The position numbers were made by a program, and so were the translations under genes. Below the pieces are notes generated by a model. It worked only from the letters and a program-made list of their open reading frames with translations. It did not search any database and had not been told where the DNA came from. Source: Protonemura montana (lineage: Eukaryota > Arthropoda > Insecta > Plecoptera > Nemouridae). Taken from it: 64,000 nt of DNA. Location of the stretch: assembly GCA_947568835.1 (NCBI GenBank), contig OX387604.1:27390851-27454850 (forward strand), in the 5' to 3' direction. Shown here one piece after another: positions 1 to 64,000 of this stretch; the stretch's first letter is position 1; every line of letters starts with the position of its first letter.

Positions 1-2636
1 AGGCCGGTCACCAGCGCGTTCGGGACATCCTTCAGATCGGCATAGAATTTGGTCGCCAGCTTCGTGATGGCGTCCTGGATGGTGGGCATCTTGGCGTCCC
101 GGTGGATGTCTTTATTGCGTACAAACCAAGGCACTCGGGTTGCCGTCTTGAGTGCCCTGTTTTGCACGCGTTGCAGCTCTTTTAGTTGGGTCTCGGTGGT
201 GATACCCCAGATCGGCGCGGCATACATCATGATGGGTAGTACCATGGACTTGTACAGAATGAGCCCGTTGGTGATGCTCAGGAAGCTTTTCCTGTTTAGT
301 ACGGGCCCCAGGATTCCCAGTCTGCATCGGGCCTTGGTTACCAGCTGTTTGGTGTTAGCTCTCCAAGACAGGGTTCGGTCCAGCGTGACTCCCAGGTACC
401 GGGCGTCATCGCACCAGGGAATCGCCTCGTCGAAGAGGTCGAGGTCAGAGACTGAGTTGGCCTTCACTGTTTTCCTCCTCGAGAACAGCACTGCTTTGCT
501 TTTGGCCACGTTGATTTTAATGCGCCAGTCCTGGCACCACGACTCGTAGATGTTGAGGGCCGCCTGCAGGTATTTGCAGGCCTGTAGTCCGTGCCAGGAC
601 TGGGCGACCAGCGCTGTGTCGTCTGCATAGACCCCGAGCATCACGTGGGGTGACTTAGGCATGTCACTGGTGAATATGGCGAATAGCGTCGGCGCCAGCA
701 GAGAGCCCTGAGGCACGCCGGCCTCTATCTCTCTCGTCGTCGAGTCCGCTCCCTGGTGGTGAACTCGGAACGAGCGGCGTCTCAGGTAGGAGGCTACGAG
801 TAGCGTCAGATATTTTGGCATCTGGATGGTCATAAGTTTGGATATGAGACCTTCGTGCCAAACCCGATCGAAGGCTTGGGCGACGTCTAAAAAAACTGCG
901 GCTGTAGTTTTTTTCTCATTGTAGCCTTTGATGATGTGTTCAGTGATCCTCAAGACCTGGTGGTTGGCCGAGTGTTTGGCCCTGAATCCGAATTGTTCAT
1001 CTTGCAGGATGTTATTGGCTTCTGCGAACTGGTTGATTCTGGCCAAGATGATTTTCTCCAGAAGCTTGGAGACCCCGGAGAGCAGACTGATTGGTCGGTA
1101 GTTCTGGGGGTCCTTGCCGGGTTTCTGGAAAACTATAATTTTAGACTCTTTAAACTGGTTAGGAAAGTACCCACGTTTGATGATGGCATTGAAAAGGTGG
1201 GCAAGATATTGGACTGATTTCTTTGACAGTTCCCTCAGTGCCGCATTTGGAATTTTGTCCAGTCCTGGTGCCTTCTTGTTCTTCAGTTTGTTCAGTGCCA
1301 TTTGAACTTCTGCTGGTGTTGTGAGAATGATGTCGTTCGGGTTGCTAGGCAGGTTTCGTAATCTGGCCACGTGGTTTTCAACTTGGAGTATTTTTTCAAT
1401 GTCACTTGGTTCGTTGTTAGCTGTGAACGTAGCTTCTAGCGTGTCGGCAAGGGCATTAGCTTTATCCTGGTTGCTGTAGGCTAGGCCGTGGATTCCATGG
1501 ATTGGTGGAGACTTCGTTGGAATACGAAGAAGCCGCTTCGTTATGGTCCATAGTGACTGGTCTTGGAGGTTAAGTGATTTTATTTTGTTTTCCCAGATTT
1601 TGTTGGAGTGGCTTTGGATCATTTTTTTGATATCCGACACCATGCTGTTTAATCGTGTCTTTATTAGAGGATCCCTTTATTTTTGCCATAATTTTCTAAC
1701 TTTGTTTTTGGCTTGGATGCATTTAGTAATGTAAGGTGGAAGATCAAAGTCCCCGTTGCGTCTTGCCTTGGTTGCCGGTGTGCTATCAGAGAGCGCGTTG
1801 GTGATGCTTGTTGTCAGGATGTTAGTACACCTGTCAATGTCTGCTCGGCTGTTGATCTTGGGTGCTGCATCTTGGATGTGGTTGTCCATCAGCGTCCTGT
1901 ATAGCTTCCAGTCGGTTTCCCGAAGGTTGAGTCTCGATTCGTTGTCCGTCTCGATCGCTTCATCTCCATACGAGATGACCACAGGATTTTGGTCCGAGCT
2001 CAGCTCTTGTAGGACGTTGAGCGCGATGCTTTTGGTGGTGTTCATCAGGATGGTGATGTCAAGGACGTCAGGTCGGTGTTGGAGCTTGGAGTAGAAGGTT
2101 GGTGCTAGAGGCCCGAGTACAGAGTACGCCCTAGACGCGCTGTGACCGTGAAGCAGCCTCCCATTTGTGTTGCTGGTCCTCGAGTTCCAGGCCAAGTGTT
2201 TCGCGTTTAGGTCCCCTGCTAGCAATGTTGGCACATGATCTTGCAGCAGCGCATCTATGTCAGTGGTTTGTAGCGCTGTCTGAGGGGGCTTGTATGCAGA
2301 GATCAGTCGCAGATCGCCGCTTGCCGTCTTCACGATGATGCCGTGTGCCTCGATCGAGGAGAGTCCAGGAAGTGCTATTTCATAGTGATCCAGATCGCGT
2401 CTCACCACAATCGCCGTGCCTCCCCCTTGGGAGCCTATTCTGTCCTTGCGATAGATAATCAGGTTACTTATGTTGAGTGTTTTACCTGGTTTGAGGAAGG
2501 TTTCCGACACCATGGCTACATCGATATTGTGTGTACGGAAGGTTTCGGCGAATTCTTCTCGTTTGTTGAAGATGCTCTGAGCGTTCCAGCTGAGAATCGT
2601 GATTGCACTAGGATGTCTATTAGGGTGTGCTGGCAT
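1..2636 (-). pseudogene. Jockey copy A ORF2: endonuclease plus reverse transcriptase, one nonsense codon
   Basis: The start is placed at the ATG at 2636-2634, in the same place as in copy B, overlapping the ORF1 stop by 17 bp. The first ~320 codons encode an APE-type endonuclease (LSWNAQS, SETFL, GDLNAKH, SSDQNP motifs). The catalytic His of the usual SDH motif is Gln here. A TAA at 1677-1679 replaces a His codon present in copy B. The same frame then stays open to base 1 and encodes the reverse transcriptase with an intact VYADD motif near 610-625. The last residues are outside the window. One stop and one catalytic substitution make this copy very probably inactive. Confidence 0.8.
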
Positions 2637-3309
2637 TTTGTGTCTGGAGCATGGCGTCAACTAGAGCCATAGGCATAGCATGTGATAATATCACCGCCAG
2701 TCGATCCGCTTTGTTTGCTTTGTTCAGGGCGTCTAGGAGAGTTTGGGCCCATTGTTTCATTCCCTCGAAGTCAATGGGGGGCAGCGAGGTTGCCGTCTGC
2801 GGCCCGTCTGCTCGTCGTTGTTGTTGCAGCATCGGGAAGTCTTCTCGTGTGTCTCTGTGCTTACGCTGCGCTGTGCGCTGCTGCCATGCATTACTATTTG
2901 GAGCGGGGGCGTCAATATACCTTGGTGTATTTTGCTGTTGGTTGTTGTTGTTTTTTAGCCGTGGCTGCTTGGTAACATTTTGTCGCTCCCGAGCTTGCTG
3001 GAACGACGGGCAGCCCCTGTAGCATGCGACGTGATCGCCGTTGCAGTTACTGCATCTTCCGGCGGTGGTGTTTGGTTTCTTACATTCCAGTGTCAAATGG
3101 CCTTTTGCACATTTCATGCAGTTAGGTCGGGATGTGCAGAATCTGGAGGTATGTCCAAATCTTTGGCACCGGTAGCATTGCTGTGGTCCATTTGGGCTTT
3201 GGTAAGTTTCTACTGTCACCTTGCTGTAGCACAGTTTGTTGATCTTGCGGATTGCGGCTGCTGTTTCCTTGGACATCGTGTAGACAATGAACAAGGGAAT
3301 GATGTGCAG
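2620..3309 (-). pseudogene. Jockey copy A ORF1 (Gag-like), 5'-truncated
   Basis: C-terminal part of a LINE nucleic-acid-binding ORF1 protein. Three zinc knuckles are visible in order, beginning CYRCQRFGHTSRFC, CMKCAKGHLTLEC and CSNCNGDHVACYRGC. An Asn/Gln-rich segment and a conserved C-terminal helix (MKQWAQTLLDAL) follow. The preceding N-terminal half, including the PRE_C2HC-type region seen in copy B, is missing. The few residues upstream of the join are translated from copy B's tail and are not part of the protein. The ORF1 stop at 2620-2622 overlaps the ORF2 start. Confidence 0.8.
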
Positions 3310-3746
3310 TTTTTTTTTTATAATACGTTTATTCACAGATATCCTGCTTACACAATCTAAGTACCGGGCAAGATGCCCTTACCAAAGGATCCTAATTTCT
3401 AACAATGACAGTTTACACTTTTAACATGGCTGAAAGACGTGAAAATAAAAATAAAAATAAACACAATCTTAAGAGCTTGAACATGAATTCAACTTAAAAA
3501 TAAATAACTACAACTACTACTAAAGAAATAATCTAACTACCTTATATATATATATTACAATATTTACAAATAAGTTTTCACATTGCTAACTATACGCTAT
3601 ATGCATTTTGACAAATTGTCTAAAAGTTGATCTTAAATAATGTTTAGTGAGTAATTTATAAACTATCTTAACATAATGTATACAATGCATAACATAAAAT
3701 ACAAATATAATGATAATAATCTAACATAGGAAAATTTACAATGTGT
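3310..3746 (-). other. 3' UTR, poly(A) signal and A-tail of Jockey copy B
   Basis: About 430 bp of AT-rich non-coding sequence after the ORF2 stop. On the minus strand it ends with AATAAA (3333-3328) and then a run of ten A (3319-3310), the signature of target-primed insertion of a polyadenylated transcript. The sequence changes to copy A's ORF1 immediately after the tail. Confidence 0.8.
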
Positions 3747-6455
3747 TTATATTGCTAATATATTTTTTGGTCGCTTGTAGCGCAGTATGTCCTCCGGCTC
3801 GTACTGGGACAAAGACGACACCAGGACGTTCGGGACTGCTTTCAGGGCCTCGAAGAACTTCTCGGCCATCTTTACGACGGCGGCGCGGATCATTGGAATT
3901 TCCGCGTCCCGGTGGATGTCAGCGTTCCTAACGAACCAGGGGGAACGTGTCGCCGTCCGCAGGGCCCTGTTCTGCACCCTCTGGAGTTGCTGCATCTGTG
4001 ATTTGGCAGCGGTCACCCAAATTGGCGCCGCGTATGTGATGATGGGGAGCACCATGGTCTTGTAAAGGGTAAGACCGTTCGAGATGCTGAGGGTGCTCTT
4101 TTTGTTCAACACCGGGCCCAGGATGCCCAGTCTGGATCGGGCCTTCGTTGCAAGCTGCCTTGTGTTAGCTTGCCACGAGAGGGTTTTATCTAGGGTTACC
4201 CCGAGGTACTTGGCCTCCTTCTTCCAGGGGATGGTTTCCTCAAACAGCTCGAGGTCGCAGACGGTTGTGGCTTTGGCTGTTTTTTTCCTTGAGAACAGCA
4301 CCGCGTTTCTCTTCGCAACGTTTATCTTGATGCGCCAGTCCTGGCACCATGACTCGTAGTTGTTGAGAGCCACCTGCAGGTATTTGCAGGCCTGCAGGCC
4401 GTGCCAGGACTGGGCTACCAGTGCGGTGTCGTCTGCGGAGACTCCTAGCATCACGTTCGGTGACCTGGGCATGTCGTGGATGTAGATTGCGAACAGTGTC
4501 GGCGCCAGCAGGGACCCCTGGGGCATTCCGGCCTCTATTGGTCGTGTCGTCGAGAATGCGCCCTGGTGGTGCACTCTGAACGAGCGGTGGCGCAGGTAGG
4601 AGGCCACGAGCTTCATGATGTAGATTGGCATCTTGGACGTCAGCATTTTTGAGAGAAGGCCTTCATGCCACACCCTGTCAAAGGCTTGGGCGACGTCGAG
4701 GAAGACTGCTGCCGTTGCTTTGTTGTCGTTGAAGCCTTTGACCACATGCTCTGTGATGCGCAGGACTTGGTGGTTTGCGGAGTGTTTTGTCCTGAAGCCG
4801 AATTGTTCGTCCTGGATAATGTTGTTCGTATCCAGAAACAGGTTGATCCTTGCCAGTATGATCTTTTCCAGGATTTTAGAGACACCGGAAAGGAGGCTGA
4901 TCGGTCTGTAGTTCTGCGGGAATTGAGCGTCTTTTCCTGGCTTCTGGAAGACGATTATCTTCGATTCCTTGAACAGAGAAGGAAAGTGTCCCCACCGCAG
5001 GATGGCGTTGAAGATGTGTGCCATGAAGATGACCGATTTCTTGGACAGTTCTTTCAGGGCTGCATTTGGGATCTGGTCAAGCCCTGGTGCTTTCCTGGTC
5101 TTTAGTTGGTCTAGTGCTCGCCTGATCTCTGCTGGTGTTGTCTGGGTGACCTCCTCCAAGTCGCTCGCTAGATGTTTTAGTTTGCGGTTGTGGTTTTCGA
5201 CTTGTCGGATCTTGTCGATGTCGCTTGGATCATCGTGCGGGGTGAAGGTGCTCTCAAGGGTGTCAGCTAGAGCGTTCGCCTTCTCTTGGTTGCTGTATGC
5301 AAGCCCGTGCATGCCGTGAAGCGGAGGCGAATTTGTTGGAATGCGCATGAGTCTTTTCGTGAGTTGCCATAGAGACTGATCTGTGGTCTGTAGGGACTCT
5401 AGCTTTTTTGACCATTTAGTGTTAAGGTGTTTCTTGATCATCTGTTTAATGTCTGTTACCATGCTGTTTAGTTTGGTCTTTAGCGAAGGGAGCCGATGTT
5501 TCTGCCAGAGTTTTCTCACCTTGTTCTTTGCCTGGATAGACTTGGTGATGTATAGTGGGAGGTCAAACTCTCCGTTACGTCGTGACTTGGCTGTTGGTGT
5601 GCTATCCATTAGCGCGTCGGTGATGCCTTGTGTCAGCTCCTTTATGCACCGGTCAATGTCCGCGCTGGTGTTGATTGGCGGGGAGACATCTGTGAGACTG
5701 CGGTCCATCAGGGTGCGGAAGAGTTTCCAGTCTGTTTTCTTTAGATTCAGTCTTGGCTCAACGTCCATCTCCATAGCTTCGTCTCCATAGGAGATGAGCA
5801 CTGGGTTGTGGTCAGAGCTCAACTCCTGAAGAACATTGATGGCAATGCTCTTCGTCACGTTCATTGGTATGGCAATGTCCAAGACATCTGGGCGGTGTTG
5901 GCTTGCCGGGTAGAAGGTTGGCGCTGTCGGGCCCAAGACTGAGTATGCCCTGGACGCGCTGTGTTCGTGGAGTAGCCTTCCGTCTCTATTACTGATTCTC
6001 GAGTTCCACGATGAATGTTTGGAATTGAGATCTCCAGCCAAGAGCGTTGGTGTTTGGTCTCGCAGCAGTGCGTCCAGGTCCGCGGTCTGGAGAGCTGTTT
6101 TTGGTGGCTTGTAGGCAGAGATAAGCCGCAGCGTGCCACTAGCCATCGTCACCGCAACTGCGTTGGCTTCGAGTGAGGTCAGTGCTGGTAGGTCGACTTC
6201 GTGGTGGTCGAGATCTCGTCTGACCACTATAGTAGTGCCGCCTCCTTGGGAGCCAATCCGGTCATTGCGGTACACTGCAAGATTGGTGAGCATTAATTTC
6301 TTGCCTGGCTTTAGGTAGGTTTCAGACACAAGGGCCACGTCTATCTGGTGTGTGCGTAAGGCTTCTGCAAACTCTTCTGTTTTGTCGTTCAGGCTGTTGG
6401 CATTCCAGCTAAGGATGGTCAGCGCTCGAGGGTGCTTATTTCGATGTGCTGCCAT
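3747..6455 (-). CDS. Jockey copy B ORF2: endonuclease and reverse transcriptase, SADD active site
   Basis: Open frame of about 902 residues. The ATG at 6455-6453 is preferred over the more upstream 6530 because the protein homologous to copy A starts here; it overlaps the ORF1 stop by 20 bp. Residues ~1-225 form the APE-type endonuclease (LSWNANS, SETYL, GDLNSKH, SSDHNP). Residues ~430-720 form the reverse transcriptase (NYRPISLLSG, AGMPQGSLLAP). The catalytic loop reads VSADD, where Jockey proteins and copy A have an aromatic residue (YADD); the codon at 4437-4439 is TCC. The two aspartates remain, so activity is uncertain. Confidence 0.9.
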   Translation of the reverse strand: MAAHRNKHPRALTILSWNANSLNDKTEEFAEALRTHQIDVALVSETYLKPGKKLMLTNLAVYRNDRIGSQGGGTTIVVRRDLDHHEVDLPALTSLEANAVAVTMASGTLRLISAYKPPKTALQTADLDALLRDQTPTLLAGDLNSKHSSWNSRISNRDGRLLHEHSASRAYSVLGPTAPTFYPASQHRPDVLDIAIPMNVTKSIAINVLQELSSDHNPVLISYGDEAMEMDVEPRLNLKKTDWKLFRTLMDRSLTDVSPPINTSADIDRCIKELTQGITDALMDSTPTAKSRRNGEFDLPLYITKSIQAKNKVRKLWQKHRLPSLKTKLNSMVTDIKQMIKKHLNTKWSKKLESLQTTDQSLWQLTKRLMRIPTNSPPLHGMHGLAYSNQEKANALADTLESTFTPHDDPSDIDKIRQVENHNRKLKHLASDLEEVTQTTPAEIRRALDQLKTRKAPGLDQIPNAALKELSKKSVIFMAHIFNAILRWGHFPSLFKESKIIVFQKPGKDAQFPQNYRPISLLSGVSKILEKIILARINLFLDTNNIIQDEQFGFRTKHSANHQVLRITEHVVKGFNDNKATAAVFLDVAQAFDRVWHEGLLSKMLTSKMPIYIMKLVASYLRHRSFRVHHQGAFSTTRPIEAGMPQGSLLAPTLFAIYIHDMPRSPNVMLGVSADDTALVAQSWHGLQACKYLQVALNNYESWCQDWRIKINVAKRNAVLFSRKKTAKATTVCDLELFEETIPWKKEAKYLGVTLDKTLSWQANTRQLATKARSRLGILGPVLNKKSTLSISNGLTLYKTMVLPIITYAAPIWVTAAKSQMQQLQRVQNRALRTATRSPWFVRNADIHRDAEIPMIRAAVVKMAEKFFEALKAVPNVLVSSLSQYEPEDILRYKRPKNILAI

Positions 6456-8092
6456 TTTGGGTCTCGAGCATGGCGTTGACGAGAGCCATTGGCATGGCAT
6501 GAGATAAGTTGATTGCCAGCCTGTCTTCACTTTTGACCTTGTTGAGGGCGTCCAGAAGCGTCTGAGCCCATTGTCTCATGCCATCCATGTCGATTGCCGA
6601 CATCGAGGTCGTGGTCCGGGTGGTGTCAGCGCGTCTTTGGCGCAGCGGAGGGAAGTCGTCTTGGACTGGCTCAGTCACTGCCGTCGCTCTGCGCGGCTGC
6701 CACGCGTTCTGTTGTGGTTTCGGTGCGTCCACGTACCTGGGGGTCTTTAGCTGGTTTCGATTCCCCGTCTGCTTAGACGCAGCCAGTCGCTCTCGGGCGT
6801 GTCGGAAAGCCGGGCAGCCCCTGTAGCTAGCGACGTGGTCACCATTGCAATTGCTGCACCTGCCGGCTGTTGATCGGTCCTTCTTGCACTCGAAAGTGCT
6901 GTGGTCTTTGGCACATTTCAGACATTGAGGCTTCGTGGCACAGAAGCGTGAGGTGTGCCCGAATCGCTGGCACCGGTAGCATTGGACTGGTCCGTCCGGG
7001 CTCTTGTAGTGCTCTACGGAGACTTTGCTGAAGCAAAGCTTTGTGATCTTGCGGATGGCAGCTGCGGTCTCCTTAGAGTTGGTGTATACGATGTAGAGTG
7101 GCAGTGGTCTCAGGGTTCTTTCACTGGTGTCATCGTTAGCTGGGCGACGGGACGTCAATTGGGCGACGCTGTCTGCCATGATTCCGTAGTCGGTGAGGAG
7201 CGCTTCCTAGACATACTCCTTGGGCACCGAGCTATCAATCCCTCGAATGACGAGTTTGGTAGGTCGGTCTTCTTTGAGCACGAAGGAGTGAAACTCAATG
7301 GAGTTGTGCTTTAGGTACCTGGTGGCGGTCCTGTAGTCAGCACTGCATGCCGTCAGCAGCTTGGTTGTGTCAGATCGGGTGACAAACTCGATTGCTTTGT
7401 CACAGATGGTCTTCAGGGAAGTTGCCAGCTGGATGAAGTTGGTTATCCCTCTTATAATGATCGGCGGGGGCTTCGGGCCTGGCTTGGTCGCCTCTTCCGT
7501 TACCATCTGGCTATCAAAGGCTGCTGATGCTGGCGTTATCATCGTCCCCGGAATCGTCGTCTGTCAGCGCAGCGAACGAGTTCCTCGTCGGGATTGAGGC
7601 CGTGATGTGGCCGGCGCTTGGAGTGTCCGATGTTGTAGGTAATGGTTGGTGATATACCTTGTTCGTCGTCTCCATTGCGTGCTCGGGAGTTTCGAGCTGG
7701 AGAGAGTTGGTCTCTGGATTGTCATTATCCCGCTCTGGCGACTGATAGTCTCGGCTTGTTGATGGTGCCGGTGGATGACCAAGTTGATTCGGCGGCTTCT
7801 GTCCGGTAGGTGGTGTCATCCATGGCGGGTATGTTTGTCCGTCTGCAAGGCGTTTGCGGACGACTTGTATGCCTGGTGATATAGATGTTTTCCTCTTCAA
7901 AGTTTGTTGTAAGGCTTGGGCTGTTGGTTTCTGGATCACCGCGCGCTGAGGCGATGGCTGCGGCGGCGTCCGCTTGGTCAGACTGCTGCGCTGGCTTGGG
8001 TCTGCCGTCTTCGTTGGTTCAGGAGCCTTTGTTTTGCTAGGCGCACCTGGCTTCGTTGGCTTTGTACGAGTTCGCTCCATGGCGATTCCCAA
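6436..8092 (-). pseudogene. Jockey copy B ORF1 (Gag-like), frameshift plus nonsense codon
   Basis: Nucleic-acid-binding ORF1 protein. The N-terminal segment (8092-7514) is Pro/Thr/Lys-rich and disordered, ending in an acidic DDDSGDDD stretch. A frameshift near 7515-7540 leads into a second segment (KPPPIIIRG, then IRGIDSSVPKEYV), which matches the region before the zinc knuckles in Jockey Gag proteins. A TAG at 7209-7207 interrupts it, and the same frame continues to 6436 with three zinc knuckles (CYRCQRFGH, CLKCAKDHSTFEC, CSNCNGDHVASYRGC). The third knuckle has Ser-Tyr where copy A has Cys-Tyr. Two defects make this ORF1 non-functional. Confidence 0.8.
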
Positions 8093-8544
8093 ACGGGCAG
8101 CCTCCCGGCGTCACGCACGTGATGGCACTTGGTAAAAGTGCTTGGGATCTGAGCTGAGGGCTCGGGCCAGCAACGACAGCACCCGCCGGGCACCCAACCT
8201 CAACGTGAGGTGGGACCCGGGCCAAAGGTACGGGGCTGTCGTGCGTCGATGCTTGGTGAGGGGTCGGCCAGGGAGTAATCTTGTGTTACATAGTACTATC
8301 CACCCTGACCGCTCTTCTTTGATTTTCCAAAATCCGCGATGGTTTTCGAATTTGATCCTTGGACCTCTGGATCTCAGGCGGCACGTGTTTGCAGTGTGCT
8401 GCAGGAGATGGCGCTTCAAGTGCCGAGAACAGTGGTTGACACTTGGTGCGGTGAGCTGCGATGCGACCTCTATGGCTGACGACTGACGACTGTCAACTGA
8501 CCCTCTCTGATGTGCAGCTGGTGTTCTCTGCTTTTTGTGTCTGA

Positions 8545-8760
8545 CGGCAGCCGGTAATCGGGCCAACCAGAGCCCAGGTTGACCGGGATTGGTCGAGCCG
8601 GGTTGAGTAGCCAGCAGCAGATGTTCGCTGCTTTGGTTTTTAGCGGCAGACGGCAAGCGGGCCAATCAGAGCCCAGGACGACCGGGATTGGTCGAATCGG
8701 GTTGCGTAGCCGGGTTACCGTTCTGTTTCCCTGCTCGGGTGGCCACCGCACGGGTGCGTG
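8545..8760 (-). repeat. Two tandem ~99-bp units at the 3' end of the Penelope-like element
   Basis: Two direct copies start near 8561 and 8660 with GGCCAACCAGAGCCC and GGCCAATCAGAGCCC, and continue through similar GACCGGGATTGGTCGA stretches. The ORF above terminates within the second unit. The duplication covers the C-terminal tail and the 3' non-coding part of the element. Confidence 0.7.
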
Positions 8761-10255
8761 ATGCGGGGCCGCCTTCGCCGGTGCTGATGGTCTCATAGCC
8801 GGGGGACTGGCCCTCGCTCGGTCTCGACCTCTCGACTGATGACTCGGACGGGTCGATGGGGGCCACCAAGATCTTCTCCGTGACCGGTTTCCAGGCGTGG
8901 GCCAGTCGGATGGAGTCGTCGCGCTTATTCATGTTATGAGGGCGCCTCTCGATCTCGATCGCCTCCCGGATCGTCCTTGCCGTGTAGTGAGAGACCGCGG
9001 CCAGCGACTTGATGCCGTCGAAGTCTATCGTGTGTGCTGTCTTCTCGAAATGTTGGTACAGAGAGGAGGTGCTCTGTCCCTGGTCCACGGCTCGACGGTG
9101 CTCCAGCCGGCGCGTGGACATGTGGCGGCTGGTCTGCCCGACGTAAGTCTTTTCGCAGTCGCCGCATGGGACTTCGTACACTCCCTTCTCCTCGAGAGGG
9201 ATCCGGTCTTTGACGCTTCTCAACATCTCGCAAATCTTCCTGTCGGCTGTGAAAACCGTCTTGATGTTAGCGGTGGCGAGTAGTCTGGCGATCCGGTCGG
9301 TGGTGCCGCTGACGTAGGGCAAAAAGGCGACGGCGCTCGGCTCGGGATCGGCGTTGGCCTTGGCGGGTTCGAGATTCCAAGCTTTCATGAAATCTCCGTG
9401 TGAGAAGCCGTTTTGCCGAAGAGCAAGGCGCAGGTGACGGGCCTCTTGGTCCAGATGGTCAGCGTCCGCGATGGTTTTGGATCGGTGAGCCAACGAGTTG
9501 GCTACCGAGCGGAGTTGCGAGCCCGGGTGATGAGAGGTCGCGTGTAGGTATCGGTCTGTGTGCGTTGGCTTCCGATAGACTGTGTGGCCGAGGGTGCCGT
9601 CTGGTTTCTTGAGGACGAGACAGTCCAGGAAAGGCAGCTTGTTGTTCACCTCGGTTTCTATCGTGAACTTGATATTGGGATGGACGCTGTTGATGTGGCG
9701 TAGGAAGTTTTGCAGTTTGTCGGGTCCGTGGGGCCAGACAACGAAAGTGTCGTCCACGTACCGGAGCCAGCAACTTGGTTTATCGGCGGCTGAGTCCAGG
9801 GCGCGAGTCTCGAAGTCTTCTAGGAACAAGTTGGCGACTACTGGTGACAGAGGTGACCCCATGGGCGCACCTTCTACTTGCTCGTAGAAATGGCCGTCAA
9901 AGACGAAATAGGTTGACCACATGCAGTGTCTCAGGAGGCCGGCGAAGAAGTCGGGCAGGTTGAGTTTGGCCTTGATGGTGTTGATGGCTTCGTCGACCGG
10001 GATCTTGGTGAACAGCGAGACGACGTCGAAGCTGACCAGAAGGTCGTCTGGGCCCAGTTTCATGTCCCGGAGAAGGCTCACTAGGTGAGCCGCGTTTTTC
10101 ACGTAGGACTTGGCGGTGACTGAGTGAGGCTGGAGCATCTTCACTAGGTACTTGGCCAGCGGCTGCGTCGGGGAGTCCACGGCACTCACGATGGGGCGAA
10201 GCGGCCTACCTGCCTTGTGGATCTTGGGCAGGCCGTTCTTCAGGCCAATTCTTTT
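8560..10255 (-). mobile_element. Penelope-like retroelement, 5'-truncated
   Basis: Minus-strand element carrying a Penelope reverse transcriptase fused to a GIY-YIG endonuclease, which is diagnostic of endonuclease-bearing Penelope-like elements. It begins abruptly at the GLPKIHK region, so the N-terminal part of the protein and the 5' end are missing. The 3' boundary is set by the tandem units at 8545-8760. No terminal repeats (pLTR) were recognised. Confidence 0.85.
8666..10255 (-). CDS. Penelope-like reverse transcriptase with GIY-YIG endonuclease (N-terminally truncated)
   Basis: About 530 residues are open without stops. Motifs in order: GLPKIHK at the truncated start, SFDVVSLFTKIP, GAPMGSPLSPV, then the catalytic RYVDDTFVVW, followed by KLPFLDCLV. 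A linker leads to a GIY-YIG nuclease with GVYEVPCGDCEKTYVGQT, an Arg in SRHMSTRRLEH, and a downstream Glu-rich stretch (REAIEIERR). The family primes reverse transcription from DNA nicked by this nuclease. The frame has no stops or shifts, but the start is lost: the first residues (MSHYEK) come from the neighbouring fragment. Confidence 0.88.
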   Translation of the reverse strand, partial: KRIGLKNGLPKIHKAGRPLRPIVSAVDSPTQPLAKYLVKMLQPHSVTAKSYVKNAAHLVSLLRDMKLGPDDLLVSFDVVSLFTKIPVDEAINTIKAKLNLPDFFAGLLRHCMWSTYFVFDGHFYEQVEGAPMGSPLSPVVANLFLEDFETRALDSAADKPSCWLRYVDDTFVVWPHGPDKLQNFLRHINSVHPNIKFTIETEVNNKLPFLDCLVLKKPDGTLGHTVYRKPTHTDRYLHATSHHPGSQLRSVANSLAHRSKTIADADHLDQEARHLRLALRQNGFSHGDFMKAWNLEPAKANADPEPSAVAFLPYVSGTTDRIARLLATANIKTVFTADRKICEMLRSVKDRIPLEEKGVYEVPCGDCEKTYVGQTSRHMSTRRLEHRRAVDQGQSTSSLYQHFEKTAHTIDFDGIKSLAAVSHYTARTIREAIEIERRPHNMNKRDDSIRLAHAWKPVTEKILVAPIDPSESSVERSRPSEGQSPGYETISTGEGGPASRTRAVATRAGKQNGNPATQPDSTNPGRPGL

Positions 10256-10405
10256 TTCGTAATGGGACACAGAAAAATAGATTTATTGCTACGGACACCC
10301 TCCGTTCCTTTAGTCATGCCTTTACTGGATATTAATGAAAGGGCCAGGTCCTGGACTGACGAGGCGAAGTGCTCGCTGAATAGATTAGCTATCGTGAGCG
10401 GGTCA
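10256..10405 (-). pseudogene. Short CR1/L2-like LINE ORF2 fragment
   Basis: About 50 codons on the minus strand read DPLTIANLFSEHFASSVQDL and then NKSIFLCPITKKEL. This resembles the stretch just before the reverse transcriptase fingers in CR1/L2-like ORF2 proteins. It sits between the Penelope truncation point and the 3' end of the I-like element. Both ends are cut. Confidence 0.5.
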
Positions 10406-10406
10406 G

Positions 10407-11803
10407 TTACGGGTATATTGCTTCGTAGCTAGGCTTAAGTAATGGTATAAAGGCTGGGTGTTTCCGCATGCACGTTAGTTTAGCTGCGTATGAAGTCAGC
10501 AGGTACTGCCTGCGCAGAGCCAGGGGTGGTTCACTGGCTTCGCAGAACAGGCTCTCGAGCCGGCTGGTACGGAGAGCTCCAGTGGCCAGCCGCAGGCCTG
10601 TATTGTGGATAGTGCTTAATGGTTTCAGGTAACTATCCCTAGCCGAGGCGTAGACTATGCTACCATAATACAATTGGGATCGCACCAATGCCCTGTATAG
10701 CCTAAGCATAACCACCCGATCGGCTCCCCAGCTGGTACCAGTAAGAATCCGAAGCAGATTGAGGGACTTACGGCATTTAAGCTTTAGCTGATGGATGTGT
10801 TCTTTCCAGTTGAGTTTCTGGTCAAACCACAGACCCAGAAACTTAACGGCATTCGCAAATGGCAGAGCAGCTCCCCTAATAAGAATATCGGGAGCTGGAT
10901 GGAGACCTCGATGCCTTGAGAAATGCACACAAGTGGTCTTTGTTTCTGAGAATTTAAAGCCTGTGCTATCAGTCCACCTCACTAATTTGTTGACCGTCAT
11001 CTGTATTTGTCGTGCTGACGAAGCGAGCGACCTTGCTCGACAGATGATCGCGAGATCGTCAACAAACAGCGAGGCGGTAACTGGGGAGCGAACACAGTCT
11101 ACGATGCTATTGATTGCAATTGCAAATAGCGTCACACTGAGCACACTGCCCTGGGGCACGCCGTTCTCTTTTGTAAAAGTATCGGACAAAACGTTGCCAA
11201 CACGGACATTAAAAGTTCTGTCAGTCATAAAATTTGTGATAAAAACAGGTAGTCGACCTTTAAAATCCCACGAGTGTAGTGATTTTAAAATGTTGTGGCG
11301 CCAGGTGGTGTCGTAGGCTTTTTCCAGGTCGAAGAAGACAGCAATTACATGCTGCTTGCATAGAAACGAGTCCTGGATAAAAGCCTCCATCCTGATAAGA
11401 TGGTCTAACGTACTTCTGTTTTTTCGGAAACCACATTGTAGGTTAGAGAGCAGCTTTTTTGTCTCCAGCCACCACACCAATCGGTTATTCACCATCCTCT
11501 CCATCACCTTACAGAGACAACTGGTCAGGGAGATAGGCCTGTAGCTGGCTGCCAGTAGCTTGTCTTTTCCAGGTTTGGGGATGGGAACTTGAATGGCATG
11601 TCGCCATTCGTCCGGAAAGACTTGCGATATCCAAATCATGTTATATAGCTCAAGCAGAGCGGAGCGAGCATCTGGTAAAAGGTGTTTTAAGAACTCGTTG
11701 TGGACCCTGTCGGCCCCCGGTGACGTGTTCTTCGATGTCCGAATGGCGTTATCCAGTTCCCACTCACTAAACGGCATGTTGTAGCATTCGGAGTTGGCAG
11801 AGG
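10407..11803 (-). pseudogene. I-like ORF2, reverse transcriptase part
   Basis: Open for about 460 residues on the minus strand. The reverse transcriptase core is visible in order: SKNTSPGADRVHNEFL, SYRPISLTSCLCKVMER, FFDLEKAYDTTW, GVPQGSVLSVTLFAIAIN, catalytic LFVDDLAII, and KFLGLWFDQKLNW. The segment resumes the frame broken by the CR1/L2-like insertion at 11811-13085. It ends at a stop at 10407 with no RNase H domain. It is therefore a fragment of ORF2, even though this part carries no internal stop. Confidence 0.8.
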
Positions 11804-11806
11804 CAA

Positions 11807-11807
<1 letters not shown>

Positions 11808-11837
<30 letters not shown>

Positions 11838-13085
11838 TATTTATTGTCTCGGAGATCACAGGATATAAGACAGTCAACAAAATAGGGAAATTATTTTGAA
11901 TAAAATTCTTGCATCGAATAACAGCATTTTTCTATCAGATAAGTCTTCAGAGATGATTTAAAATGATCATATGTTTCAATTAAAAGTAAAGTCCTTGGCA
12001 GCGCATTGTGAAGCTTGCGACCATCATGAATAGGGCCCTTTGTTACATTATTTAATGGTCTTGCTATAAGTAGGTTTCTGGTATTACCAACACCAAAAAG
12101 GTGTTTGTTTTTGATTACATACAATATGCAGTTAAATATGTACAAGCAAGGTAGGGTAAGTATATTAAATTTGCGAAACAGAGGTCGACACGAGTCTTTG
12201 TAAAAGATTTCGTCACAAGGATTATAGCTGGCACCTGCCATAAAGCGAATGGCTTTTTTTTTAAGGATAAACAGTCTTTTTGTGTGGGGTGAATTGCCCC
12301 ATAACACCACTCCATACTGCAAATAAGATTGGATATAGGAAAAGTATACCATTTTCACTGCCTCAATGTTTGTAATAGCCGATAATCTTCTAATCAAAAA
12401 GCAACTTGATGCGATTTTTGTTGATATGTATTTCACATGGATGTTCCAGTCCAAGTTGTTGGTAATCTTAATGCCTAAAAAGTTGGCATCGCTAACTTCC
12501 TGAACACTTCTTCCTTCGAGACGGATTAGAGGACTAGATGTAATTTTCCTCTTGGCGGGCTTAAATTGCATGAAGACGGTCTTCGAATTGTTGAGGAATA
12601 ACTCGTGTCTCAGGCTGTAGCTCGCCATGCTTTCCACCGCTTGCCTTGCTTTTGCACCCATCTCACCGTGCGCGCCGCTAATCACTTGGGAGGTGTCATC
12701 GGCGTACATGGTAAGTTTTCCGCTTTTCACGCAGTCCGGTAGGTTGTTGATAAATATTATGAACAGTAATGGTGAGATTGTGCTGCCTTGGGGCAGGCCA
12801 CAGTTTACAACCACTTCGTCTGATTTAACCAGGGTGTTATTTCCCGAAAGGTAGACAACTTGTTTTCGATCTTTCAAGTAAGAGCTAATCCAGGTGTTCG
12901 CCACACCCGATATTCCCATTGCATTAAGTTTCTGCAGAAGTTTCACATGATTGATCGTGTCAAAGGCCTTACTGTAATCGTACAGCACTCCTATGACCTC
13001 TTCATTTCTATCTTGTGCTTCTAGAATGTTATTGATGAATGAATTTATATTATTAAGACAATTGTCAACGCTCTGCCGTGCGCTT
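11808..13085 (-). mobile_element. CR1/L2-like non-LTR retrotransposon inserted in the I-like element
   Basis: 5'-truncated LINE on the minus strand. It begins within the reverse transcriptase and ends in a tail of repeated ATT units (plus-strand AAT repeats at 11808-11837). I-like coding sequence resumes on each side, which proves insertion into that element. The start near 13085 is where I-like sequence (SASFQQIKRTAER) gives way to RQSVDNCLNNINSF. I could not read a convincing target duplication. Confidence 0.8.
11891..13085 (-). CDS. CR1/L2-like reverse transcriptase (N-terminally truncated)
   Basis: Open frame of about 398 residues. Motifs: VLYDYSKAFDTINHVKLL, CGLPQGSTISPLLFIIFINN, catalytic TMYADDTSQV, FLGIKITNNLDWN, then a C-terminal region with LQYGVVLWGN and a TLPCLYIFNCILY segment. 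A weakly conserved carboxy end (KTYLIEKCCYSMQEFY) resembles the other CR1/L2-like copies at 34440-36285 and 37264-38635. The endonuclease and the N-terminal fingers are missing through 5' truncation. The first ~20 residues of the longer frame (13147-13086) belong to the I-like host. Confidence 0.82.
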
Positions 13086-14306
13086 GATCTGTTGGAACGA
13101 TGCCGAATAGTGGCGGGAACTGGAGACATCTGCAAAGTGTTTGCCAATGCAGTCTGCTATTTCTTTGGAGGCCGTAAACAGGTGTCCATTGTTCGTTATA
13201 CCGGCGATTGAAATCAGCTTGTGCTTGCCTCTTATTTTGTTTACCCTGTGCCAAACCTTGGTGAGGGGGGTAAAACAAGTGAGAGACGATTTATAGTTGT
13301 TCCATGATTGGCGCTGGGATCTTCTAAAAACCTGTCGTGCCTTGGCACGGAGCTGCTTAAAAACTTGCAGGTTAAAATTTGTGGGTCGTTTGGTAAAAAC
13401 TCTGAGAGCTCTTTTCCTAGCCCTGAGCGCCTTGTCACACTCGTCGTTCCACCATGGAACAGGAATGTGGCGTGGCTTCGTGGAGGTTTGTGGAATGGAC
13501 TCCTCTGCGGCACTTATGATAATCTCTGAGATCCTTTTGACTATAGAGTCGACATCTGTTTCCTGGTCAGAACAACTTAGTTTCGCCAGTGCAGCAAACC
13601 GCTTCCAGTTCGCCCGTTTTAAACTCCATTGAGCGGGGCGAGAGGGGATCTGAAAGTCGGTTTGGAGCCTTTAGATGATCGGAAAGTGATCGCTTCCACA
13701 GAGGTCATCATGGACAGAGAAATTGAATAAATGTGCCACAGAGGGCGAACATATGCACAAATCAATCGCCGAGAAATTTCCATTAAAAGAGTTAAATCTG
13801 GTTTTTTGTCCACAATTTAAAAGAAACAAATCGTTGTCTTCGATAAAACTCTCAAGCATACGACCCCGGCCGTCAGCCATTGTGTCACCCCACAGGGGGC
13901 TATGTGCGTTGAAGTCACCCAACAGCACGTAGGGGTGGGGCAGTTGGGACACAAGGCTTTGAAGGTTCGGGGCCGTAGCTGGCGCCCACTCCGGAAGATA
14001 AATGTTACAAAGAGTAACTGGTTGTGGTATGTGGACTCTGACTGCCACTGCCTGTAGAGGTGTTACCAGCTGCAGTGGGTGTGCAGGGACGGAGTCTAAC
14101 ACTGCCGTCGCCACTCCACCAGCCGCTATATTTCGGGACAGGTCATCGTGCCGAAAGAATTTGTAGCCACTTAACACAGGTGAGTCAGACGGTTTAAAAT
14201 GTGTCTCTTGTAAAGAGAGACACAGAGGGTTAAAATTAGCTGTTTAAAGCTTCACCTCCTCTCGGTGGTGGTAAAAACCATTGAGGTTCCACTGTATTAA
14301 AGCCAT
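13086..14306 (-). pseudogene. I-like ORF2, endonuclease and linker part
   Basis: ORF2 starts at the ATG at 14306-14304 (MALIQWNLNGFYHHREEV). A TAA at 14246-14244 interrupts it, and the frame continues through an APE-type endonuclease: SLQETHFKP, a VLLGDFNAHSPLWG catalytic Asp/Asn, and GSDHFPII. A frameshift just after this (about 13671) moves the reading into another frame, which encodes the linker (WKRFAALAKLS, VPWWNDECDKALRARKRAL) up to the insertion at 13085. One stop and one frameshift, in addition to the insertion, show an old dead copy. Confidence 0.75.
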
Positions 14307-14610
14307 TTCTGTTGTTAAATCTCTCCTAACCTAAGTAATGTATCACAGATATTGTCACAGCCATCAAACCCATGTAAAATTAAGAATAAAATTACACAGG
14401 TAAAAGAAGCGTATACTAATATCACAGACACTATCACAAGGGTTATCACAGAAAGTTTATCACAACAATGTAGCACCAAAAAATCTCTAAACCTAAGTAA
14501 AATATCACAGACAGTATCGCGGCAATCCATAAACCTATATAAAATTAAAAAAATATATATATAGATAAAAGGATCGTTAATAAATATCACAGACATTATC
14601 ACAAAGGCCA
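14307..14610. repeat. Inter-ORF spacer with a 162-bp direct duplication
   Basis: The ~300-bp spacer between I-like ORF1 and ORF2 holds two related blocks beginning AACCTAAGTAA at 14328 and 14490, each followed by ATATCACAGA-type motifs. The copies are diverged and AT-rich and contain no reading frame. The copy number of two and the 162-bp period are read from the sequence; any role in ORF2 expression is unknown. Confidence 0.65.
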
Positions 14611-15992
14611 TCAAGGATAATTTAGATGTCTACTTGGTTTCACCTCTTTGGTTTTAACTTTAAATGCATCAGTCTTTTGCCTCTTGCTAGGCACAGCAAC
14701 TGTCGCTTCACCACCGCCTCCTTGCGCCTGGGCGGCACCCTCAACCTCCTCACAGTCCATCGAGGCCTCGTCCTCTTTAGACTTGGGGCTGGTCTCTTTG
14801 GCTTCCGATTTCTTTGCTTTTTGCGGTTTTTGTTTTAAAATATCCAGCTCCTCTCCAATTTTCTTGTTTTGGTTTTTCAGCTCTTCGTTCTCCTTCCTGA
14901 GCAACTCTATTTGTTTCGTCTGCTCTTCTATTTTTTAGTTTGTTCTTCGAGCTTTAGTTTGTTTTCCTGCTGCCCAGAAAGAAGAAGGGTCATCATGTTC
15001 ATCAGGGTTTTAAGTTCTGATGAACTCGGGTGATGCCCCTCTTTAGGGCTGGGAGCAGGTGGTAGAGCGGTGACTTGGGCGAAGGATTGTGGGACATTCA
15101 GACTGGGGCAGAGGAGGTTGTATTTTTTCCTAGCCTCAGGGTATGAAATCTTCTCCAGAGTTTTGATTTCGCAAATCTTTTTTTTCTTCTTCCAGACAGG
15201 ACACTCCCGGGACCAGGACGGGTGCGGAGCTTCGCAGTTGGCACAGTGAGCCTCCTGATCGCACGGGGCATTCGGGTGGGCGTTCGCCTTGCCGCATCTG
15301 TCGCACACTTGGGCCCTTTGGCAATTTTGCTGGCCGTGGCCAAAGCGTTGGAAGTTCAGACAGCGAAGAGGATTCGGGATGCTGGGCCTGACCTCGACCC
15401 GAATGAAACCAACAAAAATGAACTGGGGCAGAACAGTGGTGTTAAACGTAATAGTATGTAGTGGTGATGGTTCGAGTTTGTTATTCTTCCGGGTCATGAT
15501 AGACTTTACCTCGGTTACTCTTTGGTTTCTCAGCTCAGTAAGGGCCTCCTCCTCGCCCATCTGAAGCAAGTCGTGACTGTACACGACTCCTTTGCAGGAG
15601 TTCAGAGTTTTGTGGGCAGAGGTGGAGACATTGAATGTCCCCAGGAGAGTAAGCTTTTTTAGCTTTTCCGAAATATCCTTCTGAATGGTTTCTACAAGAA
15701 GGGTTCCATCCCGGAGACGCTCTCCAACTTCCGAGGATAAAAACCGCTGAATCTTAAATGGGCTTACGCCAGAGAAGGTGAGGTCCTTATCGGAGTCCTG
15801 CCGGGTGATAATAAAAAATGAATCAAAAGCATCGGTAAAATTGGCATTGTTTGATTGCAAGTTGTTTACGTTGATAGCCCTATCAAAAAGGATTGGCAAA
15901 TAGTTAGTGGGGGGAGGGGTTTTTTGTTTAGTTTGTCCATATATATTAAAGACAGTTTCGTCGCCCGGAGCCCTGCCCACCACGGAGCCCAA
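14611..15992 (-). pseudogene. I-like ORF1 (Gag-like) with altered zinc knuckle and frameshift
   Basis: Nucleic-acid-binding ORF1, 15992-14928 then 14934-14611 in another frame. Residues ~60-210 contain an RNA-binding-like region. Three knuckles follow: the first reads CLNFQRFGHGQQNC, with Phe where the second zinc-binding Cys should be; the second starts CDRCGKANAHPNAPC; the third CANCEAPHPSWSREC. A coiled-coil segment (KLKLEEQTKK, then KENEELKNQNKKIGEELD) is split by a one-base shift at a run of six A near 14933-14938. An acidic and basic tail ends at 14611. The shift is best explained by loss of one A. Confidence 0.78.
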
Positions 15993-16835
15993 CCAGGGGG
16001 ACGTTGAACTTCAACGCCGGGGTTGTCCAGACGATATAGTCAGTGGACGCCAGTAGCCGTGAGTGACCGTAAAAGATGGGACTCAGGTACGGCCATCACG
16101 CCACTGGTGCCCCCATCCTCATCCACGCGTGAAAGGTTAATGTTTCAGGCAAGCCGATTGACTGGGAGTGGATTAGCCCCCAGCCTCCTGTTTAAGGTGA
16201 AGCGGTAACTGAAGAAGTGTGTTGTTGCTACCCTCTATTTGTTCCACATTATGAACTAGAGAGGTAGCTTCTCAACCCCCAAGAAAAACTTTTCCACCCG
16301 TACAGGTGACCGCGCACGGCAAACACGCAGGCAAGTGTTCCGATCTGTACAGGGGGTCGGCCGGAAGAGAAGACAGAAGAGTATAGGATAGTGAAGGTAA
16401 AGGGGTAAAGAAGCAGACTCGAGGACTCCCTGCACAGATTCAAGTCACCAGGGTATTGGAGCTTGCATCGACTCGACATTCTACCAAATCTGTTCCAGTT
16501 TCGTTGCCAGGTCGTCATAAGGGAGGGCGCCACACCGCTGTCGCAGAAGGCAGACGTGGGCTTTAGGAGGTGGCAAGGAATGAAACAAGAAGCGAGGCGA
16601 AGAGAAGATAGTGAAATGAAGAGAGGAGAGAAAAAGAGCGCACAGATCCTCCTTAGACCAAAGCCCGTGTCCCGCGACAGCGGCGCGGCCGGACAATTCT
16701 TTGTCTGGATCCTCGCCGGGAGCCTGTCCGGTATAGGAGACCTTATGGGGAGCGAAACCTCCCCACCGGCAGAGCCTCCCGGGTCATTGGATCACACTAA
16801 CCCCCTCACCACGGTAAGGTGATAGTCCTCGAGGG
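15993..16835 (-). other. 5' non-coding region of the I-like element
   Basis: About 840 bp upstream of ORF1 with no convincing coding frame. It is GC-richer than the flank beyond 16835, where the sequence becomes AT-rich. On the minus strand it begins near 16830 with CAGTTGCCCCC, compatible with the conserved first bases of many Jockey/I-type elements. An internal promoter is expected in this region from knowledge of the group, but no motif was proven. Confidence 0.45.
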
Positions 16836-17504
16836 GGCAACTGTTTTTAAACACTCATTAATTAATAAGCTGCGGTTATTTTATCCTGGAATGCAACTGC
16901 CTAGAAAATAATATTTCTATGTCACTGTTATAACCTTTTATATGTACCTGACATTCATTCTTGTTGCTCTCTGTGAAAGCAGATTTATTAATCTAGGATC
17001 TCAATTCATTCCACACTTCTTCTTAATCAATGATTGTGTACGCAAGTTGAGCATCAGCCCTTGTTATTTGAATTGTTTCCCATCCTAGTTCAGACATCCA
17101 TTCAGTAGGGCTGTGGCTTCTTCCATACTAATTGCCATTACCTTCCTAGCCGACTTTTGCTGAAGTGTTTCTAGCCTGTCTGTTAACCCTTGTTGCTGAT
17201 TAAATCTTGAGCGTTAGTTAATGTTACTGCTTCTAATATTTCCACAACTGTGTTTCTCTTTTGCAACAAATTACACATCTCAATGGTTGCCCTGGACTCA
17301 AAATGTGATCTAACAATTGTTGAGTAAGCATATTGATTGACCAAGATGATAATGTTCTTGAAACTCTTCTCATGTAATCAAAGTTTTTCCGTATTTTTTA
17401 AAATAATTTCCCCCATGTGAGCTATAAGAAATAAAAGCATGCATTTTGCTGACATCTCACTCTGGTTGTTATGCAATCACTTCACTCAATATTTAGAGAG
17501 CAAA
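16836..17504. other. Intergenic, no feature recognised
   Basis: AT-rich sequence with frequent stops in all frames. I see no coding exon, repeat or RNA-like structure. Confidence 0.5.
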
Positions 17505-17600
17505 GGCTGCGAGAAGTGTGATCGAACCAGGATACGAACCCAGGACCTTCCGATTGTTGGCCTGGTGCTCTAACAAGTGAGCTATTCAGGGACGAAGGCT
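17505..17600 (-). repeat. tRNA-like unit (tRNA-derived SINE or tRNA pseudogene)
   Basis: On the minus strand the block has an A-box-like TAGCTCACTTGTTAGAGCA and a B-box-like GGGTTCGTATCC at tRNA spacing. The D-stem pairs as GCTC/GAGC. A T-stem-loop CTGGG-TTCGTAT-CCTGG can form with two wobble pairs. The anticodon stem does not pair properly, so it is not a functional tRNA gene. It fits the head of a tRNA-derived SINE. Confidence 0.6.
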
Positions 17601-17631
17601 GCAAAGACAAGTGAGCTACCAATTACCAAGC

Positions 17632-17917
17632 AACCAATTGAGCTACTTGGACCCCGATCTCCACCTGTCGCAGGTGTTGCTCTAACCAATTGAGCTACTT
17701 GGACCCCGATCTCCACCTGTCGCGGGTGTTGCTCTAACCAATTGAGCTACTTGGACCCCGATCTCCACCTGTCGCAGGTGTTGCTCTAACCAATTGAGCT
17801 ACTTGGACCCCGATCTCCACCTGTCGCGGGTGTTGCTCTAACCAATTGAGCTACTTGGACCCTGATCTCCACCTGTCCCGGGTGTTGCTCTAAACCATTG
17901 AGCTACTTGGACCCTGG
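17632..17917 (-). repeat. 52-bp tandem array of a tRNA 5'-half-like module (~5.5 copies)
   Basis: Units recur every 52 bp (ACCCCGATCT or ACCCTGATCT at 17651, 17703, 17755, 17807, 17859, and a variant at 17911). Read on the minus strand, each holds GTAGCTCAATTGGTTAGAGC, a D-arm with A-box and GCTC/GAGC stem. It then has a CACCTGCGACAGGTG hairpin in the anticodon-arm position, followed directly by the next unit instead of a T-arm. Copies differ at a few sites (CGCAGG versus CGCGGG). The array is a truncated tRNA-like module propagated as a satellite. Confidence 0.7.
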
Positions 17918-18065
17918 CTTTGTGAGACGATTTTAGTGTATTTGATGAGAATGACGGATCCTCAAGGAGTAGAACCAAGAGGCTGTGAATACTCATAGTC
18001 ACTCTGATTCTAGTGACGCTATATCAAGTCACAACCTGTCAATCTCAAATAACTAAAAAAAACCA

Positions 18066-18143
18066 GTGTCCAAGTAGCTCAATTGGTTAGAGCAACACCC
18101 GCGACAGGTGGAGATCGGTGTTCGAGTCCGCCTTTGGGCATCA
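18066..18143 (+). repeat. Full-length tRNA-like unit related to the 52-bp array, opposite strand
   Basis: On the plus strand the same D-arm and anticodon-arm module (AAGTAGCTCAATTGGTTAGA onward) is followed by GGTGTTCGAGTCC, a good B box. A 7-bp acceptor pairing is possible between GTCCAAG and TTTGGGC with two wobble pairs. The T-stem pairs poorly and the anticodon loop has G where U33 is expected, so this is not called a tRNA gene. It looks like a more complete relative of the source of the 17632-17917 array. Confidence 0.6.
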
Positions 18144-18179
18144 ATTTTTGAGACGAGTATAGTGTTGTCAATAATAAAA

Positions 18180-18590
18180 TACACATGACCAGTTCTGTTC
18201 GGGAGAGAGGTTGGAGGGATGAAAGTTAAGCAACACTGCGCTGGGTCAGGTATTGGATGGGTGACCATCATACACATGACCAGTTCTGTTCGGGAGAGAG
18301 GTTGGAGGGATGAAAGTTAAGCAACACTGCGCTGGGTCAGGTATTGGATGGGTGACCATCATACACATGACCAGTTCTGTTCGGGAGAGAGGTTGGAGGG
18401 ATGAAAGTTAAGCAACACTACGCTGGGTCATGTATTGGATGGGTGGCTATCATACACATGACCAGTTCTGTCCGGGAGAGAGGTTAGAGGGATGGAAGTT
18501 AAGCAACATTGTGCTGGGTCAGGTATTTGATGGGTTGCCATTATACACATGTCCAGTTCTGTTCGGGAGAGAGGTATTTCAACTGGGTTT
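18180..18590 (+). repeat. 91-bp tandem array resembling the internal promoter half of 5S rRNA
   Basis: Units starting ACACATGACCAGTTCTGT recur at 18181, 18272, 18363, 18454 and 18545. Each of the first four contains AAGTTAAGCAACACTG (5S box A-like) and, 26 bases from TAAGC, TTGGATGGGTGACC (box C-like). This is the same spacing as in eukaryotic 5S rRNA. The 5' and 3' strands of 5S helix I are missing, so it is not a 5S gene. Copies three and four carry small substitutions. The last unit is partial and lacks the box region. It is probably a 5S-derived SINE or pseudogene amplified in tandem. Confidence 0.65.
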
Positions 18591-19140
18591 TGGATGCTAA
18601 GTGAAGAACAACTAAATTTCCCAACGTTTCGTAACTTGTACCTGTTACTTTATCAAGGGTAAGAGCAGTCCTGACATTTCTCTGATAACAAAAGAACCAC
18701 ACAAAATTATAACAATTACCTGGTTCAAGCTTCCTAAATGCATCTAAATAAAATAATCAGGGTCAATAACTTGAAAACTAACGTATTTTGTGTTTTCTGA
18801 AATAAAATCCCGAAAAAATTTGCGTTTTTTACTAAAACAATTATGTATCAATCAAAAATAATTGTAGCATCGTGGTATCGTGCCGTAGCAGAGCGCGATG
18901 TCAATGTCATTGCCGGCCATGTTTCCATGCGTATCAACGCTACCGAAATAAACAGCTGATCAATAATTCTCCACTCGTTGAGCCGCGTGCTCAGCTGTTT
19001 GTAGCAGATGAGTTTTCATTGTTAAGTCGTTGGTAAAGTCGTTTGTTTCCTGCATACCTTGCTCTACTCGATATTTTTTTCGAGCTTTTCAGCTATTTCT
19101 ATTTCTAAATAGCTCTTTATAACTGACTAATAAATTAACT
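18591..19140 (+). promoter_or_regulatory. Upstream region of the mS31 gene (putative promoter and 5' UTR)
   Basis: No coding frame. The stretch 18870-18985 is less AT-rich and CpG-containing (GTGCCGTAGCAGAGCGCGAT), unlike the sequence on either side. No TATA box or initiator at a convincing position could be assigned. The promoter role is inferred only from its position immediately before the first mS31 exon. Confidence 0.35.
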
Positions 19141-22100
19141 ATGCTTGGACTGAGGTATCTTTTGAGGTAAACATGCAATAGAGATGTGTCAGTGTACATA
19201 ACCTAAGTTATTCTATATCTCAGCAATTTGCCAAATTATTGAACTTTTACCATTGATATCCTATATGCTTTTGTCCACAGACCAAATATTCGTCAGTCTT
19301 CCCTATTGGTCCAGTTAAAGCAATTTAGTCTGAGCTCAACGGCTAGAAATAGTTCCGATGATGAAGACAACCGGACCGACCGCAGACCCAAACGTAAAAG
19401 CGACGAGAAAGAAAAAAAGGCCATCAATAAACTCAATGCGCTGCTAAGTGCGATGGTGGAAGAAGACAAGACCTTAGCAGCAACTAAGGTTAGGAAATAG
19501 TGTAGTTCATTTAACCTACGGTGAAAGTAGGTGATACTTGCTTTCATTTACGATGCAGTAACATCACTTTTGTCGCTGCAGATGCAAGCTGTGCTCTCAC
19601 GTCCGAAGCGTATGGTGAAGAAGTTGGTTCCAGACGGACGGCCGGGAGTTGAGAGCAAAGTGGAGGCCGCGGCAAGATCTGCAGCTGCCAGCCTCGGAGG
19701 AGACGTTGCCAAGACGGAGTCAGACTTGTTGGCTCGTTTGAGAAGTCAAGCGGCTTCTGAACGGAGGTGAGATTGTGTCAAGGTATTCGGTGGCGGGAGA
19801 GAATTGTTTGTGATAATTCTGAATTGAATTATAAATAGAAGTGACATTTAGTGCCGGTCTATCTGTGTCAGGTTAGGTTAGGACGTGAAAAAATGTAACG
19901 GATCACTTTTCAGTTGTTTTTTAGGACCCTTACAGTTGATTAATTTGATATTTGCTTGGCAACAGTCAATCAGAAGACACTTTTTTGTTTATCAACGGTC
20001 TGTGAACTACTCTGGGGCCGTTCAACTGATCTACTTTTATGATAGACAAGTTTATGACAGTTTGAAAATGTTTACTATTTTCTTATTTCCTGACTTAAGC
20101 TTTGTCAGTAAAACTAGCAGCATGTTTGAAGGTCTTCATTAGTTAAGTTTTCAGATGTTGCTGGCATTGAAATCAAAACAAATTGCTTCAGTCAAAATGT
20201 GAATGTCAATTTAATGACAATCATTTCATTAATTACCTAATTGATTACACTTGAAAAGTTGCAAAGAAAATATCATTGAATTCTGACAGCAAACCTACTA
20301 GCAAAGAAACTGACAGCTAGGTATCTACTAGCAAAGAAACTGACCGCTAGGTACCTACTAGCAAAGAAACTGACCGCTAGGTACCTACTAGCAAAGAAAC
20401 TGACCGCTAGGTACCTACTAGCAAAGAAACTGACCGCTAGGTACCTACTAGCAAAGAAACTGACCGCTAGGTACCTACTAGCAAAGAAACTGACCGCTAG
20501 GTACCTACTAGCAAAGAAACTGACAGCTAGGTATCTACTAGCAAAGAAACTGACCGCTAGGTACCTACTAGCAAAGAAACTGACCGCTAGGTACCTACTA
20601 GCAAAGAAACTGACCGCTAGGTACCTACTAGCAAAGAAACTAACCGCTAGGAACCTACTAGCAAAGAAACTGACCGCTAGGTACCTACTAGCAAAGAAAC
20701 TGACAGCTAGGTATCTACTAGCAAAGAAACTGACCGCTAGGTACCTACTAGCAAAGAAACTGACCGCTAGGTACCTACTAGCAAAGAAACTGACAGCTAG
20801 GTATCTACTAGCAAAGAAACTGACAGCTAGGTACCTACTAGCAAAGAAACTGACCGCTAGGTACCTACTAGCAAAGAAACTGACCGCTAGGTACCTACTA
20901 GCAAAGAAACTGACCGCTAGGTACCTACTAGCAAAGAAACTGACCGCTAGGTACCTACTAGCAAAGAAACTGACCGCTAGGTACCTACTGGCAAAGAAAC
21001 TGACCGCTAGGTACCTACTAGCAAAGAAACTGACCGCTAGGTACCTACTGGCAAAGAAACTGACAGCTAGGTATCTACTAGCAAAGAAACTGACAGCTAG
21101 GTACCTACTAGCAAAGAAACTGACCGCTAGGTACCTACTAGCAAAGAAAAAGAAATGAAACTGTCAGTGGAACTGTCTCCACTGTCAGTGGAGAAAGAAA
21201 TGAAACCGAATGAATTGCCTGGCAACTTTGTAACCTGTGTTGTTTGGATGTCAGAGTCGCTGAACCGGAGCTTGTCTTGGAACGAAGTGAGGAAAGTAGA
21301 ATAAAGACAGCGCGGAGTCTGACTTCGCTTCTGTCTGGAATGCAGATTGAGAAGAAGTCGACCAGGAAGACGAAGGATATCGGTAAGTTGACTCATCAGC
21401 AATTTCTACTCCACACACTTGACATAGAATTGGGAAATCTCATTTAGATTATTATTTAATTATTATCATTGTGTTCCAATACGCGTTTAAAATAAAATCA
21501 GACGTATTTTTCTTTTTATAATCCGATCATAACTTTTCTATTTATATTTGTTTTAAGAAAGGCTAAAATATGAATTCTCGTAGCGGGATGAAAACGGGCT
21601 GTGATTAACTACAGGTAGTTCTGACGTCATTTTGTTGTATCCTTTGCGTTCGCTTCTGTCTTTTTTTACGTTTTATGACGTCATACTGACGTCAGATTTC
21701 ACTTCATGTCATAAAAAACGACGACCCTTGTTTTCGTACGAGATTCAAATACAAACATTTCAAACAGGTGTATTTTATTCAAAATTGAATTTAGAAGATA
21801 ATAAAAAAATACGTGTTCATTATTTTCTCACAAATAAAAATAAAAAAAAGTTTCAAATTTAAAGAGATTTCCCTATTAACTATAAACTGGAAAAACCATT
21901 TTTTATAAGCTATAAAAGGGGACCCAGCTATGCTGATTGTGAGCTTTATAGGGGATTGCCGGCAAATCTTCAAATTAAAAGGGACAAGAAATTTAAAAGT
22001 TTGCTCGAGAATTTTCCAATTGAAAAATGTTTTTACACTGTAAAAGATTTTTTAATTTTGCAGAGTCGATGTCCTAAAAAAAATGTAAATATAGAAGATA

Positions 22101-25100
22101 AGTTGATTTATTGTAGTTTTATTGTTGTAAACTGGTTGAACTTTCCAACTATCACGATGTGTTTGAACGGAATAAAAAAACCATTGTTATTAACAGAGTT
22201 GAAGTCAAATGCAATGTAGAAGAGGACATAAAAGTCTTTCAAATTTTCTACTTGCCTCTCAGTCTGCCTTATTAACTAAAACTATATTTGCAATTATCTA
22301 TTAGATGTTTATGTACTCTTAATTAAAATTATTTGCTGGTCTATGGACTATAGTTGTAAATATAAATTCCATGTGTACCTCTGTACCTATGTACCTATGT
22401 ACCTATGTACCTATGTACCTATGTACCTATGGTTCTATGGTTCTATGTACCTATGTACCTATGTACCTATGTACCTATGTACCTATGTACCTATGTACCT
22501 ATGTACCTATGTACCTATGTACCTATGTACCCATGTACCTATGTACCTATGTACCTATGTACCTATGTACCTATGTACCTATGTATCTATGTACCTATGT
22601 ACCTATGTACCTATGTACATATGTACCTATGTACCTATGTACCTATGTACCTATGTACCTATGTACCTGTGTACCTATGGTTCTATGTAGTATGGTCCTA
22701 TAATATTTAGTGCCAAGTTCATAGTGATAATGGTTTTAAGTTATTTGATAGATTTAATTTTAATGTATCTAGTGTAGATATAAATGAATTTAAAATAATA
22801 GGTATGAAGTGGGCAAAACAATTGTAATATTATATGTGTAAAATACTGGCTAAATAGCTAATAAATAAAATAATTATTATTATTACATTTTATTATCAGG
22901 AAGACCGATAACCTCACAAAACATTGAGAGTGTCGACGACAAGTTTCTAGTGTTGAACTTTCTTGCAGACGAGGAGAAGGAACCGTGGATTGAACGCAGA
23001 GGAGGGGAGGGCGGAGCTTGGAGGGGAGAGCGGAGGGGGGAGCGGAGAGGGGAAGCTGACAGCTACGATCGACGCCCGAGAATGTGAGTTGATTGATTGA
23101 TTGATTGATTTCCTTTATTGGCTTAAATTTAAAAAATTGTCTCTACGTCAGAATACAAATTATAAAAACAGCAAACCGAGCCTTGCGGTCCACAAACCAC
23201 ACGAACAAAGTCTTCATTTTGAATGGAATTTTTTTGGTAAAATAAAAAAATTCCGATTCTAATAACCAGAACATAAAAATTGTGTTTGAGAATCAACGTA
23301 TTGATGTTTGTTTGGTGTTGCTAGGCAACCAGAACGCGTGGTTCTGTTTGGCAAGGAATCTCTGAACATCTTCAAGACAGACTTTGTTTCGGTCGTCATG
23401 GCAACCGAGATGTCGACCTGGCAACGTTGCTTGGAACGTGAGCTCCGTCTGGCATCGACCCAGCCACCGGCCAATCACTTCCAAGAGATGATTCAGTGGA
23501 CCAATCAGGGCAAGCTCTGGCACTTTCCAATAGACAACGAGCAAGGTAAGACAGTTGCAATTGTTCTGTCACTTCATGAATGCTTTAAAATACCTTTTTC
23601 ACGCTGTAAAACAATTATAAATACCTTTGAAACAATTTTGAACGCCTAAAAACACCTTTAATACACTTTCAAATGCCTTCAAATTCCTATTTTAACATCT
23701 GAAAGGCTTACAAACACCTTCTGAACATTTCAAAAATGCTTTTAAACGCCTCTAACAAGCTTTTAAATGCTTTTAAACGCCTCTAACAAGCTTTTAAATG
23801 CTTTTAAACGCCTTTAAAAAGCTTATAAGTGCTTTTAAACGCCTCGAAAAAGCTATTAAATGCTATGGAACGCTTTCCTCGGGTGGGTTGAATGAGTACG
23901 TTGACTGCTTGGAAAAACCATTGCATACCCATCCAGATCATACGAACCCCTACTATACACGGACTACCCACTTTTCGGAATAAACTTTGTTTTTCAAGTT
24001 TTTATAGTGCAGGTTGTAGGGAGATTAAGAATTGTCGTTGCAAAACGCATTTTAAAGTTTTGCAACTGAGTATTTATCGGGCGTTTACCATGTATATATT
24101 TTTTGGGGTATACGCTCGGTGTCAAAAAGTGTTTTGGGTATACGGCGTATACCCGCGTATTCCCTCGACTACACCACTGGTGTTACCAACTTGCAGATGT
24201 TAATACAGTGTTACCAACTTGCAGATGTTAATACAGTGTTACCAACTTGCAGATGTTAATACAGTGTTATCAACTTGCAGATGTTAATACAGTGTTACCA
24301 ACTTGCAGATGTTAATACAGTGTTACCAACTTGCAGATGTTAATACAGTGTTACCAACTTGCAGATGTTAATACAGTGTTACCAACTTGCAGATGTTAAT
24401 ACAGTGTTACCAACTTGCAGATGTTAATACAGTGTTACCAACTTGCAGATGTTAATACAGTGTTACCAACTTGCAGATGTTAATACAGTGTTATCAACTT
24501 GCAGATGTTAATACAGTGTTATCAACTTGCAGATGTTAATACAGTGTTACCAACTTGCAGATGTTAATACAGTGTTACCAACTTGCAGATGTTAATACAG
24601 TGTTACCAACTTGCAGATGTTAATACAGTGTTACCAACTTGCAGATGTTAATACAGTGTTACCAACTTGTAGACATGGCTGATGAGAAGGACACAAGCTT
24701 TACTCATCACGTCTTCTTCGAGTCTCACCTGGAAAGTTGGTGCACGTGCACCGAAGTACGTCACTTCATGGATCTCGTCTGCGTCGGTCTCTCCAAGAAT
24801 CCATACATCTCAGCTGATGATAAACTGTCTCACATAGAGTGGTTCCGTCAATACTTCACTGACAAAACTCATCTCCTAGGTAATAGTAATAATAATAATA
24901 ATAATAACAACTAGTAGACCACCCGCTGCACACGCAGCTGCCATTGTGTTAGGTGACAGATAAGAGTGATGTGTCAATTTTAGTTCATTCAGTTCACCAA
25001 TTTCAGTTCCTCAGAAAAGATCTTTTTGCCAGCCTATTTGTAGCGTAGCAACGGAAATTCAGAGCTCAAGGTTGAAATAAAATTGAGATTTCCTTTGCTA

Positions 25101-26273
25101 AGCTACAAATTATTCCGTTGCTACACGCTACGAATTCGATGGAGAAAAATGCATTGTTGTCGGACATTTTCCATTGTTTTTTTCGTTAATTTTCAACATT
25201 TCACCTGCAAAACTCGATCGAATCGCGGTGAAAATGAGACAGCGCAACGTGAACCCAAAAAACAAACCAATCTAAGCCCAAGCGCCGGCGTTTTTGATCA
25301 AATTTCATGATTTCTATAAAAATTTAGCAGAATGAGACATCCCAGACATCCCATCCATCCAGACACAAACTATTTCGCCCCTTGGCAATGGATTAAGGCT
25401 TTTATATAAGATCAATACATTGACATTTACACTCGTTACATTTACATTTAATCTATAAAATATCTTGAAACCAATGTTGAACACGGAGGACGCCCATTTG
25501 GCACCATTACAACTTCTTGTTAATGTCTTGTTATTTGACACGTCCACCTTGTGTTGCAATCATGCACTTTGTCTTCTTCACTACATGTTAATCGAACATA
25601 TGTATGGTACTCAATCGTAGTTCTGCTAGAGTTATGCTAATGCAAGTCATATAAAAGTCCATGATCTTAACATCAATCCAGCCCAGTTCATTTCCAAGAG
25701 CTTGAGATTAGAATACATTTTCATTGTTGTGCTGGACATGCACTTGAATTTAACTCGTGTTTAGTTATTTTAAATTGGTGCTGATTGAGAATGACGCTTG
25801 AGAGAATTTTTTTGGTTGCTTTGAGTATTTTTAAACCAATAAGATCAGTCCACATATGTCCTTATAGCAGGGTGCAAGAAACAGACCCAGCTCTTTGTTA
25901 AAACTTATCTGATAACAGTAATTACCAATCACAGAGCAAGGTGCAAAACACAGACCCAGCTCATGCTAGAGGAAGTTCAAGACGGATTAACTGCATAGAG
26001 AAATCAATCACAGAATGTTGACCCTGGATATGTGATTCTCACCTAGAAATGGAATTAAATGCCAAGCATTGCTGAAAGGATGAATGGAGGAACAAATGGT
26101 TTGGTACTAAGTGGCTGTTTGTGCCATGAATATTATGTAAACATTTATTTATTCAAGTACTTCATGAAACAATCTCTTTACATCAGTTTCTTTTTGTACT
26201 AATTCACTGGTTTGTTTTCATGTCCACAGATGGTGCTGGCCAGCAACCTGCACAAGAGTCAATATCCCAGTAG
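19141..26273 (+). CDS. MRPS31: Mitochondrial small ribosomal subunit protein mS31 (eight exons)
   Basis: Component of the mitochondrial ribosome small subunit. Exons: 19141-19166, 19281-19488, 19582-19766, 21255-21382, 22900-23083, 23325-23545, 24673-24879, 26230-26273 (stop TAG). Every junction is GT-AG, phases match, and the total is 1203 nt or 400 residues, close to the vertebrate protein. The N-terminus (MLGLRYLLR, then basic and Ser-rich) fits a mitochondrial targeting peptide. The C-terminal part is diagnostic: QPPANHFQEMIQWTNQGKLW, then HHVFFESHLES, RHFMDLVCVGLSKNPY and HIEWFRQYF. Exon 5 holds an Arg/Gly/Glu-rich low-complexity stretch. Homology is judged from memory of the family and was not searched. 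Confidence 0.93.
20293..21148. repeat. 30-bp minisatellite in mS31 intron 3 (~28 copies)
   Basis: Unit CTACTAGCAAAGAAACTGAC followed by CGCTAGGTAC, in strict 30-bp register, so every sequence line repeats twice. Two main variants differ at linked sites (CGCTAGGTAC versus AGCTAGGTAT). The AGCTAGGTAT type recurs at intervals, suggesting spread by unequal exchange of several units. There are no unique spacers, so this is not a CRISPR. Confidence 0.95.
21900..22890 (+). mobile_element. CR1/L2-like LINE 3' end in mS31 intron 4 (degenerate)
   Basis: A short open stretch reads RGLPANLQIKRDKKFKSLLE and then EKCFYTVKDFL, closely matching the carboxy ends of the CR1/L2-like proteins elsewhere in the window. 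It is followed by an AT-rich 3' UTR that has been interrupted by an 8-bp microsatellite (22378-22690). A TAAATAAAATAATTATTATT tail lies just before exon 5. Same orientation as the gene. Only the last ~60 codons are recognisable. Confidence 0.6.
22378..22690. repeat. 8-bp microsatellite (TATGTACC)n in mS31 intron 4
   Basis: About 39 copies of an 8-bp unit, with TATGGTTC variants at both ends and rare point changes inside. Because 8 is not a multiple of 3, all three plus frames are open for over 100 codons and give a YVPMYLCT-type repeat. This is an artefact of the repeat and not a protein. Confidence 0.95.
23086..23200 (-). mobile_element. Retroelement 3'-end relic in mS31 intron 5
   Basis: A short (TTGA)n run at about 23088-23110 is followed by TTTCCTTTATTGGC, which on the minus strand gives a microsatellite tail preceded by an AATAAAGG signal. 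This is the usual 3'-end structure of a small LINE or SINE copy. No coding sequence remains. Confidence 0.4.
23700..23870. repeat. ~31-bp degenerate tandem repeat in mS31 intron 6
   Basis: Blocks reading TGCTTTTAAACGCCT, then CTAACAAGCTTTTAAA, recur about every 31 bp at 23738 and 23769. More diverged copies lie on both sides (TGCTTTTAAACGCCTCG near 23830). Confidence 0.7.
24182..24672 (+). repeat. 28-bp minisatellite abutting the splice acceptor of mS31 exon 7
   Basis: Eighteen units of GTTACCAACTTGCAG plus ATGTTAATACAGT start every 28 bp from 24182 to 24658. A few have ATC for ACC. The last unit runs directly into exon 7 and supplies its acceptor: CAACTTGTAG then the exon at 24673. The seventeen earlier units each carry CTTGCAG at the same position, a decoy 3' splice site. 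Using the nearest decoy would add 28 nt, shift the frame, and reach a TGA within about a dozen codons. Confidence 0.92.
25038..25130. repeat. Inverted repeat (MITE-like foldback) in mS31 intron 7
   Basis: Left arm TAGCGTAGCAACGGAA (25041-25056) is inverted at 25113-25130 as TTCCGTTGCTACACGCTA, with a 2-base insertion. The ~57-bp centre has no coding sequence. It could be a small foldback element. No target duplication was identified. Confidence 0.5.
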
Positions 26274-26379
26274 CCTCAACCTCAACCAACTACAACTGCA
26301 CGAGCTAGATGATAAAGTGGAACTACGCAATGTAACATTTTCTAGAAATATAACATCTTTAATTGCAAACATAATGATT

Positions 26380-26579
26380 CTCAAATAACCTTGATAGAGC
26401 ATAGGATCCAGCCAGCTGATCTCAAATAACCTGGATAGAGCATAGGATCCAGCCAGCTGATCTCAAATAACCTGGACAGAGCATAGGATCCAGCCAGCTG
26501 ATCTCAAATAACCTGGATAGAGCATAGGATCCAGCCAGCTGATCTCAAATAACCTGGATAGAGCATAGGATCCAGCCAG
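26380..26579. repeat. 41-bp minisatellite downstream of the mS31 stop (~4.8 copies)
   Basis: TCAAATAACCTGGATAGAGC plus ATAGGATCCAGCCAGCTGATC recurs at 26381, 26422, 26463, 26504 and 26545 with only one or two substitutions. It starts about 110 bp after the mS31 stop codon and may lie in the 3' UTR. Confidence 0.93.
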
Positions 26580-26583
26580 TCAA

Positions 26584-27515
26584 GCTGAGTCAACTCCGGA
26601 TCAGACAAGTGGTTTGGTAGATTAGTTGTTGTATCCAGTAAACCTTGATTTAGAGCTGAGTCAGCTCCGGATCAGACAAGTGGTTTGGTAGATTAGTTGT
26701 TGTATCCAGTAAACCTTGATTTAGAGCTGAGTCAGCTCCGGATCAGACAAGTGGTTTGGTAGATTAGTTGTTGTATCCAGTAAACCTTGATTTAGAGCTG
26801 AGTCAGCTCCGGATCAGACAAGTGGTTTGGTAGATTAGTTGTTGTATCCAGTAAACCTTGATATACAGCTGAGTCAGCTCCGGATCAGACAAGTGGTTTG
26901 GTAGATTAGTTGTTGTATCCAGTAAACCTTGATATATAACTGAGTCAGCTCCGGATCAGACAAGTGGTTTGGTAGATTAGTTGTTGTATCCAGTAAACCT
27001 TGATTTAGAGCCGAGTCAGCTCCGGATCAGACAAGTGGTTTGGTAGATTAGTTGTTGTTTGTAGTAAACCTTGATATACAGCTGAGTCAGCTCCGGATCA
27101 GACAAGTGGTTTGGTAGATTAGTTGTTGTATCCAGTAAACCTTGATTTAGAGCTGAGTCAGCTCCGGATCAGACAAGTGGTTTGGTAGATTAGTTGTTGT
27201 ATCCAGTAAACCTTGATATACAGCTGAGTCAGCTCCGGATCAGACAAGTGGTTTGGTAGATTAGTTGTTGTATCCAGTAAACCTTGATTTAGAACTGAGT
27301 CAGCTCCGGATCAGACAAGTGGTTTGGTAGATTAGTTGTTGTATCCAGTAAACCTTGATTTAGAGCTGAGTCAGCTCCGGATCAGACAAGTGGTTTGGTA
27401 GATTAGTTGTTGTATCAAGTAAACCTTGATTTAGAGCTGAGTCAGCTCCGGATCAGACAAGTGGTTTGGTAGATTAGTTGTTGTATCCAGTAAATCTTGA
27501 TATAGAGCTGAGTCA
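26584..27515. repeat. 71-bp minisatellite downstream of mS31 (~13 copies)
   Basis: Units beginning GCTGAGTCAGCTCCGGATCA recur every 71 bp from 26584. Variants differ mainly near the unit end (TGATTTAGA versus TGATATACA). An AATAAA at about 27519-27524 directly after the array is a possible polyadenylation site for mS31, which would place both arrays in its 3' UTR. That is inference. Confidence 0.93.
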
Positions 27516-27524
27516 GTAAATAAA

Positions 27525-27977
27525 ATTGTACTAACCCTCTATAATGAATTCAAAACCCTACTAGGACCAACAGGCCATGCCGGGAGATCCCATATGTATT
27601 TACAAGTTCAAGTTCAACTTTAACTCTAGCACTAGCCCTACATCTTTTATGGGTGAATCAATCACACCCAACACATATTTGCTCACTTGGTGCCCCAAGG
27701 TACCCCCGCTGTTCTAATACCTTTTATAGTCTCCATTCAAACATATCATTATGGTTAATGTAGTATTATTCTTACAATTACAGGATTTTTTTTATATCGA
27801 TCGATTTGCAATAGCATATCGTGCATGGCATCCATTTTCGGAATATTGTAACCAAGTTTTGTTATTTTTCAATCCTGCTTTGTCATTTTCAATATCTGGC
27901 TGAATTTGGCTGAATCAAATTTTAAATAGTTGCGCTAACATTCGTCTGTACCGACTGTCCTTGTGGCCATGATACAT
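27525..27977. other. Intergenic, no feature recognised
   Basis: AT-rich, no long frame or repeat seen. Confidence 0.45.
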
Positions 27978-28014
27978 GTTACATGATCGCTCTCCTGGAG
28001 AGCGATCATGTAAC
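27978..28014. repeat. Perfect 18-bp palindrome with a single-base centre
   Basis: GTTACATGATCGCTCTCC, one T, then its exact reverse complement. This could be a head-to-head junction of two transposon ends or a cruciform-forming site. It lies about 200 bp before the Harbinger-like relic, but no matching end was found after that relic. Confidence 0.8.
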
Positions 28015-28211
28015 TTTTTCGATTTCCAAATCATTCGTTTTCGGCCAACATATCGCATGATTTCATATCATTTCGATTCGTTTTTGATTTGGTGATCATG
28101 TAAATTTGTTTTCGAGTGATATGTCAAAAACGATGCGATTTGAAAGCGACTACACAGAGGCATTCGTTTTCGAAATCACGCGCGATATTATCGCCATGGT
28201 GACAGATAAAT

Positions 28212-30221
28212 ATGGCCGACAATCTTGTGGAGTTTGTTGCTGTAAATAACTGTATTCAATTTTTCTACGAAAATGAACGAATTCGTCAACACCGTCAGAT
28301 GGCATTATATAGGCGGCAGTTAGGAGATGCATACGATCCATTTGCAATCAGCGATCGGTGTTTTCAACGAATGTACAGAGTGCCCAAAGTGGAAGCTCAT
28401 GCGAAGTGACTCCCCATCTACAAATACCGATTAGGAATACTGCTATTCCGATATGGATGCGGGTAAGTGCACTGATTTAAATATTATATTGTAGTTTACT
28501 GATGTTAAAATACATTTTTAAAAGTTTGCTTTTTTGTTCCGAGCGACATGTCAAATCGTTTCAATTATGTTGCATAACCTTACTTTTCAGGATTACTCAG
28601 CCGGTATCCACCCATTTTTCCCATTAACCTACCTATTATGACCTGCTGCATATGCCCATGTGTCACCTAAATCTATAGATATAGAATAATTCTTTAATCT
28701 TAAGGTATATACTCGTATCTTTGATCCTAGCCTAGTGCCATGGTCTTTGAATTTGTGCAGGTGATGACTACACTGAACTTCCTGGCTGCAGGTAGTTACC
28801 AGCGCCGTGTGGGGCATGTTTTTTTCAGGTTTTTGCCAGTCAAGAATCTCAAAGACAGTGAAAGAGGTTGTCTAAGCCATGAACCAGCATCTGATGGGAA
28901 CATGGGTCCAATTCCCTCTAAATGAAGCTGCTCGCCAAAGCATCAAAGATAGGTTGGTTTCTCATCTGATTTTAAAATATTTACTCAATTAAAAAGTGTA
29001 AAGCTTTCATCAATAGAAGGATAAAAAGTACCTAAACACGTACTTATTTATTTTCAGTGTTCAGAGTACCTACTTGGACCTGATATGTTAATGTGACTTT
29101 GAACAAAACATTAATTTGTTTTGGAACCTATAGGTTGAGATTAGATATCTAAATATCAGAGAAGATTTGAACTACAGAGTAGGCAACTAGGTGGTGCAAT
29201 GAATCCAGGGAGTGGAGCTTGCAATGGCATTTAGAAAAATGTTAAATGTGATGGACAATGTGAGTGAAGATCTATTGTACAAACTAACTTCCAGTGCAAA
29301 TGAACTAACATCCTTTTTTTGTATTTCAGATTCTGGCAAGCTAGACAGTTCCCGGGGGTAATCGGCTGTGTGGACGGAACCCAAATAGCGATTTTTCCAC
29401 CCAAGCGCGAGAGGGCTCACCTGTACATGAATAGGAAAGGCTATTTTAGCAAGAATGTGCAAATTGTGAGTAGTAACCACCTACTTTGTACTACCTACCT
29501 TGCAACAAACAAATCTTTCCGTACCTACGTAAAAAAAGTTGATTTTGACTCCTTTTCAATTAAATAGCTGAGTAAGACTTGACTGGAATTTGAAAAGAAA
29601 ATAATCTAATTAAGACGTGTGATGCATTTAAAGTTTTTCACTAACCAAACTTACCAAAAACTTAACCAAACTTAACTAAACTTAACTTACTCAACTTAAC
29701 TTACCAAAAACAAACTATTGCAGCTTATAAATGCATAGGTTCACTCATTCCAATTACATTTGTTTAATTATTTATGACTACATATTTTTTTCTAGATTTG
29801 TGACTTCGACTTGCGGATTCTTGCAGTAAATGCCCGACACGGGGGCAGAGCACACGACTCGCACATCTGGCGGATGTCTGCAGCCCGCCGAGAGATGGAA
29901 GCTCTCTATGCCGCAGGCCACAGGGGAACTTGGCTACTAGGTAATTATTTGTAACGCATACAGAAAGTAGGTAAAGCAAACCAAATTTGTATGTATGTAT
30001 AGGACATTGCAATATGTATTGCAGGAGACTCTGGCTACCTTTCGGAACCATGGCTGCTGAGGCCGTTCGCCAACGACCCTGGCGCCAACTTGCCAGAAGG
30101 GAGGTACAATAACCGGCACACTTCTTGTCGAAGTACTGTGGAACGATGCATAGGTGTTCTCAAAGCAAAGTTCCGCTGCTGCCGGAAGGAGAGGGCGCTC
30201 CACTACAGCCCGGAAGTCGCT
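28212..30221 (+). pseudogene. PIF/Harbinger transposase-derived (HARBI1-like) gene, exons with defects
   Basis: Coding blocks in HARBI1 order: 28212-28409 (N-terminus, MADNLVEFVAVNN); 28764-28950 (VMTTLNFLAAGSYQRRVG, then a frameshift and a stop before AMNQHLMGTWVQFPLNEAAR); 29330-29466 (QFPGVIGCVDGTQIAIFPP); 29797-29939 (GRAHDSHIWRMS, up to GTWLL); 30025-30221 (GDSGYLSEPWLLRPFA, ending STVERCIGVLKAKFRC). The acidic catalytic residues of the DDE nuclease are present. Blocks are separated by plausible GT-AG introns (for example 29467 GTGAGT, 29940 GTAATT). The first block ends in TGA before its donor. A last exon was not found. A decaying copy is most likely. Confidence 0.8.
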
Positions 30222-30495
30222 GGTAAGCTTGCTTTGCAACTTGTTATTACACTAAAAGCATGGCTAGAAGGACAATTTTGGTACAAAAATGATGATTTAA
30301 GTGGTATTTATCTCTGCTATTTATCTCTATTTATCTTCAGTTTACTCGAGCACTTTCTTCGATCGTTTTCTATGGTTTTGTTTGTGCCATATTTGATAAT
30401 GCCTTGTTGTTTACGTTTAACGAAGAAGCGGAAGCAAAGCTTCCAGAAAAATCAGTTTTTAAGCTTCAAGATGCTGTAGTGAAAAAGAAGCAAAA
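30222..30495. other. Possible intron and flank after the Harbinger-like exons
   Basis: A GTAAGC donor follows the last recognised HARBI1-like exon. No continuation encoding the usual C-terminal helix was identified. Confidence 0.35.
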
Positions 30496-30801
30496 GTGGG
30501 TTTAAATACACCTGGTACCAGGCGCTCAATAACGCCTTTTTCAAGTTCGTCAAGACAAAAGTTGGAAGGACACTTTGAAGATTCAGAAATCAGTGAGAAT
30601 AGTCCAGACAGTGGTAACGAAATTATCAAAATGGAACTTTTGACGGTTGCTCTGCGGAGCTTCGTTGCTTGTCGCGAGTGCCACAGCGAATCGTGCGTCT
30701 CTATAGTGACCGGTGTTCATAATAGTCTTGCATCGAAACTGAAACTTTTTGTGAACGTTGTAAAGCTGAGTTCGCCTTCGATTAATCAGAGAAAAGAGTA
30801 A
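30496..30801 (+). other. Unassigned open frame, 101 codons
   Basis: The predicted protein has a Ser-rich N-terminus and then ELLTVALRSFVACRECHSES, with one CxxC motif. A second cysteine pair (CERCKAEF) appears only in a neighbouring frame near 30750-30770, so a frameshift may break a four-cysteine zinc motif. It resembles N-terminal parts of transposase-like proteins, but I do not recognise the family. It could be a relic or chance. Confidence 0.3.
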
Positions 30802-31133
30802 TTGCAGCTGCTGGTTAAGGTTTTTCGGTAGGATGTGAATAAACGTTTCGTTTATGGTCTACGATAGATTAGCAAGGAGCGCAAGGCAAGGCAGACTAGA
30901 AGAAACTGCAAGCGGCAGCTTCAGGGCATGGAAAATAACTTGGACAACCCTTCTTATCGAGCTGGAATCGCTTGAAAATTGAGAAAGTAAGATTTAATTT
31001 ATTGCTTCAGGCGGTGCAATTTAGTAATTTAGTGGAATTTATTGGTCAGCGAAACGCGTCAAACAAGAAAATGCTATGCAAGATCCAAGAAAACTATTGT
31101 ATTACTAATAATTAGAAGTATGCCTGCTCAAAT
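30802..31133. other. Intergenic, no feature recognised
   Basis: AT-rich sequence flanking the hAT element; no coding frame or repeat. Confidence 0.4.
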
Positions 31134-31141
31134 ATAATAAC

Positions 31142-32766
31142 TAGAGATAGGATAGTTATGCAAAATAAAACCTCAAAACATGCAAGAACAAATGGCAAAA
31201 TATGCAAAACATGCAAAAACAAATGCCAAAATATGCAAAACATGCAAAATCGTAAAAAATCAGGTATGAAGTGGATTAGCGGGTAAAAAACACAAATTTC
31301 TATAATTTTATCATCGTGTATTTGGTTTTATTAACTATACCGATACGTCAGTATGTAACTGTTTACTTTAACCTAGATGCACAATGGCTAACTAAAATCA
31401 TTTCCATATTATGCGGCGTTAACCGATGCCGCCTATCTGATAAAATGTTTTTATATGAGGAGAACGATCTTTCAAAGTCACACGACGTCACTGGGGCATA
31501 TTTTAAATTACAGATTTGAGAGGGGGACAAACAATCTTCTCCAAAATCATATGTGTCTCCTGCCATAATTATCTGCACTCCTCACAATAGCTTGTAAGAA
31601 ATATTCTTATTCAGTACATAGTCCAGTTTGTTAAGTGCTACTTTGGCACGGCCACCGGGAGCTTTAGACAGTTCCGAGTGGAGATCTTGTATTATCTGAA
31701 GCGATGTCGTCAAAGGTTCTCAAATCGTCTCTAGCAATTTTATTTTTCCAGGAATGGTACCAAAATTGGATTTAATATATATCAGATCGCTAACTATTGA
31801 TTTGGATGTGAATAATTTCTGAAGGGTTTTTATGCTTGCCGCCTCTTCTGGATCAAACGACACTATCACTGATTTGACCTCCTCAAAGTGGGCACAATAG
31901 AATTCAGCTGCCTCGAGCCACGATCCCCAACAAGTGATGATAGGTTCAGGTGGCAGCGGAACTCCAAGTAGCAAATTTCGATAAGTATTTATCCTTGATG
32001 GAGCTTTAGAAAAAACTTTCTTGGTACATGATATTAGGGTGTTGACTTCATCATAAAGATTTCTTACTGTTTCTGCAACTCGGTGTATGGCATGTGCCAA
32101 GCACGTTAAATAATGGAGATTGTGGTAGATGTTTTGTAACACTTCCCCTGCTTTTACCATATATAGTGCTGCATCACTTATAAGAAGTAAGACCTTCTGA
32201 TTCATGCCGCCACTAGGCCACAAAGACAATAGCCCCTTATTAAAAAAACTTGATACTGTCTTATGATTTGTCTTCTCTAACACACGAGAGCAAAGAAGAT
32301 GTGGTATACAAGGTCCCTCGTTGGTTAACTTCCCTACTATTAGATTAGCGATATATCGCCCCTCTACATCAGTTGTTTCATCTACACTTGTCCAGATGTC
32401 ATGTGTGCCGATGTCAGCGCGGATCCCTTCTAACGCCATTTCGTATGATTTGGGAAGATATCCTTTTCTTAAAGTTGACGAGTCGGGAATAACTTTATTC
32501 GAATATTTTGAAATAATTTTTTGTACACATAATTTGAAAAACGAGAGAAATTCAGAATATTTGGTAAAAAGGCCAAAACATGCAAAAACATGCAAAAAAA
32601 AACCCAAAATATGCAATTTTCAGAAAAAGTACCCAAATATGCAAAACATGCAAAATAAAAACAGCATTTTTAGAACCAGGGAGTGATGAAATGGATATAT
32701 CCACGTTTTTGCATGGGATTTAATGCATAAATCAAAACATGCAATTGCATAACTATCCTATCTCTA
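31142..32766 (-). mobile_element. Defective hAT transposon A (1625 bp) with perfect ends
   Basis: The 22-bp terminal inverted repeats are perfect: the left end begins TAGAGATAGGATAGTTATGC at 31142 and the right end is its exact complement ending at 32766. They are flanked by an identical 8-bp duplication ATAATAAC (31134-31141 and 32767-32774), the hAT hallmark. Inside each end are several copies of a subterminal motif (ATGCAAAACATGCAAA), probably transposase-binding sites. The transposase is truncated and interrupted, so the element must rely on another copy. Confidence 0.93.
31363..32616 (-). pseudogene. hAT transposase remnant (DUF659/CGGBP1-like type)
   Basis: A single minus-strand frame carries the catalytic-core region (WTSVDETTDVEGRYIANLIV), a THLTCLAHAIHR-like segment (LHYLTCLAHAIHRVAET) and the C-terminal dimerisation motif (YAPVTSCDFERSFSSYKNIL). 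Two in-frame TGA codons (31722-31720 and 31584-31582) interrupt it. The expected N-terminal BED-type zinc finger is absent; the first ~27 residues are translated from subterminal repeats. It is a deletion derivative with added nonsense mutations. Confidence 0.8.
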
Positions 32767-32774
32767 ATAATAAC

Positions 32775-33418
32775 TTTTTGGTTCTAATACTTTCAGAACA
32801 TTGTGCTTTTATGAAAAAATAGCAAAAATAGCGTGCTAAATATAACCACGGTAAGAACTGCGATTATCTCAGCTCCCAGTTTTGTTGTATTCATTGTACT
32901 TTTACTCTGAGTCTGAAAACCAGCCTCATCATCCCCTCATTCACAGACCTCATTAGACCAGTGCCACATGGCCAATGCAACCGTCTTCTGACTTTGTGTT
33001 GGTTTGATTCTAGCTTGCAGTGAAGTCTGGAAGGACGTAGAGTTGAGCTGTCAACTTCAACTCATCCTACAGCAGTGACTCTTGACAGGTAGGTTTCAAT
33101 ATTTCAAGATGCAATACAAAGTGGAAATATATCAACATGGTTTGTTGAGGGGGGCAGAGAGGGATGTTACTAATCTGGCATCAAAGAAAATAAAGCCAGA
33201 CTTGCCAGACTTAACGGTAATGTATCTCTACATCACAAAACGTTCCATTTTGATTTAAATTTGTACTAACAACTAAATGTTCCTTTATATTTGTTGCCTA
33301 CATTCACTTGCTTGATGTTTGCAAAATTCCATTGATTTAGAGAATAACAAAGGTTGAGACTAAACCAAGTTTTAACCAAGTTTTAACCAATGCACGCTTG
33401 TCTTTTCTCAGTGGATAC
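32775..33418. other. Intergenic or intronic, nothing secure
   Basis: A frame at about 33112-33216 lacks an ATG. It reads VEIYQHGLLRGAERDV, then KKIKPDLPDLT, and ends at a GTAATG donor-like site. It might be an exon, but its phase does not join the next candidate exon and no acceptor is convincing. Confidence 0.25.
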
Positions 33419-33540
33419 AATGGACACGTCGTCAAGCATTGGACAGGCTGAGTTCATCAACCTCACTGCCCTCGGTCGCGATCTTTCTTCAGTGACCAAC
33501 GTTGTTGAAGATTTACATGCTACTGACTCCGCATGATGTG
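33419..33540 (+). other. Candidate exon of an unidentified host gene
   Basis: ATG at 33419 opens MDTSSSIGQAEFINLTALGR and continues DLSSVTNVVEDLHATDSA before an in-frame TGA, 5 bases ahead of a GTGAGT donor at 33541. An acceptor (TTTTCTCAG) lies just upstream. If the TGA is ignored, the phase joins the acidic exon at 36489 correctly. That makes one gene with a nonsense mutation, or chance; the product is not recognised. Confidence 0.3.
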
Positions 33541-33599
33541 GTGAGTGTATTCCATTTCTTAGCCGACAAATGCGTGGGCATTAAATACAAATAAGCACA

Positions 33600-34296
33600 A
33601 CCACAAGCATCTTAAAACTTGGTTATCATATGGGACTGCACACAATTGACATAGCAATAAACAATAGCATAGCTCACAAGGATCTTAAAACTTGGTTATC
33701 ATATGGGACTGCACACAATTGACATAGCAATAAGCACAAGCATAGCACACAAGGATCTTAAAACTTGGTTATCATATGGGGCTGCACACAATTGACATAG
33801 CAATAAGCACAAGCATAGCACACAAGGATCTTAAAACTTGGTTATCATATGGGACTGCACACAATTGACATAGCAATAAGCACAAGCATAGGTCACAAGG
33901 ATCTTAAAACTTGGTTATCATATGGGACTGCACACAATTGACATAGCAATAAGCACAAGCATAGCTCACAAGGATCTTAAAACTTGGTTATCATATGGGA
34001 CTGCACACAATTGACATAGCAATAAGCACAAGCATAGCTCACAAGGATCTTAAAACTTGGTTATCATATGGGGCTGCACACAATTGACATAGCAATAAGC
34101 ACAAGAATAGGACACAAGGATCTTAAAACTTGGTTATCATATGGGACTGCACACAATTGCCATAGCAATAAGCACAAGCAAAGCACACAAGGATCTTAAA
34201 ACTTGGTTTTCATATGGGACTGCACACAATTAACATAGCAATAAGAACAAGCATAGCACACAAGGATCTTAAAACTTGGTTATCATATGGGACTGC
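33600..34296. repeat. 73-bp minisatellite (~9.5 copies)
   Basis: GATCTTAAAACTTGGTTATC is followed by ATATGGGACTGCACACAATT and a variable CACAAGCATAG part. It recurs at 33681, 33754, 33827, 33900 and onward to about 34265. The first unit near 33610 has CATCTT and a different spacing. The array would lie in the intron between the two candidate exons at 33419 and 34400/36489. Confidence 0.92.
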
Positions 34297-34404
34297 CAGC
34301 CCCTGCTAGTCCCAGAATAACTTTGATCCAAGCTCGGCCGTAGATCCGTGACATGGAGTGCTGGGACGTTACGATGCTCAGTCTTATCTTTGCTTGCAGA
34401 CAAC

Positions 34405-36488
34405 GTTGCTGACTAAGATTGCTTCCTTGTTGCCATTGTAATCCTAACCGCAAAGAATAAAGTAAAGGCTGCATGGAATGTTATCAAATCAAACAACAAC
34501 GAGTCAACTAAAAAGCCAAAAAGTGTTTTAAAAATAAATCTAGGGACAAGAACTACAAGTGAACAGCAAGAAATCGCAGAAATCTTCAGTGATTACTACA
34601 ATAGCTTGGTGCCAAAACTCCTCAAAACCAGAACCCCGACATCTGCTAGATTATCTGAAACAGCGAGGAGGTGTGACAACATCATTTTTCTGTCTCCACT
34701 CACAGCCAGCGAACTCTACAATATAATTACCGACACATGCAACAAACACTCTGCCGGGTTCGACGAAGTCCCGGGCGATGTTATTAAAAGTGCAGCGTTG
34801 TACATTTGTGAGCCTTTGACCCAGATTATAAACGAGTCGTTATCACAAGGTCGGTTTCCAACGGTGCTTAAAAAAGCAGTCGTCATACCAATTCACAAGA
34901 AAGGTGATCAAGAGAAAATCGAAAATTACCGTCCGATTAGTCTATTATCAGGGTTCTCAAAAATCTTCGAGAAAGCAATTTGTGTTAGATTAGTGGCGTT
35001 CTTAAGAAAATATAACTTACAAAACAAATGTCAACATGGTTTTACACAACACAAGTCGACTACAACAGCTATCTCGGGATTTGTTAATGAAGTGTTAGAA
35101 ACGTTGGACTGCGGCGAAGAGGCCCTTGGGATCTACTATGATTATAGTAAGGCGTTCGACACTATTAACCACGCCCTGCTGAAGGAAAAGTTAAGGAAAC
35201 TAGGTGTTGATGGATTAGCAAACGAATGGATTAGCTCTTTTCTGCTGGATCGCAAGCAAGTGATAAGAATCAGAGGAGCTAACAACACTTACTACTACTC
35301 AAAGGAAACTACCATCAATGTAGGATTGCCACAGGGAAGCACTCTTTCACCGCTTCTGTTTATATTATATACGAATGACCTACCAGAGAAATTAAGTTTG
35401 GGGAAGCTAACACTATTTGCGGACGATACTACCCACTTGATTAAGGCAATTAAAAACGAGACCAAGTTGACTACCATAGGTAACGAGGCGGTGAGACAGA
35501 TGATCGACTATTGTGAGTCTAATGACCTTTTCATCAACATTGACAAAACGCTCGGCATCCAGTTCTCTACGAAATTTAGGAAAATTATGGAACCAGCGAA
35601 AATTGAACTCAAGGGGAATAACGTGCCGATAGTAGAACAAACGGTGTTCTTAGGTCTCACTATAGACAGCGAACTCAACTGGGGCGCCCATACGGACAAG
35701 TTAGCCAAAAAAATTGCAGCAGGCTGTTTTCTAATCAAAAAGATCATGGAAATTTCAAAGCTTTCAACGGCATTAACTCTTTACTATGGCTATATCCAAG
35801 CAAGGCTTCAATATGGTGTCATCCTATGGGGGAGTACGCGACACGCAAAAAGGCTATTTATATTGCAGAAACGTGCCGTAAAATATTTGGCAGGTGCTAG
35901 CTTTAATCCTTGTGCGGAAGTTTTTTTTAAAGATACTTGTGTGACCCATTTTAAAAAACTGAAAATTTTAACGCTGCCTTGTTTGTACATTTTTTATGTG
36001 ATTTTGTATGCCAGGGACCAGGACAGTTTTAAAACACAAGACAATCAGTCAAGTGCGGGCATTTTAACAAGAGCAAGGACGATAGGTGACCCAAGACTAA
36101 TACAAACCCAATTTCGGCTGAGGTCAACCACTCAGCAACATACTATACAGGCAGGGATACGACTAAACAATGCGCTACCCACCTATCTCAGATGTATTAC
36201 CGGCAAAGAGTTCAAATGCAAATTAAAATCATTCTTACTTGATAAAAGTTTCTATACTATTAAAGAATTCTGTCCCAATTTTTAATTTTTAAGAAATTGT
36301 AAATATTCGACAAATGCCAATGATAGCCGCATTGTATATCAAAAGTATGTTATGTCACTTATTATGTATGTTATGTACTTAACTTATGTACTATGTTATA
36401 TACTTATTATGTATTGTTATTATGACGTTTCAATATCTGTAAAAGATCACTCTGAAATAAACATTATATTATTATTATTATTATTATT
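34405..36488 (+). mobile_element. CR1/L2-like LINE inserted at the start of a host exon
   Basis: 5'-truncated plus-strand LINE: coding region from about 34440, stop at 36285, a ~190-bp 3' UTR and an (ATT)n tail ending at 36488. It is flanked by GACAAC at 34399-34404 and again at 36489-36494, read as the target duplication. The left copy directly follows a splice acceptor (TTGCTTGCAG), so the insertion landed in the first bases of an exon. Confidence 0.8.
34440..36285 (+). CDS. CR1/L2-like ORF2 reverse transcriptase (endonuclease missing)
   Basis: Open for over 600 codons without an initial ATG because of 5' truncation; it begins KVKAAWNVIKSNN. The reverse transcriptase is complete: ENYRPISLLSGFSKIFEK, YDYSKAFDTINHALL, VGLPQGSTLSPLLFILYTND, catalytic TLFADDTTHL, FLGLTIDSELNWG. 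The C-terminal region LQYGVILWGSTRHAKRLF, then LDKSFYTIKEFC, is shared by the family copies in this window. Absence of stops suggests a fairly recent insertion. With no endonuclease and no promoter it cannot move on its own. Confidence 0.88.
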
Positions 36489-36638
36489 GACAACCTGGTC
36501 AGCGCTGATGAAGACAAGGACGATGATGACGGCGCCGGGAACAATGACCTCGCCTCGAAGTCTGACTCGGATTCCAGTCTTCGGTCGCTCTCAGAGGGAG
36601 CTGACTTGGATGCATACAAAGCTTTGTTCTTTGATTGA
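36489..36638 (+). pseudogene. Terminal exon of an unidentified host gene, cut from its acceptor
   Basis: Fifty open codons end in TGA: DNLVSADEDKDDDDGAGNND, then a Ser/Asp-rich stretch ending DLDAYKALFFD. The composition is strongly acidic and looks like a real C-terminus. The exon has no AG of its own. Its acceptor lies at 34398-34399, beyond the LINE insertion. With the duplicated GACAAC removed, acceptor and exon join as CAG then ACAACCTGG. No known protein is recognised. The copy may be a dead allele or duplicate. Confidence 0.5.
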
Positions 36639-37004
36639 AGTTTGCATCGGTCTCCATTCGATGGCCACGTGCTCTTGTTTGCTCCCAGAGGTCAACAGGG
36701 TACACAAGCATTCCAAGGAACTGGTGTCATGTGTAGAAATACAAATATAAATACATTGTCTTACACAATTCTGGAGTTCTACAAAGTTTTGTTACCTGTC
36801 TTGAAGTTTGCCTGAAATCTACTGAGATTTATATTATTTAATTTATTCATTAAAACCAGATTGATGATATTATTGAAATATTGGTCGTCGGTTGTTGACA
36901 AATTCTTGTTCAGAGTAAAAGCTGTTTTTTTATAAAAATCTTGTCAGTTCCATTGAAAACCTTTTTTGTCTGACCCTTGACTTGAAATTGCTTGGAAGTT
37001 TATT
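36639..37004. other. Flank after the candidate exon
   Basis: AT-rich. AATACAAATATAAATACATT near 36750 could include polyadenylation signals of the candidate gene. No other feature is seen. Confidence 0.3.
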
Positions 37005-38637
37005 GAACATTTATTTATTTTTTTATTTATTTAATTTATTGTCTTTAAAACATTGTACATGTTATGGGACAGTCAGTTATATACAAATCAAGCATGCTAT
37101 ACTAGCTGCTGTAAAACTCATTAATAGAATAAAAACAATTTGTGATAAAATACTCCTTCAATTGACCTTTGAGCTTAGGAAGCGGTAAACATTTGATCGA
37201 CCCAGGTAGAGCGTTAAATAATTTGCTCCCATTATAGATGGGGTCTTTCGTATAGATGCTCAATCAGTGTGATTCGGTTCGAACGTCTGTTTTGAACCTA
37301 GTGTTATGGTCATGAATGGTCTCATTAGTACGACTCAAATAGTTGTTCTCTATGCAGTACATTATGGTATGATACATATATAAACTAGGTAATGTTAACA
37401 TTCTGAATTTAATAAATACATTTCTGCAGGAATCTTTATAAAATACCTCAGCACACGGGTTCAAGCTGGCCCGTGCCATGTATCTCATTGCACGCTTCTG
37501 AAGGACAAACAGTCTCTTGGCCTGGGAACTGTTCCCCCAGATGATGACACCATATTGCAAATGTGATTGTAGTAGTCCAAAATATATGAGCTTCACAGTA
37601 TCAATATTCACTAATTTCATCATTTTGCCTATAAGATAGCATGCAGAGGCTACCTTGGCACGTACCGATTCCACATGGCTACCCCAGTTCATTGCACTAT
37701 CAATTTTAATACCTAGGAATTTAGTTACTTCGAGACTATGGATTGATTTGCCGTCCAGTCTGATAAGAGGTGAACTTTCCATAGTCATTCGTTTTGTGCT
37801 GAATTTCATTGCAGTAGTTTTTTCCCTGTTCAAGTATAGGCCATTCTTATTACTCCAGGATTCCAGTTCAAGTACCCCTTTTCTTGCTTCAGCGCAAACG
37901 TCCGCTGTGTGGGAGCGGAAAAGATGTGAAGTGTCATCAGCGAAGAGCGTCAATTTTCCTGTCGTCACATGATTAGGTAAATCGTTGGTAAATAGGATGA
38001 AGAGCAGGGGGGTGAGGGTGGCTCCTTGTGGCAGCCCTATTGACGAGGTCGTCTCTTCTGATTGGGAGTATTCACCTTGCCGTGAGACAAACACCGACTG
38101 TTTTCTGTTGATGAGAAAAGATCTTAACCACTCGTTTGCTTTACCGGCAATTCCGATCCTTGCTAGCTTCGTGAGGAGGAGCTCGATATTAACAGTGTCG
38201 AACGCCTTTGCGTAGTCGTAGAAGACTCCCATCACCTCTTCATTGGCATCCAAAGCTTTCAGCACCTCGGTGACGTAACTTCCCACCGCTGTATTTACAG
38301 ATCTTCCCTTCGTGAATCCATGCTGGCAGTTATTGTGAGTGCCGTGCTTTTTTAAGAATGCTGTTATCCTCATCGCAAACGCGTTTTGCAGTAGTGTGGA
38401 AAATACAGACTGTATTGCAATGGGTCGATAGTTTTCGGCAAGTCTTCTGTCCCCCTTCTTGAAAATAGGGAGAATTTTAGCAGATTTTAGTGCAGAAGGG
38501 AAATCACCTTGCACGAAAGACTCATTAACTATGGAGATCAGCTGCAACATTATGTATGGCGTAACATATTTAAGCAAAAAACAGGGAATGTCGTCGATTC
38601 CCGCGGATTTCTTTTTAGTAATTTTTTCGATTGCGTT
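37005..38637 (-). mobile_element. CR1/L2-like LINE, 5'-truncated
   Basis: Minus-strand copy with ORF2 fragment (38635-37264) and a 3' UTR ending in an AAATAAATAAATG-type tail at about 37035-37005. It begins abruptly near 38637, where coding sequence (AIEKITKKKSAGIDDIP) changes to unrelated DNA. It belongs to the same group as the copies at 11808, 34405, 53450 and 55089, but its tail unit is AAAT instead of ATT. Confidence 0.8.
37264..38635 (-). CDS. CR1/L2-like reverse transcriptase (N-terminally truncated)
   Basis: About 455 codons are open. Motifs: KILPIFKKGDRRLAENYRPI, FYDYAKAFDTVNIELLL, IGLPQGATLTPLLFILFTND, catalytic TLFADDTSHLF, FLGIKIDSAMNWG, LQYGVIIWGNSSQAKRLF. It ends at TAA or TGA at 37264 shortly after HNTRFKTDVRTES, earlier than the 36285-type relatives, so the last ~50 residues are missing or frameshifted. 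The endonuclease domain is lost through 5' truncation. Confidence 0.85.
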
Positions 38638-38639
38638 TC

Positions 38640-39060
38640 GATTTAGATGGCGGTACTATATTCCTACCCTGCTGGATCCATTGCCTCTGACCAAGAATTA
38701 TGCTGCAATGCTTATGTAAACTGATGTACTATTCAAATATGCGCTCCATTTTTCGTCTGGATTTATTGCCTCTGACCGATATTCATGCTGCATTTCTTAT
38801 GTAAAGTAGTTCAAACTGTTGGCAGCACGTTGGCGCTTGGGAATGATTATATCGTGTGATTATTTGATAGGTAAGACGTTTATTTGTCTAATTAATGGCT
38901 TGAGAGGATCTAGAAGATGTAAATGTGAAGAAATGTAGTGTTGGAAGTAGGAAGAGGAAGAAAAATAATTCCACCAGGACACGAGAGAAGAAACGAAGGT
39001 ACGCACTACTACTTCTGCGCATTTTGTGGTTATGTTCTACTTGATTCAATGCACGAAACT
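38640..39060. other. Intergenic; a diverged ~110-bp direct duplication
   Basis: Two related blocks contain GGATCCATTGCCTCTGACC (about 38671) and GGATTTATTGCCTCTGACC (about 38759), each followed by a CTTATGTAAA stretch. No coding exon is seen. Confidence 0.45.
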
Positions 39061-39079
39061 TGTTTCAAATGCCCATAGT

Positions 39080-39236
39080 TGGGAGGGATCTTTTAAAAAA
39101 AATCGCGATCGTGCGATTCCGATCCTTTTTTAAAGATCTTTGAACTGATCGCGATCTTTTTTGTATTTCACGGTCTTTTTATTCGATCGCGATGGGATTT
39201 TCCACGATCTTTTTAAAAGATCAAGATCGTTTGCAC
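39080..39236. repeat. Cluster of GATCGCGATC-type palindromes
   Basis: About 155 bp hold many GATC and CGCGATC palindromic motifs in both orientations (AATCGCGATCG, TGATCGCGATC, TCGATCGCGATGG, GATCTTTTTAAAAGATC). The density resembles the palindrome-rich subterminal regions of the hAT elements at 49855 and 58880, with a different core word. It may be a solo end of a related transposon. No partner end or target duplication was found. Confidence 0.45.
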
Positions 39237-39644
39237 AGTCGTTCCTTTCTTGGTGTTTTTTGTTGTACAACACTTGACAATTGAAATTTGAATGTGGCAA
39301 AAGAAAATATTTTCCACAGCTTTCAATTTCCTTCAAAACCCTGAAAGCGTTTCCAGGATTCCAAATAGTTATTAGTTTAACTTCTATTAGTTTTATTGAT
39401 GCGTGCAAATGCTGCCTAGTATGTCAGCCGCGCTGTCCACGACCACAACTATTCTCAAATTGGGTCATCGAGATTCGAGGCCCACTTTCTGCCATGTTCC
39501 ACTGACCACTGTCCGTTGTAGACAACATGCAAGGCATTTTGTTCCTGTTAAGTGCTAACAGGCTGTTAATTTTCTTCTTGTATTCTTGACTATAAGTCAT
39601 AGTCCTCGTCGCATTGTGTTCCTACTATTTCTATTTTAATGAAA

Positions 39645-39826
39645 CAGGCGCATGGAAAGTTATCAAATCCTCAACTAACCCCGTTAGGGTCTCAAAAGAA
39701 ATAACACTAAAATTGAACTCAATTGTATATGAAGACCAGGAAGAATGCTCCAATATATTAAATAATTATTTCAGTGATGCTGTACCAAACTTACTCAGGG
39801 CAGCTGGACTAACTTCGACAACTCAC
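39645..39826 (+). pseudogene. CR1/L2-like ORF2 fragment, same family as 55089-57185
   Basis: About 60 codons read GAWKVIKSSTNPVRVSKEIT through NNYFSDAVPNLLRAAGLT. They are almost identical to residues encoded at 56985-56800 on the opposite strand. Both ends are cut: the upstream sequence is unrelated, and after AGCTGGACTAACTTCGACAA the match stops. Confidence 0.75.
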
Positions 39827-39955
39827 TTCGGGGGAAACGTTGTTCCGGTGCCATATTCGATTCATTCATTTGTTCTGCTCGCAAACAGTTCGCTAATATT
39901 GGTAACTTTGGGGTGATCTAAAGTATAGGGTCTTGTTTTGGGGCGAAATTCAGTA

Positions 39956-42900
39956 GGGTAGAGTGACCAGTTGTGGCCAGGCTAAGGAAATTTTCAGATT
40001 GGAAGTCACACCGAAACCACAAGAGTAAACTTTAATCAAATGTTTTTATTTCAAGGGAGCTTATAAGTATTCAGCTTGATGTTAAAATAGTTTTTAAGTC
40101 CTCTTATCATATTTATGAGTATTATATTCATACTTCAATGAATTTTTGTCATATTGCCCAGTTTTGGCCATGGTATGCCCATTTCTGGCCAGCTGAAATT
40201 CCAGTTGTGGCCACCCCAAGAGTTACTTCACACAAATGCATATAAATTAACTTTAATCAGAAACACAAACACTTTTAATTATCATTAAACTTAAAATATG
40301 AAATAAACAGTAAATTAACATTACATTGGAACCAAATTATGGCACAGGAATGCTAAAGTACCTACACAGCCAATATTAGTATACTATATTTGGTTGCCGT
40401 AAACAGCCAATAAAACAATTAAGGCGGGTCTTTCGCATAAAGAACACTAGATTTACTAAAAATATGAAAGAAATAGTAAATATCCTTACATTGGTAGGAA
40501 ACTTTGGCATAGAAACAAAGTAGTGTCAATGTAAGTTTAATATATTTGGCTGTCAATATTACTTGATACGCAGGGTTCCCACAAAGAACATTTGCTTTAA
40601 AAAAAAAACGTAGATATAGGTAGGTAGCACAAAAAAAGATGTGGCTGCATAAAAGGAACTTGAGTTTGCCATTGGTAAGCACCGAAAATAGTTATTTCTT
40701 CCGATATTTAAGAATTTCTGGTACGTGGCATGCCTGGCGGCTGTTGACTACGCGAGGAGGCTGGATTACCTCCTTGATGTCCATGAGCGGGAACCAAAGA
40801 ACGTCTTCCTTTTCCGGCCACTTCCAATCCGGCCCACTCATCGTCATTGACATGACTTGCACTCTGCCAACGGCGTTGTTAACGGCGCAAACCCGGCCTG
40901 GGAAGTATTCTTCCTCATACTCCACGATGACAAAGTCATGTTTCTTGACACGAAATTCAGCAAAGGAAGTGCTGTCGTCACTTTCTTCACTTTCTGACAC
41001 CGCCTTCAGTTTCCTCTTGCGTTCACAAGTGGCTGCGCTTGAAGGAATTTTTTTCTGCCTCTTTTTCTTTTTTTCTGCTTTCTCGTCTTTTTCTTTTTCT
41101 TTGGCATCATGTATTTCCTTCCATTTGGAAGATGTCAGGACACTTGGCATCACAGTTCGATTCCTTGTTTTCTTGGCAGGTTTCTTTTCCGGCCAAAAAA
41201 TTACATCCTTGAGGAGTGTCTCCATAGTAGTCTTTCCGCTTGATGGTGGAGAGCCGAGGCAAAGTTCTTCAGCAGCAGAACTAGGTTTAGGTTCAAGTTC
41301 AAAGGGACAATCTTTGTCTAAAATTCCCAGATCCTCCACGGTAACTTCACCAGCTGTGGTTGGCGAGCCAATAGAAACGTCGAGGGTGTAATTTTCCTCA
41401 GCGTCGTTGCTCAGGATCATTTCAGGGTCTGGTATTGGTAAGTCGCTAGCAGCGGCGAAGTACTCATTCCAGACGTCGTAGAGCATAGAAGCACAGATGT
41501 CCCCGTCCCAGTCAAGTCCCTTAGCCCCGGTGGTTTTAAACTCGGTTAAGGTATCTTTAGCAATCTTTGACTCGAGGTGTCGAAGTACTGATCCATGGTC
41601 CAGACCTGAAGTGGTAGTTTTGCCACTGGCTTGTTCGTTCCGAATTTTGAGGGTGCATTTCGTGTAATCAACCGCATCCGCATTGAATGGGTACAGACCA
41701 CAAACGCGAAATCCAGAAATGATTGCTTGGCTGAATTTCTCATCCTCCAAGATTGAGTTTAGCGCTGTTGGTATATTCTGCTTTCGAATTTCTGCTCCCT
41801 TATGTTCATATCTCCAGTTGCGTACCATGCTGCGCCATTTTACCTTTAAGGGGTAAAAAAATGCAACGTCGAGTGGTTGCAGGATGTGCGTTGTATTCGG
41901 ATACAAACACACAACAATTATGCCATTATCTCTGCAAAATTGGCTCAAGTGCAGAGTCAAATGCGAGGAGTGCCCATCGAGGAACACTATGACTGGTAAT
42001 TTAAAGTTCTTTTCTATGAGGAAAGGGTGAAATACATTGGAGAAGTACTCGAAAAAAGCCTCTCCGGTCATCCATCCCTTCTCAGTCTTGCCGAGCCCCC
42101 AAAATGGTGGGGCTGCCCTGGCAATCACCGGTGGCATCCGTTCATATTTGTATACTGTGAGTGGGGGAGCATGAGTTCCAACGGCATTCACAGTGATCAG
42201 AGTCGTAATATTTTCCTTGTCCGAGTTAGACGATTGATCATAGACGGGGCTGCCCTTTTTGGCTAAGACGAGACCGCCTGCTGGACAAAGGTAAAATGAT
42301 GTCTCATCCATGTTAAAAACCCGCTCCGGTTCCTCGAGGACACGGATGTCTTCACCCAAAAGATCGGTAACTTCCTTGAACCAGCGTCTAATCTTCTCTT
42401 CGGTAATACTGCCCCTTGCTGCGTTTATGTACTCGGCATGTTTTTGACTAACAGTAGGATTGCGCTTGAGGAATGAACGGAACCATTTACAGCCGGGCCG
42501 GTTGTTTATGAATGGAGTTTTAAAATTTCCCTCTTCTACCATTTTTTGGACAGAGGAAATGACAGTCTCCTTGTTTATCGGAAACCCCATTTTAGCAGTC
42601 TGCAGGATCCAATCGACAAGAACATTTTCTCCGTTTACCCCCAGAACTGCAGATGGTCCTACATGCCCAGTAGTCTCTGGAGATCGCCCGGACAGTTTGT
42701 TACGGAGCGTAGACCGTGGAACACTAAACGCATTGCTTGCAGCGTTGACAGACATACCGTCTCGTATTGCAGTGAGTGCACTGCGAACTTTTGATGGTGA
42801 ATACATGAACAGTTGGCGCTTTACAGACGTCTTCTGCCTTCGTCGGGCATCAATTTTCTTTCTTTCAGATTCCATCTTTGTCTTAGCCATTCTACAGTCC

Positions 42901-43432
42901 ATACATACCTACAATAAATAGTGGAATAAAATGTACCAACTGGTCTTTCCCTTACACTTGGCCAGAACTGGCATAGCATGGTAACCATTTGTGGCCAAGA
43001 CCCTGGCCACAGCTAGGCAATGAACTAAAATAGATGCTCAGTTTTGGCCATGCCAATGATTATACTCACCAGCATCAAATAAGTGACAAAAACCACTTAA
43101 ATTCACATCATTGATCATTATTAAACAACCTTAAGTCAGTTAAAACGTAAGAAATTACTTAATAAGTAACAAAAAAGCAAAAAACTTACCTTGCAATCCT
43201 AACCTAAATTCACATCTCTTTCCCGCAAAAAAACCCATGCTGCTTCTCAGCTGACAGGATCTCAAGTAGTGTAGAGCTAGCTCCCAGAGTGGCTCTTATA
43301 AAAATTAGGTTGGTATCATCTATTAAGAAAAATTATTTCCAACATGGTGCTACATTCACATGCTTAGCAATTGGCTGTTTCAGTTGAATGTGGCCACAAC
43401 TGGGTACCTGGCCACAACTGGTCACTCTACCC
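39956..43432 (-). mobile_element. Complete pogo-like transposon (3477 bp)
   Basis: Perfect terminal inverted repeats of 26 bp begin GGGTAGAGTGACCAGTTGTG at 39956 and mirror at 43432. A TA dinucleotide lies on each side (39954-39955 and 43433-43434), the target duplication of the Tc1/mariner/pogo superfamily. Both subterminal regions hold many further copies of a TGGCCA-centred motif (TTTTGGCCATG, AGTTGTGGCCACC, ACTGGCCA), probably protein-binding sites. The single transposase gene between them is open, so the element may be autonomous. Confidence 0.95.
40692..42902 (-). CDS. pogo/Tigger-type DDE transposase, intact
   Basis: 736 codons are open. The first ATG is at 42902; a second Met four residues later is equally possible. 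Residues ~30-80 form a Psq-type helix-turn-helix (VRSALTAIRDGMSVNAASNA). Residues ~95-165 form a CENP-B-like second DNA-binding domain (WFRSFLKRNPTVSQKHAEYI). The DDE_1 nuclease shows the catalytic aspartates in FNMDETSFYLCP, VIVFLDGHSSHLT and LQPLDVAFF. An acidic linker and a long Lys-rich basic stretch (~residues 610-645) come next, then a C-terminal DFVIVEYEEEYFPGRV module. The protein excises and inserts the element at TA sites. No intron is needed. Confidence 0.93.
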   Translation of the reverse strand: MDCRMAKTKMESERKKIDARRRQKTSVKRQLFMYSPSKVRSALTAIRDGMSVNAASNAFSVPRSTLRNKLSGRSPETTGHVGPSAVLGVNGENVLVDWILQTAKMGFPINKETVISSVQKMVEEGNFKTPFINNRPGCKWFRSFLKRNPTVSQKHAEYINAARGSITEEKIRRWFKEVTDLLGEDIRVLEEPERVFNMDETSFYLCPAGGLVLAKKGSPVYDQSSNSDKENITTLITVNAVGTHAPPLTVYKYERMPPVIARAAPPFWGLGKTEKGWMTGEAFFEYFSNVFHPFLIEKNFKLPVIVFLDGHSSHLTLHLSQFCRDNGIIVVCLYPNTTHILQPLDVAFFYPLKVKWRSMVRNWRYEHKGAEIRKQNIPTALNSILEDEKFSQAIISGFRVCGLYPFNADAVDYTKCTLKIRNEQASGKTTTSGLDHGSVLRHLESKIAKDTLTEFKTTGAKGLDWDGDICASMLYDVWNEYFAAASDLPIPDPEMILSNDAEENYTLDVSIGSPTTAGEVTVEDLGILDKDCPFELEPKPSSAAEELCLGSPPSSGKTTMETLLKDVIFWPEKKPAKKTRNRTVMPSVLTSSKWKEIHDAKEKEKDEKAEKKKKRQKKIPSSAATCERKRKLKAVSESEESDDSTSFAEFRVKKHDFVIVEYEEEYFPGRVCAVNNAVGRVQVMSMTMSGPDWKWPEKEDVLWFPLMDIKEVIQPPRVVNSRQACHVPEILKYRKK

Positions 43433-43434
43433 TA

Positions 43435-44466
43435 CCTATTGACTTATCCGTTTTATAAAGCTGTGGTAATTCTACCTTCCTAAGGATGGTTACCGCTTGG
43501 CATGTCGACTGCGATGATACTCAACTGGCTCGGCCCGTTGGCTGCGTTCGCGGACATGTCTGTAGTTGGCGTGGGCTATTAAAAGTCAGCGACTCGCTCC
43601 GTCTAAGCTTCGTCTCTCCGCATAGGTAATGCTTGTTGTTTGGAGTTGAAGTGTCGAGTTTGAATTAAGAGGTTGAAGAGGTAGAAGATGTTCCAACAAC
43701 TTACTCGTCTCTTGCCAACCTCTCTGCTGCTTGGGTTTATGGAAGAATCCTGTTCGAGGTGTACCGGTTCTTGGGAGAGATGTTAAGCTGTCTGCAGTGA
43801 CGGCCAGTGGGTGGTTGGCAAGGTTACTGTATGCCTGTTTAATGAAGGCGTACACTTGTAGGTACGGCTCGCGTTGTCTTGATTGAGTGCAGGAAGTCCA
43901 TACGGCGCTCTAAGCTGCACACATTTGTCCATATCTTTTTTGTTTTCCAAGCGTTTTTTTTTTATTGGTATCGCCAAGGCTGTTTGTGGGTACATATTTT
44001 TTTTTTTATAATTGGGTCGTCCGTATTGGTCTCCAATTGCGTTGTTACTACAATGGCTTTAGCTTTTCTTATTCCCCGTGCAGTCTTAGCCATTTCTAGA
44101 TTCGTTGTTGTTACGGACCATATAACATTGCCTAGTCAAGGCATACTCTACTTAATTTAACACTGTTTGCTTGAGAAATGGCACTTTGCACTGGATGATT
44201 TTAATTGATAACATTACGGCAGGTTAGGGGCACGATGTCAGTCTTTGGAAATGGTGTTTCTCTAATGGGTTTTGAATTAGTTTAAAGACCGCGTTGCAGT
44301 AACAAGCGCGAGCTTTACGTTCACGATACGTTTCAGGCTGTCACTGCCGAGCTGGGTAAAACTGGTGATATGCTTGGTTGGCGGGCGAAAAAACCTATTG
44401 CGAAGAAAAATCGCGCTTCTTTCGCCTTTGTCAGCGTTGCTCATCGTGGCGATGGCCGTCTCACGG
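43435..44466. other. Intergenic, no feature recognised
   Basis: Mixed composition with T-rich runs near 43950-44010. Short frames exist on both strands, but none has recognisable motifs. Confidence 0.45.
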
Positions 44467-44889
44467 GCCGGGAATAGGGTTGCCATAATAAAAGTTTCGG
44501 AAGGCGAGAAAAATTTTAACAAACGAAAAGTAGTTAGGCCGGAGGCTCGAGGGACGGACAAGGCCCCCCAAAAAATAAGGGTGTGGATGTGGGAACAGGA
44601 TTTGAGGGCCATTTTCAGCAAATTTACGCGTTTTAGATATATTAAGGTTTTTCTTGGCACTTGAAATCCTGAGTCATATTTATGCATCAACTTTCAATTT
44701 ATTAGCAGGAAATTTAGGTATAATTCGTATAACTATTTAAAAAAATATATATTTTATCATAGATTTTTAAATTTTTCTATTGGTGTCAGTTCACGTACAA
44801 TCATAATGTCACTGGCACAAATAGAGGAACAATAGCTATTTATAAGGAACAATGCAAATGCAATGTTCGATTTCGCGATTTTTTAAAAG

Positions 44890-45152
44890 TTTGGTCGCGC
44901 GCTGGTGTGGTACACAGGTTATACAGGTTAATACAAGGTTTTATTCGTTTGGATCGTTAGACATACAATAGATGCACAAGGATAATCTTTACGATGGACA
45001 CGATGATCGATGATCTTCACCGGTGCGCTGTCGGATGTAGACTGTCAGGTAGCTAGCTACCTGCCCCGAATTACCGCTGGTACCCTCTCGCGTATTGCCC
45101 CCTGGTCCCCCGGCCCTCTGTTCAATTTCGGCGCGGGAACCAGGCCGCCACA
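44890..45152 (-). repeat. 3' LTR of the Gypsy/CsRn1 element
   Basis: On the minus strand it runs TGTGGCGGCC to GCGCGACCAAA. It is identical to the LTR at 49302-49564. Confidence 0.95.
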
Positions 45153-45168
45153 GTACCCCCTTCCCAGT
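45153..45168 (-). other. Polypurine tract of the Gypsy/CsRn1 element
   Basis: ACTGGGAAGGGGGTAC on the minus strand, directly before the 3' LTR. This is the expected position and composition of the plus-strand primer site. Confidence 0.75.
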
Positions 45169-45191
45169 GTTCCAGTTTCTGGTACACGATG

Positions 45192-48100
45192 TTATGACGC
45201 CAGTCTTGCGGGGAACCGGACGCGTCGTCCGGATCTGGTGGTGACTGGTGGAGGTGGTAGTGGGGTGTTTGCGGTGCCATCGCTCGGAATTCTTACGCGA
45301 ATAGTTGAGCGCAACTCGGGTTCCGGTGTTGGTGGCGCGGTGTGCATCGTTGGGTCCGCCCGGGTGTGTGACATGTCGTCGACCATGATGTAGGCTGGTT
45401 TTAGCCTGTCGATCGAGACCGTGATTTTACGGCCGTTTCGACTGATGGTGTAGTGTTTGTCATTGCGGGCTATTACCTCGAATGGCCCGTCGTATGGTTG
45501 CTGTAAGGGAGTGCGGACAGCATCGTGGCGCACGAACACGTGTGTGCACGTCGCTAAACGTTTGAACACGAAAATTGCGTGGTGTCCGTGGTGAACCGGC
45601 TGCACGGGGCGCAACTCGCTGAGACGGCGTCTCAGGTGACCAACGTAGGCCGATGTCGAGTCTGTTGGCGCGGAAGGTGCTTCGAGGTACTCGCCAGGGA
45701 GACGCAAGGTGGTGCCGTATACGAGCTCGGCCGGAGTGGCTTTCAGGTCTTCTTTCCAGGCCGATCGTATACCTAGCATCACCCATGGTAACACCTCCGT
45801 CCACCTTTCGGTGCCGTGGCATTTGATGGCGGCCTTTAGCTGCCGGTGCAGGCGTTCGACCATCCCGTTGGCTTGGGGGTGGTACGCCGTCGTTCGGAGG
45901 TGAGTCGTGCCGGTCATTTGATTGAGTGACCGGAACAGACTTGACTCAAACTGGCGTCCCTGGTCAGTTGTTATTCTGAGCGGGGTGCCGAAACGGGCAA
46001 TCCACCCGTTCACGAGGGCGTCCGCCACGTTGGCTGCAGTGATGTCGGGGATGGGTATTGCTTCCGGCCAACGCGTAAAACGGTCCACGCACGTGACTAG
46101 GTAGCGGAACCCGTCGGACACCGGTAGTGGTCCTACGATGTCGATGTGGAGGTGCTGAAACCTGGACTCCGGGGTGTTGAAACACCCAATCTGTGCTTTG
46201 ATGTGGCGCGTGACCTTCGTGCGCTGGCACTCCAGGCATGTTCGGGCCCAATTTCGGCAATCCTTGTTGATCGATGGCCACACGAAACGCTGTGTGACGA
46301 GCTTTGTTGTCGCCCTGATGCCGGGATGGGCCAAACCGTGCATGTGGTCAAACACCTGTCGTCGGAATGGACCTGGTATGAACGGGCGTGGTGTTGCCAG
46401 CGATGTATCGCACTGGAGGTCAACATCGGTGCCGGGGAGACGTCGGCCGCGAAATCGAAGAGTCGTGCTTGTTGTTTGCAGTAACCCTCGGAGCTCGGCG
46501 TCGTCGACTTGTGCTCGCGCGATCGCAGCGTAGTCGATCGGTCCGGAGAGTGCCTCGACGCGCGATAGGGCGTCGGCGACAACGTTCTCCTCGCCGGGAA
46601 TGTGGCGGATGTCGGTTGTGAATTGTCCGATGTAGTCCAGGTGTCTGAACTGTCTTGGCGAGCATTTCTCGGGTTTTTGTTGAAACGCAAATGTCAGTGG
46701 TTTGTGATCCGTGTACACTGCAAATTCCCGCGCTTCCACCATGTGGCGGAAATGTTTGATGGCGTCGTACACCGCTAGTAGTTCCCGATCGTACGCGCCG
46801 TACTTCTGCTGAGCCGGGTTTAGTTTCCTTGAAAAGAAGGCGAGAGGCTGCCACCCGTTGGTCGCGCGTTGTTGAAGGACTGCGCCCACGCTCACATCCG
46901 ACGCGTCGGCGATGATGACCAATTCAGCGTCCAGGTCCGGGTGTGCCAACAGCGTAGCGTCGGCGAGACTGCGTTTGCACTCCGCGAAGGACCTTTCTAG
47001 GTCCGGCGTCCAGACAACGGGGGTTTTTCCCGAAATGTTGGACCCGGCGAGAAGGGTATTGAGCGGCGCTTGCGTGCGTGCTGCGGACGGCAAGAAACGG
47101 CGGTAAAAGTTAATCATACCGAGGAATTGTCGCAGGTGTTTGACGGTGGTGGGTTGGGGGAACGTTCGGATCGCGTCAACTTTTTCCCCGAGTGGGCGGG
47201 TACCTGCTGCACTCACGGTGTACCCGAGAAAACGCACTTCCGCCGCCCCGAACACGCACTTCGATACGTTTATTAAAACTCCGTACTCAGCGAGTCGCGC
47301 AAAGAGAAGGCGGAGGTGATGTTCGTGCTCCTCTACCGAGGCTGATGCGACCAAAATATCGTCAATGTACGCGTAACACCACTCGAAACCCCTTAGCACC
47401 TCGTCGATGAAACGTTGAAATGTCTGCGCGGCGTTGCGCAACCCGAAACTCATATAGGGGAACTCGAAAAGCCCGAACGGGGTTGTGATTGCCGTCTTCG
47501 GGACGTCCTCGGGTGCGACCGGTATCTGGTGATACGCGCGCACGAGGTCGACTGTCGAAAATATGGTTTTGTTGGCGAGGGCCTGCGCAAAATCCTGGAT
47601 GTGGGGTACCGGATAGCGGTCAGGCACGGTCCGGATGTTGAGCGGACGGTAATCCCCGCAAGGCCTCCACTGGCCCTCCGTCTTGGGGACCAAGTGTAGG
47701 GCGGCGGACCAACTGCTGGATGAGCGTCGAGCCACTCCAAACTTCGCCATCTCTGCGAACTCCTGCTGGGCGATGCGCAGGCGGTCGGGGGCCAGGCGTC
47801 GCGGTCTGCACGAGGTTGGCTGGCCGGGTGTCGTGTGGATGTGGTGTACGGTTTTGTGTTTGACATTTTGCGGGGCGCCGGAGGGACGCGTAACCTCGGG
47901 GAACTCGGTGAGGAGTGCGTGGTACGGTGAACCACCGTTGATGACTTTCACCTGCTCTGGTTGGCCGGACGACGGTAGTCCCGAGACGGCGAGTGAGGTG
48001 ATGCCATCGCTGAGACGTTTGTGGCGTACGTCCACCAGGAGGTGGTAGAACGACAGGAAATCAACTCCCACGATTGGTTGGGAGACGTCGGCAACGACGA

Positions 48101-48389
48101 ATCGCCAGTCGAAAACGCGACGGAGGCCGAGGTCTAGACGGAGGTTGATTATTCCGTAAGTTGCTATCGCCGATCCGTTCGCCGCATACAATTCGTACGT
48201 CGTTTTCGCCCGAGGTCCGCTCACCCTCTTCCGGGGGTACACGCAAAGGTCGGACCCGGTGTCTACAAGAAACTGTACCCGCGTCGCGACGTCGGTGACG
48301 TAAAGGCGGCTTGATGTTGGGCAGGAGCCAGCCGCGGCTACTGACTGCCCCGGGGGTTTTTCGCCGGGTAGTTGCACGGCTGCTTGCAA
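45192..48389 (-). CDS. pol: Gypsy/CsRn1 Pol: protease, reverse transcriptase, RNase H, integrase
   Basis: 1065 codons are open. Protease [10 protein letters not shown] at residues 40-49. Reverse transcriptase with the catalytic YIDD at 341-344. RNase H begins [10 protein letters not shown] (Asp near 495) and includes TDHKPLTF. The integrase zinc-binding HHCC region spans ~682-721 (HMHGLAHPG, then CLECQRTK). Core residues are Asp near 750 (HIDIVGP), Asp near 809 (TTDQGRQFE) and Glu near 845 ([10 protein letters not shown]). A C-terminal GPFEV-type segment follows. Pol lies in the -1 frame relative to Gag and overlaps it by about 50 bp, so it is probably made by frameshifting. No defect is seen. 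Confidence 0.95.
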
Positions 48390-49144
48390 TGCCTCGCCTT
48401 CTCGCCGAACCGATTATGGTAGTAGCACCATCCCTCGTAGGTCGCGCCCGGGGTGGCGTCTCGGCTCGCTGCGGTCCTACGGCGGCTCGTTGAGCGCCCT
48501 CGGGCGCGCTGCGCCCCGACCTTGGCCGAGTGCTCCACAGAGAGGGCGGCGATCTGGCGGGACAAGGCCTCGAACATAGCCAGGCAACTCTCCGCCGGCG
48601 GGTGGTCCACGCTGGCGACTCGCGACGGGGCGGGCGTGTTCTCCTGGATCTTATCCGCCAAAACCGCCATCTCCTCCAGATCAGTCGACGGCACGGCAGC
48701 CAGGATGTCCTGCATTCGCAGTGGCAGGCGGCCCACCCACAGTGTTTTCAACACTGCGTCGGTAATAGTGGTTCCGTCCCCCAGCCCGCGTAGGTGTCGC
48801 AGGAACTGGGATGGGGTACGGTCCCCCATCTCCTCGTGCTGGAGGAGCTGCTTAATCCTCGATTCGCGGGACGAAGAGAATCGACGGATTAGCTCACTCT
48901 TGAGGAGCTCGTATCTGTTGATGTCTGGGGGGTTTACTATTATGTCCCGGACGACCACGGCGTATCGCTGTTCCAGCGAGCCGGTCACGGCGTGGAACTT
49001 CGACAAATCGCGCGTTATCCGTGCCGTCGCGAACTGGCCCTCCAGCTGGGCGAACCACAGCCCGGGGTCGTCAGCCCAAAACGGCGGCACCCGCATGCTC
49101 ACGCGGTCGACCGCTTGATTTTCGGCGCTCAAAGTCTCGTCCAT
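48338..49144 (-). CDS. gag: Gypsy/CsRn1 Gag with CHCC zinc knuckle
   Basis: About 268 residues. I prefer the ATG at 49144 ([10 protein letters not shown]) to the one four codons upstream. The capsid-like region has [14 protein letters not shown], the sequence [20 protein letters not shown] and [16 protein letters not shown] basic stretch leads to the nucleocapsid knuckle [19 protein letters not shown], with spacing C-x3-H-x9-C-x3-C, typical of CsRn1-type Gag. It forms the particle and packages RNA. The frame ends at 48338 inside the start of pol. Confidence 0.9.
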
Positions 49145-49281
49145 GGCCCCGCACAACCACTAAACACCAGAATACAACGAACCTGTATCTACCGTTCGTA
49201 CGGCGTGTCCGGAACCCGTGTAGAAAAATTCGACACGGAATATTAGCACGTGTTTCGGTACCGCACTGAGATTTTTCGCGA

Positions 49282-49300
49282 GATCACGTCGGGGTCACCA
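49282..49300 (-). other. Primer binding site complementary to tRNA-Trp
   Basis: The minus strand reads TGGTGACCCCGACGTGATC one base after the 5' LTR. Its complement is the 3' end, including CCA, of eukaryotic tRNA-Trp. A tRNA-Trp primer is a known property of CsRn1-clade elements. Confidence 0.88.
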
Positions 49301-49301
49301 C

Positions 49302-49564
49302 TTTGGTCGCGCGCTGGTGTGGTACACAGGTTATACAGGTTAATACAAGGTTTTATTCGTTTGGATCGTTAGACATACAATAGATGCACAAGGATAATCT
49401 TTACGATGGACACGATGATCGATGATCTTCACCGGTGCGCTGTCGGATGTAGACTGTCAGGTAGCTAGCTACCTGCCCCGAATTACCGCTGGTACCCTCT
49501 CGCGTATTGCCCCCTGGTCCCCCGGCCCTCTGTTCAATTTCGGCGCGGGAACCAGGCCGCCACA
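49302..49564 (-). repeat. 5' LTR of the Gypsy/CsRn1 element
   Basis: Identical to the LTR at 44890-45152. It should contain the promoter, but no TATA box was assigned with confidence. Confidence 0.95.
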
Positions 49565-49839
49565 AAAGAAAATTACGATCGAGCGGGACATTTGTCCAGC
49601 TCCGCGGGACGCGGGACATTTGAGTGAAAAGCGGGACTGTCCCGCCGTAACCGGAACGTATGGGAACCCTAGCCGGGAATCTGCCGATTACAAGCTGGTA
49701 CACTATTATGCACCAACTTGCAGACTGGCTTGGTAAAAGCAATACCATCGGGTCGACAATAAGTGTGCCATTGCTAGAGACTCGTTGTCACAACGTTCTG
49801 CGGCGGCCCGTTATGCATGTGACTGGTATCAGACATGGC

Positions 49840-52258
49840 TAGTGATGGGTAAATTCCGGGAATTTATTTTTTTGGGAATATTCCCGGAAATATTCCCGGG
49901 AATTTTGCGGGAATATTCACTAAGCAATGAAATAACACAGTTTCTTTTATTTTGGCACAGTTTAATAACAAGTAATGATATTATTGTAGAAACTAAATCA
50001 CGGCCAGTATATAGCACGATATAGGAGAGGCTAGTCCTCGTCAGTAGAGTCGACCTGTGGCTGAGCGTCGTCATCAGGGATGGACTCGTTGACGCTGTCA
50101 CAGTCGTCTGAATCGGAGAGACATATCGATAGGACAACAGAGTCCGGCGAGTCGCACCTGTCTTCTACATCAGAATCTTGTCGAACTGTTTGTTCGGAAC
50201 CCAGATTCTGCTGTTCTGTTGCTTTCTTTTTGTGAGTGGCCGCGCTACGCAGTAGCTTCCAATTGTGAGCAACATAGGTGATTTTTCCAGCTCTTTTAGT
50301 TGTGAGCCGATTCCGGCGTTTGGTGTGGATTTGGCTGAACGTACTAAAGGAGCGTTCAGTTGCTGCGGAAGTTATGGGAGAAGATAGTATGCGCACTGCA
50401 ACTTTTGAAAGTGCCGTCCCCTTGCAAAGTCCTTTCCACCAGGTGATTGGAGACATTTTTTTGACGCATTCCCAAAGGAATGCTTTCGCCCACATCGCCT
50501 CCCTTGTTCGATAATGCGCCAAGTCAACAAGAACATTTTGCTCCTCAATTCCATCCATATTTTTAGATACGGAAAAAATGTACTCGATAGCATCCAGCTG
50601 CTCGGACTGAGTCAGTAGATGCCCTTGAGAGGCTGGATCTAACAGTGCTGCTGCGAGGTGAATGGGTGCTATCGCAAAAGCCTTCCTCTTTGCCATTTGC
50701 TTAAGCACAGTCGCTTCCTCCGCCTGCTTCATTAACGAGATGGGTAGAGCCACAATCAGCTTGGCTTCAATGTCTTGCATAGCTGCGTATGCCTTGTGAA
50801 TGAGGGGTTCGTCACCTTCTAGTTCGGTAATCCATGTGACGATTGGCCGAAGGACAGCAGTCAGGTTTTCGATTCGAACCCAGAATACCTGGTCATCCAG
50901 CAACAGCATCTTCAGGTCTCGTGGTAGAACTGTCGCAGCTTCTTCGTTTACAGCTAATGTTTGCAGACTAACTTTAAGCTTCATCATGCTGGTCAGCGCG
51001 TTGAGGTAACTCCCCCATCGTGTTTTGACAGGCAGGTGAAGAGACAGGTTGCAGTTTCTGGCCTTATTTATACTGAAAAGCAATGCACTGAGGATTTGTG
51101 ATTGCCGAATGGTCGTTGTGATGCGTATAACTTGGCCCATGAAATCCTTGACCGATGTCGTGGTAAGAATATCATTCACAAGCAGATGGAGAGTGTGTGC
51201 CAAGCACCCCAGTGTTGTTAAGTGGGGGAACTTAACTTGAAGCAGCTGGCACGCCTTCTTCATGTTGGCAGCGTTGTCACCAATCACCACAAGACATTTT
51301 TTTGGGCCATATTTCTCACAAATCTTTGCCATTTCCTGAAACAAGTACTCTCCGGTATGACGATTAGCATCCGTGTCTACGAATTCGACAAAAACTGGCT
51401 GGGGAGTATTGACAACAAAGTTCAGGATGCCATTATTTCGCAGGTTGCTCCAGCCATCACATTGTAGCGATAAGTTGCTCGACTCAGCAATAAACAAGCT
51501 GGCCTCCACTTGCACTCTTTCAAACTCTCCGTCCAAGCGGACGGTAGAAACATGCTTCCGGGTCGGAATTTGGTTTGCCGGTCGCAGTCGCTCAAAATAC
51601 GCCTTCCAGCGCGGGTGCTCCACCATGCTGAGAGGAGCACCGCTTACGTAGATTGCTCGGCAGAGCATTTGGGTTAGAATTTCCTAAAATAAAAAAAAAC
51701 ATTATTTCTTAGTAGGTCTTTATACTGCTACCATTCCACTATAGTTAATCCAATAAATCTCAAATCTGAATGCCAAATATGCATGGCAACAAAATTTGCA
51801 TTAGACGCCAAAATGTATGGTTACCTGTTCGTTTGACTCCATGTGGTCCATAAAAGAATGGAGATTTTGGGAAGCCGACGAAGAAGAACGAAACGTAACG
51901 CCTGGAGACGGCATTGGGAATGTAGGTGTTGAAGCGGTTGACGAACTCGGACTCACGATGCTCATCGATGAACTTGCACTGGCATTATCATCATGTACAT
52001 CTACATTCATCATTGGCCGTGTCCTTGACCCCAAACATTTCCCGACCCCTCCAGAAGTCAGTCTTCTAACCTCAATTGGGCACTTCTGGCATTTCTGGAG
52101 GTGGCCTGCCATTTTTGTCGCATTTTTGCTTTTGTATAAATGGTTGCAATATTTGCATGTGTATCCAGACTCTCCAGACTTAAAAAACCGCCACACATTC
52201 GCCTTTTCCCTTCCCATTATCAAACAAACACAAAGAAACACTGAAAAGAAGCTAAAGC
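49840..52258 (-). mobile_element. hAT transposon B, one end visible
   Basis: One end begins TAGTGATGGGTAAATTCC at 49840 and is followed by a palindrome-rich block of GGGAATATTCCC words (49855-49915). It continues into a two-exon hAT transposase on the minus strand. The other end should read CCCATCACTA followed by GACATGGC. I could not find it within about 1.4 kb beyond the gene, so that end is missing or displaced. The right limit here is the point where an unrelated GC-rich hairpin repeat begins. Confidence 0.75.
50031..52217 (-). CDS. hAT transposase B, BED finger, two exons, open
   Basis: Exon 1 is 52217-51825 (start MGREKANVWRFF); exon 2 is 51683-50031. The intron has GT at 51824-51823 and AG at 51685-51684, and joins in phase (NEQ to EILTQMLCRA). 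Total 681 codons including stop. The BED zinc finger is in exon 1 (TCKYCNHLYKSKNATKMAGH, then LQKCQKC). The catalytic region includes SLQCDGWSNLRNNGILNFVV, VIGDNAANMKKA, and CLAHTLHLLVNDIL. The C-terminal dimerisation region is SSPITSAATERSFSTFSQIH, followed by AHNWKLL. All coding features are intact. Confidence 0.9.
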
Positions 52259-52340
52259 TACGTTTACAGCGACGCGAAGCGACAGTGTCGCTGGTCGCTT
52301 CGCTTCTCAAACACTACTTGCGAAGCGAACCCTTCCATTT
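52255..52340. repeat. GC-rich hairpin and repeat block
   Basis: GCGAAGCGAC (52274-52283) pairs with GTCGCTTCGC (52294-52303). TTTACAGCG-CGCGA motifs occur near 52263 and again near 52339. It may be a small MITE inserted next to hAT B; ends and duplication are unclear. Confidence 0.45.
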
Positions 52341-53449
52341 ACAGCGTCGCGACCAAAGATGCTAATTTCTAGGCTGCCGCGACTTTGCATTGTTTTGCAG
52401 CAACTGTTCTGTCAGATATTCATCATTGCAAAGATGGCGGACTTTCATCGGCGGGAGTGATTTGAATGGTACTATCAGTTATCACATGTATATTTGGCAA
52501 AAACGCTGCTACGATATCGTGGTGCAACACCATCGCAAGCAGCGTGCTCCAATTCTTCTCACCTTCTCACCGCCATGTCACATGGCGTCTTCGCGTCTGT
52601 GTGTTGGTACAGATCGTGGCTGTGATGTTACAGAGTGTCTGGTAGTTACTGTGTTTTTCAATACTTGTCGCTTTGTCTTCAGCTAACTAAAGTCTAGTGG
52701 TCAAACTAGCACCGAGACTGGTTGCAAGGTAAAATTCAGATTCTATAGCAGTCAAATTCTAGACATACTACATGGAGTACTCCAACGAGATTGCTTTACT
52801 CTCATTGCACGCAGAGCTGCTAGCAATTGATGGATCTTATTGCTTGCCATGCAGAAAAGTTTTTATTTTATCGCTTCTATACGTTTGTTTTAACGTTCCG
52901 AATGGAACTAAAAATATTGGTATCGACTCGCGGTCACTGCATGTGTATTCCAGTCAAGTGCCCCCCAACTGCAACTACCTCACAACACATGGCACAGAAA
53001 CGCAATGCCAGAAGCAGTCGATTCATTGGCCCCGATTTTTCCCTGAAGTTGTTGGGATTTCCATTGCCATGAAATCAAACATTTGCAATACTATTTGCCT
53101 TCCATTGTTGGCGGAAACGAACGAAGCACTCTTTCTCGGGCCATTTCTACAAGGCCGAGGACGTACATGACATTGTTCTCTAACAGCTCACCAGCTTCAT
53201 CCTATTCTTCGTCTGTGAAGATCAGCAGATCTGACAGGTAGAAGTTCTTGCCTCATCATTGGCTTTGGATGGCTCGAGACTGCCCAAATATTCTTAGTGG
53301 TTGGTGGTGGACTTGGCTTCGGAGAAAATAGCAAGGGTTACTAAAGACAGACCCAATATTTCATGTCATTTAATGAAGAGTGAAATTAATCTCGGATTTT
53401 GCTCCCGAAAATGTTTAGTACTTCTCGCTCCCTATTATCGGTATTGTCG
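52341..53449. other. Unassigned region
   Basis: The longest frame, 52772-53170 on the plus strand (132 codons), has no recognisable motif and ordinary composition, so I do not call it a gene. A stretch beginning ATGGCGGACTTTCATCGGCG near 52433 looks protein-like but meets a stop after eight codons. Nothing else was recognised. Confidence 0.4.
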
Positions 53450-54493
53450 AAAATAATAAATCTTTATTTTTCCATATGACCTATTTACAGGGTATCTGGT
53501 ACGTCATTATATTATACAACATAGTATTATTATAAGTTTTAGTAAGCTAAAAACATTACAACATATTTTACAGACTATTTTGTTCTATCAACTCTTCAAC
53601 TTTATACTTATATGCTGGTATGCTTTCAATGCTGCTTTGAAAGACTGATTGTTTTTTCTCAATTCTGCTGGAAGAGCGTTGTATAATTTAAGCCCAGCAT
53701 AAGCTGGGGTCCTGGTGTAAAATATATGCTTATGCTTCTTTAGCTTCGGTACATCTTTTTGTCTTGTGTTGTATTTGTGGTCCGTTGTCGAGAATTGTAA
53801 ATTGTTGTCAATTATATACATAATAACGTAAGAAATATACATACAAGGCATGGTCATGATCTTAAAATTTCTAAACAAGGGTTTACATGAGTCTTTAATA
53901 AAAACGTTTGCGACCGGGTTGATACTGGCCTTAGCCATGTATCGCAACCCTCTCTTTTGCAATTTTAGCTGTTTTTTGGCTTTAGGGTGGCTCCCCCAAA
54001 GTATTACACCATAGCTCAGCCTAGCTTGGATATGCGCAAAGTAGACTATTCTAGCTGTATCTAAGTTGACTACATCCATGATTCTTTTAATTAAAAAACA
54101 GAGCGACCCAATTTCTTTTGCCACCCTATCAATGAGCATGCTCCAGTCTGAACCGTCGCTCAAATGGACACTGAGGAATTTCGTATTTTGGCATTGCATT
54201 ATGCTTGTCTCGTGTAGTTTGATATATGCGCACGAATCTTGAACATGTCTTACACCGGAGTAGTCTATAAAAACTGTTTTAGCCTTATTAATAAATAGGT
54301 CATTTGAGTTGCACCATTTATACATTGTATCCACAGCCTGGTTCGCGTACTCTATTACATTTTCATAACTGTCGTCTGAAATAAAATGTGTCGTGTCATC
54401 GGCAAATAAAGTAAGGGTACCCTTGTTAAAATGCTCTGGAAGGTCGTTTGTGTATAGTATGGAGAGCAGAGGTGAGATCACCGACCCTTGCGG
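53450..54493 (-). mobile_element. CR1/L2-like LINE, 5'-truncated
   Basis: Minus-strand copy starting exactly within the reverse transcriptase at GIPQGSVISPLL (about 54493). It ends with a 3' UTR and an AATAATAAATC-type tail near 53450. Upstream it abuts low-complexity sequence (TTCTTCTTCTTC). Confidence 0.75.
53588..54493 (-). CDS. CR1/L2-like reverse transcriptase, C-terminal half
   Basis: About 300 codons are open. It starts at IPQGSVISPLLSILYTNDLP and includes the catalytic TLFADDTTHF, a KFLSVHLSDGSDW stretch where relatives have FLGI, LSYGVILWGSHPKAKKQL, and a carboxy end KAYQHISIKLKS. No stop interrupts it, but more than half of the protein is absent. Confidence 0.82.
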   Translation of the reverse strand, partial: PQGSVISPLLSILYTNDLPEHFNKGTLTLFADDTTHFISDDSYENVIEYANQAVDTMYKWCNSNDLFINKAKTVFIDYSGVRHVQDSCAYIKLHETSIMQCQNTKFLSVHLSDGSDWSMLIDRVAKEIGSLCFLIKRIMDVVNLDTARIVYFAHIQARLSYGVILWGSHPKAKKQLKLQKRGLRYMAKASINPVANVFIKDSCKPLFRNFKIMTMPCMYISYVIMYIIDNNLQFSTTDHKYNTRQKDVPKLKKHKHIFYTRTPAYAGLKLYNALPAELRKNNQSFKAALKAYQHISIKLKS

Positions 54494-54780
54494 GATTCTT
54501 CTTCTTCTTCAGTATTTTTGATGGCCTTGGGTTGGTCAGCCCGTTTCAGCCAGCTGTTCCTTCTTATTGAGTTTTGTTTTCTTGCTTTGTGGCTTTTTAG
54601 GGAGTAATTTGGATAGGATAAATTTTGCTTGAGTAAATCTATTTTTCCGTATAAATCTTGTTTGTTTGGCTCCTGTTGCCGTTAATATTGATTTGTTATT
54701 ATTATATTTGAATTCCTCCTTTAAATCTTTTTTTGGTTGGTATTCCTTTGGCCCTCTGTAGCCAGTCTCGTGTAACTTGT
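54494..54780. other. Low-complexity and T-rich stretch, possibly the 3' part of the I-like fragment
   Basis: T-rich on the plus strand, no assigned coding frame. It may be the 3' UTR of the RNase H fragment that follows. Confidence 0.3.
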
Positions 54781-54784
54781 TGAA

Positions 54785-55088
54785 TTGTTTTGTCCCTAAA
54801 GCTTTTTCTGTGATGTATTTAGGTATTCGTATAATGCCTTGTACATGTCTTTGGTTTCTAATGCTAATAAATTTAGTACATTGTATGGTCTGTTTACTTT
54901 CATCTGTTTTATTTTATCTTCTAATATCCCTCTATTGTTTATGTATTGCTGATTTGTGCACTCCCAGAATATATGATCTATTGTCTCTATTTTGTCGCAT
55001 TCACATTTATTTGAGGTTATAACCCCTATTCTGGCTAGGTGTTCTTTTGTTTGAGCATGCCCGGTTTTAAGGCGAATTATTGAGACGA
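54785..55088 (-). pseudogene. LINE RNase H C-terminal fragment (I-like)
   Basis: The minus strand encodes RLKTGHAQTKEHLARIG, then CECDKIETIDHIFWEC and NVLNLLALETKDMYK. This is the zinc-knuckle-like tail after RNase H in I-clade ORF2 proteins. It ends at the (AAT)n tail of the CR1/L2-like element at 55089, which therefore inserted into it. A 77-bp part (54839-54915) recurs exactly at 63478-63554. Confidence 0.65.
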
Positions 55089-57185
55089 TAATAATAATAA
55101 TAATAATGTCTTTATTCCATGAACAAATTGTACATTGTAATAGAATGCGTCATAAATTAGAAAATTAAAATTAAAATATATTTACATTAAAACATTTAAA
55201 ACATTTACAAAAGCGAGCATCTAGGATGACATAAAATCTTTAATTGTGTATGGGCAGGTTGAAATTAGATGCTTTTTTAAAGTGGTCTTGAATCCCTCTC
55301 TGTGTCGTTGTGATTTAATGTTTTCTGGCAGATTGTTGAAAAGAATTTTACTTTGGTGTGCTGGATTTTTCTTGTATAGGGTTAGCCTATGGTTGTTTAT
55401 GTGGAAATTATCTTTTGTTCTGGTGTTGTGTTTATGTATTTGGCTATTTGTGAGGTGGGGAACTGTGGTTGTTATGGCGTGAATAATCAAATGGTATATA
55501 TAAAGGGCAGAGATGGTTAAGATCTGTAGTTTCTGGAAAATTGGCTTGCACGATGTTTTGTTTCTTGCTTCAACCATTGCTCGTAGTGTTCTCTTCTGCA
55601 GAGTAAGGAGTCTATTGACCTCAGATGATCCACCCCAGAATATTTTACCATAGGATATTCTAGATTGGAAAAAGCCATAATAGCTTAGAATCAGGGACTC
55701 TGTACTGATTTTCCTTCTTAGATTTCGCATAAGATATGGCGCTGCTGATAGTTTCTTAGTGAGTGCATTGATGTGCGATTCCCAGCTTAGTGTGTTACTG
55801 ATGGTGATTCCGAGAAATTTGGTTTCAACGGATTCCACGATACTCTTGCCTCGCAGTCTAATAAGTGGGCTTTGGTGCCGTAGACGTTGCATCGTGTGGA
55901 AATTAACAAAAGTTGTTTTAGTTTCGTTTATTATAAGATGAACTTCATCCGAGAACGACTTCATTCTTGCAGTAGCTCTGTTAGCTTCCAATGTTGCCAG
56001 TTCCATTGTTTCCGCGGTTACGAGATGGCTGGTGTCATCCGCATATATGGCCTTTGTTCCTTGTCCTAATGCCTTGGAGAGTTGGTTTACGTACATTATA
56101 TATAGTTGGGGTGTTTCCTTGTGGTACGCCTATATTTGTTGTTCTTATTTCGGATCTTGATTTAGAGTTTCTAGCAGAAGAGGTGAGCTCGACGAATTGT
56201 TTTCGATCAGTTAAGAATGACTTGATCCAATTTAGAACCACACCGTTCAATCCCATGTTACTTAGGGTGTATTCAAGTATTTTATGGTCCATGCAGTCAA
56301 ACGCCTTTGACATGTCATAAAAAAGTCCTATGGCTGGGCTACTCTCATCAAGGGCGTCATATATTGCGTATAAAAATTTGTCAATGGCTTGGGTTGTGGA
56401 TTTTCCCTTTTGGAATCCGTATTGTTCTGCAGCGTTAAGCTGCTGACTGTCAAGGAATTTCATGATACGCCTACATATGGCAACTTCGAATACTTTTGAG
56501 AAGGCTGACGGAATTAATATTGAGCGATAATTCTCTGGTTTAGTTCAGTCACCCTTTTTATAAATTGGGTTACCTTGGAGATTTTGATATGAGATGGGAC
56601 TCTCCCTTCGTTGAATGATGCATTTATGACTTCTGATAAAGGATGGCTAATCTGTTCTGCACAATTTTTGAGCAGGCTGGGAGGAACTTCATCTAGTCCT
56701 GCTGTCATTTTGTTGCACTTTGTCTTCAGGATATTGAATACTTCGTATTCGTTTATTGGGAAAAGAAACATCGTGGTTTGTTGTCGAGGGTTAATGTTGA
56801 TGTGCGTCGGAGTTGTCGAAGTTAGTCCAGCTGCTTTGAGTAAGTTTGGTACAGCATCACTGAAATAGTTATTTAATATATTGGAGCATTCTTCCTGGTC
56901 TTCACACACGGTTGAGTTCAATTTTAGTGTTATCTCTTTTGAAACCCTGACGGGGTTTGTTGAGGATTTGATCACTTTCCATTCGCCTGTTTGTTTGTTT
57001 TGTGCCTCATTGATGATTTTGTCATTGTATTCACGCTCGGCTCTTCTTATTTCTTTTCTGAGTTTTCTCCTTTGAATGTTGTATTCTTCTTTGCTGCTGT
57101 TCTGTGATCCGTACGAGTTCTCTTAGTTTTTGTGCTGAGTTAATGATGTCGGGAGTGATTCAGCCTGCTTTTGTTGTTTGTCTGT
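55089..57185 (-). mobile_element. CR1/L2-like LINE with two frameshifts
   Basis: Minus strand. The tail is (ATT)n (plus-strand ATAATAATAATAATAATAAT at about 55089-55110), the 3' UTR runs to 55220, and ORF2 extends to about 57165 in three frame segments. The 5' limit near 57185 is where the Gypsy fragment resumes and is approximate. A fragment of the same family lies at 39645-39826. Confidence 0.8.
55221..57165 (-). pseudogene. CR1/L2-like ORF2, frameshifted
   Basis: Segments: about 57165-56514 (RRKLRKEIRRAEREYNDKII through SVINASFNEGRVPSHIKISK), 56463-56035 (LDSQQLNAAEQYGFQKGKST, YDMSKAFDCMDH), and 56096-55221 (catalytic AIYADDTSHLV, KFLGITISNTLSWE). Frames change between segments, with the second change around the PQGNTP region near 56100. 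The first segment's NYRPIS-type motif is also cut off by a shift near 56515. The endonuclease is absent. Confidence 0.78.
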
Positions 57186-57189
57186 GATA

Positions 57190-58850
57190 GGTGGTCTTCT
57201 TCGGGAAAGCACAATTCTCTTGTTAGGGGTTCTGCAATTGTCGAGTACCGCTTAACAAAACGGCGAAAGAATCCGGATAATCCGAGAAATCTTCTGATTT
57301 CGTGAACGTTGTTTGGTGCTGGGAAAAAAAGCCTGGTTTGATGCTTCCCTTGGTGATAGTGAAGCCAAGGAAATCGACTTCACTTTTCCCGAATTCACAC
57401 TTGCTCAGTTTCATCGTGAGCTTAGCGTTTGCAATTGCGATGAATACTAAGCGTAGCCGTTCCATTAGGGTTTTCCAGTCTGGGGCCGGAATCAGAATAT
57501 CATCTAGGTAGCACATTGCTACTGTGTTTCTAAGTGGCCCGAGAACAGTGTTCATCAATCGTTGGAATTCAGCAGGTCCATTAGTCAATCCAAACATCAT
57601 TTTGGTGAATTCTCCGGTTTCGTCTGATGTGACAAAGGCGGTTTTCTCTCGTGCGCTCGGGCTCAAGGGGATCTGTAGGTAACCGTGAGCAAGGTCAAGC
57701 ACGGCAAACATCTTTGCTTCCGATAGATGTTCTAACTGGTCGTCAATGTTTGGCAATGGGAAATTTTCTTTCACCGTCTGCTGGTTCAATCCTCGGTAAT
57801 CGATTGCTAGTCGCTCGGTGCCGTCCTTCTTTACTAGCAACACTGGGCTGCTGTATGGCGATCTCGTTTCAGTAACTATACGATTGTCCTTCCATTCCTT
57901 CACAATGTTGCCAATGACTGTACGTTCCCTTGCATTTGTACGGTATGGTTTCCGCACAACCGGTTTACTATTAGGTAGTTCGGTGATAGTCATCTCGGTG
58001 AGGTCTGTACAGCCTAGTTCACGTAAGTTCTGAGCAAAACAATGACGGTATTCATTGACCAGTAGCACTAACGACTCGTGTTGTTCCTCGGTAACGTTGT
58101 CTCCTATTTTGATCAGTGCCTTGTCGATAGGCAGACGATTGATGGTCGTTTCGTTGTTCATTGTCACTGGATTTTCAACGACATTCGAGCGAGCAACACA
58201 CTCTCCCCTCTTCACAATGCGTGCACGGTCAGTACTGTTTAGTACAGGTAATACAGTGTTCCCTTTCTCGAGAGCGAACAATGCGTCGTGTTGAGTCCCT
58301 GCTTCCACGATGATGAAGCCGTCAATCTCCATCCCTCCTGTCACTTGCACAAAATTAATGGAGTTTTCCGGAACCACGGTGTCACGAACGGCTTTCACCT
58401 GCAGTCGGTCGTTTCGGATTTCGGGCTGATAAGTTGTGAGTTGGTGAATTAGCTCGGCGGGACTGTTTCTTATGATTAGTTGGTCTTCGATTTTGGCATA
58501 CGACACATGCGGTAAATCCGTCCACGTACGCCCAACTAACAATTCAATCGGTTGCATGGCGTCCGGCACTATCAATACGCAAATGTTCTCTCCTAACACA
58601 CCGTCGATGGTAATGTTTGCCGTTGCCTTTCCCAAGGCTTTAGTCGTCTTGTCGCTAAAGCCGGTTAAAACACAATCCGTCGTTTGTGGTTGTCGTCCAC
58701 ACAAAATCGCTGCGCTCGCCTGCATGATGCAGCTCGAACTGCCGGGGTCGATCAGCGACTGGACACTGTGCATGATTACAAGTGCGGTGCGTAAGTACTT
58801 GGCAGGACCATTGCCCTCGGTGGTTCCCACCAAATTTACAGTGGCATTGG
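57190..58850 (-). mobile_element. Gypsy retrotransposon fragment, protease and reverse transcriptase part
   Basis: Minus-strand Gypsy pol piece. It is interrupted at 58850 by hAT element C and resumes at 62184: the sequence either side of hAT C reads on in frame after removal of the duplicated GGCATTGG (PRADPNAT continuing into VNLVGTTEG). It is cut at about 57190 by the CR1/L2-like LINE. No LTR was found. Confidence 0.8.
57200..58833 (-). pseudogene. pol: Gypsy protease and reverse transcriptase, frameshifted
   Basis: 536 codons are open from 58833. The protease site reads QSLIDPGSSSC, with Pro where the family has Thr or Ser. The reverse transcriptase shows SPYSSPVLLVKKDG, RLAIDYRGLNQQT, VLDLAHGYLQIPL, FGLTNGPAEFQRLMN and catalytic MCYLDDILIPA. 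After [12 protein letters not shown] a shift at a run of seven A near 57325 breaks the frame; the neighbouring frame continues [20 protein letters not shown] to about 57200. RNase H and integrase are not present here. Confidence 0.8.
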
Positions 58851-61800
58851 TAGTGATGCAAAATGCTCGAGCATTTTCTTTCGGAGAATATTCTCGAGAA
58901 TATTCTCGAGAATATTCTCCTCTTGGAGCATTTTCCGAGCATATTCTTAAAAATAAATTTCACGCAATTTCTAAAAGATACCAAGTGAAATCATGTTCCA
59001 AGGTCAAAAAGCTGGACACTGCATGGTTAGTTTAGCCTGAAATATGAACATCATCATTCTTTTAAGTTGAATTGAATGAAGATACAAAAGAAAACAGTGA
59101 TAATTGTACTTGAAAGATTAGGAAAACATTATAGGAAAGGTGCCTACTATTTAATTCTCTAGCCACACAACAATTAATTAACAAAGCTTTGTCTTATCAA
59201 TTTTTATTATCAAACGGGCATTTCCACGTTATACATTACTCTAATTTTTCAAAGATTAACTTCATCATCACTGATTTCTATTAGGGAAAGTCCTTCATCA
59301 TCTTCTTCGTCTTCTCCATCTTCTTCTTGATACCCCGGGGCCGGGTCATCAAGAGCATTGTCACTTGTGTTATCCGCAGTTCCATAAGGCGTACTGGTAG
59401 AAGCAGGGTAGCTTTTATTGGTTGAACGCTTATTAGGTGCCACTGCCAGTAACTTCAAATTATGAGCCACGTACACTAGCTTTCCCGCTCTGTCAGCAGT
59501 GAGTCGGTTCCTTTTCTTAGTGTGTACCATAGAATACGTGCTGAAACTTCTTTCCGTTGCAGCGCTTGTGGCAGGCATGCCCAATATATCGATAGCCACC
59601 AATCGTAGTTTTGATGCTGTACAAACTGCCTTCCACCAATTTATGGAATCTAATTTTTCAACCGTCTTCCAAATATATTGTTTAGACCACGTACCTTCTT
59701 TTTGCCGAAAGTGAGCTAGATCAACTAAAATGTCTGTGTTAAAATCAGTATAGATAGGATTTGTCGATGTCATAGAGTCGATGTACTCAATGCCCTCCGC
59801 TTGCTGATCCGGTGTCAAACTTTTGCCAAGCAATTTTGCATCTAAAATGTTCGCAGCGTAGTGAAGTGGAGCGAGAGACATCTTGGAACGAGACTTCACT
59901 GCATCCATTAAAATCTTCTCCTCTTGCTTGGTGATTGGGGCGGTAGTAAGCTTTTCCTCGAAGTTTGAGTATATTTCGGCCCAAGCTTCTGGAACACTAC
60001 TTATTCTTGGTGTGTCAGCTTCAAGAAGAGTTATCCACTTTACTACCGGATTGATCAGGCTGTACACTTTTTCCACTCGAGTCCAAAATACATCATCATC
60101 CAAGATGAGTCGCTTAACCGGAGATTTCAACAGTTTTTCCATCTCTTCGTCAACGGCAATTGCTTTCAGCGCAAACTTTGTATCCAATAAACTCTTCATG
60201 CAAAAGATTATTGATCCCCAACGAGTTTTAACAGGCAATTTCAGAGACACTTCCTTTCCTTTACCTTTTTTATCAATTTGAATTTTATTGAAAGTAGCCC
60301 TTAATACTTGTAAACCATTTACATCATTAACAATTGATTTACAATCACCTTCAAGATTGACAATCGATTTAACTTTCAGAACGTCACCAATTAACAGATT
60401 CAAAGTGTGGGCAGCACATCCGTAGACCGCGAGATGCTTGTATTTTTCTTCTTTTATCAAAAGTTTTCTTGCCTTTACCATAGCTGCAGCATTGTCAGTA
60501 ACAACTGCTAAGAACCTAGAGCTTCCAATAGAATCCATTACAATTTTCATTTCTTCTGTCATATATTCGCCTGTATGTCGCTCTGTTTCCGTGGCTATAG
60601 TTTTAACGAACAACGGCTGCGGAACAGTTACGACGAAGTTCACGATGGCCTGGTTCCTAGAATTGAAATATTTTTCAAATTAGGTTCTGGTCAAGAGGTC
60701 AAGTTCTAGCTTGTAAGCCCTATGTATCATTTTGCGAGCAAGTAAAACATAACAAGTGAATTTACAATTAGATAATATGAGTGAATGTACAGATTGTTTG
60801 AACTGTTTGACCTATGAGGAAAAAAAATATTATAACATCAGTCTGAGATCAACCCACGATGCAAGTGGATTCTTGTCTAATGCTCATCTTGATAACTTTT
60901 GAGTTTTAGCTCAACAAGCTGATTATGTGGGTACGGACACGGTACCTTAAATTACTCCAACCATCACACTGCAGGGCGAGAGCATGAGAGTCGGCTAATT
61001 TCAATTTCACTTCAGCCTCTACTCTGTCGATTTCGGTTTGAAGCAAGTTGTTTGACAGCTGATCACGAGATGGCGGCTTCCACGATGGTCTCAATTTTTT
61101 AAAGAAAGCTTTCCAGTACGGATTTTCAGTAATGCTGAGAGGCGTACCACTTGCGTACACTGCTCGCGCAAACAGTTCGTTCAGTCCAGCCTAGAAGCGA
61201 AAAATATTTCAAGTCTATGATCCGCCGGGTTTTCAATAACTTTGAACCTTGTGCAACGCAATTTAACAAAACAAAACACCTTGAAATAAATATCATCTTA
61301 CTTGTTCAGAATTGGCCATGGAATCAAAAAACCCTGAAATGTTGGATGGTGAGCAAATACTGGACGAGCTTCCAATGCTTGACGTAGACCTGGGACGAAA
61401 TTGCGCATTTGCCCGGGTTGGTGTTTCTGGAATGTTTGGGCTCAATGTTTTTGGCAATATAGCCTCAACATCTCCAGATTCTTGATCCACTAGATAAATT
61501 ATGCACACACATAGTAAATTATACAAAATTTTCAGTCCAATACAAATATGTTAAATTATTTGTCATCTTTAACCTAAAAAAAATTGTTCAACTAAAATGC
61601 TAGAAATATTACCTTCAAAATATCTGCCACTATCACTCTCACTGTCGTCTTCCAAATTTGCATCTCTGCTAAATAAAGGAGTATACTTCCCATCTAGCTT
61701 GGCTTTTATGTCTTTGGGACACTTGCTGCAATTATGTAGATGTTTTGTCATCCGTGTGGCATGATGCACATATATTGCATTGCAGAACTTGCATTTATAT

Positions 61801-62183
61801 TTTTTGCTTCCATCTTCCATATCCTCTGAATGGAAATACTTCCAAACACCATGTTTAGGTTTAGTTTTACCCATTTTTGACAGAGGTAGTGCCTGTAGAT
61901 CTGAGAAATGTAGACCTAGTGTTGAACTGAACCAGTCAACAACAGACAACACAACACAAGCTCTCTAAACCTACTAGCCTAGAATTCCTCACAGCCTTCT
62001 AAACTTTAAAAAATTATGTAATTATAAAAATTCAACACTGTTCATTATAATTTTTGAAAGTTTGCGTCTATTCAGAAGAAAATGCTCCAAAAAACTAGGA
62101 GCATAATCTTTCGGAGAATATTCTCGAGAATATTCTCGTGCTCGAGAATATTCTCTTGAGCATATTCTCGGGTTGCATCACTA
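58851..62183 (-). mobile_element. Complete hAT transposon C (3333 bp) inside a Gypsy copy
   Basis: Ends TAGTGATGCAA (58851) and its complement TTGCATCACTA (ending 62183), flanked by a perfect 8-bp duplication GGCATTGG (58843-58850 and 62184-62191). Both subterminal regions carry three copies of the 12-bp palindrome GAGAATATTCTC (58884-58919; 62114-62155). The four-exon transposase gene is open. It probably represents an autonomous, recent insertion. Confidence 0.95.
59249..61874 (-). CDS. hAT transposase C, BED finger, four exons, open
   Basis: Exons: 61874-61613, 61489-61302, 61190-60946, 60656-59249. All introns are GT-AG and the phases fit, giving 700 residues. The start is at MGKTKPKHGVWKYF. 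Exon 1 holds a BED finger (CKFCNAIYVHHATRMTKHLH). Exon 2 is a Ser-rich linker. Exon 3 includes ARAVYASGTPLSITENPYWK and LALQCDGWSNLR. Exon 4 carries VVTDNAAAMVKA, CAAHTLNLLIGDVL, a TRWGSIIF motif, and the dimerisation motif PATSAATERSFSTYSMVHTK. The C-terminus is acidic. Domain order matches transposase B, but B has one intron and C has three. Confidence 0.92.
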
Positions 62184-62250
62184 GGCATTGGGATCAGCTC
62201 GTGGCACGGTGGCAACAGTGGCGGTTCGTGGGGCTAAAATGTAAGGAGGC
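62184..62250 (-). pseudogene. Continuation of the Gypsy fragment beyond hAT C
   Basis: About 20 codons (LAPRTATVATVPRADPNAT) read in phase into the protease segment at 58850 once hAT C and one copy of GGCATTGG are removed. Further upstream the match to Gypsy is lost. Confidence 0.65.
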
Positions 62251-62289
62251 TGGATGAAATATATATTTCTTACTTACATGTAAGGATTT

Positions 62290-63400
62290 CTAGACTCGAT
62301 AGGTGAAGTCAATGCGGCGTTCTTTCATGGCCGCAAAGAAGTCGCTGATGCGCTCGTACCACTGTGGCAATATCTCCATTTCTTTGACGAGTGATTTTTC
62401 TATGCTTATGAGCGCTAGACCGGACATTCGTTCCTGTCCCATGGTGTTTCGAGTGTAACTTTTAATTCTTTTTAAGCACGAGAAACTTCTTTCGGTGCTT
62501 GCTGATGTTGCCGGAATAGTGACGATGAGTTGCATTAGTTTAGTAAGTTCTGGCATTGGCTCGTTCAGCTTGTTCTTGAAAAAAAAAACTCGAGCAAGGA
62601 TACCGCAGAAGTACAATTTTCCCAGAGCTCTTTATCGCAATAAAACACCACTAGTTCAGACCTCAGCCTGTTGATGTCGAAGAATTGTCCATATATATTG
62701 CACAGCTTGGAAAAAGCGGCCTCTGGGAAACCTTGCGTGTAACATTCGAACATGGTCACATCTAAAAGTCTCAAAAACAAGAGTTTTTCAAAATCTGCGA
62801 ATCTAACTTCGATCTGGCCCAAGATGTTGTCCAGAACTTCGAAATAGATGGCTCTGCATTTATCCACATTTCGACTGAAATTTTGGCTAGTACCACGTGG
62901 TAGTTGGGGCTCTGGTATAATATCCATTACTTCTGAATAAACGACGTTGAACTCTACATCAGAACGCATCTTTCTGATTGATGCTGTGACGGATTCAATG
63001 CGCCTTTTGCAAAACTCTATATCTGTTGACGTTGATTGAAGAGTTTCAAAGAGAAAATCTGTGAAGCGGAAAATGTTGCGATAGGTAAGCAGCATGAACA
63101 TGAACTGGAAGTTCTCCAGAAAGTTAATGAACCCAACAGATTCTCGAATGGCCTGGTCTTCAAAGTCGGCAGAGTCTCTTATTATTTCAAAAGTCTGTAA
63201 CAGTAAATCTCTGTTGCTGGAGACGGTAGGTACTGCCCTGGAGGAATAATTCCACCGTGTGGGTGCGTTTGCTGGAAGCCTTTGCGCACACAGAGTGTCG
63301 AGCACGTTCGTTCGCTTTGTTGATTTCGAGAAGAACGAAGAAAATCCCGCCAGATTTGAGAAGAAAATTCGAACATCTCGGATATTGTGAGCTATTATTA
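62290..63400 (-). pseudogene. hAT transposase relic, ZMYM1/TTF-type
   Basis: Minus-strand frames 63305-62565 and 62616-62290 overlap and belong together; a shift at the run of nine A near 62579-62587 splits them. The N-terminal piece begins RLPANAPTRWNYSSRAV and covers the middle region of ZMYM1-like proteins. The C-terminal piece has the dimerisation motif ATSASTERSFSCLKRIKSY. The TTF-type zinc finger and catalytic N-terminal half are absent, so the copy is truncated near 63400. No terminal inverted repeats were found. Confidence 0.75.
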
Positions 63401-63450
63401 TATATTATATATTATATATATATATATACTCTATATTATAGAGTAAGGGG
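63395..63450. repeat. (TA)n-rich microsatellite
   Basis: Alternating TATATTA and TATATA units. Confidence 0.85.
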
Positions 63451-63477
63451 TTACTCAGCACCAAGTTAAGCTTATAG

Positions 63478-63554
63478 TTGTACATGTCTTTGGTTTCTAA
63501 TGCTAATAAATTTAGTACATTGTATGGTCTGTTTACTTTCATCTGTTTTATTTT
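63478..63554 (-). repeat. 77-bp segment identical to 54839-54915
   Basis: An exact copy of part of the I-like RNase H fragment 8.6 kb away, in the same orientation. The match stops sharply at both sides. Here it is fused to the end of a Gypsy pol frame, which it extends by 26 residues. Confidence 0.9.
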
Positions 63555-64000
63555 GGTCGTGGAACTTTACAACCAGACTTTTCCTAAATGACTTTGGCAT
63601 CACAAACAAAAGGGTACCACCTTCGTCTGCCTTCCTGTACAGTTTTTCGTCTTGCAGGATTAGAGTCCTGGTCCGTTCTTTCTCTTCTCGTGTCCTCTCG
63701 TCTTCTTCTTTCTGCAGGATGACTATCAATTTCATCAGTTCTGCATCACTCCTCTGAATTGTCAGTACCTGGTCTTCGACTGTCATTGTCACCAAGACAT
63801 CTAATCGGTGACCGATGATTTCCTCCATTGTGTCAGAGCTTAGTTCAGTAGGCGCGCGGCTTAGGGCGTCGATGTGCGTCATCTTACTCCCGGGACGGTG
63901 TCGAATCTCAGTGATGTCGTATTCCTGTATTAAGTTGCACCATCTGGCCACCTGAGGATTTATGGTACGCTGGGCGTTCAGGTAGCCTAATGCTTGGCAG
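63555..64000 (-). pseudogene. pol: Gypsy RNase H end and integrase N-terminus (continues beyond the window)
   Basis: The frame is open from the window edge (CQALGYLNAQRTINPQVARW) through the end of RNase H (HRPGSKMTHIDALSRAP) and the linker toward integrase (ILQDEKLYRKADEGGTLLFV, MPKSFRKSLVVKFHD). It is then cut at 63554 by the foreign 77-bp segment, before the HHCC finger is completed. Orientation is the same as the copy at 57190, but the order on the chromosome shows it is not the missing downstream part of that copy. It could be a second copy of the same family. Confidence 0.78.

Follow-up and report, generated by a model that had tools for sequence, protein, structure and literature searches.

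The gene for the mitochondrial ribosomal protein mS31 in the stonefly Protonemura montana is intact, and the end of its intron 6 is occupied by a 28-bp minisatellite whose unit was matched only within the array itself. Every copy carries acceptor-like AGs in a weak context, and the last copy, which is incomplete, holds the AG that joins exon 6 to exon 7 in the mS31 frame. This arrangement is probably a boundary minisatellite in which exon definition directs splicing mainly to the exon-proximal copy, the remaining copies being mostly silent decoys and the array as a whole a by-product of repeat growth. The analysis covered a stretch of 64,000 nucleotides, here called the window, and the features that concern the argument are collected in Table 1.

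Table 1. Features of the mS31 gene and of its intron 6 array (positions within the window; strand given as in the analysis)
Feature	Positions	Strand	Remarks
mS31 exon 1 from its ATG (19141), coding part only	19141-19166	+	assigned with the least certainty; not covered by the Pfam match
mS31 exon 2	19281-19488	+	spliced model
mS31 exon 3	19582-19766	+	spliced model
mS31 exon 4	21255-21382	+	spliced model
mS31 exon 5	22900-23083	+	spliced model
mS31 exon 6, phase 1 end, GAGCAAG then GTAAGA	23325-23545	+	spliced model, alignment
Truncated dispersed-repeat copy, abutting the array on the 5' side	23871-24179	.	carries AGs 24007 and 24012, the two that score highest in intron 6
17 complete 28-bp units GTGTTACCAACTTGCAGATGTTAATACA	24180-24655	+	each with TTGCAG and TACAG decoys and a branch-point-like TTAAT
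TTAAT of unit 17, the last one, with the presumed branch A (24651)	24648-24652	+	putative branch point
Terminal partial unit GTGTTACCAACTTGTAG, 17 nt, with the genuine acceptor (AG 24671-24672)	24656-24672	+	
mS31 exon 7, probably terminal, stop at 24914; GAR-rich GAGAAGGA in its first 30 nt	24673-24914	+	
AATAAA, polyadenylation signal by consensus	25076-25081	+	162 nt past the stop

mS31 is a metazoan protein, and its spliced model in the window consists of seven exons with consistent phases and a single open frame of 397 residues plus the stop. The predicted protein belongs to the family PF15433 (MRP-S31), which it matches over profile positions 30-302 of 304 with an E-value of 1.4e-69 and a score of 235.5 bits, above the curated cut-off of 28.7. 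Exons 6 and 7 alone, joined at 24673, match the same profile with an E-value of 4.2e-55 and align to solved mS31 chains across the join with a gap of one residue, and residues common to those chains reappear about ten codons into exon 7. By inspection, the donor after 23545 is the only one of good consensus near the end of exon 6, and its phase fits 24673. With GTAAGA next to a phase 1 end of exon 6, the mS31 reading results from a junction at 24673. The gene model and the AATAAA at 25076 make it most likely that no further exon follows exon 7. The C-terminus of the protein is a run of eight asparagine codons, AAT and AAC, at 24888-24911.

The array spans 24180-24672 and abuts the start of exon 7. 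A sequence-only reading of the window had described eighteen units beginning at 24182; the array is confirmed, with its start moved to 24180 and the eighteenth unit reduced to a partial one. This partial unit departs from the complete unit by a sole change, T for C at position -3 of the acceptor, which makes it TTGTAG, while the complete units vary among themselves only at unit position 7, C or T, with T in units 4, 12 and 13. With variation among the complete units confined to this position, the array is likely to be young or well homogenised. A search of the 258-Mb genome with a pattern of 26 nt of the unit, allowing up to three mismatches, returned at least 17 matches, all of them within the array, and the reversed control pattern returned none under the same conditions; a DNA search with 24182-24690 as the query gave only the self-match. 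The possibility that the array is a dispersed repeat was rejected because these searches gave no other copy of the unit. An interpretation as coding sequence was also rejected, as the TAA present in every unit closes the readings that enter from exon 6.

The array fills the space between the end of a dispersed repeat and exon 7. For this repeat, 40 matches including the window copy were scored out of 241 first-look candidates, so that there are at least 39 other copies, and the 39 scored are 94-97% identical over essentially the same stretch as the copy in intron 6. In the eight copies inspected, homology stops within about a base of the position where the array starts. Within the window, the terminal inverted repeat of this element was found at this copy only. 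Two readings of the order of events may be considered, namely that the dispersed repeat was inserted into an older array, or that it came to lie beside the acceptor before the amplification.

Several other arrays lie in the same gene. Intron 3 holds a 30-bp array of 28.6 copies (20293-21149), whose period, being divisible by three, leaves open frames of 292 and 296 residues on the two strands; intron 4 holds an 8-bp array, TGTACCTA, of 38 copies (22374-22679); and intron 6 holds a 31-bp array of 4.2 copies (23734-23864) just upstream of the dispersed repeat. With these arrays in introns 3, 4 and 6, repeat growth is common here, and 21 sampled 10-kb stretches of contig C1 contained eight arrays with a period of at least 10 and at least four copies. 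Elsewhere in the window, arrays of 91 bp (18179-18575) and 41 bp (26379-26579) are matched in period and, by eye, in unit by arrays at one sampled place on contig C1 (L011, 3802-5171 and 1848-2195, that of the 91-bp array on the other strand), and because of these counterparts they look like dispersed families. The 91-bp unit presumably resembles part of 5S rRNA; no Rfam 5S match was obtained for it. Near this array, an Rfam tRNA match of 32.5 bits at 18068-18140, not called by ARAGORN, is possibly a SINE.

Besides the genuine acceptor, the 28-bp array contains 34 AGs. The sequence-only reading was right that tandem decoy acceptors exist, and it counted 17 of them; the number doubles because each of the 17 complete units carries TACAG as well as TTGCAG. 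Its expectation that decoy use leads to an early stop is borne out in all 34 cases, since exon 6 spliced to any of them runs into a stop after 7-12 residues. The last AG is thus the only productive one, as had been claimed, although it is not the only one in frame: ten of the 34 decoys keep the register of exon 7 and meet their stop inside the array. A decoy product would lack the residues of exon 7, that is, the 79 codons after the split one. The further proposal that such transcripts are lost by nonsense decay is weakened by the position of the exon. A stop in a terminal exon is not expected to cause decay dependent on the exon junction complex (EJC), which calls for a stop upstream of a later exon junction; with the gene model, the stop at 24914 and the AATAAA at 25076 all indicating that exon 7 is terminal, decoy stops would have no exon junction downstream, and the decay argument is therefore weak. 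Decay of decoy mRNAs by way of a long 3' untranslated region is possible.

The strength of these acceptors was judged against 27 reference sites of the same genome. Among 53 exon matches to PF00118 (the CCT family), five compact gene regions were taken, one of which (L035) was left unaligned; the four genes CCT2, CCT3, CCT6 and CCT8 were aligned to PDB chains with a spliced aligner, giving 25 introns, and the set consists of these minus three beside reference gaps plus the five other introns of mS31. It replaces an earlier set of 17 sites (12 chosen by eye and the five of mS31), which was dropped because the chosen peptides mostly follow a Q codon, favouring CAG. CAG is the prevalent type in the reference set (22 CAG, four TAG and one AAG), which agrees with the contrast already drawn from the sequence between a genuine TAG and CAG decoys. 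A CCT8 intron at reference position 373 (L036) has an aligned acceptor of the uncommon AAG type, in which ATACAAG is followed by GAATC.

On a crude score resting on 27 sites, built from the pooled pyrimidine tract and positions -4 and -3 and computed leave-one-out for the references, the genuine acceptor reaches -2.9, which is below all 27 references and below both the TTGCAG and the TACAG decoys. Higher scores are obtained by 40 of the 53 other AGs of intron 6, in agreement with the earlier, biased set (39 of 54 AGs, with the genuine one among the 54). The common TTGCAG decoy, at -0.1, exceeds four of the 27 references, and the decoy of unit 1 (24196), at 2.5, exceeds eight and has a better context than the genuine AG; 24196 and the AGs at 24007 and 24012 are the three top-scoring ones of the intron. 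Pyrimidines occupy nine of the 17 positions before the genuine AG, equal to the lowest reference value, and the preceding AG lies 16 nt away, a short distance that is shorter still in three of the 27 references.

Each unit also includes a candidate branch point, TTAAT; counted from its A, the G of TACAG follows after 5 nt and that of its own TTGYAG after 21 nt. Motifs of the form yTrAy at 15-30 nt before the AG occur at ten of the 27 reference acceptors versus 269 of 2000 random AGs, and the looser yTnAy at 15 of 27 versus 520 of 2000; over a wider interval of 15-45 nt the enrichment of yTrAy is smaller (12 of 27 versus 515 of 2000). With its weak score, poor pyrimidine content and TTAAT spacing, each unit resembles a full 3' splice site of low strength. 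According to the accessible part of PMC1431707, AGs closer than about 12-15 nt to the branch point can be bypassed, and so the TTAAT of unit 17 would naturally be used together with TTGTAG, the intervening TACAG being skipped. The same argument of spacing applies equally to every upstream unit. A fixed branch point had been suggested earlier as one means of choosing the last AG; one located upstream of the array is hard to square with scanning, since the decoy AGs would be met first, and one within the last complete unit fits better.

What distinguishes the last copy may instead lie downstream of it. The first 30 nt of exon 7 contain four GAR motifs, the TTGCAG decoys of units 1 and 17, the two examined, are followed by none, and among the 27 reference exon starts 16 have none and two reach the four of exon 7, a result that is only suggestive of an enhancer because the motif set was picked after exon 7 had been seen. 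A purine content as high as that of the exon 7 start, at least 19 of 30, is found in seven of the 27 reference exon starts.

The origin of the array could be accounted for if the last 28 nt of intron 6 had been a weak, self-contained 3' splice site (TTAAT, a skipped TACAG and TTGYAG) that was amplified in tandem. Growth would have reached the edge of exon 7 and been stopped there by selection, and the edges of the array speak for such a boundary minisatellite, the 3' edge lying at the AG and the 5' edge at the end of the dispersed repeat. Exon 7, through its GAR-rich start GAGAAGGA and terminal-exon definition, would recruit U2AF and U2, which would go to the nearest branch point, putatively the TTAAT of unit 17, and the next AG past the steric zone would be TTGTAG. 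The upstream copies, with an equally poor pyrimidine tract and no adjoining enhancer, would stay mostly silent. Rare use of a decoy would yield an mS31 lacking what exon 7 encodes, about 80 residues, and its mRNA should escape EJC-dependent decay; the array would be a tolerated by-product and no regulator. The frame of mS31 is unbroken, with conservation as far as the C-terminus, so that at least some transcripts presumably use the last AG, and we infer that it is the one mainly used. The amphioxus mirages and human F7 intron 7, in which splicing is reported to be normal despite an array, may be read as parallels in favour. Against preferential use of the exon-proximal copy stand the weakness of the genuine AG, the better context of the first decoy at 24196 and the stronger AGs in the upstream dispersed repeat.

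The array had previously been proposed to act as a copy-number dial, decoy use rising with repeat number so that the amount of functional mS31 would depend on array length. The 34 competing AGs, all unproductive, the higher scores of the decoys and the recent turnover suggested by near-identical units are in line with this proposal, as are two precedents: in ABCA7 intron 18, splicing is affected by the length of a VNTR (excerpt of PMC5954066), and in UBC a tandem array of splice sites leads to an isoform ladder (excerpt of PMC10809524). However, the decay arm of the dial is weak with exon 7 looking terminal, and the portions available of PMC3087553 and PMC6627357 report normal splicing for mirages and F7, respectively, which makes the dial rather unlikely. 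It seems improbable, too, that the array is a splice switch of variable length on a mitoribosome protein, its repeat number adjusting the proportion of full-length mS31 to a stable form that is truncated at the C-terminus and escapes decay; if true, the switch would consist of a complete 3' splice site, branch point and AG included, copied in tandem.

The high scores of 24007, 24012 and 24196 could also point to a mostly mis-spliced, hypomorphic allele, in which the first AG past an upstream branch point (24196, or 24007/24012) is dominant and little mS31 is made. We give little credence to such an allele, given the unbroken open frame, the intact splice phases and the conserved protein; a whole-genome search for a retrocopy or other spliced exon 6-7 junction (27-nt pattern, up to three mismatches) found none, which may also count against it. 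Tandem arrays are prone to assembly error, and an acceptor as weak as this one may raise the suspicion that exon 7 starts elsewhere or that the assembled repeat number is wrong. An error of either kind is nevertheless very improbable in view of the alignment to solved chains that continues through the join, the sole good donor of matching phase and the early return of the shared residues in exon 7. Structural masking, in which the array would form a rod, its decoys concealed and the last AG brought nearer, is highly implausible: the array with the exon start does fold better than 100 dinucleotide shuffles (z -4.7), and the last units with exon 7 do so moderately (z -2.9), but 66 of 200 arrays of shuffled units fold equally well, leaving hidden decoys unsupported. 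Pairing at the genuine AG resembles that at the TTGCAG decoys, whereas the TACAG decoys are less paired (about 0.5 unpaired in the global fold). The palindromy of the unit is ordinary, being matched by 505 of 5000 mononucleotide shuffles and by 680 of 5000 dinucleotide ones.

Among the closest relatives of the mS31 array are the mirages of amphioxus. As described in the available text of PMC3087553, these are minisatellite-like, length-unstable duplications of intron-exon boundaries in Adh3 and in the globin genes BflGb6 and BflGb9; AG/GT splice signals occur in many copies, reportedly with no disturbance of regular splicing, and copies at the boundary of a cluster escape homogenisation. The mS31 array, in a different gene, shares with them an authentic boundary signal inside the array, the genuine AG lying in the terminal partial unit, and copies that carry splice signals, 34 AGs in 17 units. 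Unlike the mirage unit, which spans the boundary and includes exonic sequence, the mS31 unit ends at the boundary, and the unit sequence after its AG agrees with exon 7 at three of 11 nt. For this reason, the array is not called a member of the mirages.

Two human introns offer a counterpart on the donor side. In F7 intron 7, with its 37-bp repeats, the authentic splice site also lies within one member of the array, and the exon-proximal, most upstream donor alone is normally used (partial text of PMC6627357). In ABCA7 intron 18, the VNTR unit of 25 bp likewise carries a splice site, beginning with a donor, and a single unit, out of frame, is retained when a cryptic donor is used (partial text of PMC5954066). 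There, in contrast to mS31, the array is on the donor side, an effect of length has been measured, and the stop can lead to decay. The two introns may be viewed as donor-side mirror images of the mS31 array. The UBC array is formed by dual-specific splice sites in tandem, which give the isoform ladder (excerpt of PMC10809524). Its units are coding, of 228 nt, and keep the frame, with AGGT sites that work both ways, whereas the mS31 array is intronic and out of frame. The CFTR TG/T tract, a dinucleotide and T tract that affects exon inclusion, has no array of decoy AGs. Located in intron 8, its length is associated with the splicing of the next exon (excerpt of PMC3778950).

An acceptor-side array like that of mS31 was not found among the open-licence literature matches listed, save for the boundary duplications of PMC3087553, and none of its kind appeared in the accessible portions of PMC2812944 and PMC8239992 or in PMC6692358. 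What looks new in mS31 is the acceptor side, the apparent copying of a whole cassette from branch point to AG, and a unit without exonic sequence. The boundary minisatellites of amphioxus would thereby be extended to a purely intronic, acceptor-side unit. With eighteen near-identical cassettes of branch point and AG in a row, differing almost only at position -3 and in the sequence downstream, the gene offers a natural experiment on the choice of a 3' splice site, and which cassette is chosen bears on whether first-AG scanning, proximity to the exon or the base at -3 decides.
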